From: a virus
Strand: one strand, 5' to 3'
IMG/VR virus record: IMGVR_UViG_3300030109_000601
Location: 1 to 37,998 of that record
Length of the DNA: 37,998 nucleotides
Shown here: piece by piece, positions 1-37,998 of the stretch
Layout: every line of letters starts with the position of its first letter
How positions within the stretch are numbered: the first letter of the stretch is position 1
Notes under the pieces: generated by a model
Databases searched by the model: none
Seen by the model: only the letters and a program-made list of their open reading frames with translations
What the model was told of the DNA's origin: nothing
Made by a program: the position numbers and the translations under genes

Positions 1-1659
1 CCTTTAATAAAATCTCCTGATAAAAAGTTTCTTAGAACTTTAAAAGCTAAAAAACTATCATCTGTCACCGAATGCGTAAACTTGATTCAAAGCACACCCT
101 GGGAAATTAACGATCAAGTTTTAGACACTGTTAACTGGGTTTGGGACAACAATGTAATAACTAAAGATCTTCCGGCAAGAGAAGACGAACAAGTACCTAC
201 TTATCCAGAAGATGCCAATGAAGACCGGAGTATAAGAGATCGGTGGGCTAGGTTGGCTAGTGGAGTGCATCGTAGGAATCTTTCAACAAGAAGCAAGCGT
301 ATGCTGACTTCTAAGATAATCTACTTAGCTAATAAATTCCAAGGTGAGCGTTTGTTTCTACCTACTAATTGTGATTTTAGGGGAAGAGTATATTATATTC
401 CTACGTTTTTAAATCCTATGGGTTCTGATATCTGTAGAGGTTTGTTGAGGTTTTGGAGAGAAGAAAAAGTACGCAACAAAAAAGAAGCTAAGTGGTTAGC
501 AATTCATGGATCTAATTGTTGGGGAAACGACAAGGTAAGTTTGGACGAACGTGAAGAGTTTTCTTATTCTCAAAAAGATCAGATACTTAGAATAGCTGAA
601 GACCCTAAAAGTAACCTTGAATGGTTAAATGCTGATGCTCCTTTTTCTTACTTAGCATTTGCATTCGAGTTCGCAACTTTTCTTAAGGAGGGCAAAGTTA
701 AAACTAAATTGCCTTGTATGATGGATGCGACTAACAACGGTCTTCAAATTCTTTCAATTTTAACTAGGTGTGAGTACGGTTGTCTGTCTACTAACGTCTT
801 ACCAAGCGACATAGATAAACCCGAAGATATATACAACACTGCAAAACTACGTGCTGAACATTACATGCGTAAAGACGCAAAAGAAAACCATCCATATGCT
901 CAAGTTTGGATTGATTATGGTATAGATAGATCATGTTTAAAAAGACCATGCATGACCTGGAGTTATGGACTTACTAAGTATTCTTGTAGACAGTACATTA
1001 CTGACTGGTTTGAGGCAAAGATTCACGCAGATGGTTGCCCTTCCCCTTTTGATCTTAAAAATTATTACAAGGCTATTCATTACCTTTCTGAAATTGTATG
1101 GAGAAGCATAGAAGAAATTTTAGATCTACCAAAACAGTGCATGAACTGGCTGCAAAAAGTTTCTAAAATTGTAAGCAATCAAAACAGGCCAATAAAATGG
1201 GTAACTCCTAGTGGTTTTCCGGTTAAGCAGGGATACACTAAATCTAAAGTGTCTAAAATTAGGACTCATTTGAGTGGCGAGATATTGCATATAAACTACA
1301 AAAAACATTCTTCTATCATAGACACCAAGAAAAATGCCCTAGGAATTTCACCAAATTTTGTACACTCTTTGGATGCGACTCTTTTACACAAAACAGTTCT
1401 CAGTTGCTGCAATGATTCTGATAAAGATATCTATGATTTCTCTATGGTTCACGACAGTTTTGGCACTCATTCAAACAAAGCTGAAGTGTTAGGTAGGTGC
1501 ATTAGAGAACAAGCTGTTGATTTATTTAAGGATGACCTTTTATTAGATTGGCTTAATCAACTTAAAACCCAAAACCCAGATTTAGAATTTCCTGATCCAC
1601 CAACTTATGGGTCAGCGGATATATCCTTAATAAAGGACAGTCCGTACTTCTTTTCCTAA
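1..1659 (+). CDS. T7-like single-subunit RNA polymerase, C-terminal part (5' truncated by window edge)
   Basis: This is the phage DNA-directed RNA polymerase that transcribes middle and late genes from its own promoters. The frame is open from base 1 with no stop, so the gene enters from outside the window; the TTG at 82 is not a credible start. About 552 residues are visible against about 883 in T7, so roughly the N-terminal third is missing. Catalytic elements are all present: DFRGRVY (codons near 373-393), the metal-binding Asp in MMDATNNG (Asp codon 724-726, equivalent of T7 D537), the O-helix LKRPCMTWSYG with Lys at 940-942 and Tyr at 964-966 (T7 K631 and Y639), and VHDSFGTH with Asp at 1453-1455 (T7 D812). 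The region around 1195-1320 corresponds to the promoter specificity loop. Its probable targets are the identical promoters at 8010 and 34260. Family and role are certain. Confidence 0.97.
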   Translation, partial: PLIKSPDKKFLRTLKAKKLSSVTECVNLIQSTPWEINDQVLDTVNWVWDNNVITKDLPAREDEQVPTYPEDANEDRSIRDRWARLASGVHRRNLSTRSKRMLTSKIIYLANKFQGERLFLPTNCDFRGRVYYIPTFLNPMGSDICRGLLRFWREEKVRNKKEAKWLAIHGSNCWGNDKVSLDEREEFSYSQKDQILRIAEDPKSNLEWLNADAPFSYLAFAFEFATFLKEGKVKTKLPCMMDATNNGLQILSILTRCEYGCLSTNVLPSDIDKPEDIYNTAKLRAEHYMRKDAKENHPYAQVWIDYGIDRSCLKRPCMTWSYGLTKYSCRQYITDWFEAKIHADGCPSPFDLKNYYKAIHYLSEIVWRSIEEILDLPKQCMNWLQKVSKIVSNQNRPIKWVTPSGFPVKQGYTKSKVSKIRTHLSGEILHINYKKHSSIIDTKKNALGISPNFVHSLDATLLHKTVLSCCNDSDKDIYDFSMVHDSFGTHSNKAEVLGRCIREQAVDLFKDDLLLDWLNQLKTQNPDLEFPDPPTYGSADISLIKDSPYFFS

Positions 1660-1709
1660 AAACGGAAAACTTAAAAATAATAATAATAAATAAAGAAAGA
1701 AAAAATAAA

Positions 1710-2315
1710 ATGGCAAAAATGAAAATAACTCCAGAAGGCGTTTTTAGTTACCCGAAGTTGATAACTCCAGACACTAAGTTTAATGACGATGGTGAGTACA
1801 GTTGTAAGTTGCATGTATCTGAAGAGGACTTTAACAAATTCTCTAACTTGATACAGCCGGAAGTTGACGCAGCATATGAAGCTGAATGTGTTACTAAAAA
1901 GAAAAAACTAAAAAGAGTTACCTCTAGTCCAATCAGGATCACTGAAGACGGTGATTTTGAAATATACGCAAAACAAAAAGCAAAAGTAAGGTCTGCTAAA
2001 ACTGGTGAAGAGTATGAGTTTTCAGTGGCTCTTTATGATTCAAACGGACAACCTCTTTCCAAAGATCTTAAAATTGGTGGAGGAACTAAGGGTAAGTTAG
2101 GAGTAGAAGTCTTTACTTGGCATCAACCTGGAATTGGAGGATTTGGTTATTCTTTACGTCTAAGGTCTGCTCAAATTATTGATTTAGTTGAGTACAACGG
2201 TGAAGCTTCTGGAGGCTTTGAAGCTGTTAAGGGTGGATACGTTGGAGACTCGGAAAGTTTTAATGAAAGCACCGAAGAAAACCAAGAAGATACATCAACA
2301 GTCGTACCGTTCTAA
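1710..2315 (+). CDS. Single-stranded DNA-binding protein (T7 gp2.5-like)
   Basis: A 201-aa protein whose place between RNA polymerase and endonuclease I is that of T7 gene 2.5. It should coat ssDNA at the fork and coordinate polymerase and helicase. The N-terminal two thirds are beta-rich and OB-fold-like (MKITPEGVFSYPKLITPDTK, then a basic KKKKLKR stretch near residue 65). The last 35 residues are rich in Glu, Asp and Ser and end in a terminal Phe (VVPF). That acidic tail with an aromatic C-terminus is the hallmark of gp2.5 proteins and is used to contact replication partners. The start lies after an A-rich leader with no clear Shine-Dalgarno. The 3' end overlaps the endonuclease gene by 53 bases. 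Confidence 0.9.
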   Translation: MAKMKITPEGVFSYPKLITPDTKFNDDGEYSCKLHVSEEDFNKFSNLIQPEVDAAYEAECVTKKKKLKRVTSSPIRITEDGDFEIYAKQKAKVRSAKTGEEYEFSVALYDSNGQPLSKDLKIGGGTKGKLGVEVFTWHQPGIGGFGYSLRLRSAQIIDLVEYNGEASGGFEAVKGGYVGDSESFNESTEENQEDTSTVVPF

Positions 2316-2652
2316 TTTTGAAAAACAAACCGCTCTCTCCCTGCAAAGGGAGGGAGTTGATTTTTCTTATGAGACTTTAAAAATTCCATATTTTAGAAAG
2401 CAGACTTACACTCCCGATTTTATTATAGGAGACATTATTATAGAAGCTAAAGGCTACTTTAAAAGTGTAGACCGCACTAAGCATAAGCTAGTTAAATCTC
2501 AAAATCCTAGCTTAGATATAAGATTTTTGTTCATGAATGCTCACGTAAAGTTGAGTAAACGTAGCAAGACTACTTACGCTAACTGGTGTGATCAGAATGG
2601 GTTTTTGTGGTGTCATAGGAGGATTCCAGACGAATGGATACATCCTTTATAG
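2263..2652 (+). CDS. Endonuclease I, Holliday-junction resolvase (T7 gp3-like)
   Basis: Resolves branched DNA and helps degrade host DNA during infection. I chose the ATG at 2263 (129 aa) over an in-frame start at 2188. It puts the first catalytic Glu at position 20, exactly as in T7 gp3, and the extra 25 residues from 2188 do not resemble the family. The active site of the endonuclease I fold is complete: E20 in SNFEKQ, D52 in YTPDF, and E61 and K63 in IIEAKG (T7 E20, D55, E65, K67). A weak GGAAAG lies about 7-10 bases before the ATG. The gene overlaps SSB by 53 bases and primase-helicase by 19 bases, suggesting translational coupling. Confidence 0.93.
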   Translation: MKAPKKTKKIHQQSYRSNFEKQTALSLQREGVDFSYETLKIPYFRKQTYTPDFIIGDIIIEAKGYFKSVDRTKHKLVKSQNPSLDIRFLFMNAHVKLSKRSKTTYANWCDQNGFLWCHRRIPDEWIHPL

Positions 2653-4232
2653 AAACTAACCAACCATGTCCGGATTGTGGAAGCAGTGATGCTTTAGCAA
2701 TCAACGAAGACGGAAGCACTAAGTGTTTTAGTTGTGAAGCCTTTAATCCTAAAGGTGGTGGACAAGAGAAACTAAACCCTACTATGAAAAAACAAAATAA
2801 CTTTGAATATTTAAAAGGGGAAGCCTCGCCCCTTCCGGCAAGAGGCATACACTTGGACACTTGTAAAAAATACAATTACAAAGTAGGCAAGAACGAAAAA
2901 GGCCAATGGGTACACATTGCAAACTACATTAATGATGATGGCAAGATAATTGGTCAGAAGATTAGAACTGAAGGTAAAGATTTCCAGATTCGTGGAAAAA
3001 TATCTCATAGGTTTTATGGTCAGCATTTGTGGAAGAATGGAGGCAACAAACTTATTGTAGTTGAGGGCGAAATAGATTGCCTAACAATGAGTCAACTTCA
3101 GGCCAACAAATACCCCTGTGTTTCCATAAGTCAAGGCGTGGCTTCGGCTAAGACTTTGTTTAAGAAAAACATTCCTTGGCTTGAAAGTTTTAAAGAAGTC
3201 ATACTGATGTTTGATGAAGATGAACATGGAAGGAAAGCTGTTAAAGAGTGTGTGTCTATACTTAAACCTGGAAAAACTTTTGTTGCAAGGCTATCCGGTA
3301 AAGACCCTAACGATTTACTTATGCAGGGTAAAGGGGAAGAAGTTGTTAAGGCTATGTGGGATGCCAAAAAATGGAGTCCTGCAAATATCATAAATGGTGC
3401 AGATTTATTTGAACGTATATCTACTATCAAAAGCAACGACTCAATCCCTTACCCTTTTCCTGGATTAAATTCTAAAACTAAAGGTTTAAGAAAAGGCGAA
3501 ATCTCTCTGTTTTGTGCAGGTAGTGGTGTCGGTAAGTCGCAAGTATGTAGGCAGATTGCTCACCATTTACTGACAACTACTGACAAGAAAGTAGGATACA
3601 TAGCATTGGAAGAGAACATAGAGCGATCCGGCCAAGGTATCTTAGGTTTAGAGTTAGGACGGCTTTTACATTTAGATCCTGTAGAGATCGATGAAAAGTA
3701 TCATGAAGCCTATGACAAGACTGTAGGCTCTGGAAGGTTTTTTGTTTATGACCATTGGGGTTCGATGAACACTGAACAACTTCTTAACCACATCCGTTAC
3801 ATGGTTCAAGCGATGGGTGTTGAGTACGTGGTGTTAGACCATATCAGTATTGTTGTTAGTGGTATGAAAGAGTCTGAAATGGGCAACGAAAGAAAAGCTA
3901 TTGATGTACTGATGACGCAACTTAGAGCTTTGGTTGAAGAAAGTAACTTCGCTTTAATATTAATCAGTCACCTTAAAAGACCGGAGGGTAATAAAGGTTT
4001 TGAAGATGGATTGATGCCTAACTTATCGGCACTCAGGGGGAGTCAGAGTTTAAGTCAGTTATCAGACATTGTTTGTGCTTTATCTAGAAATTTACAGGGA
4101 GAAGAAAAAAACATTACGAAATTAAGTGTTCTTAAAAACCGATTTAGTGGGGAGACTGGTTTAGCGTGTTCGTTAGAGTTCTGCCCCTTCACAGGAAAAC
4201 TAACAGAAGTAGAAGTCAAAGGAGAATTTTAA
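2634..4232 (+). CDS. Bifunctional DNA primase-helicase (T7 gp4-like)
   Basis: Hexameric replicative helicase fused to a primase, 532 aa (T7 gp4A is 566). The N-terminal zinc-binding domain has C12, C15, C31 and C34, needed for primer-site recognition. A TOPRIM primase core follows, with VVEGEIDCLT (Glu near 144) and MFDEDEHGRKA (Asp 194 and 196). The RecA-like SF4 helicase domain has Walker A GSGVGKS (Lys 301) and Walker B VVLDHI (Asp 402), then ILISHLKRPEG and the arginine-finger region LSVLKNRFSGETG near the C-terminus. All activities look intact. Its TAA overlaps the ATG at 4232, and its last codons contain the AAAGGAGA that serves the next two reading frames. Confidence 0.96.
   Translation: MDTSFIETNQPCPDCGSSDALAINEDGSTKCFSCEAFNPKGGGQEKLNPTMKKQNNFEYLKGEASPLPARGIHLDTCKKYNYKVGKNEKGQWVHIANYINDDGKIIGQKIRTEGKDFQIRGKISHRFYGQHLWKNGGNKLIVVEGEIDCLTMSQLQANKYPCVSISQGVASAKTLFKKNIPWLESFKEVILMFDEDEHGRKAVKECVSILKPGKTFVARLSGKDPNDLLMQGKGEEVVKAMWDAKKWSPANIINGADLFERISTIKSNDSIPYPFPGLNSKTKGLRKGEISLFCAGSGVGKSQVCRQIAHHLLTTTDKKVGYIALEENIERSGQGILGLELGRLLHLDPVEIDEKYHEAYDKTVGSGRFFVYDHWGSMNTEQLLNHIRYMVQAMGVEYVVLDHISIVVSGMKESEMGNERKAIDVLMTQLRALVEESNFALILISHLKRPEGNKGFEDGLMPNLSALRGSQSLSQLSDIVCALSRNLQGEEKNITKLSVLKNRFSGETGLACSLEFCPFTGKLTEVEVKGEF
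4218..4225 (+). promoter_or_regulatory. Shared Shine-Dalgarno for two overlapping start codons
   Basis: AAAGGAGA inside the end of the helicase gene is one of the strongest ribosome-binding sequences in this half of the window. It lies 6 bases before ATG 4232 and 8 bases before GTG 4234. Both distances are workable, so one site could start two different proteins two bases apart. In the methyltransferase frame a stop at 4210-4212 leaves GTG 4234 as the only start upstream of motif I. Confidence 0.7.
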
Positions 4233-5044
4233 TGTGGATACTTCCAAAGCAACTATTAGACACCTTTCAATCTGCTCCGGTTACGAAGGAATTGGACTCG
4301 GCCTTAGAAGAATCTTCCCGAATATTACAGAAGTCGCTTTTCTGGAGAGGGAAGCTTATCCCTTGGGAGTCTTGGTTAAGGAAATGGAAAAAGGGCGGTT
4401 GGCTCCGGCTCCTATTTGGACGGATATTGCTACCTTTCCATTCGAAACGTTTCGAGGAAAAGCTCAAATCTGGAGCGCAGGATTTCCTTGTACCCCCTTC
4501 AGTGTTGGTGGCCTTCGCAAGTCGGACAGAGACGAACGACATTTGTACCCCTTCATCGAAGATGGCATTAGAAAGTGTAGACCTCCCATTGTTTTCTTGG
4601 AAAATGTCGAAGGAATCATCACAACAAAGACAAGTGAAGGAGAACCTGTTCTCAAATTTATCCTTAGAAGGTTGGAATCGTTGGGTTACATTAGTGAGGC
4701 AGGAATATTCTCAGCGTCTGAATGCGGAGGAGGCCACCAGAGAAAAAGAGTATTTGTATTGGCCTACGCCCACAGCGAGGGACTGGAAGGATGGGACAGC
4801 GAAAGCTTGCAAGAATACTCCAGTCAACTCTCTTCTGGGGAGGACGGTACACCACGCAAAGTACCTGCCCCAATCAACGAACCTCAACACCTTTGGGAAA
4901 GACCAAGAACTTTACCAACTAAATCCTGCGTGGACGGAACAACTTTTAGAGTTGCCGACCGGACTGACCGAACTCGTCTCTTGGGAAACGGAGTGTTTCC
5001 GAGAACAGCAGAAAGAGCCTTCAGAATACTCTCAAAAAAATTAA
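4232..5044 (+). CDS. Putative overlapping protein encoded in an alternative frame of the methyltransferase gene
   Basis: An open frame of 270 codons lying one frame off the cytosine methyltransferase over almost its whole length. It begins at the canonical ATG at 4232 (TAATG overlap with the helicase stop), 6 bases after a strong Shine-Dalgarno, which is a better start than the GTG of the methyltransferase. The product does not look like random shadow: it is Trp-rich, with MWILPKQL at the N-terminus, MSKESSQQ near 125, WVTLVRQEYSQRL at 151-163, WPTPTARDWKDGT at 177-189 and LNPAWTEQLL at 230-239. I recall WPTPTARDWK and LNP-W-E-L phrases from phage hypothetical proteins found beside Dcm-type methyltransferases, but this is unverified memory. 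The C-terminal SWETECFREQQ is the +1 reading of the methyltransferase motif LLGNGVFPRTA. Function is unknown. Alternatively it is a long fortuitous open frame. Confidence 0.6.
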   Translation: MWILPKQLLDTFQSAPVTKELDSALEESSRILQKSLFWRGKLIPWESWLRKWKKGGWLRLLFGRILLPFHSKRFEEKLKSGAQDFLVPPSVLVAFASRTETNDICTPSSKMALESVDLPLFSWKMSKESSQQRQVKENLFSNLSLEGWNRWVTLVRQEYSQRLNAEEATREKEYLYWPTPTARDWKDGTAKACKNTPVNSLLGRTVHHAKYLPQSTNLNTFGKDQELYQLNPAWTEQLLELPTGLTELVSWETECFREQQKEPSEYSQKN

Positions 5045-5064
5045 CAAAAAGAATAAAGAAATGA
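4234..5064 (+). CDS. DNA (cytosine-5)-methyltransferase, Dcm type
   Basis: Transfers a methyl group from S-adenosylmethionine to C5 of cytosine, probably shielding phage DNA from host restriction. The 276-aa product has the ordered motifs of the family: I at 12-24 (SICSGYEGIGLGL), IV GFPCTPFS with catalytic Cys 86, VI FLENVEG (Glu-Asn-Val at 123-125), VIII HQRKRVFVLA (168-177), a short recognition region around 180-235, and X LLGNGVFP (249-256). It starts at GTG 4234, since an in-frame stop at 4210-4212 and motif I at residue 12 leave no alternative. It overlaps the polymerase ATG by 4 bases. G+C is visibly higher here than in neighbours (30 and 29 of 60 in the lines at 4381 and 4441, against 22 of 60 at 5581). 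That fits either horizontal acquisition or constraint from dual coding. Target site cannot be read from sequence. Confidence 0.93.
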   Translation: MDTSKATIRHLSICSGYEGIGLGLRRIFPNITEVAFLEREAYPLGVLVKEMEKGRLAPAPIWTDIATFPFETFRGKAQIWSAGFPCTPFSVGGLRKSDRDERHLYPFIEDGIRKCRPPIVFLENVEGIITTKTSEGEPVLKFILRRLESLGYISEAGIFSASECGGGHQRKRVFVLAYAHSEGLEGWDSESLQEYSSQLSSGEDGTPRKVPAPINEPQHLWERPRTLPTKSCVDGTTFRVADRTDRTRLLGNGVFPRTAERAFRILSKKLTKRIKK

Positions 5065-6914
5065 AATATAAATACAACGTACTGATTAGCGACATAGAAA
5101 CTAACGCTATAGATAACTGGCAGACACTTGAAGGTCTGAAAAAGATACATTGCCTTACTGTTATAGATCCGACTACTAACGATCTATACGAATTCAACAC
5201 CGAAAAAGACAACGTAAGAGAAGGTTTGAGGATGCTTCAAAATTCTGAGTATGTATGTTTCCATAACGGCATAGGATTTGATGCACCTGCTATCCATAAG
5301 CTTTATGGTATCCGATTGAACAAGTTGATTGATACAATGCTTATGGGTAAAGTCTTGTTTCCTGACATATCTGATTACGATTCTAAAAGGGGAGATACTT
5401 TTCCTAAAAAACTTAGAGGATCACATTCTCTTAAGGCTTGGGGTTTACGGATAGGAGTACACAAGGACGAGCATGGCGAGAGTGAAGACTGGGAAAACTT
5501 TAGTCGTGAGATGCAGGTTTACTGTAATCAGGATGTACGCACCACATTCGCTTTATATAAGCACCTTCTTCAACATAGTGTTTCTCCAAAATCTTTAGTT
5601 CTTGAGCATGAGTTTGCCAAGATCGTAAGAGTCCAAGAAATGAACGGTTTTCCTTTTGACGTAAAAAAAGCTGAAGAGCTAGCTAAAGAGTTGAACGTCA
5701 AGTCTGCTAAGATTGAAAAAAAGATGCAGCAAATCTTTGCTCCTAAAATCCAGGAGATGAAGAAACCTAAAGGTTGGACTGTAGAAGTTGAAGGTTTTGA
5801 ATACACCGCAAAAACAAAATTAGAGCTTAAGGGGCAGTTAAAGAAAGCCGGACTAAAACAAACCATAGCTGACCTTGCAACAAAACTTGAGAACAACGTC
5901 AAGGTCATACCTTTTAACCCTAACTCGACTCAACAGTTAGCTGAAAGATTCATGGCTGATGGATGGGTTCCTAAGTACTTCACAGAAAACGGTAAACCTA
6001 TTATTGATGACAAAGTTCTTAGATCTATAAACACACCGGAATCTCTCATGGCTGCTGAGTATAAGATGCTACGCAAACGACTATCACAACTTGCAGACGG
6101 TGGTTTTGGTTTTCTTAAAGTGGTGCAAGACAGTGGAAGGATTCATGGGTCAGTAAACACAGTCGGCACAATCACGTCTAGGTGTACGCACAATTCTCCA
6201 AATCTAGCTCAAATACCTTCTACAAGAGTTGACTACGGTGAGGAGTTTCGTGAACTCTTTAAAGCCCCTTCCGGTAAAGTGTTAGTAGGTTGTGATTTGT
6301 CCCAAATCGAATTGAGGTGTTTAGCGCACTACTTGCAACCCTACGACTCTGGAAAATACATTAGAGAAATACTTGAAGGGGACATCCACGAAGCTAACAG
6401 AATTGCTTCCGGTTTGGAAAAACGTAGTGATGCAAAAGTTTTCATCTACGCTCTTAATTATGGTGCAGGTGATATGTTGCTCGGTGAAATTGTAAACGGT
6501 GGAGTTAAAGAAGGGAAAGCTTTAAGAGCTAGATTTATGAGTAAGATGCCGGCTTTCGCAAAGCTTCTTAAAGACCTAAAGACTCAAATAGATAAGAAAG
6601 GCTTTTTAACAGGGATCGATGGAAGGAAACTTAAGTTTAAAGCTCACCATGTACTTCTTAATTATCTTCTTCAAAGTTGTGGGTCGCTTGCCATGAAACA
6701 AGCTATAATTGAATTTGCATTGGCTGCTGAACATCCTTATGAGATACACGCCAACGTTCATGATGAGGTGCAATTCTCATGTCTTGAAGAACATGCAAAA
6801 GATCTCGGCAGGACTTTTGTAGCTTCAATAGAAAAAGCAGGAAAAACTTTAGGCATCAAATGTCCACTTGATGGTGAATTTAAAATTGGTAAAAACTGGG
6901 CAGAAACACATTAA
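5061..6914 (+). CDS. DNA polymerase, family A (T7 gp5-like)
   Basis: Replicative polymerase with 3'-5' proofreading, 617 aa (T7 gp5 is 704). The exonuclease domain is intact: Exo I SDIETNAID (D11, E13), Exo II HNGIGFDAPAI, Exo III YCNQDVRTTFAL. The polymerase domain has motif A LVGCDLSQIELRC (Asp 412), the O-helix AKVFIYALNYGAG (Lys 459, Tyr 463) and motif C NVHDEVQF (Asp 568, Glu 569). Tyr 463 sits at the position equal to E. coli Pol I Phe762 and T7 Tyr526, the state common in lytic T7-like phages. The shorter length suggests a reduced thumb or thioredoxin-binding segment compared with T7, which I infer from size only. The ATG overlaps the methyltransferase stop (ATGA). Confidence 0.97.
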   Translation: MKYKYNVLISDIETNAIDNWQTLEGLKKIHCLTVIDPTTNDLYEFNTEKDNVREGLRMLQNSEYVCFHNGIGFDAPAIHKLYGIRLNKLIDTMLMGKVLFPDISDYDSKRGDTFPKKLRGSHSLKAWGLRIGVHKDEHGESEDWENFSREMQVYCNQDVRTTFALYKHLLQHSVSPKSLVLEHEFAKIVRVQEMNGFPFDVKKAEELAKELNVKSAKIEKKMQQIFAPKIQEMKKPKGWTVEVEGFEYTAKTKLELKGQLKKAGLKQTIADLATKLENNVKVIPFNPNSTQQLAERFMADGWVPKYFTENGKPIIDDKVLRSINTPESLMAAEYKMLRKRLSQLADGGFGFLKVVQDSGRIHGSVNTVGTITSRCTHNSPNLAQIPSTRVDYGEEFRELFKAPSGKVLVGCDLSQIELRCLAHYLQPYDSGKYIREILEGDIHEANRIASGLEKRSDAKVFIYALNYGAGDMLLGEIVNGGVKEGKALRARFMSKMPAFAKLLKDLKTQIDKKGFLTGIDGRKLKFKAHHVLLNYLLQSCGSLAMKQAIIEFALAAEHPYEIHANVHDEVQFSCLEEHAKDLGRTFVASIEKAGKTLGIKCPLDGEFKIGKNWAETH

Positions 6915-6915
6915 T

Positions 6916-7662
6916 ATGAGTACAAAACAAACAGCAGTAATAGATGGAGATATGATTGTTTATCGGTCAGCGTTTAGTTCTGAAAAAGAATGTCAATGGG
7001 ATGAAGACATTTGGACACTTCAGACTTCAATTTCAGACATGAAAAACATTGTAGATGAAACAATGAATTCAATTTTAAGAGACACAGAATGTGATGACTA
7101 CATTGTAGTGTTTTCTGACAAGACAAACTTTAGGTATGAAATATTCCCTGACTACAAAGCTAACAGAAAAGGAAAAAGAAAACCTCTAGCTCTTAAAGAG
7201 ATAACAAAATGGGTATTTGAAAACCATAAAGGAATTTGTTGGAAGAACTTAGAAGCTGACGATGTCGTTGGTATGCTTTGTTGCTCTAATTCTAATTATG
7301 TAGCAGTCAGTGGAGATAAAGATTTCTACACGTTGCCTTGTGTTTTCTTTAACTTTCTTAAAGGCGAGACTAGCAATACGAGTCTTGAAGAAGCTAACTA
7401 CAACCATCTTGTACAGTCGATGTCTGGAGATACGGTTGACGGTTTTTCTGGTGCTTCTGGAATTGGCCCTAAGACTGCTCAAAAACTCTTAGACAAAAAT
7501 GGAGCAACTTGGGAAACCGTTGTGCAAGCTTATGAAAGTAAAGATCAGACAGAAGAAGAAGCTCTACTGAACGCTCAACTCTCTTACATTTTAAGAGATG
7601 AAAAAGAATACAATAAAAAGAAAGGAACAGTAAATTTATGGAAACCACAAAAGCAGAAGTAA
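6916..7662 (+). CDS. 5'-3' exonuclease, FEN/PIN fold (T7 gp6-like)
   Basis: Removes RNA primers and degrades DNA 5' to 3', also used in recombination and host DNA breakdown. I start it at ATG 6916, one base after the polymerase stop, because the product then begins MSTKQTAVIDGD with the first acidic motif near the N-terminus. An in-frame upstream ATG at 6868 would lie inside the polymerase. The 248 residues carry the metal-binding pattern of the family: AVIDGDM, FPDYKANRKGKRKP (helical arch), LEADDVVGML, VSGDKDFYTL, and the helix-hairpin-helix region GDTVDGFSGASGIGPKTAQKLL. It overlaps the next gene by 25 bases. Family is secure; naming it gp6 rests on gene order. Confidence 0.93.
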   Translation: MSTKQTAVIDGDMIVYRSAFSSEKECQWDEDIWTLQTSISDMKNIVDETMNSILRDTECDDYIVVFSDKTNFRYEIFPDYKANRKGKRKPLALKEITKWVFENHKGICWKNLEADDVVGMLCCSNSNYVAVSGDKDFYTLPCVFFNFLKGETSNTSLEEANYNHLVQSMSGDTVDGFSGASGIGPKTAQKLLDKNGATWETVVQAYESKDQTEEEALLNAQLSYILRDEKEYNKKKGTVNLWKPQKQK

Positions 7663-8012
7663 TAGAAAGAACGACTTTACCAGACAGCGGTAAGAGGTCA
7701 GAGTTCGAGACAGGCAGCGTTAGAGACGCTTGCGAAGGCAAAGGAATCCCTTCACTAATTCCTGTATCTGCTTTGCGCTCAGTCGCAAAAAGGTTTGAAG
7801 ATGGCGCAACTAAGTACGGTAGGGACAACTGGAAAAAGGGACAACCACTTAGTAGATACGTTGACTCAATTAACAGACATCTTTGGGATTATCTGGATGG
7901 TTGTACAGCAGAAGATCACTTAGGAGCAGTCATCTGGAATAGCATGTGTTTACAGCAAACAGACCAATGGATTAGCGAAGGTAAATTACCCCCTAATTTA
8001 AGGGATATATAA
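7638..8012 (+). CDS. dATP/dGTP diphosphohydrolase-like protein (MazZ / DUF5664 type)
   Basis: A 124-aa protein with the phage DUF5664 signature: TGSVRDACEGKGIPSLIPVSALRSVAKRFEDGATKYG-DNW-KG-PLSRYVDSINRHLWDYLDG, followed by EDHLGAVIWN. The helical core with E54, D55, D77, H81 and the E92-D93-H94 run looks like a MazG-type metal-binding nucleotide pyrophosphatase. Members studied in 2-aminoadenine phages (MazZ) convert dGTP and dATP to monophosphates. No PurZ or DatZ partner is present here, so a role in Z-DNA synthesis is unlikely, and general dNTP pool adjustment or a house-cleaning role is more plausible. It overlaps the exonuclease gene by 25 bases and is the last gene before the phage promoter. 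Confidence 0.8.
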   Translation: METTKAEVIERTTLPDSGKRSEFETGSVRDACEGKGIPSLIPVSALRSVAKRFEDGATKYGRDNWKKGQPLSRYVDSINRHLWDYLDGCTAEDHLGAVIWNSMCLQQTDQWISEGKLPPNLRDI

Positions 8013-8033
8013 TTTGTTCGGGTATAGGAGGAC
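8010..8033 (+). promoter_or_regulatory. Phage RNA polymerase promoter, copy 1
   Basis: A 24-base sequence found again without change at 34260-34283. Read against the T7 promoter, positions -17 to -1 are TAATTTGTTCGGGTATA and the transcript would begin at G 8027 with GGAGGAC. T7 has TAATACGACTCACTATA followed by GGGAGA. The TAAT at -17 and TATA at -4 are kept at the same spacing, while the middle specificity part differs. The repeat begins exactly at -17. It lies between the DNA metabolism genes and the structural genes, where a middle/late promoter is expected. The initial transcribed GGAGG also supplies the Shine-Dalgarno of the next gene. Confidence 0.87.
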
Positions 8034-8046
8034 TAAAACATGAAAA

Positions 8047-8286
8047 ATGGCAAGAAAAAGTTTATCCCTTAGAAAAGAACACAAGTCAAAAAAAGGTGGC
8101 CTAACCAAAAAAGGTCGAGACTATTATAACAGAAAAACAGGTTCTAATCTTAAAGCCCCACAACCACAAGGAGGTTCTAGGAAGAAAAGCTTTTGTGCAA
8201 GAATGTCGGGAGTCAAGGGGCCAATGAAGGATAAGAAAGGTAAACCTACAAGAAAAGCTTTAGCTCTTCGTAGGTGGAAATGTTAA
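8047..8286 (+). CDS. Small basic conserved phage protein (DUF6321-like)
   Basis: A 79-aa very basic protein (KKGGLTKKGRDYYNRKTGSNLKAPQ, then RKKSFCARMSGVKG and C-terminal LRRWKC). The pattern matches, from memory, the DUF6321 family common in marine phages; function is unknown. The charge and position at the head of the late operon suggest a nucleic-acid-binding or packaging-associated role, which is inference. The ATG at 8047 is 15 bases after AGGAGG. A closer ATG at 8040 opens only a 10-codon frame (8040-8072) that overlaps this start, so coupled or leaky initiation is possible. Confidence 0.82.
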   Translation: MARKSLSLRKEHKSKKGGLTKKGRDYYNRKTGSNLKAPQPQGGSRKKSFCARMSGVKGPMKDKKGKPTRKALALRRWKC

Positions 8287-8292
8287 ATAATC

Positions 8293-8466
8293 ATGAGTTT
8301 ATACGAAAATATACACAAAAAAAGAGAACGAATAAAACAAGGAAGCGGAGAAAAAATGAGAAAACCTGGAAGCAAAGGTTCGCCTACTGCTAAAAACTTT
8401 AAAAACGCTGCTAAAACCGCAAAAGGTCGAAGCAAACTTAAAATTAAAAAGAAGAAAAGTTATTAA
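8293..8466 (+). CDS. Small basic protein of unknown function
   Basis: A 57-aa frame starting MSLYENIHKKRERIKQGSGE and continuing MRKPGSKGSPTAKNFKNAAKT with a Lys-rich tail ending KKKKSY. It resembles small basic proteins (start MSLYENI or MALYDNI) that sit before the portal gene in marine T7-like phages, from memory only. It follows the previous stop by 6 bases and its TAA overlaps the next ATG (TAATG). The uninterrupted frame, the packing against both neighbours and the family-like N-terminus support it as real. Nearly half of its residues are Lys, Arg or small polar, which suggests nucleic acid contact. No enzymatic motif is visible. Confidence 0.75.
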   Translation: MSLYENIHKKRERIKQGSGEKMRKPGSKGSPTAKNFKNAAKTAKGRSKLKIKKKKSY

Positions 8467-8654
8467 TGGATAGAAGTTTTCCTGTAGTTTCTGACGAACT
8501 TGTAAAGTCTTTGGATGAAGTTTTTCCGGCTAAAGAGTTTAGCCCTAAAGATGATTTAAGAGATATGGATTATTACTACGGCCAACGAAACATTGTAAAT
8601 TTTTTAAGAGCTAAAAATGCTGAACAACAAGAGAATATTTTAACAAGAGAATAA
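8466..8654 (+). CDS. Small conserved hypothetical protein
   Basis: A 62-aa acidic protein (FPVVSDELVKSLDEVFPAKEFSPKDDLRDMDYYYGQRNIVNFLRAKNAEQQENILTRE). It begins at ATG 8466, overlapping the previous stop by one base, and ends one base before the next gene. Such tight packing argues that it is translated. The C-terminal half, predicted helical (QRNIVNFLRAKNAEQQENILT), looks like phrases in other marine podophage proteins. No known domain, membrane segment or catalytic motif is recognised, so the function is unknown. Confidence 0.72.
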   Translation: MDRSFPVVSDELVKSLDEVFPAKEFSPKDDLRDMDYYYGQRNIVNFLRAKNAEQQENILTRE

Positions 8655-8655
8655 T

Positions 8656-8871
8656 ATGTGCTTATCAAGACCTAAGATGCCGTCACAACAAGTGATCAAC
8701 CAACCTGCACCTTTACCTCCACCGCCTCCAACAGAGCTTGCGGAGGAAGTTGTAGATAAAAAGAAAAAAGATAAGCGTAACATAAACAGGAGAGGAGCTT
8801 CTTCTCTGACAATCAGAAGACCTTCAGTCAACCTTCCAAGTGGAGGGAGCGGAGCAAACATCAATTACTAA
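8656..8871 (+). CDS. Small proline-rich hypothetical protein
   Basis: A 71-aa protein starting MCLSRPKMPSQQ with a run of prolines (PLPPPPPTE, residues 19-27), a Lys-rich middle (KKKKDKR) and a Gly/Ser C-terminus containing RRGASSLTIRRPSVNLPSGG. The layout of Pro run, basic patch and SLTIRRPSVN is familiar from small structural-region proteins of marine podophages, but no function is known to me. It sits immediately downstream of the preceding gene in the late operon and may be a minor virion or assembly protein. The start follows TAAT directly. Confidence 0.7.
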   Translation: MCLSRPKMPSQQVINQPAPLPPPPPTELAEEVVDKKKKDKRNINRRGASSLTIRRPSVNLPSGGSGANINY

Positions 8872-8885
8872 TATAGAGAAAACTT

Positions 8886-9227
8886 ATGTATTCAACAAAC
8901 ATCAATCTAAGCACTGCTAGTCCGTCCGAATCTTATTGGGATGGAAACGGAAATGGCACTTTAGACGCTACAACAACACCCAAGATAAGCCCATTAAAAG
9001 GGGGAACTTATTGTTTCCTGGCTTCTGGCGCTATCCCTGCAAGTGGATGTACAATAACACTTCAACAGAAGGTTGGAGGCACTTATGTGGATGTAGGTGA
9101 TGATGCGGTTCTTACAGGCGCAGGAGGATGTGTATTCACTACCTCTCAATCTGACGTAAGAGTTGTAGTCGCAGGAAACAACAACGCCACAAACAGCATA
9201 GATATCGTAATAGCACCAGTAAGCTAA
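8886..9227 (+). CDS. Putative small beta-rich structural protein
   Basis: A 113-aa protein with no Lys/Arg-rich segment, rich in Gly, Thr, Ser, Ala and Val and with alternating hydrophobic residues typical of beta-sandwich virion proteins (CTITLQQKVGGTYVDVGDDAVLT; SDVRVVVAGNNNATNSIDIVIAPVS). It lies 14 bases before the giant adhesin gene and after the late promoter, which suggests a decoration or adhesin-associated role. No family is recognised. The ATG at 8886 is preceded by an A-rich leader without a Shine-Dalgarno. Confidence 0.75.
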   Translation: MYSTNINLSTASPSESYWDGNGNGTLDATTTPKISPLKGGTYCFLASGAIPASGCTITLQQKVGGTYVDVGDDAVLTGAGGCVFTTSQSDVRVVVAGNNNATNSIDIVIAPVS

Positions 9228-9241
9228 AACACCTTTAAAAC

Positions 9242-12200
9242 ATGGCTAGAAAACTAGTAGCGAACCAAGACAATACCTCAACAAGCTCACTCACTGAGCC
9301 TCTTTCGAGAGCAGTCGCAAGACCAATCTTCGGTGAGAATGTTCTAGCCATTGACTATAACTTTGCTGAGAAAAAGATACTCGATGACGATATCACTTTC
9401 AGCAGGGCTTCGGGAGCTACTCAGACAAACAGCGAGGGTAAGGTGGCTTATGCTCCTCATAACCTTGTTCCATATTCTGAAGACATTGAAAATAACTGGG
9501 TAAAATTTGGCTTTGGAGGAGTAACACGAGCGCTTGTTAGCTCACAAACTGATCCCTTTGGAGGTACGGACGCTACTAAAATAGTTCTTTCTAATTCTGA
9601 TACTTCAACTGGTGGACAGCTTTTCACAGGAGAGTTTAGTGCGGTTCAAAATCAAGTTTATGTGCTGTCAGTTTATTTGAAAGGTCAGAACGGAGGAGAA
9701 ACTGTACAAATAGATTTTAGGAATCAAGGATCAACTGGTATTGCAGGATCTTCTGTTACGCTCACAACTGAATGGCAAAGGTTTTCAGCAGTATTTACGT
9801 CTGATGCAACTGCCACAAGAGGATTGCAACTTAGACTTCTTGGGTCAGCATCACATCAAGACTTTTATTTCTTTGGCGCACAAGTAGAGAAGACTTTCGA
9901 TTCAAGCGCAACAACTCCAAGCACATACAACAAAACCTCTGGAGCAGCCTATCAAGGGCCTCGCTTCGACTACGACAAAGACGGAAACAGCAAGGGGCTT
10001 TTGATTGAAGAAGGGAGAACTAATTTACAAACACACTCTAACTCATACTCAGGGACTAGCCAAGATGAAATAAACATCGAAACTCCTGTAAATAATTTTG
10101 CTATATCTCCATCAGGAGCCAGAGATGCTGTTAGATACGAATGCACTTCTACAGGGTCGGCGGCTAGGCATGAAATATATACAAGGGCAGCAGAGACAAG
10201 CGGAACGACTTACACTGAAAGTGTTTACGTAAAACCTTTTGGATCAGTAACAAGAATTACAGGATCTGAAGGAGGAGGAGCTTCGACTGCTGCTTGTTTT
10301 GATTTAACTACAGGTCAAATCGTTTCAGTCTCAGGTCTTAGTGCTACAAATTCTTCGATAACAGCTTGTGGTAATGGGTGGTACAGAGTTTCTGTAACTT
10401 ATGTTAGTCCTGCAACCAACGCTGATAACTACTTTTATTGGGCGTTAGGGGATGAAGCATCAACTACTAATGGCTCCGCTATCTTTGCTAACTTTAACCC
10501 AACAAAAGGAAACGGAGTTTATTTTTGGGGTAACCAAAGAGAAGCAGGTTCCTTCCCAACATCGCTCATACCAACCTACGGATCTTCTGCAAGTCGTTCT
10601 GGAGATTCAGCAGTCGTTTCTGGTCTTGCGTTTAGTAGATTCCACAAAGATGCCAAAGGTGGCTCTTGGGTCGTTGAAGCTGAAGACATAGGCGATCAAT
10701 TATCTACAAGCGACCAAGCAGCCGTTATCAAGGTGCATGAAGCAGGAAACACTTTCTTGGGATTAGGAAAAGGCTTCGGTGGAGGAGTTCTCAATCGTCC
10801 TGCAATTTGGTACAAGGACGGAATAGCAGGTGGTGATATGATTTACAATTCCAACTTTGGAAATTCATCACAGACAATAGACAAGAACGTTTCTTATAAA
10901 TTAGGCGTTGCTATTGATGTTGATAACGCAGCTTGGATAATGAATGGACATCTTCTTGGCGTTAGTCAAAGAGACACCTCTGTTCCAAGTCTTTATAGTC
11001 CAACGGAATTGAGAATCGGCACTTCAATAGGGCATGAACTCATGGGTCACATACGAAGAGTTCGTTACTTCAATAAAAGAATTTCAGATGCTAAGTTAGT
11101 AAAAGAAACAAATACAGACTTTTTGCTTAACAAGTATCAACACGTTAAAGCGGCCCACTCTTTGCGCCAATTAAAAGAGGAGAACACTAACAGCCCTGTC
11201 ACTCGCATCAGAAGAGAATACGATAGCTTCGAGGCAGACTACACAGCAGCCCAAGTTTCCAATGGCGAGTTAGAGAATGATTTTAAATCCGAGAAGCAAA
11301 TTACGTTACCACTCGATGTTTCATGTGAAGCTACTGAGTTGGTAGTTAATGGAGACTTTTCAGCTAACAGTGATTGGAATGCCACGACAGCAGGGACTTG
11401 GGCGATTGCAAATGGAGTTGCCAGTAAGACTGGGGTAGGATCAAGATTTACTCAACAAATTCCTACTGTTAAAGGCAGACAGTACAAAGTGATTGTTGAA
11501 ATTTCGAGCCGTTCAAATGGTCAAGCATCTATCTATTTTGAAGGATCTTATAGTTCCGACATTTCATCAGCAGGGATTCTCGAATACACAGGTGTGGCTA
11601 CTGATAACTCCACGCAGATCGGCATCTATGGAAACTCAGGGTCAATCTTTAGCGTAGATTCTATCTCAGTCAAAGAGGTCAACCCAATAGCAACTGGCTT
11701 CAGCACTCGTAAGATCAATTCGAGTTACACTGGAAAGGCGATGCGTTGCAGGAACCAGGGAAATGTTGAAGTCGAGGTAGGCTTTGATTCTAACGATGAG
11801 ATAAGCCTGAGTAGTCCTGTTACAAATACAAGTCAGAATTTGATTCCCTTCTCTGAGGACTTTAGTGAGTGGAGTAACGCACGTACATCCGCAGGTTTGG
11901 CAGCAGGAATTACAGATCCATTCGGAGGAAATAACAGTTGGCTAGTAACACAGACAACAGCATCAGGTGGTTCAGGCTCAATATTTAGCAGCCAACATCT
12001 ATCGTCATCCAAGTATTACACTTTGAGTGTATATGCTAAAAAGAAAGACAAAGATTTTATAGTAATTTATGACACTAGTGCGACTAGAACTTATTTTAAT
12101 TTAGCCAATGGAACTGTAGGGACTGTAGGAGCTAATCAAAGTAATGCAACCATAACTGCTGTAGGTTCTGATGGTTGGTATAGGGTCAGCACTGTCTTCA

Positions 12201-14842
12201 AACCTTCTGGATCAGGAACACAAAATGTAGCTTTTTACTTAGCTGATTCAGATAACAGTACAACAGTAACAGCGAGTGACGGAGTATATCTTCACGCTGC
12301 GCAGCTTGAGGAAACACAATACGAGTCCACACCTTCTGGAAATGAGTTGGTAACTAATGGAACTTTTGATACCGATGGATCAACTTGGGGTGGGGATAGT
12401 TCTAGTGGTTGGTGGAATATTACTAACCCTTCAAATTCATCTATAAGTGATGGACAAGGAGTTCTCGATTCTTCCACAGGATCGACAGATGCTCGTCAAC
12501 AAGTTTCAGTAACAGCAGGTAAATCCTACCAAATCAGCGTGACCATGAGTAAGGAGTCAGGAGGTGCAGGTGTTTTCTATATGTCTGACGGAGCTAATTA
12601 TAGTTATGCGTTTGGTCAATTTAATGCGACAACTACTGAAACGACTTTTACAAAAATAGTGATTCCAACTCAAACCACACTTAGGCTGTACGCTTACGCC
12701 CCTAGTAGTTCGGGAAAGACTTTCTATGACAACATCTCAGTCAAAGAAATATCTCCAGTCCTTCAGACCTACGCCCAGACACCAGTAATATTAAACGATG
12801 GCTCGAATACAACTGCGACTACTCTTGGAGAGTTCAGTGGAAAAGAGAATTTGTTAGATTATTCTGAAGATTTTTCTAATAACTTTTGGTCTAAAATCGA
12901 CTGCACAGCAGTAGCTAGTAATGTTGCTGATCCTTTTGGTGGAACAGGGGCTTATAAAATTACTGAGACAGGTACTAATTCTCACCTAGTAAAAACATCA
13001 GTTGCTACAACAGGTCAGGTAAAATCAATTTATGCAAGGACTGTAAGCGGTACTGGAGTAGTAGATGTGTTAGGAGCGAACGGCCCAAAATATAAAGTAA
13101 CTTTAACTGAAGAATGGCAGAGGTTTGATTTTGTTGTAGATACATCAGAAGGAGGAGGTAATCATGTTTATGGAGTAGACTTTAGAAACAGCAATACAAC
13201 TCTTACTGAAGTTCTTTTGTTTGGCGCACAGCTAAACACCAACTCACTCAAGGACTACCAGAAGACAACAGGCACAGCCCTCACAGGCGATGTTAATGTC
13301 GTGAATTGGTATGACCAAGCAGGAGGCGAAGATTTTGTAAACGCTACAGCAGGAGAGCAACCTCGTATTGTTATGGGGAGCGAACTCGTTACCGATAGCG
13401 GTGGCAAGGCTTCTGTTTACTTTGATGGAAGCGAAAGAATAAACAACGATACTCTTTCGGGACAAAACAGATTGGATTCTTATTTTATTCACGACACGAG
13501 TGACACTTTGTTTGCATACCCTAGCAGTAGAAATAATTCCACGAGATATGGGCCTTTTGCAGCAAACGGAAGTGGAAGCTCCTCAACTCATTCAAATTAT
13601 GGAACGCCTTCGTTTTATTTTAATGGAAGCCTTCAAACTATCGGAGGCAGGGATGCTTATCACGACAACGCCACAGGACACAAACTGATAACACATCAAA
13701 GTGCATCTACATCGACTTGGTCACAATTTAGTATTGGTATGGGGCAAAGTGCTGATTGGGCATTCACAGGAAAAATATCCGAGATGGTATTCTTTCCTAA
13801 CATGGATTCATCGCCAAAGCGGTTCCCAATCGAGCAGAATATGTTGAGGCATTTTGATGTGAATCTTGTGACTAATGGGACTTTCGATACAGATACAGAT
13901 TGGACTAAGGGTACTGGATGGACTATAGCTAATGGTATAGCTAGTCAATCAGGCGGTGTAGGTCAGTTATCTCAATCGGTTAGCGTTGATTTTAATAAAA
14001 AATATTTATTTGAATTTGATGCGATTGTAACGGCAGGGACTTTAAAAATAGCAGCAGGGGTAACTGCGCCAGTTCAAACTTTTACTCAAAGTGGTCACCA
14101 ATCTTTTGAACTTGCTTTTGCAGGAAACGCAATGTTATACATTCTTGGAGACTCTTCATTTGCAGGATCTATCGACAACGTAAAAATACAGGAAGCAGGA
14201 GTCTCTGGCTACGTAACTAAACTTTTTGACCAGACAGGAAATAACAACCATGCCCTTCAGTCGACTGCTGCTAATCAACCTCAGATTGTTAGTGGAGGTG
14301 ATGTTCTAACAGCAGGAGGTAAACCTGCAATGGAGTTTGATGGCACCAATGATTACTTGCCAATAGCCTCTGACTTTAACGATAACTTAAATCTAAACAA
14401 TATTTCAAGCTCTGTTGTTTACCAACCTTCAAACACAACTCAACAAGGTATGGTGCTATTCTTAGGAGGTAGTTCGGGAGGCAACAAAAGGTGGTATAGT
14501 CCATTTATTGATACGACTACGACTAAATATAGCTACAACGGAGTCCACCCTGCATCATCTGAGACTTCCAACTTGGAGCATAGTGTTCTTACCTTTATAG
14601 CAGGATCAAATTTGGGTGGCTTTAGAGCCTATAGAAATGGCGTAGCTAAAGGATCAGGTAACACTTCCCTAGCAGACAACTCTAACGATACAGATAAAGC
14701 AGGTATTGGAGCGTACAGCCAAGGCTCATTGCACTTCGCAGGTAAGTTCCAAGAGGCGGTTATCTACGACAGCGACCAAAATGCAAATCGATCAGGAATA
14801 CAGAATAACCAAGGATCACAATACGGAATAACAATATCTTAA
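9242..14842 (+). CDS. Giant modular adhesin / tail-spike-like protein
   Basis: At 1866 aa this is the largest product of the window. It is a chain of extracellular sugar-binding-type modules. CBM-like jelly-roll units with N-L-V/I-P-Y/F-S-E-D and DPFGG signatures begin near 73, 864 and 1202. Units starting E-L-V-x-N-G-x-F near 697, 1034 and 1541 look like CBM4/9-type. A phage-tail style LLIEEGRTNL segment is near 252. LamG/concanavalin-like segments are near 473-640 and 1680-1866 (MEFDGTNDY). ArfB-like lectin pieces are near 638-680, 819-860, 1350 (VVNWYDQAGG) and 1656 (KLFDQTGNNNHA). No signal peptide, membrane helix or obvious glycosidase site is seen. It is probably a receptor- or polysaccharide-binding virion appendage. 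Its place before the portal, far from the fibre gene at 30300, is unusual for T7-like phages. Confidence 0.85.
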   Translation: MARKLVANQDNTSTSSLTEPLSRAVARPIFGENVLAIDYNFAEKKILDDDITFSRASGATQTNSEGKVAYAPHNLVPYSEDIENNWVKFGFGGVTRALVSSQTDPFGGTDATKIVLSNSDTSTGGQLFTGEFSAVQNQVYVLSVYLKGQNGGETVQIDFRNQGSTGIAGSSVTLTTEWQRFSAVFTSDATATRGLQLRLLGSASHQDFYFFGAQVEKTFDSSATTPSTYNKTSGAAYQGPRFDYDKDGNSKGLLIEEGRTNLQTHSNSYSGTSQDEINIETPVNNFAISPSGARDAVRYECTSTGSAARHEIYTRAAETSGTTYTESVYVKPFGSVTRITGSEGGGASTAACFDLTTGQIVSVSGLSATNSSITACGNGWYRVSVTYVSPATNADNYFYWALGDEASTTNGSAIFANFNPTKGNGVYFWGNQREAGSFPTSLIPTYGSSASRSGDSAVVSGLAFSRFHKDAKGGSWVVEAEDIGDQLSTSDQAAVIKVHEAGNTFLGLGKGFGGGVLNRPAIWYKDGIAGGDMIYNSNFGNSSQTIDKNVSYKLGVAIDVDNAAWIMNGHLLGVSQRDTSVPSLYSPTELRIGTSIGHELMGHIRRVRYFNKRISDAKLVKETNTDFLLNKYQHVKAAHSLRQLKEENTNSPVTRIRREYDSFEADYTAAQVSNGELENDFKSEKQITLPLDVSCEATELVVNGDFSANSDWNATTAGTWAIANGVASKTGVGSRFTQQIPTVKGRQYKVIVEISSRSNGQASIYFEGSYSSDISSAGILEYTGVATDNSTQIGIYGNSGSIFSVDSISVKEVNPIATGFSTRKINSSYTGKAMRCRNQGNVEVEVGFDSNDEISLSSPVTNTSQNLIPFSEDFSEWSNARTSAGLAAGITDPFGGNNSWLVTQTTASGGSGSIFSSQHLSSSKYYTLSVYAKKKDKDFIVIYDTSATRTYFNLANGTVGTVGANQSNATITAVGSDGWYRVSTVFKPSGSGTQNVAFYLADSDNSTTVTASDGVYLHAAQLEETQYESTPSGNELVTNGTFDTDGSTWGGDSSSGWWNITNPSNSSISDGQGVLDSSTGSTDARQQVSVTAGKSYQISVTMSKESGGAGVFYMSDGANYSYAFGQFNATTTETTFTKIVIPTQTTLRLYAYAPSSSGKTFYDNISVKEISPVLQTYAQTPVILNDGSNTTATTLGEFSGKENLLDYSEDFSNNFWSKIDCTAVASNVADPFGGTGAYKITETGTNSHLVKTSVATTGQVKSIYARTVSGTGVVDVLGANGPKYKVTLTEEWQRFDFVVDTSEGGGNHVYGVDFRNSNTTLTEVLLFGAQLNTNSLKDYQKTTGTALTGDVNVVNWYDQAGGEDFVNATAGEQPRIVMGSELVTDSGGKASVYFDGSERINNDTLSGQNRLDSYFIHDTSDTLFAYPSSRNNSTRYGPFAANGSGSSSTHSNYGTPSFYFNGSLQTIGGRDAYHDNATGHKLITHQSASTSTWSQFSIGMGQSADWAFTGKISEMVFFPNMDSSPKRFPIEQNMLRHFDVNLVTNGTFDTDTDWTKGTGWTIANGIASQSGGVGQLSQSVSVDFNKKYLFEFDAIVTAGTLKIAAGVTAPVQTFTQSGHQSFELAFAGNAMLYILGDSSFAGSIDNVKIQEAGVSGYVTKLFDQTGNNNHALQSTAANQPQIVSGGDVLTAGGKPAMEFDGTNDYLPIASDFNDNLNLNNISSSVVYQPSNTTQQGMVLFLGGSSGGNKRWYSPFIDTTTTKYSYNGVHPASSETSNLEHSVLTFIAGSNLGGFRAYRNGVAKGSGNTSLADNSNDTDKAGIGAYSQGSLHFAGKFQEAVIYDSDQNANRSGIQNNQGSQYGITIS

Positions 14843-14847
14843 TTATC

Positions 14848-15201
14848 ATGGCATATCTAATATTTGACAGCGAACAAGAAGCGGAACTCCGAAGCGAGCA
14901 AGCAGGAATACAAAAAGGACTTAGTTATCACAAGACTGCTTCTGGTAGTAGATACTGGTGGGGATGGGCTATTGAAGCAGCCGAAGAAGATCCTCGTGCG
15001 TACATCGAGATACAAAAGAATGTTTGGACAAACGAGGAGACAAACGAGGTACACACGAACATCCCTGATGAAGCCCTTTTAAATGATAACGATGAGTTGT
15101 TGGATGAGCTTCCAGGAGACTGGGTGTATCCTCCAGATCCAATGGCAAAAGACGAAGACACCGATGCCGATGACGAAGAAGAACCTCCGATTACAGACTA
15201 A
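14848..15201 (+). CDS. Hypothetical acidic protein downstream of adhesin
   Basis: A 117-aa protein with a mixed N-terminal half (MAYLIFDSEQEAELRSEQAG; RYWWGWAIEAAEEDP) and a strongly acidic C-terminal tail (DEDTDADDEEEPPITD). It begins 5 bases after the adhesin stop and ends 2 bases before the next gene. Proteins of this size directly after an adhesin are often fibre-associated or assembly factors, and the acidic tail is compatible with a chaperone-like role; both points are inference. No family is recognised. Confidence 0.72.
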   Translation: MAYLIFDSEQEAELRSEQAGIQKGLSYHKTASGSRYWWGWAIEAAEEDPRAYIEIQKNVWTNEETNEVHTNIPDEALLNDNDELLDELPGDWVYPPDPMAKDEDTDADDEEEPPITD

Positions 15202-15203
15202 AG

Positions 15204-15659
15204 ATGATTGATTACCTTTTAAAGTTCGACACCAAGAACATGGCGATTGTGTTCGCTGAACAGATGGGGTTTACCACAACTGAGGACGAAGGCAACGGCA
15301 TTGAAGTCACCCTTCCATTATCTCAAAGTGAGAACCACGTTTATACAGTCATTGGCGAACACTTTGTTGACACAGGAAAGACCGAAACTATTCGAGATGA
15401 AACTGGAATGGAATGGGATCAACCAGTAATGAAAGGTGATGGAAAGCATTGGGTTCTCTTTAGAGACATCAAGGGTGACATGGATGCCGAACCTGCCGAA
15501 GATTTTATAGTTTGGAGTAGTGCGATGACCGAGCGTGTTAGAAAACGTGATGAAGACGGACAGTTTGTTGCAGATGATCCAGACACACCAGAGGACGAAG
15601 CTTGGGAAGAAGTTCCTGTACCTCGTCCAGAGAACGCCCCCAACAGAATATTTTTATAA
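15204..15659 (+). CDS. Hypothetical protein, possible fibre-associated factor
   Basis: A 151-aa acidic protein. The middle (HVYTVIGEHFVDTGKTET, KHWVLFRDIKGDMD) looks like a small beta/alpha fold. The C-terminus VPRPENAPNRIFL resembles short proline-containing tails of phage baseplate or fibre-adjacent proteins. It follows its neighbour by 2 bases and precedes the portal by 3, so it is part of the late operon. Together with the preceding gene it forms a two-gene block between adhesin and portal. Function is unknown and no catalytic motif is visible. Confidence 0.72.
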   Translation: MIDYLLKFDTKNMAIVFAEQMGFTTTEDEGNGIEVTLPLSQSENHVYTVIGEHFVDTGKTETIRDETGMEWDQPVMKGDGKHWVLFRDIKGDMDAEPAEDFIVWSSAMTERVRKRDEDGQFVADDPDTPEDEAWEEVPVPRPENAPNRIFL

Positions 15660-15662
15660 TTT

Positions 15663-17222
15663 ATGTACAATCAAAAAGACACAGCCGAACAGCTTTACAC
15701 AAGTCTAGAAGGTAAACGTTTTAGTTATCTAGACAGGGGTAGACAGGCTTCTAAGTTGACTCTTCCTTATGTTTTAACTGATGAAGGTTTTGGTTCAAAC
15801 TCACGGCTTAACACTCCATATCAAGGAATAGGAGCAAGAGGCGTGAATAATTTAGCTTCTAAACTTCTACTAGCTTTACTTCCTCCTAACGTTTCGTTCT
15901 TTAGATTACGTGTAGACACTAACAAACTTAAACAAGAAGGCGCACCGGAAGAAGTTGTAAGCGAAATAGATTCAGCTTTAAGGCAAGTTGAAGACGCTGT
16001 AATGGATGAAATAGCCCAGGAAAGATATAGAGTGTCAATTCACGAAGCTCTTAAACAGCTTATCATAACCGGAAACTGTTTGCTGTATATGCCTCAAGAA
16101 GGCGGTATGAGAGTCTTTAGATTGGATCGTTATGTAATAGAGAGAGATCCTATGGGCAACGTTCTAGCAATAGCAACTAAAGAAACCATGAGCTATGAGG
16201 CGTTAGATCCTGAGATAAAAGCTGCTATAGGCAAGCCTCAAGAAAGCTCGTCTAGCATAGACAACAATGTAAACCTTTTCACTGCTGTTTGTAGGTATGG
16301 AAACAAGTGGATACTGAAGCAAGATGTAAACGGTATTGTGTTGCCTCAGACTGGAGGGACTTTTCCTTTAGATAAAAATCCTTACATTCCTCTTAGATTC
16401 AGTAGGATTGATGGAGAGAATTTCGGTAGAGGTTATATAGAAGAGTATCTTGGAGACTTGCAATCTCTTGAGTCTTTGACTAGATCTATTGTTGAAGGTT
16501 CAAGTGCAGCAGCCAAAGTGCTTTTCTTGATTAATCCAAACGGAACTACAAGAGCTAAGACTCTTAGTGAAAGTCCTAACGGTGCTATTGTCCAAGGTAA
16601 CGCTCAAGATGTTTCTACACTTCAGCTAAACAAATTCAACGACTTTAGAGTAGCAGCAGAAACAATTAACCAAATTAAAGACAGACTTGCTCAGAACTTC
16701 TTACTGACAAGTAGTGCAATTAGAAACGCTGAAAGAGTTACTGCTGAAGAAATACGTTTAGTTAGTCAGGAACTTGAGTCAGCTTTAGGTGGTATATTTT
16801 CTTTACTAAGCAATGAACTACAGCAGCCTTTACTGGCTCGATTAATGGACATAATGCAGAGTAAGAAGAAGATGCCTAAGTTGCCTAAAGACTTGGTGTC
16901 TCCTGTCATTGTTACAGGGTTAGACAGTTTAGGCAGACAAGGAGATCTTAACAGTCTTGACTCTTTCTTACTGGGAACTAGTCAAGTTCTAGGGCCAGAA
17001 GCTTTAGCAAGTTTTGTGAATGTATCAGAGTACATCAAACGTAGAGCTACAGCCCTTGGAATTAAAACAGCAGGTCTTATAAAGACTGAAGAGCAACTAG
17101 CTCAAGAGCAACAACAAGCTCAAATGACTCAGATGGCTGAGAAACTCGGCCCTGCCGGAATAAAGGCAATGAGCGATCAATCTCTAGCTGAACAACAACA
17201 GCAAGAAGAGCCAATAGAATAA
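15663..17222 (+). CDS. Portal / head-tail connector protein (T7 gp8-like)
   Basis: Forms the dodecameric ring at the capsid vertex through which DNA enters and leaves. The 519-aa product matches T7-family connectors in length (T7 gp8 is 536) and in sequence: N-terminal GRQASKLTLPYVLTDEG, then NTPYQGIGARGVNNLASKLLLALLPPN, the central RFSRIDGENFGRGYIEEYLGDL, and AERVTAEEIRLVSQELESALGG in the long helical part. The C-terminal 50 residues are Gln/Glu-rich (AQEQQQAQMTQMAEKLG, EQQQQEEP). The next gene is the scaffold, as in T7. ATG 15663 follows the previous stop by three bases. Confidence 0.96.
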   Translation: MYNQKDTAEQLYTSLEGKRFSYLDRGRQASKLTLPYVLTDEGFGSNSRLNTPYQGIGARGVNNLASKLLLALLPPNVSFFRLRVDTNKLKQEGAPEEVVSEIDSALRQVEDAVMDEIAQERYRVSIHEALKQLIITGNCLLYMPQEGGMRVFRLDRYVIERDPMGNVLAIATKETMSYEALDPEIKAAIGKPQESSSSIDNNVNLFTAVCRYGNKWILKQDVNGIVLPQTGGTFPLDKNPYIPLRFSRIDGENFGRGYIEEYLGDLQSLESLTRSIVEGSSAAAKVLFLINPNGTTRAKTLSESPNGAIVQGNAQDVSTLQLNKFNDFRVAAETINQIKDRLAQNFLLTSSAIRNAERVTAEEIRLVSQELESALGGIFSLLSNELQQPLLARLMDIMQSKKKMPKLPKDLVSPVIVTGLDSLGRQGDLNSLDSFLLGTSQVLGPEALASFVNVSEYIKRRATALGIKTAGLIKTEEQLAQEQQQAQMTQMAEKLGPAGIKAMSDQSLAEQQQQEEPIE

Positions 17223-17247
17223 CAACCAAAAATGGGAGAAATAGAAT

Positions 17248-18033
17248 ATGGAACGTTACGAAATAAACGAGCCGACAGAAGGAGAACAAATGTCTCTGGA
17301 AGAAGAGTTAGCTCAACAAGAAGCAGCCAGACAACCAGAGCTTTCTGGACAAGAAGAAGTCCAAGAACAGCCAGAAGAGACTCAAGAGGAACAACCGGAG
17401 GATTTGATTCTTGGTAAATTTAAATCACAAGAAGACCTCGTTAAAGCCTACGAAAATCTTGAGAAGAAGTTTAGCGAGGAACAACCTAAAAAGGAAGAGC
17501 AGCCAGAAAGTGAAAGCGAGCCTCCGACAACACCGGACGTTTCTAACGCAATCCAAGAAGCTAGCAATGCTTTTGAAGAGAATGGAGAGTTAAGTGAAGA
17601 CAACTACAAAGCTCTTGAAGATAACGGTATTCCTAGAGAGTTTGTTGAGGCTTACGTCAAAGGACAGCAAGCAACTGTAGAAGCTGAAGCAACAGCTATT
17701 ACAGATTCTATCGGAGGTCAGGATAACTATGACGCTATGGTTGAGTGGGCTAAAGGTTCGTTGTCTAAGGACGAAGTTGAAAGCTATGATGACATGGTAA
17801 CTAAAGGTTCTCAGAATTCAGCAATGATGGCAGTTAAAGGTTTGTATGCTCGTTTCGTTGGGGAAACCGGACAGCAGCCTGTTAAGATTGCTCAAGGACA
17901 AACAGCAGGAGCAGTTGTACAACCTTTCAGTAGTAACAGACAAATTGTCGAAGCTATGAAAGATTCAAGATACGACAGCGACCCTGCGTACCGTTCAGAC
18001 GTAGAACAAAGAATTTCAGTATCAAACTTATAG
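17248..18033 (+). CDS. Capsid scaffolding protein (T7 gp9-like)
   Basis: Internal scaffold that directs procapsid assembly and leaves before maturation. The 261-aa product is highly acidic and Gln/Glu-rich over its first 100 residues (EEELAQQEAARQPELSGQEE, PEETQEEQPEDLILGKFKSQEDL), probably disordered or coiled. The motif ILGKFKSQEDLVKAYENLEKK is typical of podophage scaffolds. The C-terminal part ends with MKDSRYDSDPAYRSDVEQRI, the short helix that in this family contacts the capsid protein. It lies between portal and capsid genes, as expected. An ATG at 17290 is a possible alternative start. Confidence 0.93.
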   Translation: MERYEINEPTEGEQMSLEEELAQQEAARQPELSGQEEVQEQPEETQEEQPEDLILGKFKSQEDLVKAYENLEKKFSEEQPKKEEQPESESEPPTTPDVSNAIQEASNAFEENGELSEDNYKALEDNGIPREFVEAYVKGQQATVEAEATAITDSIGGQDNYDAMVEWAKGSLSKDEVESYDDMVTKGSQNSAMMAVKGLYARFVGETGQQPVKIAQGQTAGAVVQPFSSNRQIVEAMKDSRYDSDPAYRSDVEQRISVSNL

Positions 18034-18036
18034 ATT

Positions 18037-18219
18037 ATGATAACATACATTACAGAAAACAGTGCAGACATAATTGCAATAGCGACAGCTACTATAACAC
18101 TTGCCAGTCTAATAAGTGCTATTACACCTAACAAGACAGACAACAAAGTTACTTCAGTGCTTGCTAAATTAATTAACTGGTTAGCACTTAACGTTGGCAA
18201 AGCGAAACCTAAAGAGTAA
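18037..18219 (+). CDS. Small membrane protein in the scaffold-capsid interval
   Basis: A 60-aa protein with one strong hydrophobic segment (DIIAIATATITLASLISAIT, about residues 10-29) followed by a polar hinge (PNKTDNKVTS) and an amphipathic stretch NWLALNVGKAKPKE. Small phage proteins of the same design ending in NLLALNVGKAK are familiar to me from other podophages, with no assigned role. It may be a holin-like or antiholin-like partner of the overlapping gene pair that follows. It starts 3 bases after the scaffold stop. Confidence 0.72.
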   Translation: MITYITENSADIIAIATATITLASLISAITPNKTDNKVTSVLAKLINWLALNVGKAKPKE

Positions 18220-18221
18220 TT

Positions 18222-18464
18222 ATGATTAAGTTACTCGTAGGTTTCCTTTTTAACTTTCCAAGAATTTGCGAGTACTTCTTCAAAATTGTAGAAGCTTATG
18301 AAAAAGAAGCTTATAGCAGGAGTCGTGAGCGTAATCTTGATATTATCGATGACTGGCTGCAAGACGATGGGGCCTCCGGAGAGCAGGATTCCCCATTTCA
18401 TCTTGAAACTGAAAGTCCATTCGTTCACCACCCAAGAAAAGGAGACAATAGGAGAGATCCTTAG
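18222..18464 (+). CDS. Small membrane-associated protein, possible inner spanin or lysis accessory
   Basis: An 80-aa product starting MIKLLVGFLFNFPRICEYFF, which could be a short N-terminal membrane anchor, followed by a charged helical part (KIVEAYEKEAYSRSRERN) and a polar tail. From 18298 a lipoprotein is read in another frame inside it. That nested arrangement is the hallmark of Rz/Rz1 spanin pairs. However, this protein is shorter than most Rz proteins and the hydrophobic stretch is interrupted by Asn, Pro and Arg, so the spanin role is tentative. It begins 2 bases after the previous stop. Confidence 0.6.
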   Translation: MIKLLVGFLFNFPRICEYFFKIVEAYEKEAYSRSRERNLDIIDDWLQDDGASGEQDSPFHLETESPFVHHPRKGDNRRDP

Positions 18465-18495
18465 ATACGTGAACGATCTAGAGCATCGAAGATAA
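18298..18495 (+). CDS. Putative lipoprotein, Rz1-like outer-membrane spanin candidate (nested)
   Basis: A 65-aa frame overlapping the previous gene out of frame. It has a clear lipoprotein signal: MKKKLIAGVVSVILILSMTGC, with a basic N-terminus, a hydrophobic core and Cys 21 as the lipidated residue (Met at -3 is acceptable but not optimal). The mature part is about 45 residues, with MGPPESRIP near its start and a helical C-terminus (EKETIGEILRYVNDLEHRR). Small out-of-frame lipoproteins nested in a membrane-protein gene are typical o-spanins, which fuse the outer membrane at lysis. A different small lipoprotein role cannot be excluded. It implies a Gram-negative host. Confidence 0.65.
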   Translation: MKKKLIAGVVSVILILSMTGCKTMGPPESRIPHFILKLKVHSFTTQEKETIGEILRYVNDLEHRR

Positions 18496-18665
18496 AAATT
18501 TCAACACACAACAAGACGCAAAATGAACCCAAAGGTTTGTTTTGGTGCAGCCCCTTGCGAGGGATAACTAATCTAAAAACACCCATAGGTCTTTTGTTTT
18601 ATTGAGTGCGTTGTTCTAACAAAAACAACAAACATAAAAATAGAATAGAAAGGACATATTAAAAT
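18496..18665 (+). other. Untranslated leader before the capsid gene
   Basis: About 170 bases without a supported gene. The only structures seen are short hairpins: AACC-caaa-GGTT near 18525-18536 and CCCT-tgcg-AGGG near 18552-18563. The end is A-rich with GAAAGGA about 10 bases before the capsid ATG. No copy of the phage promoter is present, so capsid transcription should come from 8010 or from an unseen site. The 11-mer GTTTTGGTGCA here (18539-18549) recurs at 34494-34504. Confidence 0.45.
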
Positions 18666-19694
18666 ATGGCTAATATAACAACACTATCGAATTCCGGTCA
18701 GGCAACAGCAGTTGCAAACGGAAACGCCTCTGGAGGAGCAAATGACTTGTTCCTTAAGGTGTTCTCTGGGGAAATCTTGACCCAATTCGAAGAAGCAGCG
18801 GTAATGAAACCGTTGCATACAATCAGGACTATTAGTTCTGGTAAGTCAGCGTCATTCGCTGTAACTGGAATTGCTTCGGCAAAATACCACTCTCCAGGTC
18901 AAGATATAATGACCCAGAGTAACGGTTACCTCAGTGACATTAAGCACAATGAGAAAATCATCAACATCGATGACGTTCTTATAAGCTCAACCTTCGTTCC
19001 AAGAATTTCGGAACTTAAGAACCATTATGATGTTCGTAGCATTTATGCTAAAGAACTTGGTAAGGCTCTTGCTAAGAGATTCGACTTAGCGGTAATGAAG
19101 ACTTGGGTTGCTGCTGCTAGAACTGCAACTCCAAACGTGTTTGGTGGTAAAGCAGGTATATCAGTAAACACTAACAACGCATTGGATACCCCTGCGGAAA
19201 TCATTGAAGCATTATTCACAATGGCTCAAAGGCTTGACGAGAATGATGTTCCTAATGATGGAGCAAGGTTTGCTATCCTTCAACCTACACAGTACTACAA
19301 GCTGTTAACTTCAGACAACGTAGCAATCAATCGTGATAACGATGGTTCTGGTTCTGTAAGTAAAGGCACAGTACCTTCTGTTGCAGGTATTAAGTTGTAT
19401 AAGTCTAACCACTTGGCAGACCTTAAGGGTCTAGGAGCAGAAGCTAACCAAGATCAGGACGATGACAACACAGCTAACGATGTGTTCGGTGGAAATGGAA
19501 CAGGTTACAACGGTGACCTTTCTGACACTGGAATCATTGGTGGCCATCCGGCAGCGGTCGGCACCGTGAAATTGTTAGACCTGGCAACTGAATCTGACTA
19601 CAGCGTCAGTCACCAAGGTACTTTATTCCTGGCAAAATATGCTCTAGGGCATGGAATTTTACGCCAAGAATGTGCTGCTGAGATTAGACTATAA
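18666..19694 (+). CDS. Major capsid protein (T7 gp10-like)
   Basis: HK97-fold shell protein, 342 aa (T7 gp10A is 345). Family phrases are clear: N-terminal Gly/Asn/Ala-rich arm, LFLKVFSGEILTQFEEAAVMKPLHTIRTISSGKSASF, then PGQDIMTQSN, DDVLISSTFVPRISELKNHYDVRSIYAKELGKALAKRFD, and RFAILQPTQYYKLL. The C-terminus ends LAKYALGHGILRQECAAEIRL. It is followed directly by a strong intrinsic terminator as in T7. No slippery frameshift product comparable to T7 gp10B was noticed. GAAAGGA lies about ten bases before the ATG. Confidence 0.97.
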   Translation: MANITTLSNSGQATAVANGNASGGANDLFLKVFSGEILTQFEEAAVMKPLHTIRTISSGKSASFAVTGIASAKYHSPGQDIMTQSNGYLSDIKHNEKIINIDDVLISSTFVPRISELKNHYDVRSIYAKELGKALAKRFDLAVMKTWVAAARTATPNVFGGKAGISVNTNNALDTPAEIIEALFTMAQRLDENDVPNDGARFAILQPTQYYKLLTSDNVAINRDNDGSGSVSKGTVPSVAGIKLYKSNHLADLKGLGAEANQDQDDDNTANDVFGGNGTGYNGDLSDTGIIGGHPAAVGTVKLLDLATESDYSVSHQGTLFLAKYALGHGILRQECAAEIRL

Positions 19695-19717
19695 TCTTTG
19701 TAGAATAACAACGTCAC

Positions 19718-19763
19718 AGGAGGGTTGGGGATCATTACGGTTCCCTTCCCTCCTTTTTCTTTT
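19718..19763 (+). terminator. Intrinsic terminator after the capsid gene (T-phi analogue)
   Basis: A 7-bp stem AGGAGGG/CCCTCCT (19718-19724 with 19748-19754) continues, after a T-T internal mismatch, as GGGGA/TTCCC, closing a 9-base loop. It is followed at once by TTTTCTTTT-like U-rich sequence. T7 has its main late terminator at the same place, just after gene 10. It should lower expression of tail and core genes relative to capsid. Confidence 0.92.
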
Positions 19764-19786
19764 ATACACACCAAGATAATTTATTT

Positions 19787-20377
19787 ATGACACTTACAAC
19801 ACAGCTTGAAGCCGTTAACACAATGCTAGGATACATTGGAGAAGCTCCAGTAAACAGTATTTCAAATACATCAGAACTTCCTGTTTCGGCAGCGAATGCT
19901 GTAACAATTCTTGCTGAGACTTCTAAAGAAGTTCAAAGTGAAGGGTGGCATTTCAATACAGTAAAAGAGTATGTACTTACACCTTCTAATAGTGCAATAA
20001 CTCTACCTTCAAACACTTTACAGATAGACCATGAAGGGACTAAAGATGTCGATCTAGTTCAACGAGGACTATCATTATACGACAGAAAAAACCAGACATC
20101 TACTTTCACAGAAGACATCAAAGTGACTATTGTAGTTGCTCTTGATTGGGAACAGCTTACAGAACAAGCAAGAAGGTACATATCTTTAAGAGCAGCTAGA
20201 TCTCTTCAATCAAGACTTGTAGGTTCTAGAGAACTTGAAGCTCTTATTATTCGTGATGAATATACAGCTAAAGCCAACCTTGAAAGGTCAGACAACACGA
20301 ATGCTGACAGAACAATTTTTGATAACTACGATGCTTACACAAGATTAGGCATTAACAGAAACCCAGATCTTTACTAA
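19787..20377 (+). CDS. Tail tubular protein A / adaptor (T7 gp11-like)
   Basis: A 196-aa adaptor (T7 gp11 is also 196 aa) that joins the portal to the nozzle. Typical start TQLEAVNTMLGYIGEAPVNSI, then EVQSEGWHFNT and the C-terminal LTEQARRYISLRAARSLQSRLVGS. It ends in TAATG, overlapping the start of tail tubular protein B by one base. This is the conserved pair order. The ATG at 19787 lies 23 bases after the terminator T-tract, so its message must be read through from the capsid operon or come from an unseen promoter. Confidence 0.95.
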   Translation: MTLTTQLEAVNTMLGYIGEAPVNSISNTSELPVSAANAVTILAETSKEVQSEGWHFNTVKEYVLTPSNSAITLPSNTLQIDHEGTKDVDLVQRGLSLYDRKNQTSTFTEDIKVTIVVALDWEQLTEQARRYISLRAARSLQSRLVGSRELEALIIRDEYTAKANLERSDNTNADRTIFDNYDAYTRLGINRNPDLY

Positions 20378-22911
20378 TGTTAATAAATACTTCACTTCCA
20401 AACCTGATACAAGGAGTCAGTCAACAGCCAGACACTTTACGGTTTGATGGGCAATGTGAAGAACAGTTAAATGCGTTGTCTTCAGTGTCTGACGGTTTAA
20501 AGAAAAGACCGAACGCTAGGTACATTAAGAACCTATTAAGTTCTGCCATTGCCGATGGAGCCTTTGTACATTTCATTAACAGAGATAAGGCGGAGAAGTA
20601 CGTTCTTATAATTAACAACAACCTGTTAAAAGTTTACAACATATTAGCAGCAGGAAGTGCAGTTAAAGAGGAAACTATTGGGAGTGGACATTACCTTCAC
20701 ATAAACGACAGCACGAAGCCAAGAGACATATTTAAAGCTCTAACAGTTAACGACAATACTTTTATTCTTAACACAACTACAGGAGTAGCTAAGGCTGATA
20801 ACGGAGCTAGTCCTCCTGTCACTTTAAAGTCGGGGGTGTTTGCTGCAAGCGGTGCTGTACATAACAACCAAGCGATAGTTTTTGTAAAACAGGGACATTA
20901 CCAGACTGACTACACAATCGATATAGATTTCACAGACACTACAGGAGCAGCAAAAACATCTAAAGCTACATACACATCTGGCCCTAGTGCATCTACAGGA
21001 GCTTCTCCAAATGCTAGAGCAGGACGCATAGCTTTCATGCTTCAAAGTAAACTAACAAGTGCTGTTCAAGAACACGATGCAGACCCAAGTAATCGTACTA
21101 ACGGATTCACTTTGTCTACAGTAGACCAGTTTACTACAGGTGGTGGCACTCCATCTGATGGAATAGTATACCAAGTAGAAACGGATGCAGCGACTTCTAC
21201 AGGTTATGGGTATCCTGCTTTTGTCATCTCCAGAACAGATGGCAGAGAGTTTAAAATAAAAGTATCTGACAGTAAGTCAGGAACAGCACTGGGAGTTGTT
21301 TATAAGGAAGTAGATTCAATATCTGATTTACCTAAGTCTGCCCCAAACAATTTCAAAGTAAAGGTAAGAGGAAGCGCAGAGGACAATGAAGATGATTATT
21401 ATTTAAAGTTTGAGACTAATGATGGAGACACAAACTTCAGTGACGGAGGATGGGTTGAAGATGTAGGCTTTGGAGAAGAAAACACTTTAAAAGCTGAATC
21501 ACTTCCTTACAAACTTGTTAACTCTGCTTTAAACACTTTCTCATTTGGGGCATGTACTTGGACAACATTACAATCTGGAGACAGTGACACAAACCCCTTC
21601 CCTACCTTTACAGCCAAAACAATTTCTAATTTATTTTTCTACAAGAACCGACTAGGTTTTCTTTCAGAAGGCAGTGTAATTCTTTCGGAAGCAGGAGAAT
21701 ACTTTAACTTCTTTAGGACAACTGTAAGAACCCTTCTGGACTCAGATCCTATTGATGTAAACGTAGCTAGTACAAAGGTTACAAAGCTAAAGTCAGCAGT
21801 AGGATTCCAAGAGAACCTTATACTGTTTGGAGAGCGTGGCCAGTTTGTACTTAAAGGGGGAGAATTACTTACTCCCAAAACAGTTTCAATAACACCAGTA
21901 ACGAACTACGAGACAGACACAAGTACTCCACCATTGGAACTAGGCAGTTATATTTACTTTCCGTTTACAAGAGGAAGTTTCTCAGGAGTGCGTGAGTTTA
22001 CAATTAACGCCAACACTGACACTTTTGATTCAGTTGAGATAACAGCACACGTACCTCAATACATACCTTCAGACATTTTAGACATGGCAGGATCTACTAC
22101 AGAAAACTGCATCTGTGTTGTGAGTGAGTCCGATAATAAAAGCATGTATGTGTACAAATATTATTGGGAAGGTGGTCAGAAGATACTAGCAAGTTGGAGT
22201 AAGTTCACATTCCCCTTCTCTGTTGTTGGATTTGAGTTTGTTGAAAGCGATCTTTACATCGTAGCAACTAAGAACGGCAAGACTGAATTACTTGTACTGC
22301 CTTTTGAAGAGAAGCTTATCGACTCAGGAGCATCCTTTAATACTTATCTGGATCTTAGAGAAAGTAAGACAGTTTCTAACGGATCAATAACTCTTTCATT
22401 CACACCAGAAAGCGATGACGTAATACAGGTGTACACAAGAGAGTCCGGCAGTACTAAGGCAGGAGCTTTGATACCTTCAACAGTTAATGGAAGTACAGTT
22501 ACGGTAAACACTTCACACAACAATACTCCAGTGTGGGTAGGCATTAAGTACGCCATGAGTTACACTTTTAGTGAGCAAATGTTTAAACAAAGGGCTAACC
22601 AAAAAAGAAGTCCATCAGGATACCAAAGACACTTTCTTAAAGGTGGTACGTTGTTCTTTGATGATACAGCTAGTTTCAAAGTAGAGGTTACACCAAAAGC
22701 TCGTCAGACTTACACCAACACGTTCACAAGTAACATTGTAGGCTCAACAACCATAGGAACCCTACCAATTGAATCAGGACACTTTTCGTTTCCTATAATG
22801 TCAGCAGCCAAGGACACAACTATAAAAATAATTAACGATTCAGCTTTGCCTGGAAATTTTCAGTCAGCAGAGTTTGAATCTTTTATACATTCAAGATCAA
22901 ATCGTGTTTGA
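20377..22911 (+). CDS. Tail tubular protein B / nozzle (T7 gp12-like)
   Basis: Hexameric nozzle of the short tail, 844 aa (T7 gp12 is 794). Diagnostic N-terminus LPNLIQGVSQQPDTLRFDGQCEEQLNALSSVSDGLKKRPN, followed by repeated beta-propeller-like blades. Conserved phrases include FFYKNRLGFLSEGSVILSEAGEYFNFF and PIDVNVASTKVTKLKSAVGFQENLILFGERGQFVL. The C-terminus (ESGHFSFPIMSAAKDTTIKIINDSALPGNFQSAEFE) matches the family. Its TGA lies within the start region of the next gene. The start overlaps the adaptor stop by one base. Confidence 0.96.
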   Translation: MLINTSLPNLIQGVSQQPDTLRFDGQCEEQLNALSSVSDGLKKRPNARYIKNLLSSAIADGAFVHFINRDKAEKYVLIINNNLLKVYNILAAGSAVKEETIGSGHYLHINDSTKPRDIFKALTVNDNTFILNTTTGVAKADNGASPPVTLKSGVFAASGAVHNNQAIVFVKQGHYQTDYTIDIDFTDTTGAAKTSKATYTSGPSASTGASPNARAGRIAFMLQSKLTSAVQEHDADPSNRTNGFTLSTVDQFTTGGGTPSDGIVYQVETDAATSTGYGYPAFVISRTDGREFKIKVSDSKSGTALGVVYKEVDSISDLPKSAPNNFKVKVRGSAEDNEDDYYLKFETNDGDTNFSDGGWVEDVGFGEENTLKAESLPYKLVNSALNTFSFGACTWTTLQSGDSDTNPFPTFTAKTISNLFFYKNRLGFLSEGSVILSEAGEYFNFFRTTVRTLLDSDPIDVNVASTKVTKLKSAVGFQENLILFGERGQFVLKGGELLTPKTVSITPVTNYETDTSTPPLELGSYIYFPFTRGSFSGVREFTINANTDTFDSVEITAHVPQYIPSDILDMAGSTTENCICVVSESDNKSMYVYKYYWEGGQKILASWSKFTFPFSVVGFEFVESDLYIVATKNGKTELLVLPFEEKLIDSGASFNTYLDLRESKTVSNGSITLSFTPESDDVIQVYTRESGSTKAGALIPSTVNGSTVTVNTSHNNTPVWVGIKYAMSYTFSEQMFKQRANQKRSPSGYQRHFLKGGTLFFDDTASFKVEVTPKARQTYTNTFTSNIVGSTTIGTLPIESGHFSFPIMSAAKDTTIKIINDSALPGNFQSAEFESFIHSRSNRV

Positions 22912-23410
22912 CCGAGAAGTTATTAAATACCCAACTGTCGATGTTGTACAGGCACACCCAGATCATGCAGATTATCTAGCATCCAACCTTAGATCAGCAG
23001 ATAACATGGAATGCATGTGTCTTGGGAAAAGACCTATAGAAGCTCTACACGAAGCTTTTAAGTTTGATATAGCAACTTTAACAGCCCTTAACAAGCAGGG
23101 AAAACCTATAGCCATGTTTGGCGTAGGTGAAGGAGACTTCTTTCCTTACATATGGATGTTAGGAACAAACGAGCTATCTAAAACTTGTAAAAAAGATTTT
23201 GTGAAGTTTTCAAAGCAATGGGTCATGGAGTTGTTAAAACTTACAGGAGGGATGGCCGGCAATTTCGTATACAAGTACAACAGACCTGCTGTTAGATGGC
23301 TGCGGTGGGTTGGAGCAGATTTCATAGGAGAAACAGAATTTAACAAAGAACCTTTTTACAAATTTATTTTAATCAATAACGAAGCAGAAGAATTATGTGT
23401 TCACCATTAG
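22904..23410 (+). CDS. gp13-like protein with GNAT-related fold (DUF2833 type)
   Basis: Occupies the T7 gene 13 position. I start it at GTG 22904 (168 aa), giving an 8-base overlap with the nozzle stop; an in-frame TTG at 22874 would add ten residues. The product reads like a reduced acetyltransferase fold: VVQAHPDHADYLASNLRSADNMEC, then KPIAMFGVGEGD (beta hairpin), WMLGTNELSKTCKKDF, and YKYNRPAVRWLRWVGADFIGE near the end. T7 gp13 is needed for virion morphogenesis but is not abundant in particles; enzymatic activity is not shown. The 3' end overlaps the next ATG by 16 bases. Confidence 0.8.
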   Translation: MFDREVIKYPTVDVVQAHPDHADYLASNLRSADNMECMCLGKRPIEALHEAFKFDIATLTALNKQGKPIAMFGVGEGDFFPYIWMLGTNELSKTCKKDFVKFSKQWVMELLKLTGGMAGNFVYKYNRPAVRWLRWVGADFIGETEFNKEPFYKFILINNEAEELCVHH

Positions 23411-23919
23411 TATCAGTAGCAATGGGAGTTGCTCAATCGGCCTCTTCTATAATTGGACAGAGGCAACAAGCGGAAATGCAAGAACAAGCTCAAGCAACAG
23501 CTTCAGCCCAAGAAAGACAAAGATACCTTGCAGAAGTTTCAGCGATGCGAACTCAAGAGCAGCAAGAGATGATTGCAAGAGCGCAGAGAGTTCAAGAAGC
23601 TTCTAGAAGAGCTATGGAAGCTCGATCAAGAGCTACAGTAGCTGCCGGAGAATCTGGAATTTCTGGACTTAGTGTAAGTGCGTTGCTTGGAGATCTTACA
23701 AGAAAAGAAGCTGAGTATACGTTTTCTGAACAACGACAAGCAGAGATGGCAAGTGTTGGAAGACAGATTCAGCTTCAAGAATCTGGTATAGGATTCAATA
23801 GAAACATGCTTCGTATTAATAGACCAATAGAGCAACCTGATTATTTAGGTTCAGCACTTGGTGGAATTCAAACAGGACTTAGTAACTACAGCGTTATGAA
23901 AAACGCAGGTTTAATATAA
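23395..23919 (+). CDS. Internal virion protein B (T7 gp14-like)
   Basis: A 174-aa protein (T7 gp14 is 196) which in T7 is ejected into the outer membrane as the first pore piece. It begins MCSPLVSVAMGVAQSASSIIG, a short hydrophobic segment. A long Gln/Arg/Glu/Ala-rich helix follows (QRQQAEMQEQAQATASAQER to MEARSRATVAAGESGISG), and the SGISGLSVSALLGDL motif is typical of the family. It lies between the gp13-like and gp15-like genes as expected and overlaps the former by 16 bases. Confidence 0.9.
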   Translation: MCSPLVSVAMGVAQSASSIIGQRQQAEMQEQAQATASAQERQRYLAEVSAMRTQEQQEMIARAQRVQEASRRAMEARSRATVAAGESGISGLSVSALLGDLTRKEAEYTFSEQRQAEMASVGRQIQLQESGIGFNRNMLRINRPIEQPDYLGSALGGIQTGLSNYSVMKNAGLI

Positions 23920-23925
23920 AAAATT

Positions 23926-26304
23926 ATGGCACAAGTACAGACAAATTTAGAACTTGGAAAAGTAACTCTTCAATCAGCAATCCCAAAAGCAGGTAAAAAC
24001 AGAGTATTTGTAGCACCTTTACCTAGACAGACTTCAGCCCAAGTACTGGCAAAGAACTTATCTCAATTTAGTACTGTTCTCGGACAGTTCAGTAACGTGC
24101 AGCAGCAAAGAGCAGAGACGGACGCACTTACAATGACTAACGATGAGATTATAGCTCAAATGGATGGGGAAGGTAAGAAAATGGGGTTTTTAGATAAGAT
24201 AGGTTATGAAAAGAAGTTTAATGAAACAGTTTACAGTAGAGATTTTGAATTAAGAACAAAGCCACTGTTTTCTCAATTTTCTTCAGAAATAAAAGAACAA
24301 GGAGTAGAAAGGCTTGCTGACCGTTCTTTGTTTGATAATTACATAAACAAAGGATTAGAAGATCTAGATAAAGAGATACGTGAAAAAATAAAAGACAAAC
24401 CTTTCATGGCTGAAATCCACAACGCTATGTGGGGACAAGCCAGTGCTTCTTTTTACGCTGAAGAGTCGGCAATATATGACAAAAGAAGGGACGCTTACCT
24501 GTTAGACGCTACTGATGAAGTTTTTAAGTTAAACTTTCCAGACCCAGTAGCAGGAGACTTTGAAGAAACCTTTAAAAGCACTCAAAAATATTTTCAAGAG
24601 TATGATGCTGTATTTCAAGGACAAGGCGTTTCAAGAAGTAAAATCAAAGAAGGGTTTATTGGTATGGCAAGTAACAGGATTAAAGCTTTAGCTATGGACG
24701 GTAGACCTGACGAAGCTTACATGATGATTGACGCACTTAAAGGTGTTAAGTCTAATAAAACCGCACTATTTAATGACAAGACTACTTCTTTTCAAATACA
24801 GTCTTTAAAACGCTTTGTAAGAACTGAAGAAGAAAGACTTACAGATAGAAACTCTAAGTTAGAAGACCAAGTAGTAGATAATATCATTTTAGAAAAGATA
24901 AGCCCTCTTTTAAGGCAAAGTAAAGAGACAGCCGAACAGTTTAACAAGAGTTTACCTTTTCTTCCTCAACCTGAATATTTTAGTAACCCAGAAGTTACAG
25001 CTTTAATACAACTGGAAGACCTCGATGATGATGAACTTGTATCTAGGTTCGACACTTTGAAGTCAGACCGTTTACGTGAAACTTTTAGAAACAGAATAGA
25101 ATCAATTAGAGAAGCCAAACAAAAAGAGGAAACCATACAAATAGAAGACGTTTTAAGAGACTCTAACCCCCTTGAAACGTTTACAGATGTAAGAGCAAGT
25201 TTTGAAGAGTTAGGATTGAAGTTTCTTACAAAAGAAAACATAAACAGATACCCTACTTTAATACAGGACATGGTTACAGGTTTAGATGCTAAAGGCATAA
25301 CTCAAACTGTTCCAGGGTTTACAGGAAACGCTAAATTTAAACAACGAGAACTTTACGGTGCAGCTAAAAGAGATTTCGACACCGCAATGCGTAAAAAAGC
25401 TAGAGAGATTTTATTCGATCCAAAATTGGTAGATACAGGAGCTAAAGAGCAGAAATTAAAAAGGTACGGTATAGATCTAGCCAACGAGGTACTAACCGAA
25501 GCTGAAAGACAGTTTGAAGAGTTTGTACAAAAGGGTGTAAAAGAAGAACCTTTTAAACAAAACCAAATGGAAGGTAGTTCTTTGTTGGATGAGGATGAGA
25601 AAAATTTAGTGGAAAGTGGAATACTTAAACAGGAGGATGCTATATCAGGTAAAAAAGAAAGCGTCCTTGAAAGAAGTGACACGTTCCCAAATGACGGCAA
25701 CAACAAACCAGATGTCAGTTTAAAGAAGAATTTTTGGTGGTGGGATAGAGGTTTCTTAGGTTCTAAATATGAACAAAACAATTTTGATGACTATGTTGAA
25801 AAATTTGAAAACACAAGCAAGTCTGGACTTTTTGAAAAAGACAAAGAAAAAGTTTCTGAAGTTTTTTCTAATTTAATAGAAATTTCTAGAAACCTTGATT
25901 ACGCTCCTGCGTATTTAAAGACTATAAAAACAGGGGTTCTTAGAGAAGGTTTTGAAGCTGACGTATTCGCAAGCAACCAAGACATAAGAGACAGGCGCAG
26001 AGATATAGGACTGTTGATATTGAAAAGTGGAGTATCTGAAGAGGAGGCCGTTAAAGGTGTAGCCAATTTCACAGATGACACTACAGGTTTTCCAATAGAC
26101 GATATAATTAAAAACAACTATGCAAAAATGCCTATTTTAACCATTCAAACAATAGAAGCATTTAATGCCGGAAACTTAGACGCAAAGAATTTAGTAAAAC
26201 GCATCGTAGAACGAAACAAAATAAACGTAGATTCAAAAACTTTTGTAACTTTTCAAGAAGTGTTATTTGAAAATTTTACAGGATCATTAAACACCGAACA
26301 ATAA
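23926..26304 (+). CDS. Internal virion protein C (T7 gp15-like)
   Basis: A 792-aa core protein (T7 gp15 is 747) that in T7 forms the periplasmic tunnel for DNA ejection with gp14 and gp16. The sequence is almost entirely helical and charged, with an N-terminal PLPRQTSAQVLAKNLSQFSTVLGQFSNVQQQR that resembles other podophage core proteins. No catalytic motif is visible. Assignment rests on size, helical composition and position between the gp14 and gp16 equivalents. It ends 4 bases before the next ATG. Confidence 0.88.
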   Translation: MAQVQTNLELGKVTLQSAIPKAGKNRVFVAPLPRQTSAQVLAKNLSQFSTVLGQFSNVQQQRAETDALTMTNDEIIAQMDGEGKKMGFLDKIGYEKKFNETVYSRDFELRTKPLFSQFSSEIKEQGVERLADRSLFDNYINKGLEDLDKEIREKIKDKPFMAEIHNAMWGQASASFYAEESAIYDKRRDAYLLDATDEVFKLNFPDPVAGDFEETFKSTQKYFQEYDAVFQGQGVSRSKIKEGFIGMASNRIKALAMDGRPDEAYMMIDALKGVKSNKTALFNDKTTSFQIQSLKRFVRTEEERLTDRNSKLEDQVVDNIILEKISPLLRQSKETAEQFNKSLPFLPQPEYFSNPEVTALIQLEDLDDDELVSRFDTLKSDRLRETFRNRIESIREAKQKEETIQIEDVLRDSNPLETFTDVRASFEELGLKFLTKENINRYPTLIQDMVTGLDAKGITQTVPGFTGNAKFKQRELYGAAKRDFDTAMRKKAREILFDPKLVDTGAKEQKLKRYGIDLANEVLTEAERQFEEFVQKGVKEEPFKQNQMEGSSLLDEDEKNLVESGILKQEDAISGKKESVLERSDTFPNDGNNKPDVSLKKNFWWWDRGFLGSKYEQNNFDDYVEKFENTSKSGLFEKDKEKVSEVFSNLIEISRNLDYAPAYLKTIKTGVLREGFEADVFASNQDIRDRRRDIGLLILKSGVSEEEAVKGVANFTDDTTGFPIDDIIKNNYAKMPILTIQTIEAFNAGNLDAKNLVKRIVERNKINVDSKTFVTFQEVLFENFTGSLNTEQ

Positions 26305-26308
26305 CAAC

Positions 26309-29300
26309 ATGGCATTTTCAGATTTATACAAACAAGGAATAAAAAAAGGTATTGAAGGTTACTCAACAATAGCTAAAGAAACTATAAAACCCGATGCTAG
26401 GTCTTATAAGTTAAGTTCTGGTGTTAACGAGGCAATGAACCCTTCTCAAACACCTCAAACAGGAGAAGAGGAAAAAGAAGGATTAAGCATGTTTGAAACC
26501 GCTTTGGATATAGCTTCTGCACCTTTAAGGGGGGCTTACGAAGCTTTTGAAAGTACAGCGGAACTGATTACAGGACAGAATTATGATTTAAATCCTTTAG
26601 GTGAAAGTAAAACTATGGTTGGAGGTTTTGTCGAAGGAATGTCTCAGTTTGTTGTAGGTTTTATTCCAGGTTTAAAGGTTGTAAAAGGTGTTAGTTATCT
26701 AGGTAAAGCTGCTAAAGGTAAATTTGTATCCAAGTTCATGAAAGGTGAGGCAAAACATCAGCGATCCACTCTACCTGTAGCCAAATCTTTAGCAAAAACA
26801 GACCCTAAAGGTGCTTTTGGAAAAATAGTTGGAGCTTCGGCTTTTTCTGATTTCGTAGCGTTTGAAGGACAAGAGGCAAGACTAAGCGACCTTGTACAAA
26901 ACACCAGATTAGCAAACCCATTGACAGAATTTTTACAGTACGAAGGAAACGAAGACGATTCAGAGTACATGGGAAGATTTAAAAACGTTATGGAAGGAGC
27001 AGTACTTGAAGGGATTACTGGAGGTTTACTGTTTGGATTAGGAAAAGGTATTAAAGGCATGAAAGCTTTTAAAGATGCTTTAGCTAAAGGCAAGACACCC
27101 AAAGAAGCCGAAAAAGCAGGTGCAGCAGCCATGAACAAAACGGATGAAACTTTGGATAGCATAAACACTGATGAACCTTCAGTGGGGAACGACATCAAAA
27201 ACGATCCCGATGACATGTTTATAACAGAACACGAAAAACTTGCAGATGAAGCGGAAAGTTTTGGTATAGACCCTAGAACACCCAAGGGAAAACTGAAAGC
27301 ACAGACAACTTTGAAAAAAGCGATAGCAAAAGCTAAAAAAGAAAAGATTCCTAAACTTAAAAAAGCTAAAAGAGTCAGCGATCAAGAATTGGCAGAGCCT
27401 ATGTATTTAGACGTAGACAGCGAAACATACAAAGGCATAAGAAAAGACGTAGACGATAAGTATAAAGAAATAAAACCAGACAAAATAGAAACTGGAGGAA
27501 TTAGAGCGGTTCTTAGTAGTCTACTTAGAGGGGTAGCTGACAAATCCCAGATGCAAGCCGTAATGGATGATTACGTTTTAAGGTCTTCATTAATTAAAGA
27601 CAAGGTTGAAATATCTGAAAAAGATTTTGATAGGATACTTGATAATTCAAGAGAGATTGATTACGCAGCAGGAGCGGATGGACAAACAAAATTATCTGTT
27701 GATGCAATCCTTAAAGGTGAAGACGTAGACGGTTGGCATGAGCAATGGTTGAGGCAGAACGCTGCGAGTTACGAGGTAATGAGAGAAGCCGGAGAGATAG
27801 CTGTAGGTTCAGCTAAAAAATGGGCAGACGCAGGACTCAACACTACAGACGGAGATTTATACAGGGAGTTTATAGACAGCGTTACTATGTATGAGTTAGC
27901 TGTGGATGTTAACGCACAAAGAGCGAGAAGAGACTCTAAGGCTTTACTTCAAAGAAAGTTCTTAAAAAACAAATTTAAAAACAAGAAAGTAAATCCTGTA
28001 GATTCAAAAATGGATGACCTTGATTACACAAAGTTTCTTTATGAAAGACTTGGCACTAAAGATCCGAAAAAGTTGGCTAAACAGATGTCAGTTTTAGGTT
28101 CTTTTGATGATTTAGACAACTTAAGAAGATCCGCAGATCTTGCAGAAAAAACATCAGGAAGAAGACTTTTAGACATTACTCAAGAGTATTGGATCAACAG
28201 TATTCTTAGTGGCCCTGCAACTCAAGTGGTAAACCTTATAGGAAACGCTTTAACAGGTGCAATGCTTTCAGCAGAAAGAGGATTAGGTGCAGCATTTAGC
28301 GGTAACACGGAACTTCTTAAAGCTACCTTCAACCTCACGTACACCATTGAGTCTTTTAAAGAGTCTCTAAACGCTGCTGCAATGTCTTTTAGAAATGACG
28401 ATTCAATATTGATCAAAGGAAGCAAACAGTTTGATGATACTTCTGGAGAAGGAACTAAATCTATAACAGCAGCTAATGTGGGTAAAACTCTTCCTGGAAA
28501 ACCTGAAATACCAGATAACAGTACACTTGGAGCAGCTATAAACGGTCTTGGAACAGGAACAAGATTTTTCACAAGACTTCTTACAACAGGTGACGAGTTC
28601 TTTAAGAATCTTGCATACAGAAAACAAATAAGAACTGAACTTGCTATGGACGCTTATGCAAAAATAAGAAAAGGACAAGGAAGCAACAAAACAGCAGGAG
28701 AACTTTTAGATGTCAATGACGGTATTCAATCTACAGGCAGAGAAATGAATGAAGTGTCGAAATATGTAGAAAAAAACCTAAACGATTACATTACAGAATC
28801 AGGCCATTACATGAGCGAAAAAGGTCTTTTGATTTCGGCAAAGCAAGCAGCAGAAAAAGCAGGTTTTACATTTGGAAAAGGACAAGAAAAGTTTATTAGG
28901 GATTACTTAAGTAAAGCTGAAAACAAGTTTGATAAAGATGCCACTATTCTTGACAAGATTTATAAAAGGTCAGAAAAAGCTGTAGAGTTTTCGGAGTTAG
29001 CTACACACACTTCAAAAATAGAAAGCGACTCAATTGTAGAACCTATTTCAAGAATACTAACAAAACATCCTGTTCTTAAATTTGTTGTTCCATTTCTTAG
29101 AACACCTGCAAACATTCTTAAGTTTGGTTACGAAAGAACACCTTTCGGACTTCTTAAAAACACAAGAAAAGAGTACTGGGATAAACTTAGAAAAGGGACA
29201 GACATAGAAAAAGCAGACGCTAGAGGAAAGCTTGCTTTAGGTTCTATGACTTCAGCAGCTACTGTTTTGTATTTGATGTCCGGTAAAGAGTTTATAACAG

Positions 29301-30271
29301 GAGGTGGGCCTAGAAACAGAAACGAAGCAGACGCACTTAAACAGACCGGATGGCAACCTTATTCGGTAAAAGTTGGAGACAAATATTATAGTTACCAACG
29401 TCTAGATCCTCTTGCTACTATGATGCAGATGTCAGCAGATTTTAGTGACTATTTAAAATACGAAGTTCGTGATGATGATGACAGAAACGCTGCTCAAATC
29501 TTTGGTGCTATGTCGCTTGTTTATGCAGTAAACATGACAGACAAAACTTTCCTTAAAGGTGTCAACAACATGCTTAACGTGTTTAGAGATCCTGAGTACT
29601 ATGGCCCTAAACTTTTTAAAGACATTAGCGGAGGTTTCGTTCCAAACCTTGTAAATCAAGCAAGAAATACTCAGTCAGAAATAATGGTTAAAGAAGCCAA
29701 GAATTTCAGTGACACGCTTCTTAAGCGAGTTCCAGGATTAGATAAAAAGGTAGCTCCTAAAAGGAACGTTATTGGAGAAGAAATTTACAGGGAAAATCCG
29801 GCTGCAACTTACGGTTTAGATTACTTAAATGTGGTTAATCCTTTTTATGTATCTAAAGATAAAAAAGACGTTGTCTTCAATGAAATAGCTAAGACTCGTC
29901 ATGGGTATACATTGCCTTCTAGGTACTTGTTTGGTGTTAAAGATATCAACCTTGAAGAAGTAGAATCAAACGTTGGTAAATACGACACTTACGATAGGCT
30001 TCAAGAACTTATGGGTACTTTAAAACTCGAAGGCAGGACTCTTAGACAAACACTTAAAAAAGCTATGAGTACAAAAGAATATCAAAGCATACCTAATTTG
30101 AGTGTCTACGAAACAACTGGAGAAAAGTCTCCGAAGATAGACATCATTAACGGCATAATTCAAGCTTACAAATCAAAAGCTAGAGCGCAAGTTCTTCAAG
30201 AAAACCCAGAACTGTTAGAGAGATACAAACAGGCAATACAAGCAGGAGCGGAAGCATTTACACCTCAATAG
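26309..30271 (+). CDS. Internal virion protein D, ejection motor protein (T7 gp16-like, no visible transglycosylase)
   Basis: At 1320 aa it matches T7 gp16 (1318 aa) in size and position. In T7 this protein crosses the inner membrane and pulls in the first part of the genome. Here the N-terminus (LYKQGIKKGIEGYSTIAKE; ALDIASAPLRGAYEAFESTAELITG; VGGFVEGMSQFVVGFIPGLKVV) has amphipathic, membrane-active character. It does not show the Glu-Ser and GLMQ-type motifs of the lytic transglycosylase domain found at the start of T7 gp16. The C-terminal half has family-like phrases such as YWINSILSGPATQVVNLIGNAL, KFVVPFLRTPANILKFGYERTP and PYSVKVGDKYYSYQRLDPLATMM. These latter resemble core proteins of other marine podophages. 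Confidence 0.9.
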   Translation: MAFSDLYKQGIKKGIEGYSTIAKETIKPDARSYKLSSGVNEAMNPSQTPQTGEEEKEGLSMFETALDIASAPLRGAYEAFESTAELITGQNYDLNPLGESKTMVGGFVEGMSQFVVGFIPGLKVVKGVSYLGKAAKGKFVSKFMKGEAKHQRSTLPVAKSLAKTDPKGAFGKIVGASAFSDFVAFEGQEARLSDLVQNTRLANPLTEFLQYEGNEDDSEYMGRFKNVMEGAVLEGITGGLLFGLGKGIKGMKAFKDALAKGKTPKEAEKAGAAAMNKTDETLDSINTDEPSVGNDIKNDPDDMFITEHEKLADEAESFGIDPRTPKGKLKAQTTLKKAIAKAKKEKIPKLKKAKRVSDQELAEPMYLDVDSETYKGIRKDVDDKYKEIKPDKIETGGIRAVLSSLLRGVADKSQMQAVMDDYVLRSSLIKDKVEISEKDFDRILDNSREIDYAAGADGQTKLSVDAILKGEDVDGWHEQWLRQNAASYEVMREAGEIAVGSAKKWADAGLNTTDGDLYREFIDSVTMYELAVDVNAQRARRDSKALLQRKFLKNKFKNKKVNPVDSKMDDLDYTKFLYERLGTKDPKKLAKQMSVLGSFDDLDNLRRSADLAEKTSGRRLLDITQEYWINSILSGPATQVVNLIGNALTGAMLSAERGLGAAFSGNTELLKATFNLTYTIESFKESLNAAAMSFRNDDSILIKGSKQFDDTSGEGTKSITAANVGKTLPGKPEIPDNSTLGAAINGLGTGTRFFTRLLTTGDEFFKNLAYRKQIRTELAMDAYAKIRKGQGSNKTAGELLDVNDGIQSTGREMNEVSKYVEKNLNDYITESGHYMSEKGLLISAKQAAEKAGFTFGKGQEKFIRDYLSKAENKFDKDATILDKIYKRSEKAVEFSELATHTSKIESDSIVEPISRILTKHPVLKFVVPFLRTPANILKFGYERTPFGLLKNTRKEYWDKLRKGTDIEKADARGKLALGSMTSAATVLYLMSGKEFITGGGPRNRNEADALKQTGWQPYSVKVGDKYYSYQRLDPLATMMQMSADFSDYLKYEVRDDDDRNAAQIFGAMSLVYAVNMTDKTFLKGVNNMLNVFRDPEYYGPKLFKDISGGFVPNLVNQARNTQSEIMVKEAKNFSDTLLKRVPGLDKKVAPKRNVIGEEIYRENPAATYGLDYLNVVNPFYVSKDKKDVVFNEIAKTRHGYTLPSRYLFGVKDINLEEVESNVGKYDTYDRLQELMGTLKLEGRTLRQTLKKAMSTKEYQSIPNLSVYETTGEKSPKIDIINGIIQAYKSKARAQVLQENPELLERYKQAIQAGAEAFTPQ

Positions 30272-30299
30272 AAAACTTAAAACTTAACAGAAATTATTT

Positions 30300-31154
30300 A
30301 TGGCAAATTCATATATCGAATATTCAACAGCAGGTACTGGTACAAACGGTCTGGGACAAAACCAATTTAGTTACGCAGACATAGATGTTCTTAGCGCGGA
30401 TGATATTAAATGCAGAGGGTACGCAATGAATCAATGGAACGATGTTCCTGTTTCAAGTCAAGGCGCACTCACCAACTCAACTACAAAGAAAATTACAATT
30501 ACTGCTTCAAGTGCTGTGGCTTATTCTATAGTTCGATTGTATCGCTCAACCACTTCAAACGCACTTGTAGACTTTGTTGATGGCGCACGACTGACCGAAA
30601 GTGATCTTGATACTGCCTACAAACAAGGACTTTTTGTTGCTCAAGAAGTTGCAGAGAACGCTTCAACCGATGGAGCTTCTGGTGTAGCCAATCTTACCGA
30701 CAACAACCTTGCAGAATCCTTTTATAAAGAGGGATTGATGGTAGTTACAGCTACTCCATCAGGAACAGGAGCGCAGGGAACTGTAACCTTACACTCAGAC
30801 TTTAATACTTTAAGTTACACTAAGATTGGTAACAGAGTGTTTGTCTCTGGAAGATTAAAAGTAGCATCAGTAAGTGGTTCTCCAAATGGAGCTTTAAATC
30901 TCACAACACTTCCTTATACTTCTGCTAGTCTCGCTGATGAGGCAGGTGCTTCAATTAGTGCTATAAATCTACATAACGCAACAGGAGCAAATGTTGATGA
31001 TATTACAGGATGGATTAATGAAAACTCAGCCACTTTATCCCTTTATTATGTGGAAACTACCGATGCTGCAAATAGCACAGGTAATTCACTTGCTTCTAAA
31101 TTACAGGCTAACACTGAGATTTACATCAGCCTAAACTACGTCACAGCAGCTTAA
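30300..31154 (+). CDS. Tail fibre protein with T7-type anchoring domain (gp17-like)
   Basis: A 284-aa fibre. The first ~130 residues match the T7 tail-fibre N-terminal domain that docks to the tail: GLGQNQFSYADIDVLSADDIKCRGYAM, ITASSAVAYSIVRLYRSTT, LVDFVDGARLTESDLDTAYKQGLFVAQEVAENA. The remaining ~150 residues form one short beta-rich unit (SYTKIGNRVFVSGRLKVASVSG) of the kind used as a fibre tip. It is about half the length of T7 gp17 (553 aa), so it may act as an adaptor for another receptor-binding protein, perhaps the 1866-aa adhesin. Position after gp16 and before a holin-like gene is as in T7. Confidence 0.9.
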   Translation: MANSYIEYSTAGTGTNGLGQNQFSYADIDVLSADDIKCRGYAMNQWNDVPVSSQGALTNSTTKKITITASSAVAYSIVRLYRSTTSNALVDFVDGARLTESDLDTAYKQGLFVAQEVAENASTDGASGVANLTDNNLAESFYKEGLMVVTATPSGTGAQGTVTLHSDFNTLSYTKIGNRVFVSGRLKVASVSGSPNGALNLTTLPYTSASLADEAGASISAINLHNATGANVDDITGWINENSATLSLYYVETTDAANSTGNSLASKLQANTEIYISLNYVTAA

Positions 31155-31162
31155 TAATAGAA

Positions 31163-31324
31163 ATGAACAATCAATTCACGACTCCCACCGTTGGAGTTTT
31201 AGGACTACTCGCAAATATAACTCTCAATGATGTAAATGAGCTTCTTGCCGTAATGGTGGGTCTGGCAACGCTCGTTTATATGAGTTTAAAGATCATCAAG
31301 GAAATACGAAAAAAGGATAAATAG
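31163..31324 (+). CDS. Putative holin, small membrane protein (T7 gp17.5 position)
   Basis: A 53-aa protein, MNNQFTTPTVGVLGLLANIT followed by LNDVNELLAVMVGLATLVYMSLKIIKEIRKKDK. The second half is a strong transmembrane helix (about residues 26-43) with a basic C-terminal tail; the first half is a weaker hydrophobic segment. A tiny membrane protein between the tail fibre and small terminase is the T7 holin position (gp17.5, 67 aa), and the basic tail fits class II holins. It would open the inner membrane to the amidase at 33536. ATG 31163 is 9 bases after the fibre stop. Confidence 0.78.
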   Translation: MNNQFTTPTVGVLGLLANITLNDVNELLAVMVGLATLVYMSLKIIKEIRKKDK

Positions 31325-31328
31325 ATTT

Positions 31329-31559
31329 ATGGAAGACAGCAGCAAAATGGAAGTCTTACAAGGACTTTTAACAGATGAGTTTATAGAAAGAATTAAAACA
31401 GGAGACGCTGAACCTTCGCTACTTAATGCAGCCAGACAGTTTCTTAAAGACAACGGTATTCACTCAGGTATCAAACAAGACGATAAGATACAGGATCTTG
31501 TAAGTATCCTTCCGTTTAAAGACACTGATGACGAAGAAGAGATTGCCAAAACCAATTAA
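31329..31559 (+). CDS. Small terminase subunit (T7 gp18-like)
   Basis: DNA-recognition subunit of the packaging motor, 76 aa (T7 gp18 is 89). The sequence GLLTDEFIERIKTGDAEPSLLNAARQFLKDNGIHSG is typical of this family in podophages; the rest is an acidic tail (FKDTDDEEEIAKTN). Gene order holin, small terminase, large terminase is as in T7, here with an HNH-like gene inserted. It starts 4 bases after the holin-like gene stop. Confidence 0.88.
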   Translation: MEDSSKMEVLQGLLTDEFIERIKTGDAEPSLLNAARQFLKDNGIHSGIKQDDKIQDLVSILPFKDTDDEEEIAKTN

Positions 31560-31564
31560 AAGTT

Positions 31565-31786
31565 ATGAGAAATTACCGAAAGGAATACGACACATATCAC
31601 AGCAAACCTAAACAAAAGAAACGTAGAGCCGGAAGAAACAAAGCTAGAAGGTTGGCTATTAAATCCAGGGGTAGGTCAGCTCTTAAAGGTAAAGACGTAG
31701 ACCACAAGGATCGAAACCCTCTTAACAACAGTAGAAGCAATCTAAGAATTCAATCTAAATCAAGAAACAGATCTAGAAATAAATAA
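31565..31786 (+). CDS. Small HNH-type nuclease-like protein between terminase subunits
   Basis: A 73-aa very basic protein whose C-terminal half reads VDHKDRNPLNNSRSNLRIQSKSRNRSRNK. That is a minimal HNH (HNH_3-like) pattern with DH, an Asn in the loop and Asn-Leu-Arg, while the N-terminus is Lys/Arg-rich (KPKQKKRRAGRNKARRLAIKSRG). HNH proteins beside terminase genes assist genome cleavage in several tailed phages. T7 has the spanin gene at this place instead, so this is an insertion or replacement. It sits 5 bases after small terminase and 2 before large terminase, arguing for a native operon member rather than a homing gene. The truncated motif leaves activity open. Confidence 0.78.
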   Translation: MRNYRKEYDTYHSKPKQKKRRAGRNKARRLAIKSRGRSALKGKDVDHKDRNPLNNSRSNLRIQSKSRNRSRNK

Positions 31787-31788
31787 GC

Positions 31789-33459
31789 ATGGACACACCG
31801 GAGGAACTTAAGGACTTTAGGAATTTTTTATACCTTGTCTGGAAACACCTCAATCTCCCTGACCCCACTGATATACAATACGAGATTGCAGACTGGATGC
31901 AGAACGGCCCAAGAAGAGCCGTCATTCAAGGGTTTCGAGGTGTAGGCAAAAGTTGGATATGTTCAGCTTACGTTGTTCACCAGTTGCTGCTAGATCCTTC
32001 AAAGAATATTCTTGTATGTTCAGCGAGTAAGACTAGAGCCGATGACTTTTCCACATTTACTTTAAGACTAATTCATGAGATGCCGTTGTTGGCTAACCTT
32101 ATACCCTCTTCTACTCAAAGATTTTCAAAGATAAGTTTTGATGTTGGCCTTGCTCCGGCTAGTCATGCACCAAGTGTAAAGAGTTTGGGCATCACCTCCC
32201 AACTAACCGGAAGCAGGGCTGACATTATTGTGGCAGATGACGTGGAGGTTCCAAACAATTCAGCCACACAAGGGATGAGAGATAAACTTGGAGAGCAGGT
32301 AAAGGAGTTTGAATCGATACTCAAGCCTGACAAGGAATCCAAAATCGTCTTTCTGGGTACGCCACAATGCGAGGACTCACTGTATAATAAACTAATGGAG
32401 AGGGATTATACAGCGTGTATATGGCCTTGCAAACATATAACTCCTCAAGTTAACGAGAAGAAGTACTACGGAAGAGTTAGCCCCCTTTGTGTGTCTGAAG
32501 AAAACAAGGACAAGTCTACAGAACCTTTAAGATTCAGTGAGATTGATTTAGCGGAACGTGAAGTCAGTTATGGTAAAGCAGGATTCGCAATGCAGTTCAT
32601 GCTCGACAGTAAACTGTCAGACCTTGACCGATACCCATTAAAAGTTAACGACCTAGTAGTCATGGACATCGATGACGAATTAGCTCCTGAGAAAGTTGTT
32701 TGGGCGCAAAGTCCTGAGCTTGCTTGGGGTGGAGAGATTCCAAACGTAGGATTTACTGGTGACAGATTCTACAGACCATTTAAACAAGTTGGAGACATGG
32801 TAGATTACTCAGGATCAGTTATGAGCATTGACCCTTCCGGTCGTGGTCGTGACGAAACATCTTGGGCTATCGTTAAGATGCTTAATGGTTATCTTTATGT
32901 TCCTGATGCCGGAGGGATGCAAGGAGGCTATGGTGAAGACGTTCTTAAGGTGCTTGCGTTAAAAGCAAAGAAACATAAGGTTAACTACATAATCGTTGAG
33001 AGTAACTTTGGGGACGGCATGTTTAGTGAGCTTTTTAAACCTTTCCTAAACAAGATACATCCCTGCTCAATAGAGGAAGTCAGACACAGTATACAAAAGG
33101 AAAAGAGAATTATAGACACTCTTGAACCTGTAATGAGTCAACACAAGCTTGTAATGTCTCCAGAAGTCATCAAGAACGACTTTAACTCAGCCCAGAACTA
33201 CCCTCTTGAATCCCAACTTAAGTACCAATTGATCTACCAGTTATCCAGAATAACCAGAGATCGAGGAGCAATTACTCACGATGACCGTTTGGATGCTCTA
33301 GCTATTGCTGTAACTTACTGGGCCGACCAGATGGCTCAAGATGCCGAAAAGAAGATGAAGGATCGAAAAGAAGACTTATTAGATCAAGAACTTCAAAAGA
33401 TGGCTGACAGCTACTTCGGGAACAAAGACAACCATAAGAATAGCCTTAACTGGCTCTAG
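31789..33459 (+). CDS. Terminase large subunit (T7 gp19-like)
   Basis: Packaging ATPase and nuclease, 556 aa (T7 gp19 is 586). The ATPase has Walker A QGFRGVGKSW (about 47-56) and Walker B ADIIVADDVEVP (Asp 149-150), followed by the coupling motif IVFLGTPQ. The RNase H-like nuclease has Asp 347 in MSIDPSGRGRDETSWAI, a second acidic site in YIIVESNFGDGMF and the C-terminal DDRLDALAIAVTYW. The domains are intact. It cuts the concatemers at the terminal repeats proposed near 34300-34700, about 1 kb downstream. Confidence 0.97.
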   Translation: MDTPEELKDFRNFLYLVWKHLNLPDPTDIQYEIADWMQNGPRRAVIQGFRGVGKSWICSAYVVHQLLLDPSKNILVCSASKTRADDFSTFTLRLIHEMPLLANLIPSSTQRFSKISFDVGLAPASHAPSVKSLGITSQLTGSRADIIVADDVEVPNNSATQGMRDKLGEQVKEFESILKPDKESKIVFLGTPQCEDSLYNKLMERDYTACIWPCKHITPQVNEKKYYGRVSPLCVSEENKDKSTEPLRFSEIDLAEREVSYGKAGFAMQFMLDSKLSDLDRYPLKVNDLVVMDIDDELAPEKVVWAQSPELAWGGEIPNVGFTGDRFYRPFKQVGDMVDYSGSVMSIDPSGRGRDETSWAIVKMLNGYLYVPDAGGMQGGYGEDVLKVLALKAKKHKVNYIIVESNFGDGMFSELFKPFLNKIHPCSIEEVRHSIQKEKRIIDTLEPVMSQHKLVMSPEVIKNDFNSAQNYPLESQLKYQLIYQLSRITRDRGAITHDDRLDALAIAVTYWADQMAQDAEKKMKDRKEDLLDQELQKMADSYFGNKDNHKNSLNWL

Positions 33460-33535
33460 GATCAACGAGAAGAGCCTTGAGGCTTAAAAACGTGTAAGTA
33501 CACCATTTAACATTACAACAATTTTAAAAGGAAAT

Positions 33536-34246
33536 ATGAAAGACATCACAGAAGACCTCTTCAAGGCCCAAGAACACATCAGTAAGGCCATAGAATCCCT
33601 AAAAGAACTAGAGAAGCTTAAAGATAGACCAAAAGCTATTCCATTTCCAACAAATAGCATCCCAAGAGAAGACCTTAATGTAGCCATTTGTGTCGGTCAC
33701 AGCAGAAAGGGAGACACAGGAGCCGTAAGTGCCGGAGGTACAAACGAGTGGACTTACAACAAAAAAGTAGCAGAATACCTAAAGTCAGACCTACAGGAGT
33801 ATGGGATCAGTTCGTTTATTGTAGATGACTATGGAGGTACTTACGGCTCCTACACTTCATCCATGAACTGGCTAGTAAAACACCTAAACAAACAAAAAGC
33901 TTCCATAGCTATCGAACTACACTTTAACGCCTCTTCAAATGTTAAAGCTGAAGGTATGGAAATGCTCTACTGGAATACCTCTAGGATTGGCCTCAGCTTA
34001 TCCGAATATCTCCTTAAGAGTTGTCAAAGATTCTTTCCTCTTACAAAAAATAGAGGAACTAAAGCAATCAAAAAGGGCGATAGAGGTGCTACGTTCTTAA
34101 GGCTGCCTTCAGTGCCTTGTATCATTACTGAACCTTTCTTTGGTTCTTCCTGGCATGACTGGATTACCTTTGCTGATAAAGAGTCAACTTTAAGCCAAGC
34201 TTTAGCTCTAGGAATCAAAGAATGGAGTGACGAACATATCCTTTAA
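33536..34246 (+). CDS. Endolysin, N-acetylmuramoyl-L-alanine amidase (Amidase_3 type)
   Basis: Zinc amidase that cuts the peptide stem from peptidoglycan at lysis. The 236-aa product has an N-terminal helical extension (about 45 residues, KAQEHISKAIESLKELEKLK), then the catalytic fold. Likely zinc ligands are His 55 (CVGHSRKGDTGA), Glu 71 (GTNEWTYN) and His 129 (IELHFNA), and the catalytic Glu is Glu 199 (ITEPFFGS). No signal peptide is seen, so release would depend on the holin-like protein at 31163. T7 instead carries a different amidase (gp3.5) among the DNA metabolism genes. A good AAAAGGAA precedes ATG 33536. It is the last gene before the non-coding genome-end region. Confidence 0.9.
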   Translation: MKDITEDLFKAQEHISKAIESLKELEKLKDRPKAIPFPTNSIPREDLNVAICVGHSRKGDTGAVSAGGTNEWTYNKKVAEYLKSDLQEYGISSFIVDDYGGTYGSYTSSMNWLVKHLNKQKASIAIELHFNASSNVKAEGMEMLYWNTSRIGLSLSEYLLKSCQRFFPLTKNRGTKAIKKGDRGATFLRLPSVPCIITEPFFGSSWHDWITFADKESTLSQALALGIKEWSDEHIL

Positions 34247-34259
34247 TTATAGGTCTTTT

Positions 34260-34283
34260 TAATTTGTTCGGGTATAGGAGGAC
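34260..34283 (+). promoter_or_regulatory. Phage RNA polymerase promoter, copy 2 (phi-OR-like position)
   Basis: Identical over 24 bases to 8010-8033: -17 to -1 TAATTTGTTCGGGTATA, start at G 34277. It lies 14 bases after the endolysin stop and reads into non-coding repeats instead of directly into a gene. In T7 the promoter phi-OR has this location at the right end and acts in replication and packaging; that role is inferred here. Confidence 0.85.
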
Positions 34284-34304
34284 AGAAGGACTCAAATAAT
34301 CCTT

Positions 34305-34364
34305 ACTATTAGATAACTATTAGTCAACCTATGGAAATAGAGTTTTAATAGTTTTGTTAATAGT
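34305..34364 (+). repeat. Paired inverted repeats downstream of promoter copy 2
   Basis: ACTATTAG occurs at 34305-34312 and 34316-34323. Its near-complement TTAATAGT occurs at 34345-34352 and 34357-34364. The two arms could form a hairpin with two 7-bp segments (ACTATTA/TAATAGT) in the RNA or single strand just after the promoter start. A role as termination, replication or packaging signal is possible but unproven. Confidence 0.6.
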
Positions 34365-34390
34365 CGTTGTAAGTTGTTTCCTATAGATAA

Positions 34391-34420
34391 CTTAAAGTAA
34401 CTTAAAGTATCTTAAAGTAC
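34391..34420 (+). repeat. Three tandem 10-base repeats containing CTTAAAG
   Basis: CTTAAAGTAA, CTTAAAGTAT and CTTAAAGTAC follow each other without gap; TTATAGTGTC and TTACAGTTGG continue the 10-base period in decayed form to 34440. T7 carries arrays of the heptamer CCTAAAG next to its terminal repeats, so this array is a candidate end-associated element. Confidence 0.8.
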
Positions 34421-34643
34421 TTATAGTGTCTTACAGTTGGTTAAAAGTGACTGTAATCAACTACCTACAAACACAACCCCTCAGAAACCTTTAGTTTTGG
34501 TGCAAAAATCTGTTGAGGTAATGTATAGAATGCGGCCGCTCCTGACCCCCGATGAGGTATAGAAGCCGGTCAAAACTATCATTAATTGAAATTCTAAGGG
34601 GGGCCGTCACTTAAAAATGTCACCTAACGACTTAAAACATTAT

Positions 34644-34649
34644 TATAAT
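34644..34649 (+). promoter_or_regulatory. Possible host sigma70 -10 element for the early genes
   Basis: A perfect TATAAT lies 124 bases before the first early gene, where host-type early promoters would be needed before the phage polymerase is made. No convincing -35 hexamer is seen 16-18 bases upstream, so the call is weak. Confidence 0.3.
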
Positions 34650-34772
34650 AGACTGCACTCCAGACTATAGAGATTGAGAGATTGAAACCATTATTAACTA
34701 CTGTTCAAACGAATACTATCATGGCTCGTTTTCAAATTCGAGTGTGTGTTTGTTTGTTGATGTTTTTGCCAT

Positions 34773-35087
34773 ATGAACAATAAAAACACTTATAAACCTA
34801 AAAGCCTATTAATAGCCGGACACAAACTAGCTATTGAGTACCGGAAAGACTTTGAAGATTTTGGACAATTCAACGTTGATCGGATGACTATAATTATAAG
34901 AGACTCACTAAACCCAAAAGAAACACTTTCAACAATCATCCATGAGTCAGTCCACGCAATTTTAGCCCTTTCCGGACTTAGTTATCTGATTGATGATGAA
35001 GCAAAAGAAGAGGCACTTGTAAGGGCTATTGATTACTTACTAATCCCAATCATCAAAAGAGAACTAAAAGCATTCAACGAGTCTTAA
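34773..35087 (+). CDS. Putative small zinc metallopeptidase (HExxH)
   Basis: A 104-aa protein with HESVH at residues 57-61 in TLSTIIHESVHAILALSGL and an acidic stretch DDEAKEEALVRAID (72-87) that can supply the third metal ligand (Glu 79 or 80). This spacing resembles small ImmA/SprT-like phage proteases. The N-terminal part has IAGHKLAIEYRKDFEDFGQFNVDRMTIIIRD, typical of the strand region before the active helix. It is the first gene after the non-coding region, so an early host-takeover role, such as cleavage of a host regulator, is plausible but inferred. Its start lacks both a Shine-Dalgarno and the leader motif of the genes that follow. Confidence 0.75.
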   Translation: MNNKNTYKPKSLLIAGHKLAIEYRKDFEDFGQFNVDRMTIIIRDSLNPKETLSTIIHESVHAILALSGLSYLIDDEAKEEALVRAIDYLLIPIIKRELKAFNES

Positions 35088-35173
35088 AAGTATCTTTATA
35101 TTTTCTTGCAAATAACTTGCAATCATCGATTAAAAGCTTAGAATTAATACGCCTAAAATAGGCATTAAATTAA

Positions 35174-35189
35174 ACCATAAATAAAAAAA
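35174..35189 (+). repeat. Early-gene leader motif, copy 1 (variant)
   Basis: ACCATAAATAA followed by A-rich sequence, ending at the ATG of the gene at 35190. It lacks one C compared with the other copies. Just before it, a 5-bp hairpin GCCTA-aaa-TAGGC lies at 35151-35163. Confidence 0.65.
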
Positions 35190-35669
35190 ATGAAAATTAA
35201 CGAAGTAAAAAAGACAATTGCAGCTATTGAGAATCAAGTAATGAGCCTAGTTATCAGTGATTGCATTAAGAACCCACTAATTGCAGCCGGATTTATTAAA
35301 GACTATAAACTTAATGACCATAATCTATTCTATGAATCTTTAAACGAGTTCAATATCTCTAGCTTGCTAGATTATCTTGATTACCTATGCGACAACAAAG
35401 AAAACAGAGAGTTTATTAACTCTTATCTAAACATAGACTTTCCATGCATATCAAGTTCCGGTCGTTATGATATTGGAAATATTAAAGGTTCGGAAGTTGT
35501 CGAAATAGATAGCCATATGATTAATATGGATATTTACAGGCTCAAAGACCAGTTGAGGAACGCAAGAGATACAATTAAAAGCCTTTTGAAATTTAGCAAG
35601 CTTCCAATCATAGAAAAGCCAATTGAGGACAATTCGCATTCATTCCGTCCGGCTTATGGTGAGTATTAA
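35190..35669 (+). CDS. Hypothetical early protein
   Basis: A 159-aa protein I do not recognise. It is mixed alpha/beta with a helical N-terminus (KINEVKKTIAAIENQVMSLVI), a middle containing FNISSLLDYLDYLCDN, a Gly/Ser turn (CISSSGRYDIGNIKGSEVVEID) and a long charged helix (YRLKDQLRNARDTIKSLLKFSKL) that may form a coiled coil. No signal peptide or catalytic pattern is visible. It lies in the early cassette region behind leader copy 1. It is preceded by about 100 AT-rich bases with two CTTGCAA repeats (35105-35111, 35116-35122), a possible but weak promoter region. Confidence 0.75.
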   Translation: MKINEVKKTIAAIENQVMSLVISDCIKNPLIAAGFIKDYKLNDHNLFYESLNEFNISSLLDYLDYLCDNKENREFINSYLNIDFPCISSSGRYDIGNIKGSEVVEIDSHMINMDIYRLKDQLRNARDTIKSLLKFSKLPIIEKPIEDNSHSFRPAYGEY

Positions 35670-35679
35670 TAATCAACTA

Positions 35680-35713
35680 ACTAACCCATAAATAAACTAA
35701 CTATCATGAAAAA
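35680..35713 (+). repeat. Early-gene leader motif, copy 2 (34-base exact repeat with copy 3)
   Basis: Thirty-four bases, from ACTAACCCATAAATAA through the ATG at 35706 and its first codons, are identical to 36096-36129. The identity runs into the coding sequence, so a recent duplication or recombination joined these leaders. Confidence 0.9.
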
Positions 35714-36035
35714 AGAAACTAAAACCTTACTCAACAAGCTTGATAATTTACGAGCTAAGCAAGAAGATCTAACTTCAGATTTAGTGAAATCTTTACTAAT
35801 TCAAGAAATATGTCCGAATGCTTTTGACAACGGATCGTGTAAATCTTTTGTAGCTATTAAAGGCACTGAAGACAAAAAAAGCTTTAATCTTTATAAACTA
35901 TCAAAGGCAAAGTTTCCTAGGGATTTCTCGTTAGTCGTTACTGATGGAAAAGGCAAAAGATCAGTTTATGATTTAGAGCCTTTTGAGAAGCTTGAGGAGC
36001 TTGAGCTATTAAATCCGAAACGCATACTAGCCTAA
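35706..36035 (+). CDS. Hypothetical early protein
   Basis: A 109-aa Lys-rich protein without a recognised family. The first 30 residues form a probable helix (KKETKTLLNKLDNLRAKQEDLTSDLVKSLL). Then follow CPNAFDNGSCKSFVAIKGTEDKKSFNLYKL, probably a small beta sheet, and an acidic helix FEKLEELELLN. Its start sits in leader copy 2 and its first 19 coding bases (MKKETK) are the same as those of the gene at 36539, so the two share both leader and N-terminus. It is followed by two tight hairpins. Confidence 0.75.
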   Translation: MKKETKTLLNKLDNLRAKQEDLTSDLVKSLLIQEICPNAFDNGSCKSFVAIKGTEDKKSFNLYKLSKAKFPRDFSLVVTDGKGKRSVYDLEPFEKLEELELLNPKRILA

Positions 36036-36041
36036 TTCGAA

Positions 36042-36080
36042 ACCGCCACAAGGCGGTCTATATGGAACGGTCACCATATA
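36042..36080 (+). other. Two adjacent perfect hairpins
   Basis: ACCGCC-acaa-GGCGGT (36042-36057) is followed one base later by TATATGG, an 8-base loop and CCATATA (36059-36080). No T-run follows, so they are not ordinary intrinsic terminators. They may be RNA processing or stability elements between early genes. Confidence 0.65.
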
Positions 36081-36085
36081 CTGAA

Positions 36086-36129
36086 GAGATAGACCACTAA
36101 CCCATAAATAAACTAACTATCATGAAAAA
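36086..36129 (+). repeat. Early-gene leader motif, copy 3 (extended)
   Basis: GAGATAGACCA at 36086-36096 runs into ACTAACCCATAAATAA and the ATG at 36122. The 3' part repeats copy 2 exactly over 34 bases (36096-36129). The 5' part repeats copy 4 (36313) with one mismatch over 26 bases, linking the copies as a mosaic. Confidence 0.9.
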
Positions 36130-36298
36130 CGAAATCAAAAAACTATCCTTTTATGAACGCGCATGTGAACACTTAAGATCCATGGCAGAGTTGCCGGATG
36201 GCCCACGCAAGCATTGGCCTGTGCCGAATGACTTTAGGGCTAGCGCTGAAGAAGTTGCCGCGGCCCTTAGAAGAAACTTTTACAAAAGTTGGTATTAG
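36122..36298 (+). CDS. Small hypothetical early protein
   Basis: A 58-aa product: a helical N-terminus (KNEIKKLSFYERACEHLRSM), a polar turn ELPDGPRKHWPVPNDF and a C-terminal helix RASAEEVAAALRRNFYKSWY. No family is recognised, and the mix of charged helices suggests a small soluble protein that acts by binding a partner. Support comes from the leader motif immediately before its ATG, the good composition and the stop just before the next leader. G+C of the second half is higher than in neighbouring genes (GCCGCGGCCC). Confidence 0.7.
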   Translation: MKNEIKKLSFYERACEHLRSMAELPDGPRKHWPVPNDFRASAEEVAAALRRNFYKSWY

Positions 36299-36312
36299 GC
36301 GCGTACATCGAT

Positions 36313-36346
36313 GAGATAGACCAATAACCCATAAATAACTAAAAAA
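36313..36346 (+). repeat. Early-gene leader motif, copy 4
   Basis: GAGATAGACCA, then AATAACCCATAAATAA and an A-rich run ending at ATG 36347. The first 26 bases differ from copy 3 at one position. Confidence 0.88.
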
Positions 36347-36520
36347 ATGAATAGAGAACTAATAATTGAGCTAGTTGAATCTGGTAATAATGAAGGGCTT
36401 TGCACAGCTTGCGGTGAAATTGCAGATTGCGTTGAGCCGGACGCAAGAAATTACACTTGTAACGCTTGCGGTGAAAATAAGGTTTTTGGAGCCGAAGAAT
36501 TATTGATCACTTTAATCTAA
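36347..36520 (+). CDS. Small zinc-ribbon protein
   Basis: A 57-aa product with four cysteines in two knuckles: CTACGE (residues 19-24) and CNACGE (39-44), separated by IADCVEPDARNYT. This is a typical rubredoxin-like zinc ribbon, and the phrases CGE...VEPDARNY-C--CGE-KVFGAEELL are widespread in small phage proteins, from memory. It probably binds a host protein or nucleic acid; the target is unknown. An extra Cys at 28 (ADC) is present. The TAA stop is part of the next leader motif (CTAACCC), so gene end and leader are fused. Confidence 0.8.
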   Translation: MNRELIIELVESGNNEGLCTACGEIADCVEPDARNYTCNACGENKVFGAEELLITLI

Positions 36521-36538
36521 CCCATAAATAAAAACAAA
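36517..36538 (+). repeat. Early-gene leader motif, copy 5
   Basis: CTAACCCATAAATAA and an A-rich run ending at ATG 36539. The TAA stop of the zinc-ribbon gene lies inside the motif. Confidence 0.85.
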
Positions 36539-37012
36539 ATGAAAAAAGAAACTAAAATATATAGCGGTAGTCTTGAAACTAGGGAACGCTGCAAAAGTCC
36601 GGAAGATAGAAGAAGCCTTCTAAAAATTGAAAGCATAGACGCAAGATTACTAAAAGACTTAAGAGGTGTAGAGCCTTATGGTAACGAGCCTATTAGTATA
36701 GATTCGAACACTTATAAAGTATGTTATAATCGTGGCAATGCTAGAATATGGATTGAGGGTAAACGTTTAATCAATAACGGAATTTACAACGGTTTAAAAT
36801 TCGTTAAATCCGTTAATGATTACGGTATTATTTTAAAGTTCTTACCGTCCGACTATGCGGGAAAGTCTCACAAGATAGCCGGTAGCGTTGAACGTCCTAT
36901 AATTGATCTAAATGGCAAGTATCTAACTAAGTTCTTTGGGGATGCTGAAAATTACAAGGTGACCTTTTGGAAAGGTTTAAACCTCCATTATATAATAATC
37001 GAAAAAGTTTAA
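36539..37012 (+). CDS. Hypothetical early protein
   Basis: A 157-aa protein with no family that I recognise. The N-terminus is charged (KKETKIYSGSLETRERCKSPEDRRSLLKIESID). The rest alternates short hydrophobic strands and turns (TYKVCYNRGNARIWIEGKRL, GIILKFLPSDY, KVTFWKGLNLHYIIIEKV), suggesting a beta-rich fold. The first 19 coding bases are the same as in the gene at 35706, consistent with cassette recombination at starts. Its function is unknown. Confidence 0.75.
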   Translation: MKKETKIYSGSLETRERCKSPEDRRSLLKIESIDARLLKDLRGVEPYGNEPISIDSNTYKVCYNRGNARIWIEGKRLINNGIYNGLKFVKSVNDYGIILKFLPSDYAGKSHKIAGSVERPIIDLNGKYLTKFFGDAENYKVTFWKGLNLHYIIIEKV

Positions 37013-37017
37013 AGAGT

Positions 37018-37098
37018 ATGGAATTCTTATTAATACCCTTAGCAATTCTAACGGTCTTTTTTATAGCCGTTGCTATCATAGAAAAACTAAACCCATAA
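37018..37098 (+). CDS. Tiny membrane protein (26 aa)
   Basis: MEFLLIPLAILTVFFIAVAI followed by IEKLNP: essentially one transmembrane helix with a short charged end. It starts 5 bases after the previous stop, preceded by AAAGAG. Its TAA forms part of the next leader motif (ACCCATAA). Such single-helix peptides occur in phage early regions, often as inhibitors or superinfection-exclusion factors, but no function is claimed. Its small size makes the call moderate. Confidence 0.55.
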   Translation: MEFLLIPLAILTVFFIAVAIIEKLNP

Positions 37099-37103
37099 AA
37101 AAA
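37088..37103 (+). repeat. Early-gene leader motif, copy 6 (short)
   Basis: TAAACCCATAAAAAAA directly before the GTG at 37104. The spacer between the motif and start is the shortest of the set (13 bases from ACCC to the start). Confidence 0.7.
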
Positions 37104-37814
37104 GTGCCATTACTTAATAAAGGAAATTCAAAAACCGTAAAAGGTGAAAAGTTAGGATATAGGACATATGGCCTACACCTTGCGCCTTATAACCTATCAG
37201 GCCGGAACATCTGCCCTCATGCCTCAAAAGGTTGTGCTAAAAGTTGTTTAAACACTGCCGGACGTGGAGCAATGCAAAACGTGCAAGATGCTAGAATAAA
37301 GAAAACTCAAAGATTCTTTACAAATCGTAGAGAGTTCTTAAGTGACTTGAAAAAGGAAATCACAAGCTCTATTAAATCAGCTAAAAGAGCCGGATACATT
37401 CCGGCATTGCGTTTAAATCTGACTTCAGACTTGCCTTGGCATAAAATAGGGAACGACCGGAACGCTTCAATTATAGAGGAATTTCCGGAACTGCAATCAT
37501 ACGACTACACAAAAGACTATAGACGTATGATTGACTTTCTTGATGGCAAGCTGCCGGATAACTATGATTTAACTTTTAGTTATTCGGAAGATACAACGGA
37601 TAAGCAACTTAAAACCATTCTTGCAAAAGGTGGCAAGGTTGCGGCCGTTTTTAGAGGGCCGGAACTACCTAAGAGCTACCTAGGTTTTAAAGTAGTGGAC
37701 GGTGATGAATCGGATTTAAGATTCTTAGATCCTAAAGGCGTGATTGTCGGACTAGTTGCAAAAGGCAAGGCTAAGAAAGATAAAAGCGGTTTTGTAATAG
37801 ATCCAGAAAATTAA
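37104..37814 (+). CDS. Gp88-family protein (gene product 88 type), function unknown
   Basis: A 236-aa protein with all the signature phrases of the phage/mobile-element Gp88 family: GNSKTVKGEKLGYRTYGLHLAP, NICPHASKGCAKSCLNTAGRG (Cys 37, 44, 48), VQDARIKKTQRFFTNRREFL, ALRLNLTSDLPW, SYDYTKDYRRM, LTFSYSED, and the C-terminal VDGDESDLRFLDPKGVIVGL followed by AKGKAKKDKSGFVI. The three-Cys cluster near the N-terminus could bind a metal or Fe-S cluster, but the activity of the family is not known to me. The start is GTG 37104, directly behind leader copy 6. A strong terminator follows, so it ends an early transcription unit. Confidence 0.87.
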   Translation: MPLLNKGNSKTVKGEKLGYRTYGLHLAPYNLSGRNICPHASKGCAKSCLNTAGRGAMQNVQDARIKKTQRFFTNRREFLSDLKKEITSSIKSAKRAGYIPALRLNLTSDLPWHKIGNDRNASIIEEFPELQSYDYTKDYRRMIDFLDGKLPDNYDLTFSYSEDTTDKQLKTILAKGGKVAAVFRGPELPKSYLGFKVVDGDESDLRFLDPKGVIVGLVAKGKAKKDKSGFVIDPEN

Positions 37815-37822
37815 CCAAAAAC

Positions 37823-37885
37823 AAAAACCGGATTTCTAATTGATTTTAGATTTCCGGTTTTTTTTATTTTTTTTTTATTTTAATT
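37823..37885 (+). terminator. Intrinsic terminator after the Gp88-family gene
   Basis: AAAAACCGGA...TCTAA pairs with TTAGA...TCCGGTTTTT (about 11 bp, a two-base T-T internal loop, then 5 bp). A very long T-rich tract follows. It ends the early gene cluster ahead of the last leader copy and the polymerase gene that should follow. Confidence 0.88.
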
Positions 37886-37890
37886 ACTAT

Positions 37891-37920
37891 CATTCGGGCG
37901 CATTCGAGCGCATTCGAGCA
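37891..37920 (+). repeat. Three tandem 10-base repeats CATTCGAGCG
   Basis: CATTCGGGCG, CATTCGAGCG and CATTCGAGCA lie directly after ACTATCAT and directly before leader copy 7. The 10-base period equals one DNA turn, so a protein-binding operator is possible. They sit between a terminator and the next gene start. Confidence 0.8.
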
Positions 37921-37942
37921 ACCCATAACAAACAAAAAACAT
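37918..37942 (+). repeat. Early-gene leader motif, copy 7
   Basis: GCAACCCATAAC followed by an A-rich run up to ATG 37943. It places the gene at the right edge of the window in the same leader group. Confidence 0.7.
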
Positions 37943-37998
37943 ATGTATATAGATGAAGAAGAAGCCCTAGAAGAAGTCTGGAAATCCCTGGAATTACT
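37943..37998 (+). CDS. Start of a further gene, cut by the window edge
   Basis: ATG 37943 opens MYIDEEEALEEVWKSLEL, an acidic amphipathic helix, and runs off the end. The leader motif just upstream supports the start. Since the window begins inside the RNA polymerase gene and this region appears to precede it in genome order, this could be the polymerase N-terminus. Eighteen residues cannot decide it. Joining the window ends directly gives a stop at once, so at least some sequence is missing between them. Confidence 0.55.
   Translation, partial: MYIDEEEALEEVWKSLEL

Follow-up and report, generated by a model that had tools for sequence, protein, structure and literature searches.

Results

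The methyltransferase locus and its two overlapping frames

The stretch of DNA analysed here, called the window, comes from a T7-like phage and covers the 37,998 bases of its source virus record. Two long open reading frames lie on the plus strand in a cassette of 833 bases. The alpha frame (positions 4234 to 5064, 276 aa) starts with GTG at 4234-4236 and is assigned to the catalytic large subunit of a C5-methyltransferase, while the beta frame (4232 to 5044, 270 aa) starts with ATG at 4232-4234 and is proposed to code for the small subunit. The initial annotation had described two long same-strand frames whose starts overlap as ATGTG behind one ribosome-binding site, and the coordinates bear this out: the frames have 811 bases in common, with beta in +1 relative to alpha and covering 98% of it. 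The site common to both starts, AAAGGAGA (4218 to 4225, plus strand), places its GGAG 7 bases from the ATG of beta and 9 from the GTG of alpha. At its 5' end the cassette shares bases with the stop codon of the preceding primase/helicase gene (TAATG at the beta start), and at its 3' end with the start codon of the DNA polymerase gene (ATGA at the alpha stop). Likewise, the raised G+C across the overlap and the Trp-rich second product noted at the outset were found again, with a G+C content of 46.7% versus 39.2% in the window and 38.8% and 39.3% in the flanking genes, and with 13 Trp in the 270 residues of beta versus 4 in the 276 of alpha.

The surrounding genes follow the order of a T7-like replication module (RNA polymerase, Gp2.5-like SSB, endonuclease, primase/helicase, methyltransferase, DNA polymerase, exonuclease). 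No restriction endonuclease partner, as expected of a type II restriction-modification system, was found beside the methyltransferase, its neighbours being the primase/helicase and the DNA polymerase, and the endonuclease at 2188-2652 is of the phage replication-module type. If its first TTG were used, the frame of this endonuclease would overlap the end of the Gp2.5-like SSB gene (1710-2315) by more than 100 bases; the gene probably begins further downstream.

Alpha is a cytosine-C5 methyltransferase chain lacking motif IX

Alpha matches PF00145 over residues 9-189 as well as the profile phrog_363, and its predicted structure matches M.HhaI and M.HaeIII, with an AdoMet-dependent fold. The motifs of C5-methyltransferases are found in order on the plus strand, all read from the translation and conserved in relatives: motif I (LSICSGYEGIG, 4264 to 4296), the AdoMet site, conserved in 40 relatives; motif IV (GFPCTPFS, 4480 to 4503) with the catalytic Cys in PC; motif VI (ENV, 4600 to 4608); motif VIII (HQRKRVF, 4735 to 4755), which is QxRxR-like; and motif X (LGNGVFP, 4981 to 5001) with GN. 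The gene had initially been taken for a Dcm methyltransferase with every motif; however, motif IX is absent from the alpha chain, and a profile of motif IX drawn from other families matches no alpha (best score -0.1 bits).

Motif IV reads PCT in the window and in three other genes versus PCQ in 66 relatives, and motif IX of beta is also at its most degenerate in the PCT clade. Because of these two deviations, the window's own copy may be altered in activity.

Beta carries a motif IX-like block

The same motif IX profile matches 40 out of 40 betas with a median of 26 bits, the window's own beta being the weakest match of the set (6.4 bits). This motif IX-like block, LNPAWTEQLLELPTGLTEL (also given as LNPAWTEQLLELPTGL), lies at 4919 to 4975 on the plus strand and was located both by this profile and by the alignment of relatives, in which the best conserved C-terminal block of beta reads LNPxWVEQLMGLPVGWT. 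In most relatives beta ends inside or near motif X of alpha, in line with the initial observation that the SWETE of beta is the shifted reading of that motif.

No family match for beta was obtained in Pfam or NCBIfam. It matches phrog_1008, 'DNA methyltransferase', with an E value of 5.5e-10 for the window, and all 40 relatives gave significant matches; a comparison with hhalign (probability 99.3%, 225 columns) also shows homology to the betas of enterobacterial phages. Homologues of beta, a search for which had been proposed as a check, were found in hundreds of phages and bacteria. The AlphaFold model of beta alone was poor (pLDDT 49), and when solved structures (PDB) were searched by sequence, neither beta nor its motif IX block gave a meaningful match or reached a methyltransferase; in the alignment of the block used for this search, one residue behind the block was entered in the S-H1 row in place of a stop.

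The N-terminal part of beta is long and conserved (MWILPK...). Some relative loci were retrieved by queries with beta peptides that included the N-terminus MWILPKQL; the identity of the first eight codons and of ATGTGG among those loci is therefore partly imposed by the query. The relative C75C1, the 80 phage loci fetched by pattern (see below) and other loci are free of that bias, and C75C1, which was found without the N-terminal pattern, reads MIILPK... at the start of beta.

Both frames remain open and are under selection

Relatives of both frames were found by tblastn and locus searches. In these, the +1 relation is kept, both frames are open over nearly their full length, and the beta stop lies 5-86 bases from the alpha stop, with the exception of the distant phage S72. 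The initial annotation had regarded stops in the second frame among relatives as evidence against it; none was found, and both frames are open in all 45 non-redundant genes. For each of these genes, the alpha protein was kept and its synonymous codons were redrawn in 400 trials, asking how often the beta frame stays open as far as the observed beta stop. With the gene's own codons, a mean of 2.6 to 10.9 beta-frame stops is expected across the 45 genes, and beta was open in none of the 400 trials for 40 genes and in 1 to 14 trials for the five others. Under the codon usage of the neighbouring genes, 12-21 stops are expected and the frame was open in none of the trials; for the alpha of the window, this usage gave a mean of 13.5 stops and 0 of 400 open trials. 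Even the first 110 codons of the window gene, taken alone, left beta open in only one of 2000 shuffles.

The third codon base of alpha is the second base of beta. Synonymous variability, which the initial annotation had proposed as a check, is suppressed in alpha at this position in comparison with the neighbouring genes, and both frames are under selection. In eight relatives with 74-80% alpha identity, third positions accounted for 0.37-0.43 of the alpha changes with respect to the window versus 0.50-0.77 in the helicase and polymerase genes on either side in those contigs. Between alpha residues 191 and 262, this share fell to 0.18-0.24 in most of the close relatives; over this last third it is beta that is conserved, while alpha drifts. 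Changes altering both proteins made up 0.24-0.33 of the total, where 0.50 would be expected under neutrality, and those silent in both were about three to four times enriched. The effect is also present, and milder, in the N-terminal 110 codons. Controls for synonymous sites consisted of the close relatives and a few columns beyond the beta stop, where the mean was 0.57 versus 0.79 (n = 4 only). On the shuffles and the substitution classes, a chance open frame was rejected. These results indicate that the beta frame is a real gene under selection.

The middle of the genes varies by dual-coded units

Units with a W-x-T-P reading in beta and an L-(A/G/V)-N-(S/T) reading in alpha make up the variable middle, 0-7 of them per gene. 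The copy of the window has a single such module, the WPTPTARDWKDG block of beta (4760 to 4795, plus strand; from the translation and the module count). Rows of units can be seen, for example, at L001:3001-4436 and in relatives such as L045 and L087. With the number of units the mean length of beta rises from about 285 to 488 aa, and the longest pair has an alpha of 518 aa and a beta of 502 aa (L045). Our guess is that the units are target-recognition modules, gained and lost while both frames stay open.

Occurrence in phages and bacteria

Phages were surveyed with a single pattern of motif IV, G[FY]PCQ[PD][FI]S, which is blind to beta. The motif IX block was in the +1 frame in 73 of the 80 phage loci and in frame 0 in none, a share which is no census since the loci are the best matches to one query. 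In two loci the block is in the other frame and lies where alpha ends or past that point; the remaining five have no block and an alpha that is short or cut. A tally of 81 loci adds to these 80 the phage Graduation, the one in-frame case. A short alpha or a motif IX block in an unexpected frame was noted at L113, L116, L124, L133 and L155, and at L153 and L172, possibly as a result of insertions, frameshifts or assembly errors.

When bacterial genomes were searched with a beta pattern, 153 loci were confirmed; of the 80 that were kept, 69 have a complete alpha in the frame expected for it. The remaining loci have an alpha as well, mostly one whose motifs vary, or else a broken one. Among these 80 loci, fetched by beta alone, no free-standing beta gene was seen.

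The layout is present in epsilon15, N15 (gene 58), K1G, Pseudomonas phage PMG1 and Klebsiella and Salmonella phages, and further in the Paenibacillus phages Bloom and Lilo, cyanophage S-H1, Bacteroides phage BU730P1 and Mycobacterium phage Rhynn. Both frames are annotated in the records of K1G and Bloom, and one frame in the other named records. In Pseudomonas phage PMG1 (L102:1273-2034) and in phiKX1 (L003:1770-2378), beta alone is annotated, as a hypothetical protein, and the catalytic alpha was missed. A search confined to open-access papers gave none that describes the breadth of the dual-coding arrangement.

A single-chain relative joins the two families

In Mycobacterium phage Graduation, gp47 (L105:1489-2316) is one chain of 275 aa that matches the alpha family over its length, while its residues 187-273 match the beta family and EFYEWLMGLPRGWVT stands directly before motif X. 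The match between A1 and Graduation alone is short (19 columns). As the beta block is what this single-chain enzyme has just before motif X, it corresponds to motif IX. Upstream in the gp47 locus, the +1 frame still reads LLPTPLARDSKG, which, by its sequence, resembles a beta remnant or a fusion product.

Discussion

The two frames of the cassette are very probably the genes for the two chains of a heterodimeric cytosine-C5 DNA methyltransferase. By the precedent of M.EcoHK31I, whose motif architecture is equal, alpha and beta would form one enzyme; the association of the chains, the choice of start and the activity, target and role of the enzyme are inferred. Ribosomes at AAAGGAGA would start either at the ATG of beta or, two bases on, at the GTG of alpha, and the overlapping starts behind one ribosome site would tie the supply of both subunits together. 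The contribution of beta would be motif IX and, probably, some of the surface for target recognition, and only the pair would make a full enzyme. Orphan phage methyltransferases protect phage DNA from host restriction, and the enzyme of the window would likewise methylate the phage DNA and shield it. The dual-coding cassette proposed in the initial annotation is upheld by the open frames, the selection on both and the homologues, and its guess of a methyltransferase partner fits a beta that carries the motif IX which alpha is without.

Other readings of the second frame have to be weighed. The raised G+C over the overlap might suggest that the open beta frame is a by-product of the composition or codon use of alpha; however, shuffles of the codons of alpha that keep the G+C still give about 3-11 stops, and over the last third conservation is higher in beta than in alpha, which leaves this explanation a negligible probability. 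It is unlikely, too, that beta has another job (antirestriction, antitoxin-like or regulatory) and merely overlaps the methyltransferase gene. The long conserved N-terminal part with no known function would suit such a protein, but the C-terminal block is just what alpha lacks and, in Graduation gp47, forms part of the single chain at the corresponding place, and beta does not stand free in any of the 80 bacterial loci; for an antirestriction factor or an antitoxin-like protein, both suggested initially, nothing was found.

Since the order of the motifs along the DNA is that of a single-chain enzyme, a +1 ribosome shift after motif VIII might instead join the N-terminal part of alpha to the C-terminal part of beta, which would then not be a separate protein. 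Against this, beta has its own ATG and ribosome site, and its N-terminal half, needless for a late shift, is open and under selection; moreover, a full enzyme would need a second shift back because motif X is in the frame of alpha. We consider such a shift quite improbable and favour the heterodimer encoded by two co-starting frames.

More tentatively, same-strand dual coding may be the normal state of a large clade of phage cytosine methyltransferases, of which the T7-like branch of the window has co-starting, coextensive genes; in this branch tandem modules (0 to 7) might make up target recognition, and their gain and loss with both frames intact might then lead to changing or multiple specificity, a proposal that we regard as possible and still somewhat doubtful. 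Long same-strand dual coding is considered rare in double-stranded DNA phages, and gene callers, which keep one frame, hide it. A very common phage enzyme seems to have two subunits, the second of which is missed or mislabelled in annotation. Recoded cloning of 'the methyltransferase gene' would destroy beta and give a dead enzyme. The natural series from a single chain through partial overlap to full overlap of 0.8 to 1.5 kb may show how overlapping genes arise and last.

M.EaeI is heterodimeric like M.EcoHK31I, whose beta of 176 aa lies inside an alpha of 309 aa; Lee et al. reportedly found in 1995 that this small subunit is read in another frame of the gene for the large one. M.EcoHK31I is a heterodimeric YGGCCR cytosine-C5 methyltransferase, and the likeness lies in its described motif layout: the large polypeptide holds motifs I-VIII and X, and the small one motif IX only (PMC3404938). 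In our case, motifs I, IV, VI, VIII and X are in alpha and motif IX is in beta (weak in the beta of the window, at 6.4 bits), and in the window the proposed small subunit is read in a different frame of the large-subunit gene. Unlike in M.EcoHK31I, the beta of the window (270 aa) is nearly coextensive with alpha, shares the ATGTG co-start and has a conserved N-terminal part, and the beta of relatives lengthens by tandem dual-coded modules. Furthermore, M.EcoHK31I belongs to a restriction-modification system, whereas no endonuclease partner was seen for the cassette of the window.

K1G gp34/gp35 and Bloom BLOOM_56/57 (in each pair both frames are annotated as DNA methyltransferase), epsilon15 and N15 gene 58 show the same +1 relation, with motif X in alpha and an LNP...LMG block in beta; in contrast to the window, their beta has an internal start within alpha and overlaps a smaller part of it (693 of 825 bases in K1G). 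M.AquI is also a C5-methyltransferase of two polypeptides, although its small subunit has motifs IX and X, while in the window motif X is in alpha and not beside motif IX in beta. Graduation gp47 matches the families of both alpha and beta and differs in being one chain with IX and X in the same frame. The cassette is a variant of the M.EcoHK31I kind, an arrangement known from one old restriction system and yet common in phages, where usually one protein is annotated; a few phages already have it annotated as two genes, and it is the full overlap and the wide occurrence that are surprising.

Follow-up and report, generated by a model that had tools for sequence, protein, structure and literature searches.

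The early genes of this T7-like marine phage share a short leader that appears to stay in place while the genes behind it change. In the window (the whole stretch of 37,998 nucleotides analyzed), seven of the nine early gene starts are preceded by ACCCATAAATAA with two or fewer mismatches (the 40 nt before each start were compared). Judging from sequence comparisons, we believe, with a probability of about 0.5, that this is a genome-specific translation leader lacking a Shine-Dalgarno (SD) sequence, that it doubles as a recombination joint, and that its copies evolve in concert within the genome.

The motif marked early gene starts. There were seven plus-strand sites with two or fewer mismatches in the early region (34247-37998), all of them before gene starts. 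The copies at 35706, 36122, 36347, and 36539 were exact, those at 35190 and 37104 had one mismatch, and that at 37943 had two. A sequence-only reading of this DNA had reported these seven leaders at 13-22 nt, and we obtained the same spacing between the first motif base and the start codon (1-10 nt from motif end). The starts at 34773 and 37018, which that reading had set apart, lacked the motif in the 40 nt upstream (best matches with nine and four mismatches), and none of 29 late-gene leaders came within two mismatches. On both strands of the whole window there were 13 sites with two or fewer mismatches compared to 4.5 expected, a number reached in none of 100 shuffles; the six beyond the early leaders were on the minus strand. 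At one mismatch or fewer, the window had six forward sites and no reverse sites, and a reversed-pattern control gave one. One exact 10-mer was common to five of the nine early leaders (maximum of three in 2000 dinucleotide shuffles). Within-genome leader sameness gave a z of 14.0 for early leaders and -1.4 for late leaders, which have no repeat. Second words, ACTATCAT and GCATTCGGGC, were also seen.

Table 1. Leader copies, early genes, and neighboring features (positions are those of the window).
Feature	Position	Strand	Remarks
Motif copy 1, AACCATAAATAA	35173..35184	+	leader of gene 35190
Motif copy 2, exact	35684..35695	+	leader of gene 35706; within the 34-base identity
Motif copy 3, exact	36100..36111	+	leader of gene 36122; adjoins 3' side of hammerhead ribozyme
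Motif copy 4, exact	36327..36338	+	leader of gene 36347
Motif copy 5, exact	36520..36531	+	leader of gene 36539; first base is last stop base of gene 36347
Motif copy 6, ACCCATAAAAAA	37091..37102	+	leader of gene 37104; contains stop of 26-aa frame 37018
Motif copy 7, ACCCATAACAAA	37921..37932	+	leader of gene 37943, which is truncated by the window end
Early gene, 109 aa	35706..36035	+	no family match; L053 homologue has another leader; different gene here in L007
Early gene, 58 aa	36122..36298	+	no family match; no homologue found in L007
Early gene, 57 aa, two CxxC pairs	36347..36520	+	L046 and L050 homologues have leaders of their own; no homologue found in L007
Early gene, 157 aa	36539..37012	+	N-terminal part differs in L007 homologue
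GP88 family protein (PF17338)	37104..37814	+	
Exact 19 start-proximal coding bases	35706..35724 = 36539..36557	+	common to genes 35706 and 36539
T7-promoter-like sequence	34264..34283	+	identical to 8014-8033; unlike leader motif
Type II hammerhead ribozyme (RF02276)	36035..36098	+	Rfam match 42.3 bits, gathering 37
Hammerhead 3' tail plus motif	36313..36338	+	before gene 36347; no recognizable ribozyme 5' part; 26 bases with one mismatch to copy 3

Some copies are alike beyond the core. Copies 2 and 3 share 34 identical bases (35680-35713), including the start codon and first codons, and copies 3 and 4 are alike over 26 bases with one mismatch; copies 1, 6, and 7 have the core alone in common. 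The sequence-only reading had described both likenesses, together with the shared coding bases of genes 35706 and 36539, and all three were confirmed. It had also placed two stop codons inside the motif. That of the 26-aa frame does lie in copy 6, but that of gene 36347 overlaps the 12-mer by a single base, and falls fully inside only when TAACCCATAAATAA is used as the motif.

The leaders are free of G and predicted to be accessible. In none of the seven leaders was there a G between positions -22 and -1. SD-like words, already noticed to be missing, were found in 0 of 9 early leaders compared to 7 of 28 late leaders in the window. The predicted unpaired fraction at the start was 0.74 for the seven leaders, 0.61 for 29 late genes, and 0.48 for 150 random places (one-sided p of 0.005 for the seven leaders over late genes). 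The position and strand set by the start codon, the lack of G, the predicted accessibility, and the lack of a promoter or terminator lend partial support to the earlier suggestion of a translation or regulatory signal. SD words were also scarce in likely SAR116-type hosts (5 of 29 crude gene calls), and so the absence of SD may be general to the host and not special to these genes. The host evidence, a tRNA pattern derived from attP, is weak: the full 40-base attP had no match in genome contigs, and a looser pattern from relatives' attP cores matched 18 contigs; all but one, a 'Proteobacteria bacterium', had alphaproteobacterial titles, and four were titled SAR116. Non-SD pairing of the leader with SAR116 16S rRNA was dropped as a candidate; the longest complement was 7 nt, no more than in shuffles.

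In the nearest relative, L007/L037, the motif is kept while protein identity has fallen to 64-96%. In L007 the motif stands before the integrase gene, and a short form stands before that for RNA polymerase. A block of hammerhead plus leader (36034-36112 in the window, 314-392 in L007) is 90% identical, and the flanking genes on both sides are non-homologous. Genes 36122 and 36347, which lie between motif copies in the window, are missing from L007. By inspection, the left part of the L007 leader continues copy 3 and the right part resembles copy 5. Three of the four ends of the window-L007 blocks coincide with leader or ribozyme, and the fourth is inside gene 36539. Gene 37104 starts with GTG in the window and ATG in L007, and the incomplete gene 37943 has a complete homologue in L007. 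Since many small genes are preceded by one and the same leader, it may act as a joint where genes are lost, gained, or replaced. The conserved block between differing genes and the two absent genes lend partial support to the cassette-swapping homology that the sequence-only reading had proposed.

The predicted ribozyme that precedes copy 3 had escaped that reading. Its predicted stems are III (36043-36047/36052-36056), I (36059-36065/36074-36080), and a two-pair stem II, with a predicted pseudoknot between 36069-36072 and 36092-36095; the predicted cleavage site, assigned by inspection, is after C36058. The L007 homologue scored 36.5 bits, just under the gathering score of 37. All 18 pairs form in both sequences and two pairs are changed on both sides, but with only two sequences compared, 136 of 500 shuffles match this. 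The tail before gene 36347 had no Rfam match up to an E of 1, and the 26 bases common to copies 3 and 4 include the hammerhead 3' tail, which explains why these two are alike beyond the motif. There were no further hammerheads at gathering score in 20 relative loci or records, nor any in 10 GP88 loci. As described in PMC3088659, type II hammerheads of prophages lie between small phage genes, and a role in mRNA processing is suggested. The predicted ribozyme here agrees with that description in its core and its location among small genes, and likewise has closed stems I and III, a stem II of two pairs, and a pseudoknot with the 3' tail; it differs in being joined to a repeated, putative translation leader.

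More distant relatives have related or different leaders. The sequence-only reading had named absence of the motif from relatives as a reason to abandon it, and this was half the case: the exact 12-mer is absent beyond L007/L037, and a G-poor leader with TAACC is present in many. Of 86 non-redundant early leaders from 16 relative loci, 34 contained TAACC (9.1 expected, z of 7.9), which was not among the top words of their 28 late leaders. These counts leave out 71 early genes with a gap of less than 22 nt to the upstream gene and, as redundant, 14 of 100 early and 18 of 46 late leaders; genes were called mechanically (first ATG, at least 30 aa) and include some false ones. Leader sameness within a genome reached a z of at least 3 in only 8 of 25 loci or records, which may reflect dilution by the automatic gene calls. 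The marine T7-like phages HTVC309P, MedDCM-OCT-S42-C7, and HTVC019P resemble the window in having one leader, homogeneous within the genome, before many early genes; their leaders differ from that in the window in sequence and in holding SD-like AAAGG or GGAG. A search of all viral contigs for TAACCCATAAATAA followed after 3-12 nt by ATGAA gave 15 contigs with one copy each, 10 of them sharing one identical site. No second near copy was found in the stretch examined of these contigs (the collection output may omit near relatives), and we took them to be unrelated.

Homologous genes in different phages can carry different leaders. The homologues of genes 35706 (L053) and 36347 (L046 and L050) have leaders different from those in the window, and in alignments to L053 and L046 the DNA similarity begins at the ATG or a few codons downstream. 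Across 397 homologue pairs, likeness of a leader to its own genome (5.71) was hardly different from that to the homologue's leader (5.63), and the own-genome effect is partly circular because it is clear only in genomes picked for repeated leaders. Of 54 block ends in relatives, 31 were close to a start compared to 23% expected; these ends are not independent, and because they lie near stops too, ordinary exchange at gene boundaries yields much of the same pattern.

These comparisons also bear on the possibility that the motif is a binding site for a trans-acting regulator, from phage or host, that jointly controls the early genes. T4 RegA regulates by binding RNA, and stoperators act on DNA. 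The copies are more identical than an accessible leader alone would require, the different consensus in each of the three marine phages is what sites co-evolving with their regulator would give, and leaders of MedDCM-OCT-S42-C7 are closer to those of their own genome than to those of HTVC309P in four of the five homologues listed. However, spacing to the start codon varies, the sequence shifts fast among phages with terminases about 90% identical, the duplicated stretch extends into coding sequence that a protein site would not need, and no candidate regulator was found. We consider a regulator site unlikely, though it is the likeliest of the alternatives. Somewhat more doubtful is that gene starts, with leader and first codons, were recently duplicated and that the copies have no function of their own. 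This would account for the identity of copies 2 and 3 across the start codon, the 19 coding bases common to genes 35706 and 36539, and the hammerhead tail without a ribozyme at copy 4, but not for retention of the motif in L007/L037 despite protein drift, recurrence of the TAACC core and G-poverty in relatives, or copies that are alike in the core only. A promoter for host RNA polymerase or phage T7-like RNA polymerase, which an A/T-rich motif upstream of genes on one strand might suggest, was rejected as very improbable: sigma-70-like sites were no commoner than in shuffles, a different T7-promoter-like sequence (Table 1) is also present in L037, the motif is missing before late genes although a T7-type promoter is a conserved sequence of about 20 bp preceding middle as well as late genes, and upstream-gene stops overlap the motif with no G near a possible +1.

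Under the translation leader and recombination joint that we favor, the leader would be an RNA of about 22-25 nt, made of A, C, and U only and ending at the start codon, with the motif as its core. It would stay unstructured and allow 30S loading through contacts with the start codon, the A-rich sequence, and possibly S1. Recombination between copies would keep leaders alike within a genome, with drift between genomes. The hammerhead would cut polycistronic early RNA, leaving a downstream mRNA that begins with the stem I hairpin followed by the leader. Tentatively, some T7-like marine phages may have a translation-start leader peculiar to each phage, whose copies before most early genes evolve in concert, making incoming genes readable at once on joining; in this phage, SD would have been lost and a self-cleaving ribozyme added to separate mRNAs. 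If true, a leader that stays as genes change would explain immediate translation of newly arrived genes in early regions, which have the fastest turnover of small host-takeover genes. It would also help to locate slots of this kind in phages that lack annotation and offer a natural test of SD-free initiation in marine alphaproteobacteria, and the link to the hammerhead suggests early-mRNA processing in phages of this group.

The earlier statement that no element of this form had been described was too strong, given one known shuffling element and one close counterpart. The shuffling element, the PeSL of T4-type phages, consists of an early promoter and a stem-loop. PeSL cassettes (cited in PMC4503421) resemble the leaders as repeated intergenic elements among small early genes that are tied to gene shuffling, and the junctions with L007 and the block ends near starts (with stops also near) agree with this. 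Unlike PeSLs, the window leaders had neither promoter nor terminator: there was no sigma-70-like site (the host promoter type may differ) and no stem-loop terminator on the plus strand, and only one of seven adjoins structured RNA. Initiation in Flavobacterium is described as A-rich and SD-free (PMC6847099), and among CA-rich translation enhancers an ACAA repeat is cited as promoting initiation without SD (PMC3879156). Both are, like the window leaders, A-rich with low structure; as described, they are a host-wide tendency or an enhancer beside SD, whereas the window has a near-identical repeat in one phage.

The close counterpart is the start-associated sequence (SAS) of cluster K mycobacteriophages, a 13-bp GGGATAGGAGCCC with an AGGAG SD core for which a role in translation initiation is proposed (PMC3203893, PMC12699233). 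By these accounts, SAS has one consensus across the cluster and ESAS-like inverted repeats, whereas the leader described here varies between relatives, lacks G and SD, and has one hammerhead in place of inverted repeats. Both are nonetheless short asymmetric repeats with many copies per genome, in a single orientation a few nucleotides before start codons (here seven of nine early starts, on the plus strand only), and both keep to non-structural genes (here 0 of 29 late leaders). The genes that follow either element often belong to different families, and the upstream stop sometimes lies inside it.

A 12-base, G-free motif precedes seven of the nine early gene starts in the window. The sequence-only reading had described these copies (numbered 1 to 7 along the + strand), and all of its coordinates and identities were reproduced. 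At up to two mismatches, the + strand of the early region holds no further site, and the motif is found in none of 29 late leaders of the window. Words common to the nine early leaders were far more numerous than in dinucleotide shuffles, and the mean pairwise longest common substring gave a z of 14.0 for early leaders and -1.4 for late leaders. The likeness of some copies runs on into the coding start: copies 2 and 3 both hold ATGAAAAA, and genes 35706 and 36539 (genes are named by start) do share 19 coding bases, counted from the ATG.

The motif leaders lack a Shine-Dalgarno (SD) sequence, as first proposed. SD-like words occur in 0 of 9 early leaders, in contrast to 7 of 28 late leaders in the window. 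The last 22 positions are G-free in all seven motif leaders, and the predicted accessibility of the start was greater for the genes behind them than for late genes or random places. No promoter-like or terminator-like site was found at the motif leaders. A different, T7-promoter-like sequence occurs twice in the window (table); among the terminase loci its core was found elsewhere only in L037, in one copy.

The window, an IMG/VR virus record of 37,998 bases, has a T7-like gene set: a terminase with a T7 RNase H domain, DNA polymerase A and an amidase, past which the early region begins before being truncated at the window end. The terminase shares 72% identity with that of the uncultured phage MedDCM-OCT-S45-C18 (Ayaqvirus), ~61% with that of Roseobacter phage CRP-227 and ~56% with those of pelagiphages. 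The nearest relative found was contig 3300030106_002111 (loci L037 and L007; terminase 100% and GP88 94% identical). By inspection, L007 supplies the missing early part: small genes, an integrase, half a tRNA-Leu and the RNA polymerase start. Cores similar to this half tRNA-Leu are present in eight further relatives.

Coordinates and sequences of features in the window and its relatives
Feature	Genome	Position	Sequence	Remark
Type II hammerhead ribozyme	window	36035-36098		Rfam, 42.3 bits (gathering score 37)
Hammerhead homologue	L007	315-378		36.5 bits (gathering score 37)
T7-promoter-like sequence	window	8014-8033, 34264-34283	TTGTTCGGGTATAGGAGGAC	two identical copies
Apparent C-terminal part of RNA polymerase	window	1-1659		by inspection
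5' half of tRNA-Leu, probable attachment site	L007	about 4214-4260		directly past integrase
RNA polymerase leader	L007/L037		CCATAAATCATG	
Repeat	window	54, 20068, 34575, 34715, 35700, 36116, 37886	ACTATCAT	7 on + strand, 0 on minus
Repeat, perhaps a binding site	L007	1851, 2282, 2669, 3366, 3437	GCATTCGGGC	
Variants of that repeat	window	37890-37920		
Private repeated early leader	HTVC309P (L119)		AACAGAAAAGGTAAAT	with SD-like words
Private repeated early leader	MedDCM-OCT-S42-C7 (L122)		CTACAAAAGGAGAAAAACAT	with SD-like words
Private repeated early leader	HTVC019P (L121)		ATCAACAATCAAC	then SD in several copies

Repeated early leaders recur among these phages. In the nearest relative, the motif stands before the integrase, before the counterparts of 35190, 36539, 37104 and 37943, and before a gene that takes the place of 35706. 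The exact motif was lost in relatives beyond this one. Across 16 loci with terminases 87-93% identical (86 non-redundant early leaders), TAACC was present in 34 early leaders (9.1 expected), and the 22 nt before the start were G-free in 50 of the 86 versus 10 of 28 late leaders. Self-similarity of early leaders reached a z of at least 3 in 8 of 25 loci and records (the window, L046, L050, L074, L111, HTVC309P at 11.5, HTVC019P at 7.0 and MedDCM-OCT-S42-C7 at 12.6) and was lower in the other 17. The leaders of the three named phages have SD-like words and sequences other than the motif. We therefore regard the repeated early leader as a trait that recurs in these phages, the window having its G-free variety.

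Genes changed while leaders stayed. A block comprising the hammerhead and leader is 90% identical between the window and L007, and the genes on either side differ. L007 lacks genes 36122 and 36347, which in the window lie between copies 3, 4 and 5; by inspection, the L007 junction resembles copy 3 on its left and copy 5 on its right. This is the form expected of a deletion between direct repeats, which may have occurred; insertion is the alternative. Another block end falls within gene 36539. Other leaders precede the homologues of 35706 (in L053) and 36347 (in L046 and L050; 79-81% identical), and for L053 and L046, the two that were aligned, DNA similarity starts at the ATG or a few codons past it. 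Over five relative groups, 31 of 54 homologous-block ends fell in the interval from -35 to +12 around a start of one genome or the other, with 23% expected by position alone; because many of the 54 are also near stops, this is supportive but not decisive evidence for joints at leaders. When all 397 homologue pairs were taken together, leaders were hardly more alike within genomes (5.71) than between homologues (5.63). In repeated-leader genomes, a partly circular choice, likeness was greater within genomes in 114 of 184 comparisons.

The hammerhead runs from the 35706 stop codon to one base before copy 3; it sits between two small early genes and is retained in L007 though both neighbours differ. 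The 26-base extra likeness of copies 3 and 4 is its 3' tail plus the motif, and Rfam recognized no ribozyme before copy 4. All 18 pairs of the drawn structure, including the pseudoknot between loop I and the 3' tail that is part of the original description of type II hammerheads (PMC3088659), form in both genomes. Compensatory differences at two pairs are only suggestive of a conserved fold, because just two sequences were compared. Prophage hammerheads flank small genes, with mRNA processing one possible role (PMC3088659).

Early regions hold other repeats. Five of the seven window copies of ACTATCAT are early; L114 has ten on the + strand and none on the minus, and the word was also noted in L068 and L071. 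GCATTCGGGC also recurs in L075, L040 and L041, and was confined to the + strand in loci checked for strand. L081, L082, L084 and L087 carry short tandem repeats in direct orientation, their units about 11-12 bases long.

A marine alphaproteobacterium is the probable host, because a loose pattern search based on the attachment-site cores of relatives matched 18 genome contigs that were alphaproteobacterial by title (bar one titled Proteobacteria only), four of them SAR116. A canonical anti-SD was present in two SAR116 assemblies, with a match in 2 of 6 genomes searched. SD words were present in 5 of 29 leaders from four SAR116 loci (crude gene calls); the host itself may therefore make weak use of the SD.

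Judging from sequence, we believe that the leader is most likely an SD-free translation start region whose repetition makes a gene-exchange joint. Translation would begin at the repeated leader without an SD, and the same leader before many genes would act as a joint for their exchange. The main rival is recognition of the leader's own sequence by a factor. For the initiation part there are precedents in A-rich, low-structure initiation without an SD in Flavobacterium (PMC6847099) and in CA-rich enhancers (PMC3879156).

No open-access paper was found that, by title or abstract opening, describes T7-like marine phages with repeated start leaders. Of the elements already described, the closest is the cluster K mycobacteriophage start-associated sequence, which agrees with the motif in almost all formal traits. 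However, the cluster K sequence has an SD core, which the motif lacks, and its consensus is constant, unlike that of the leader described here.
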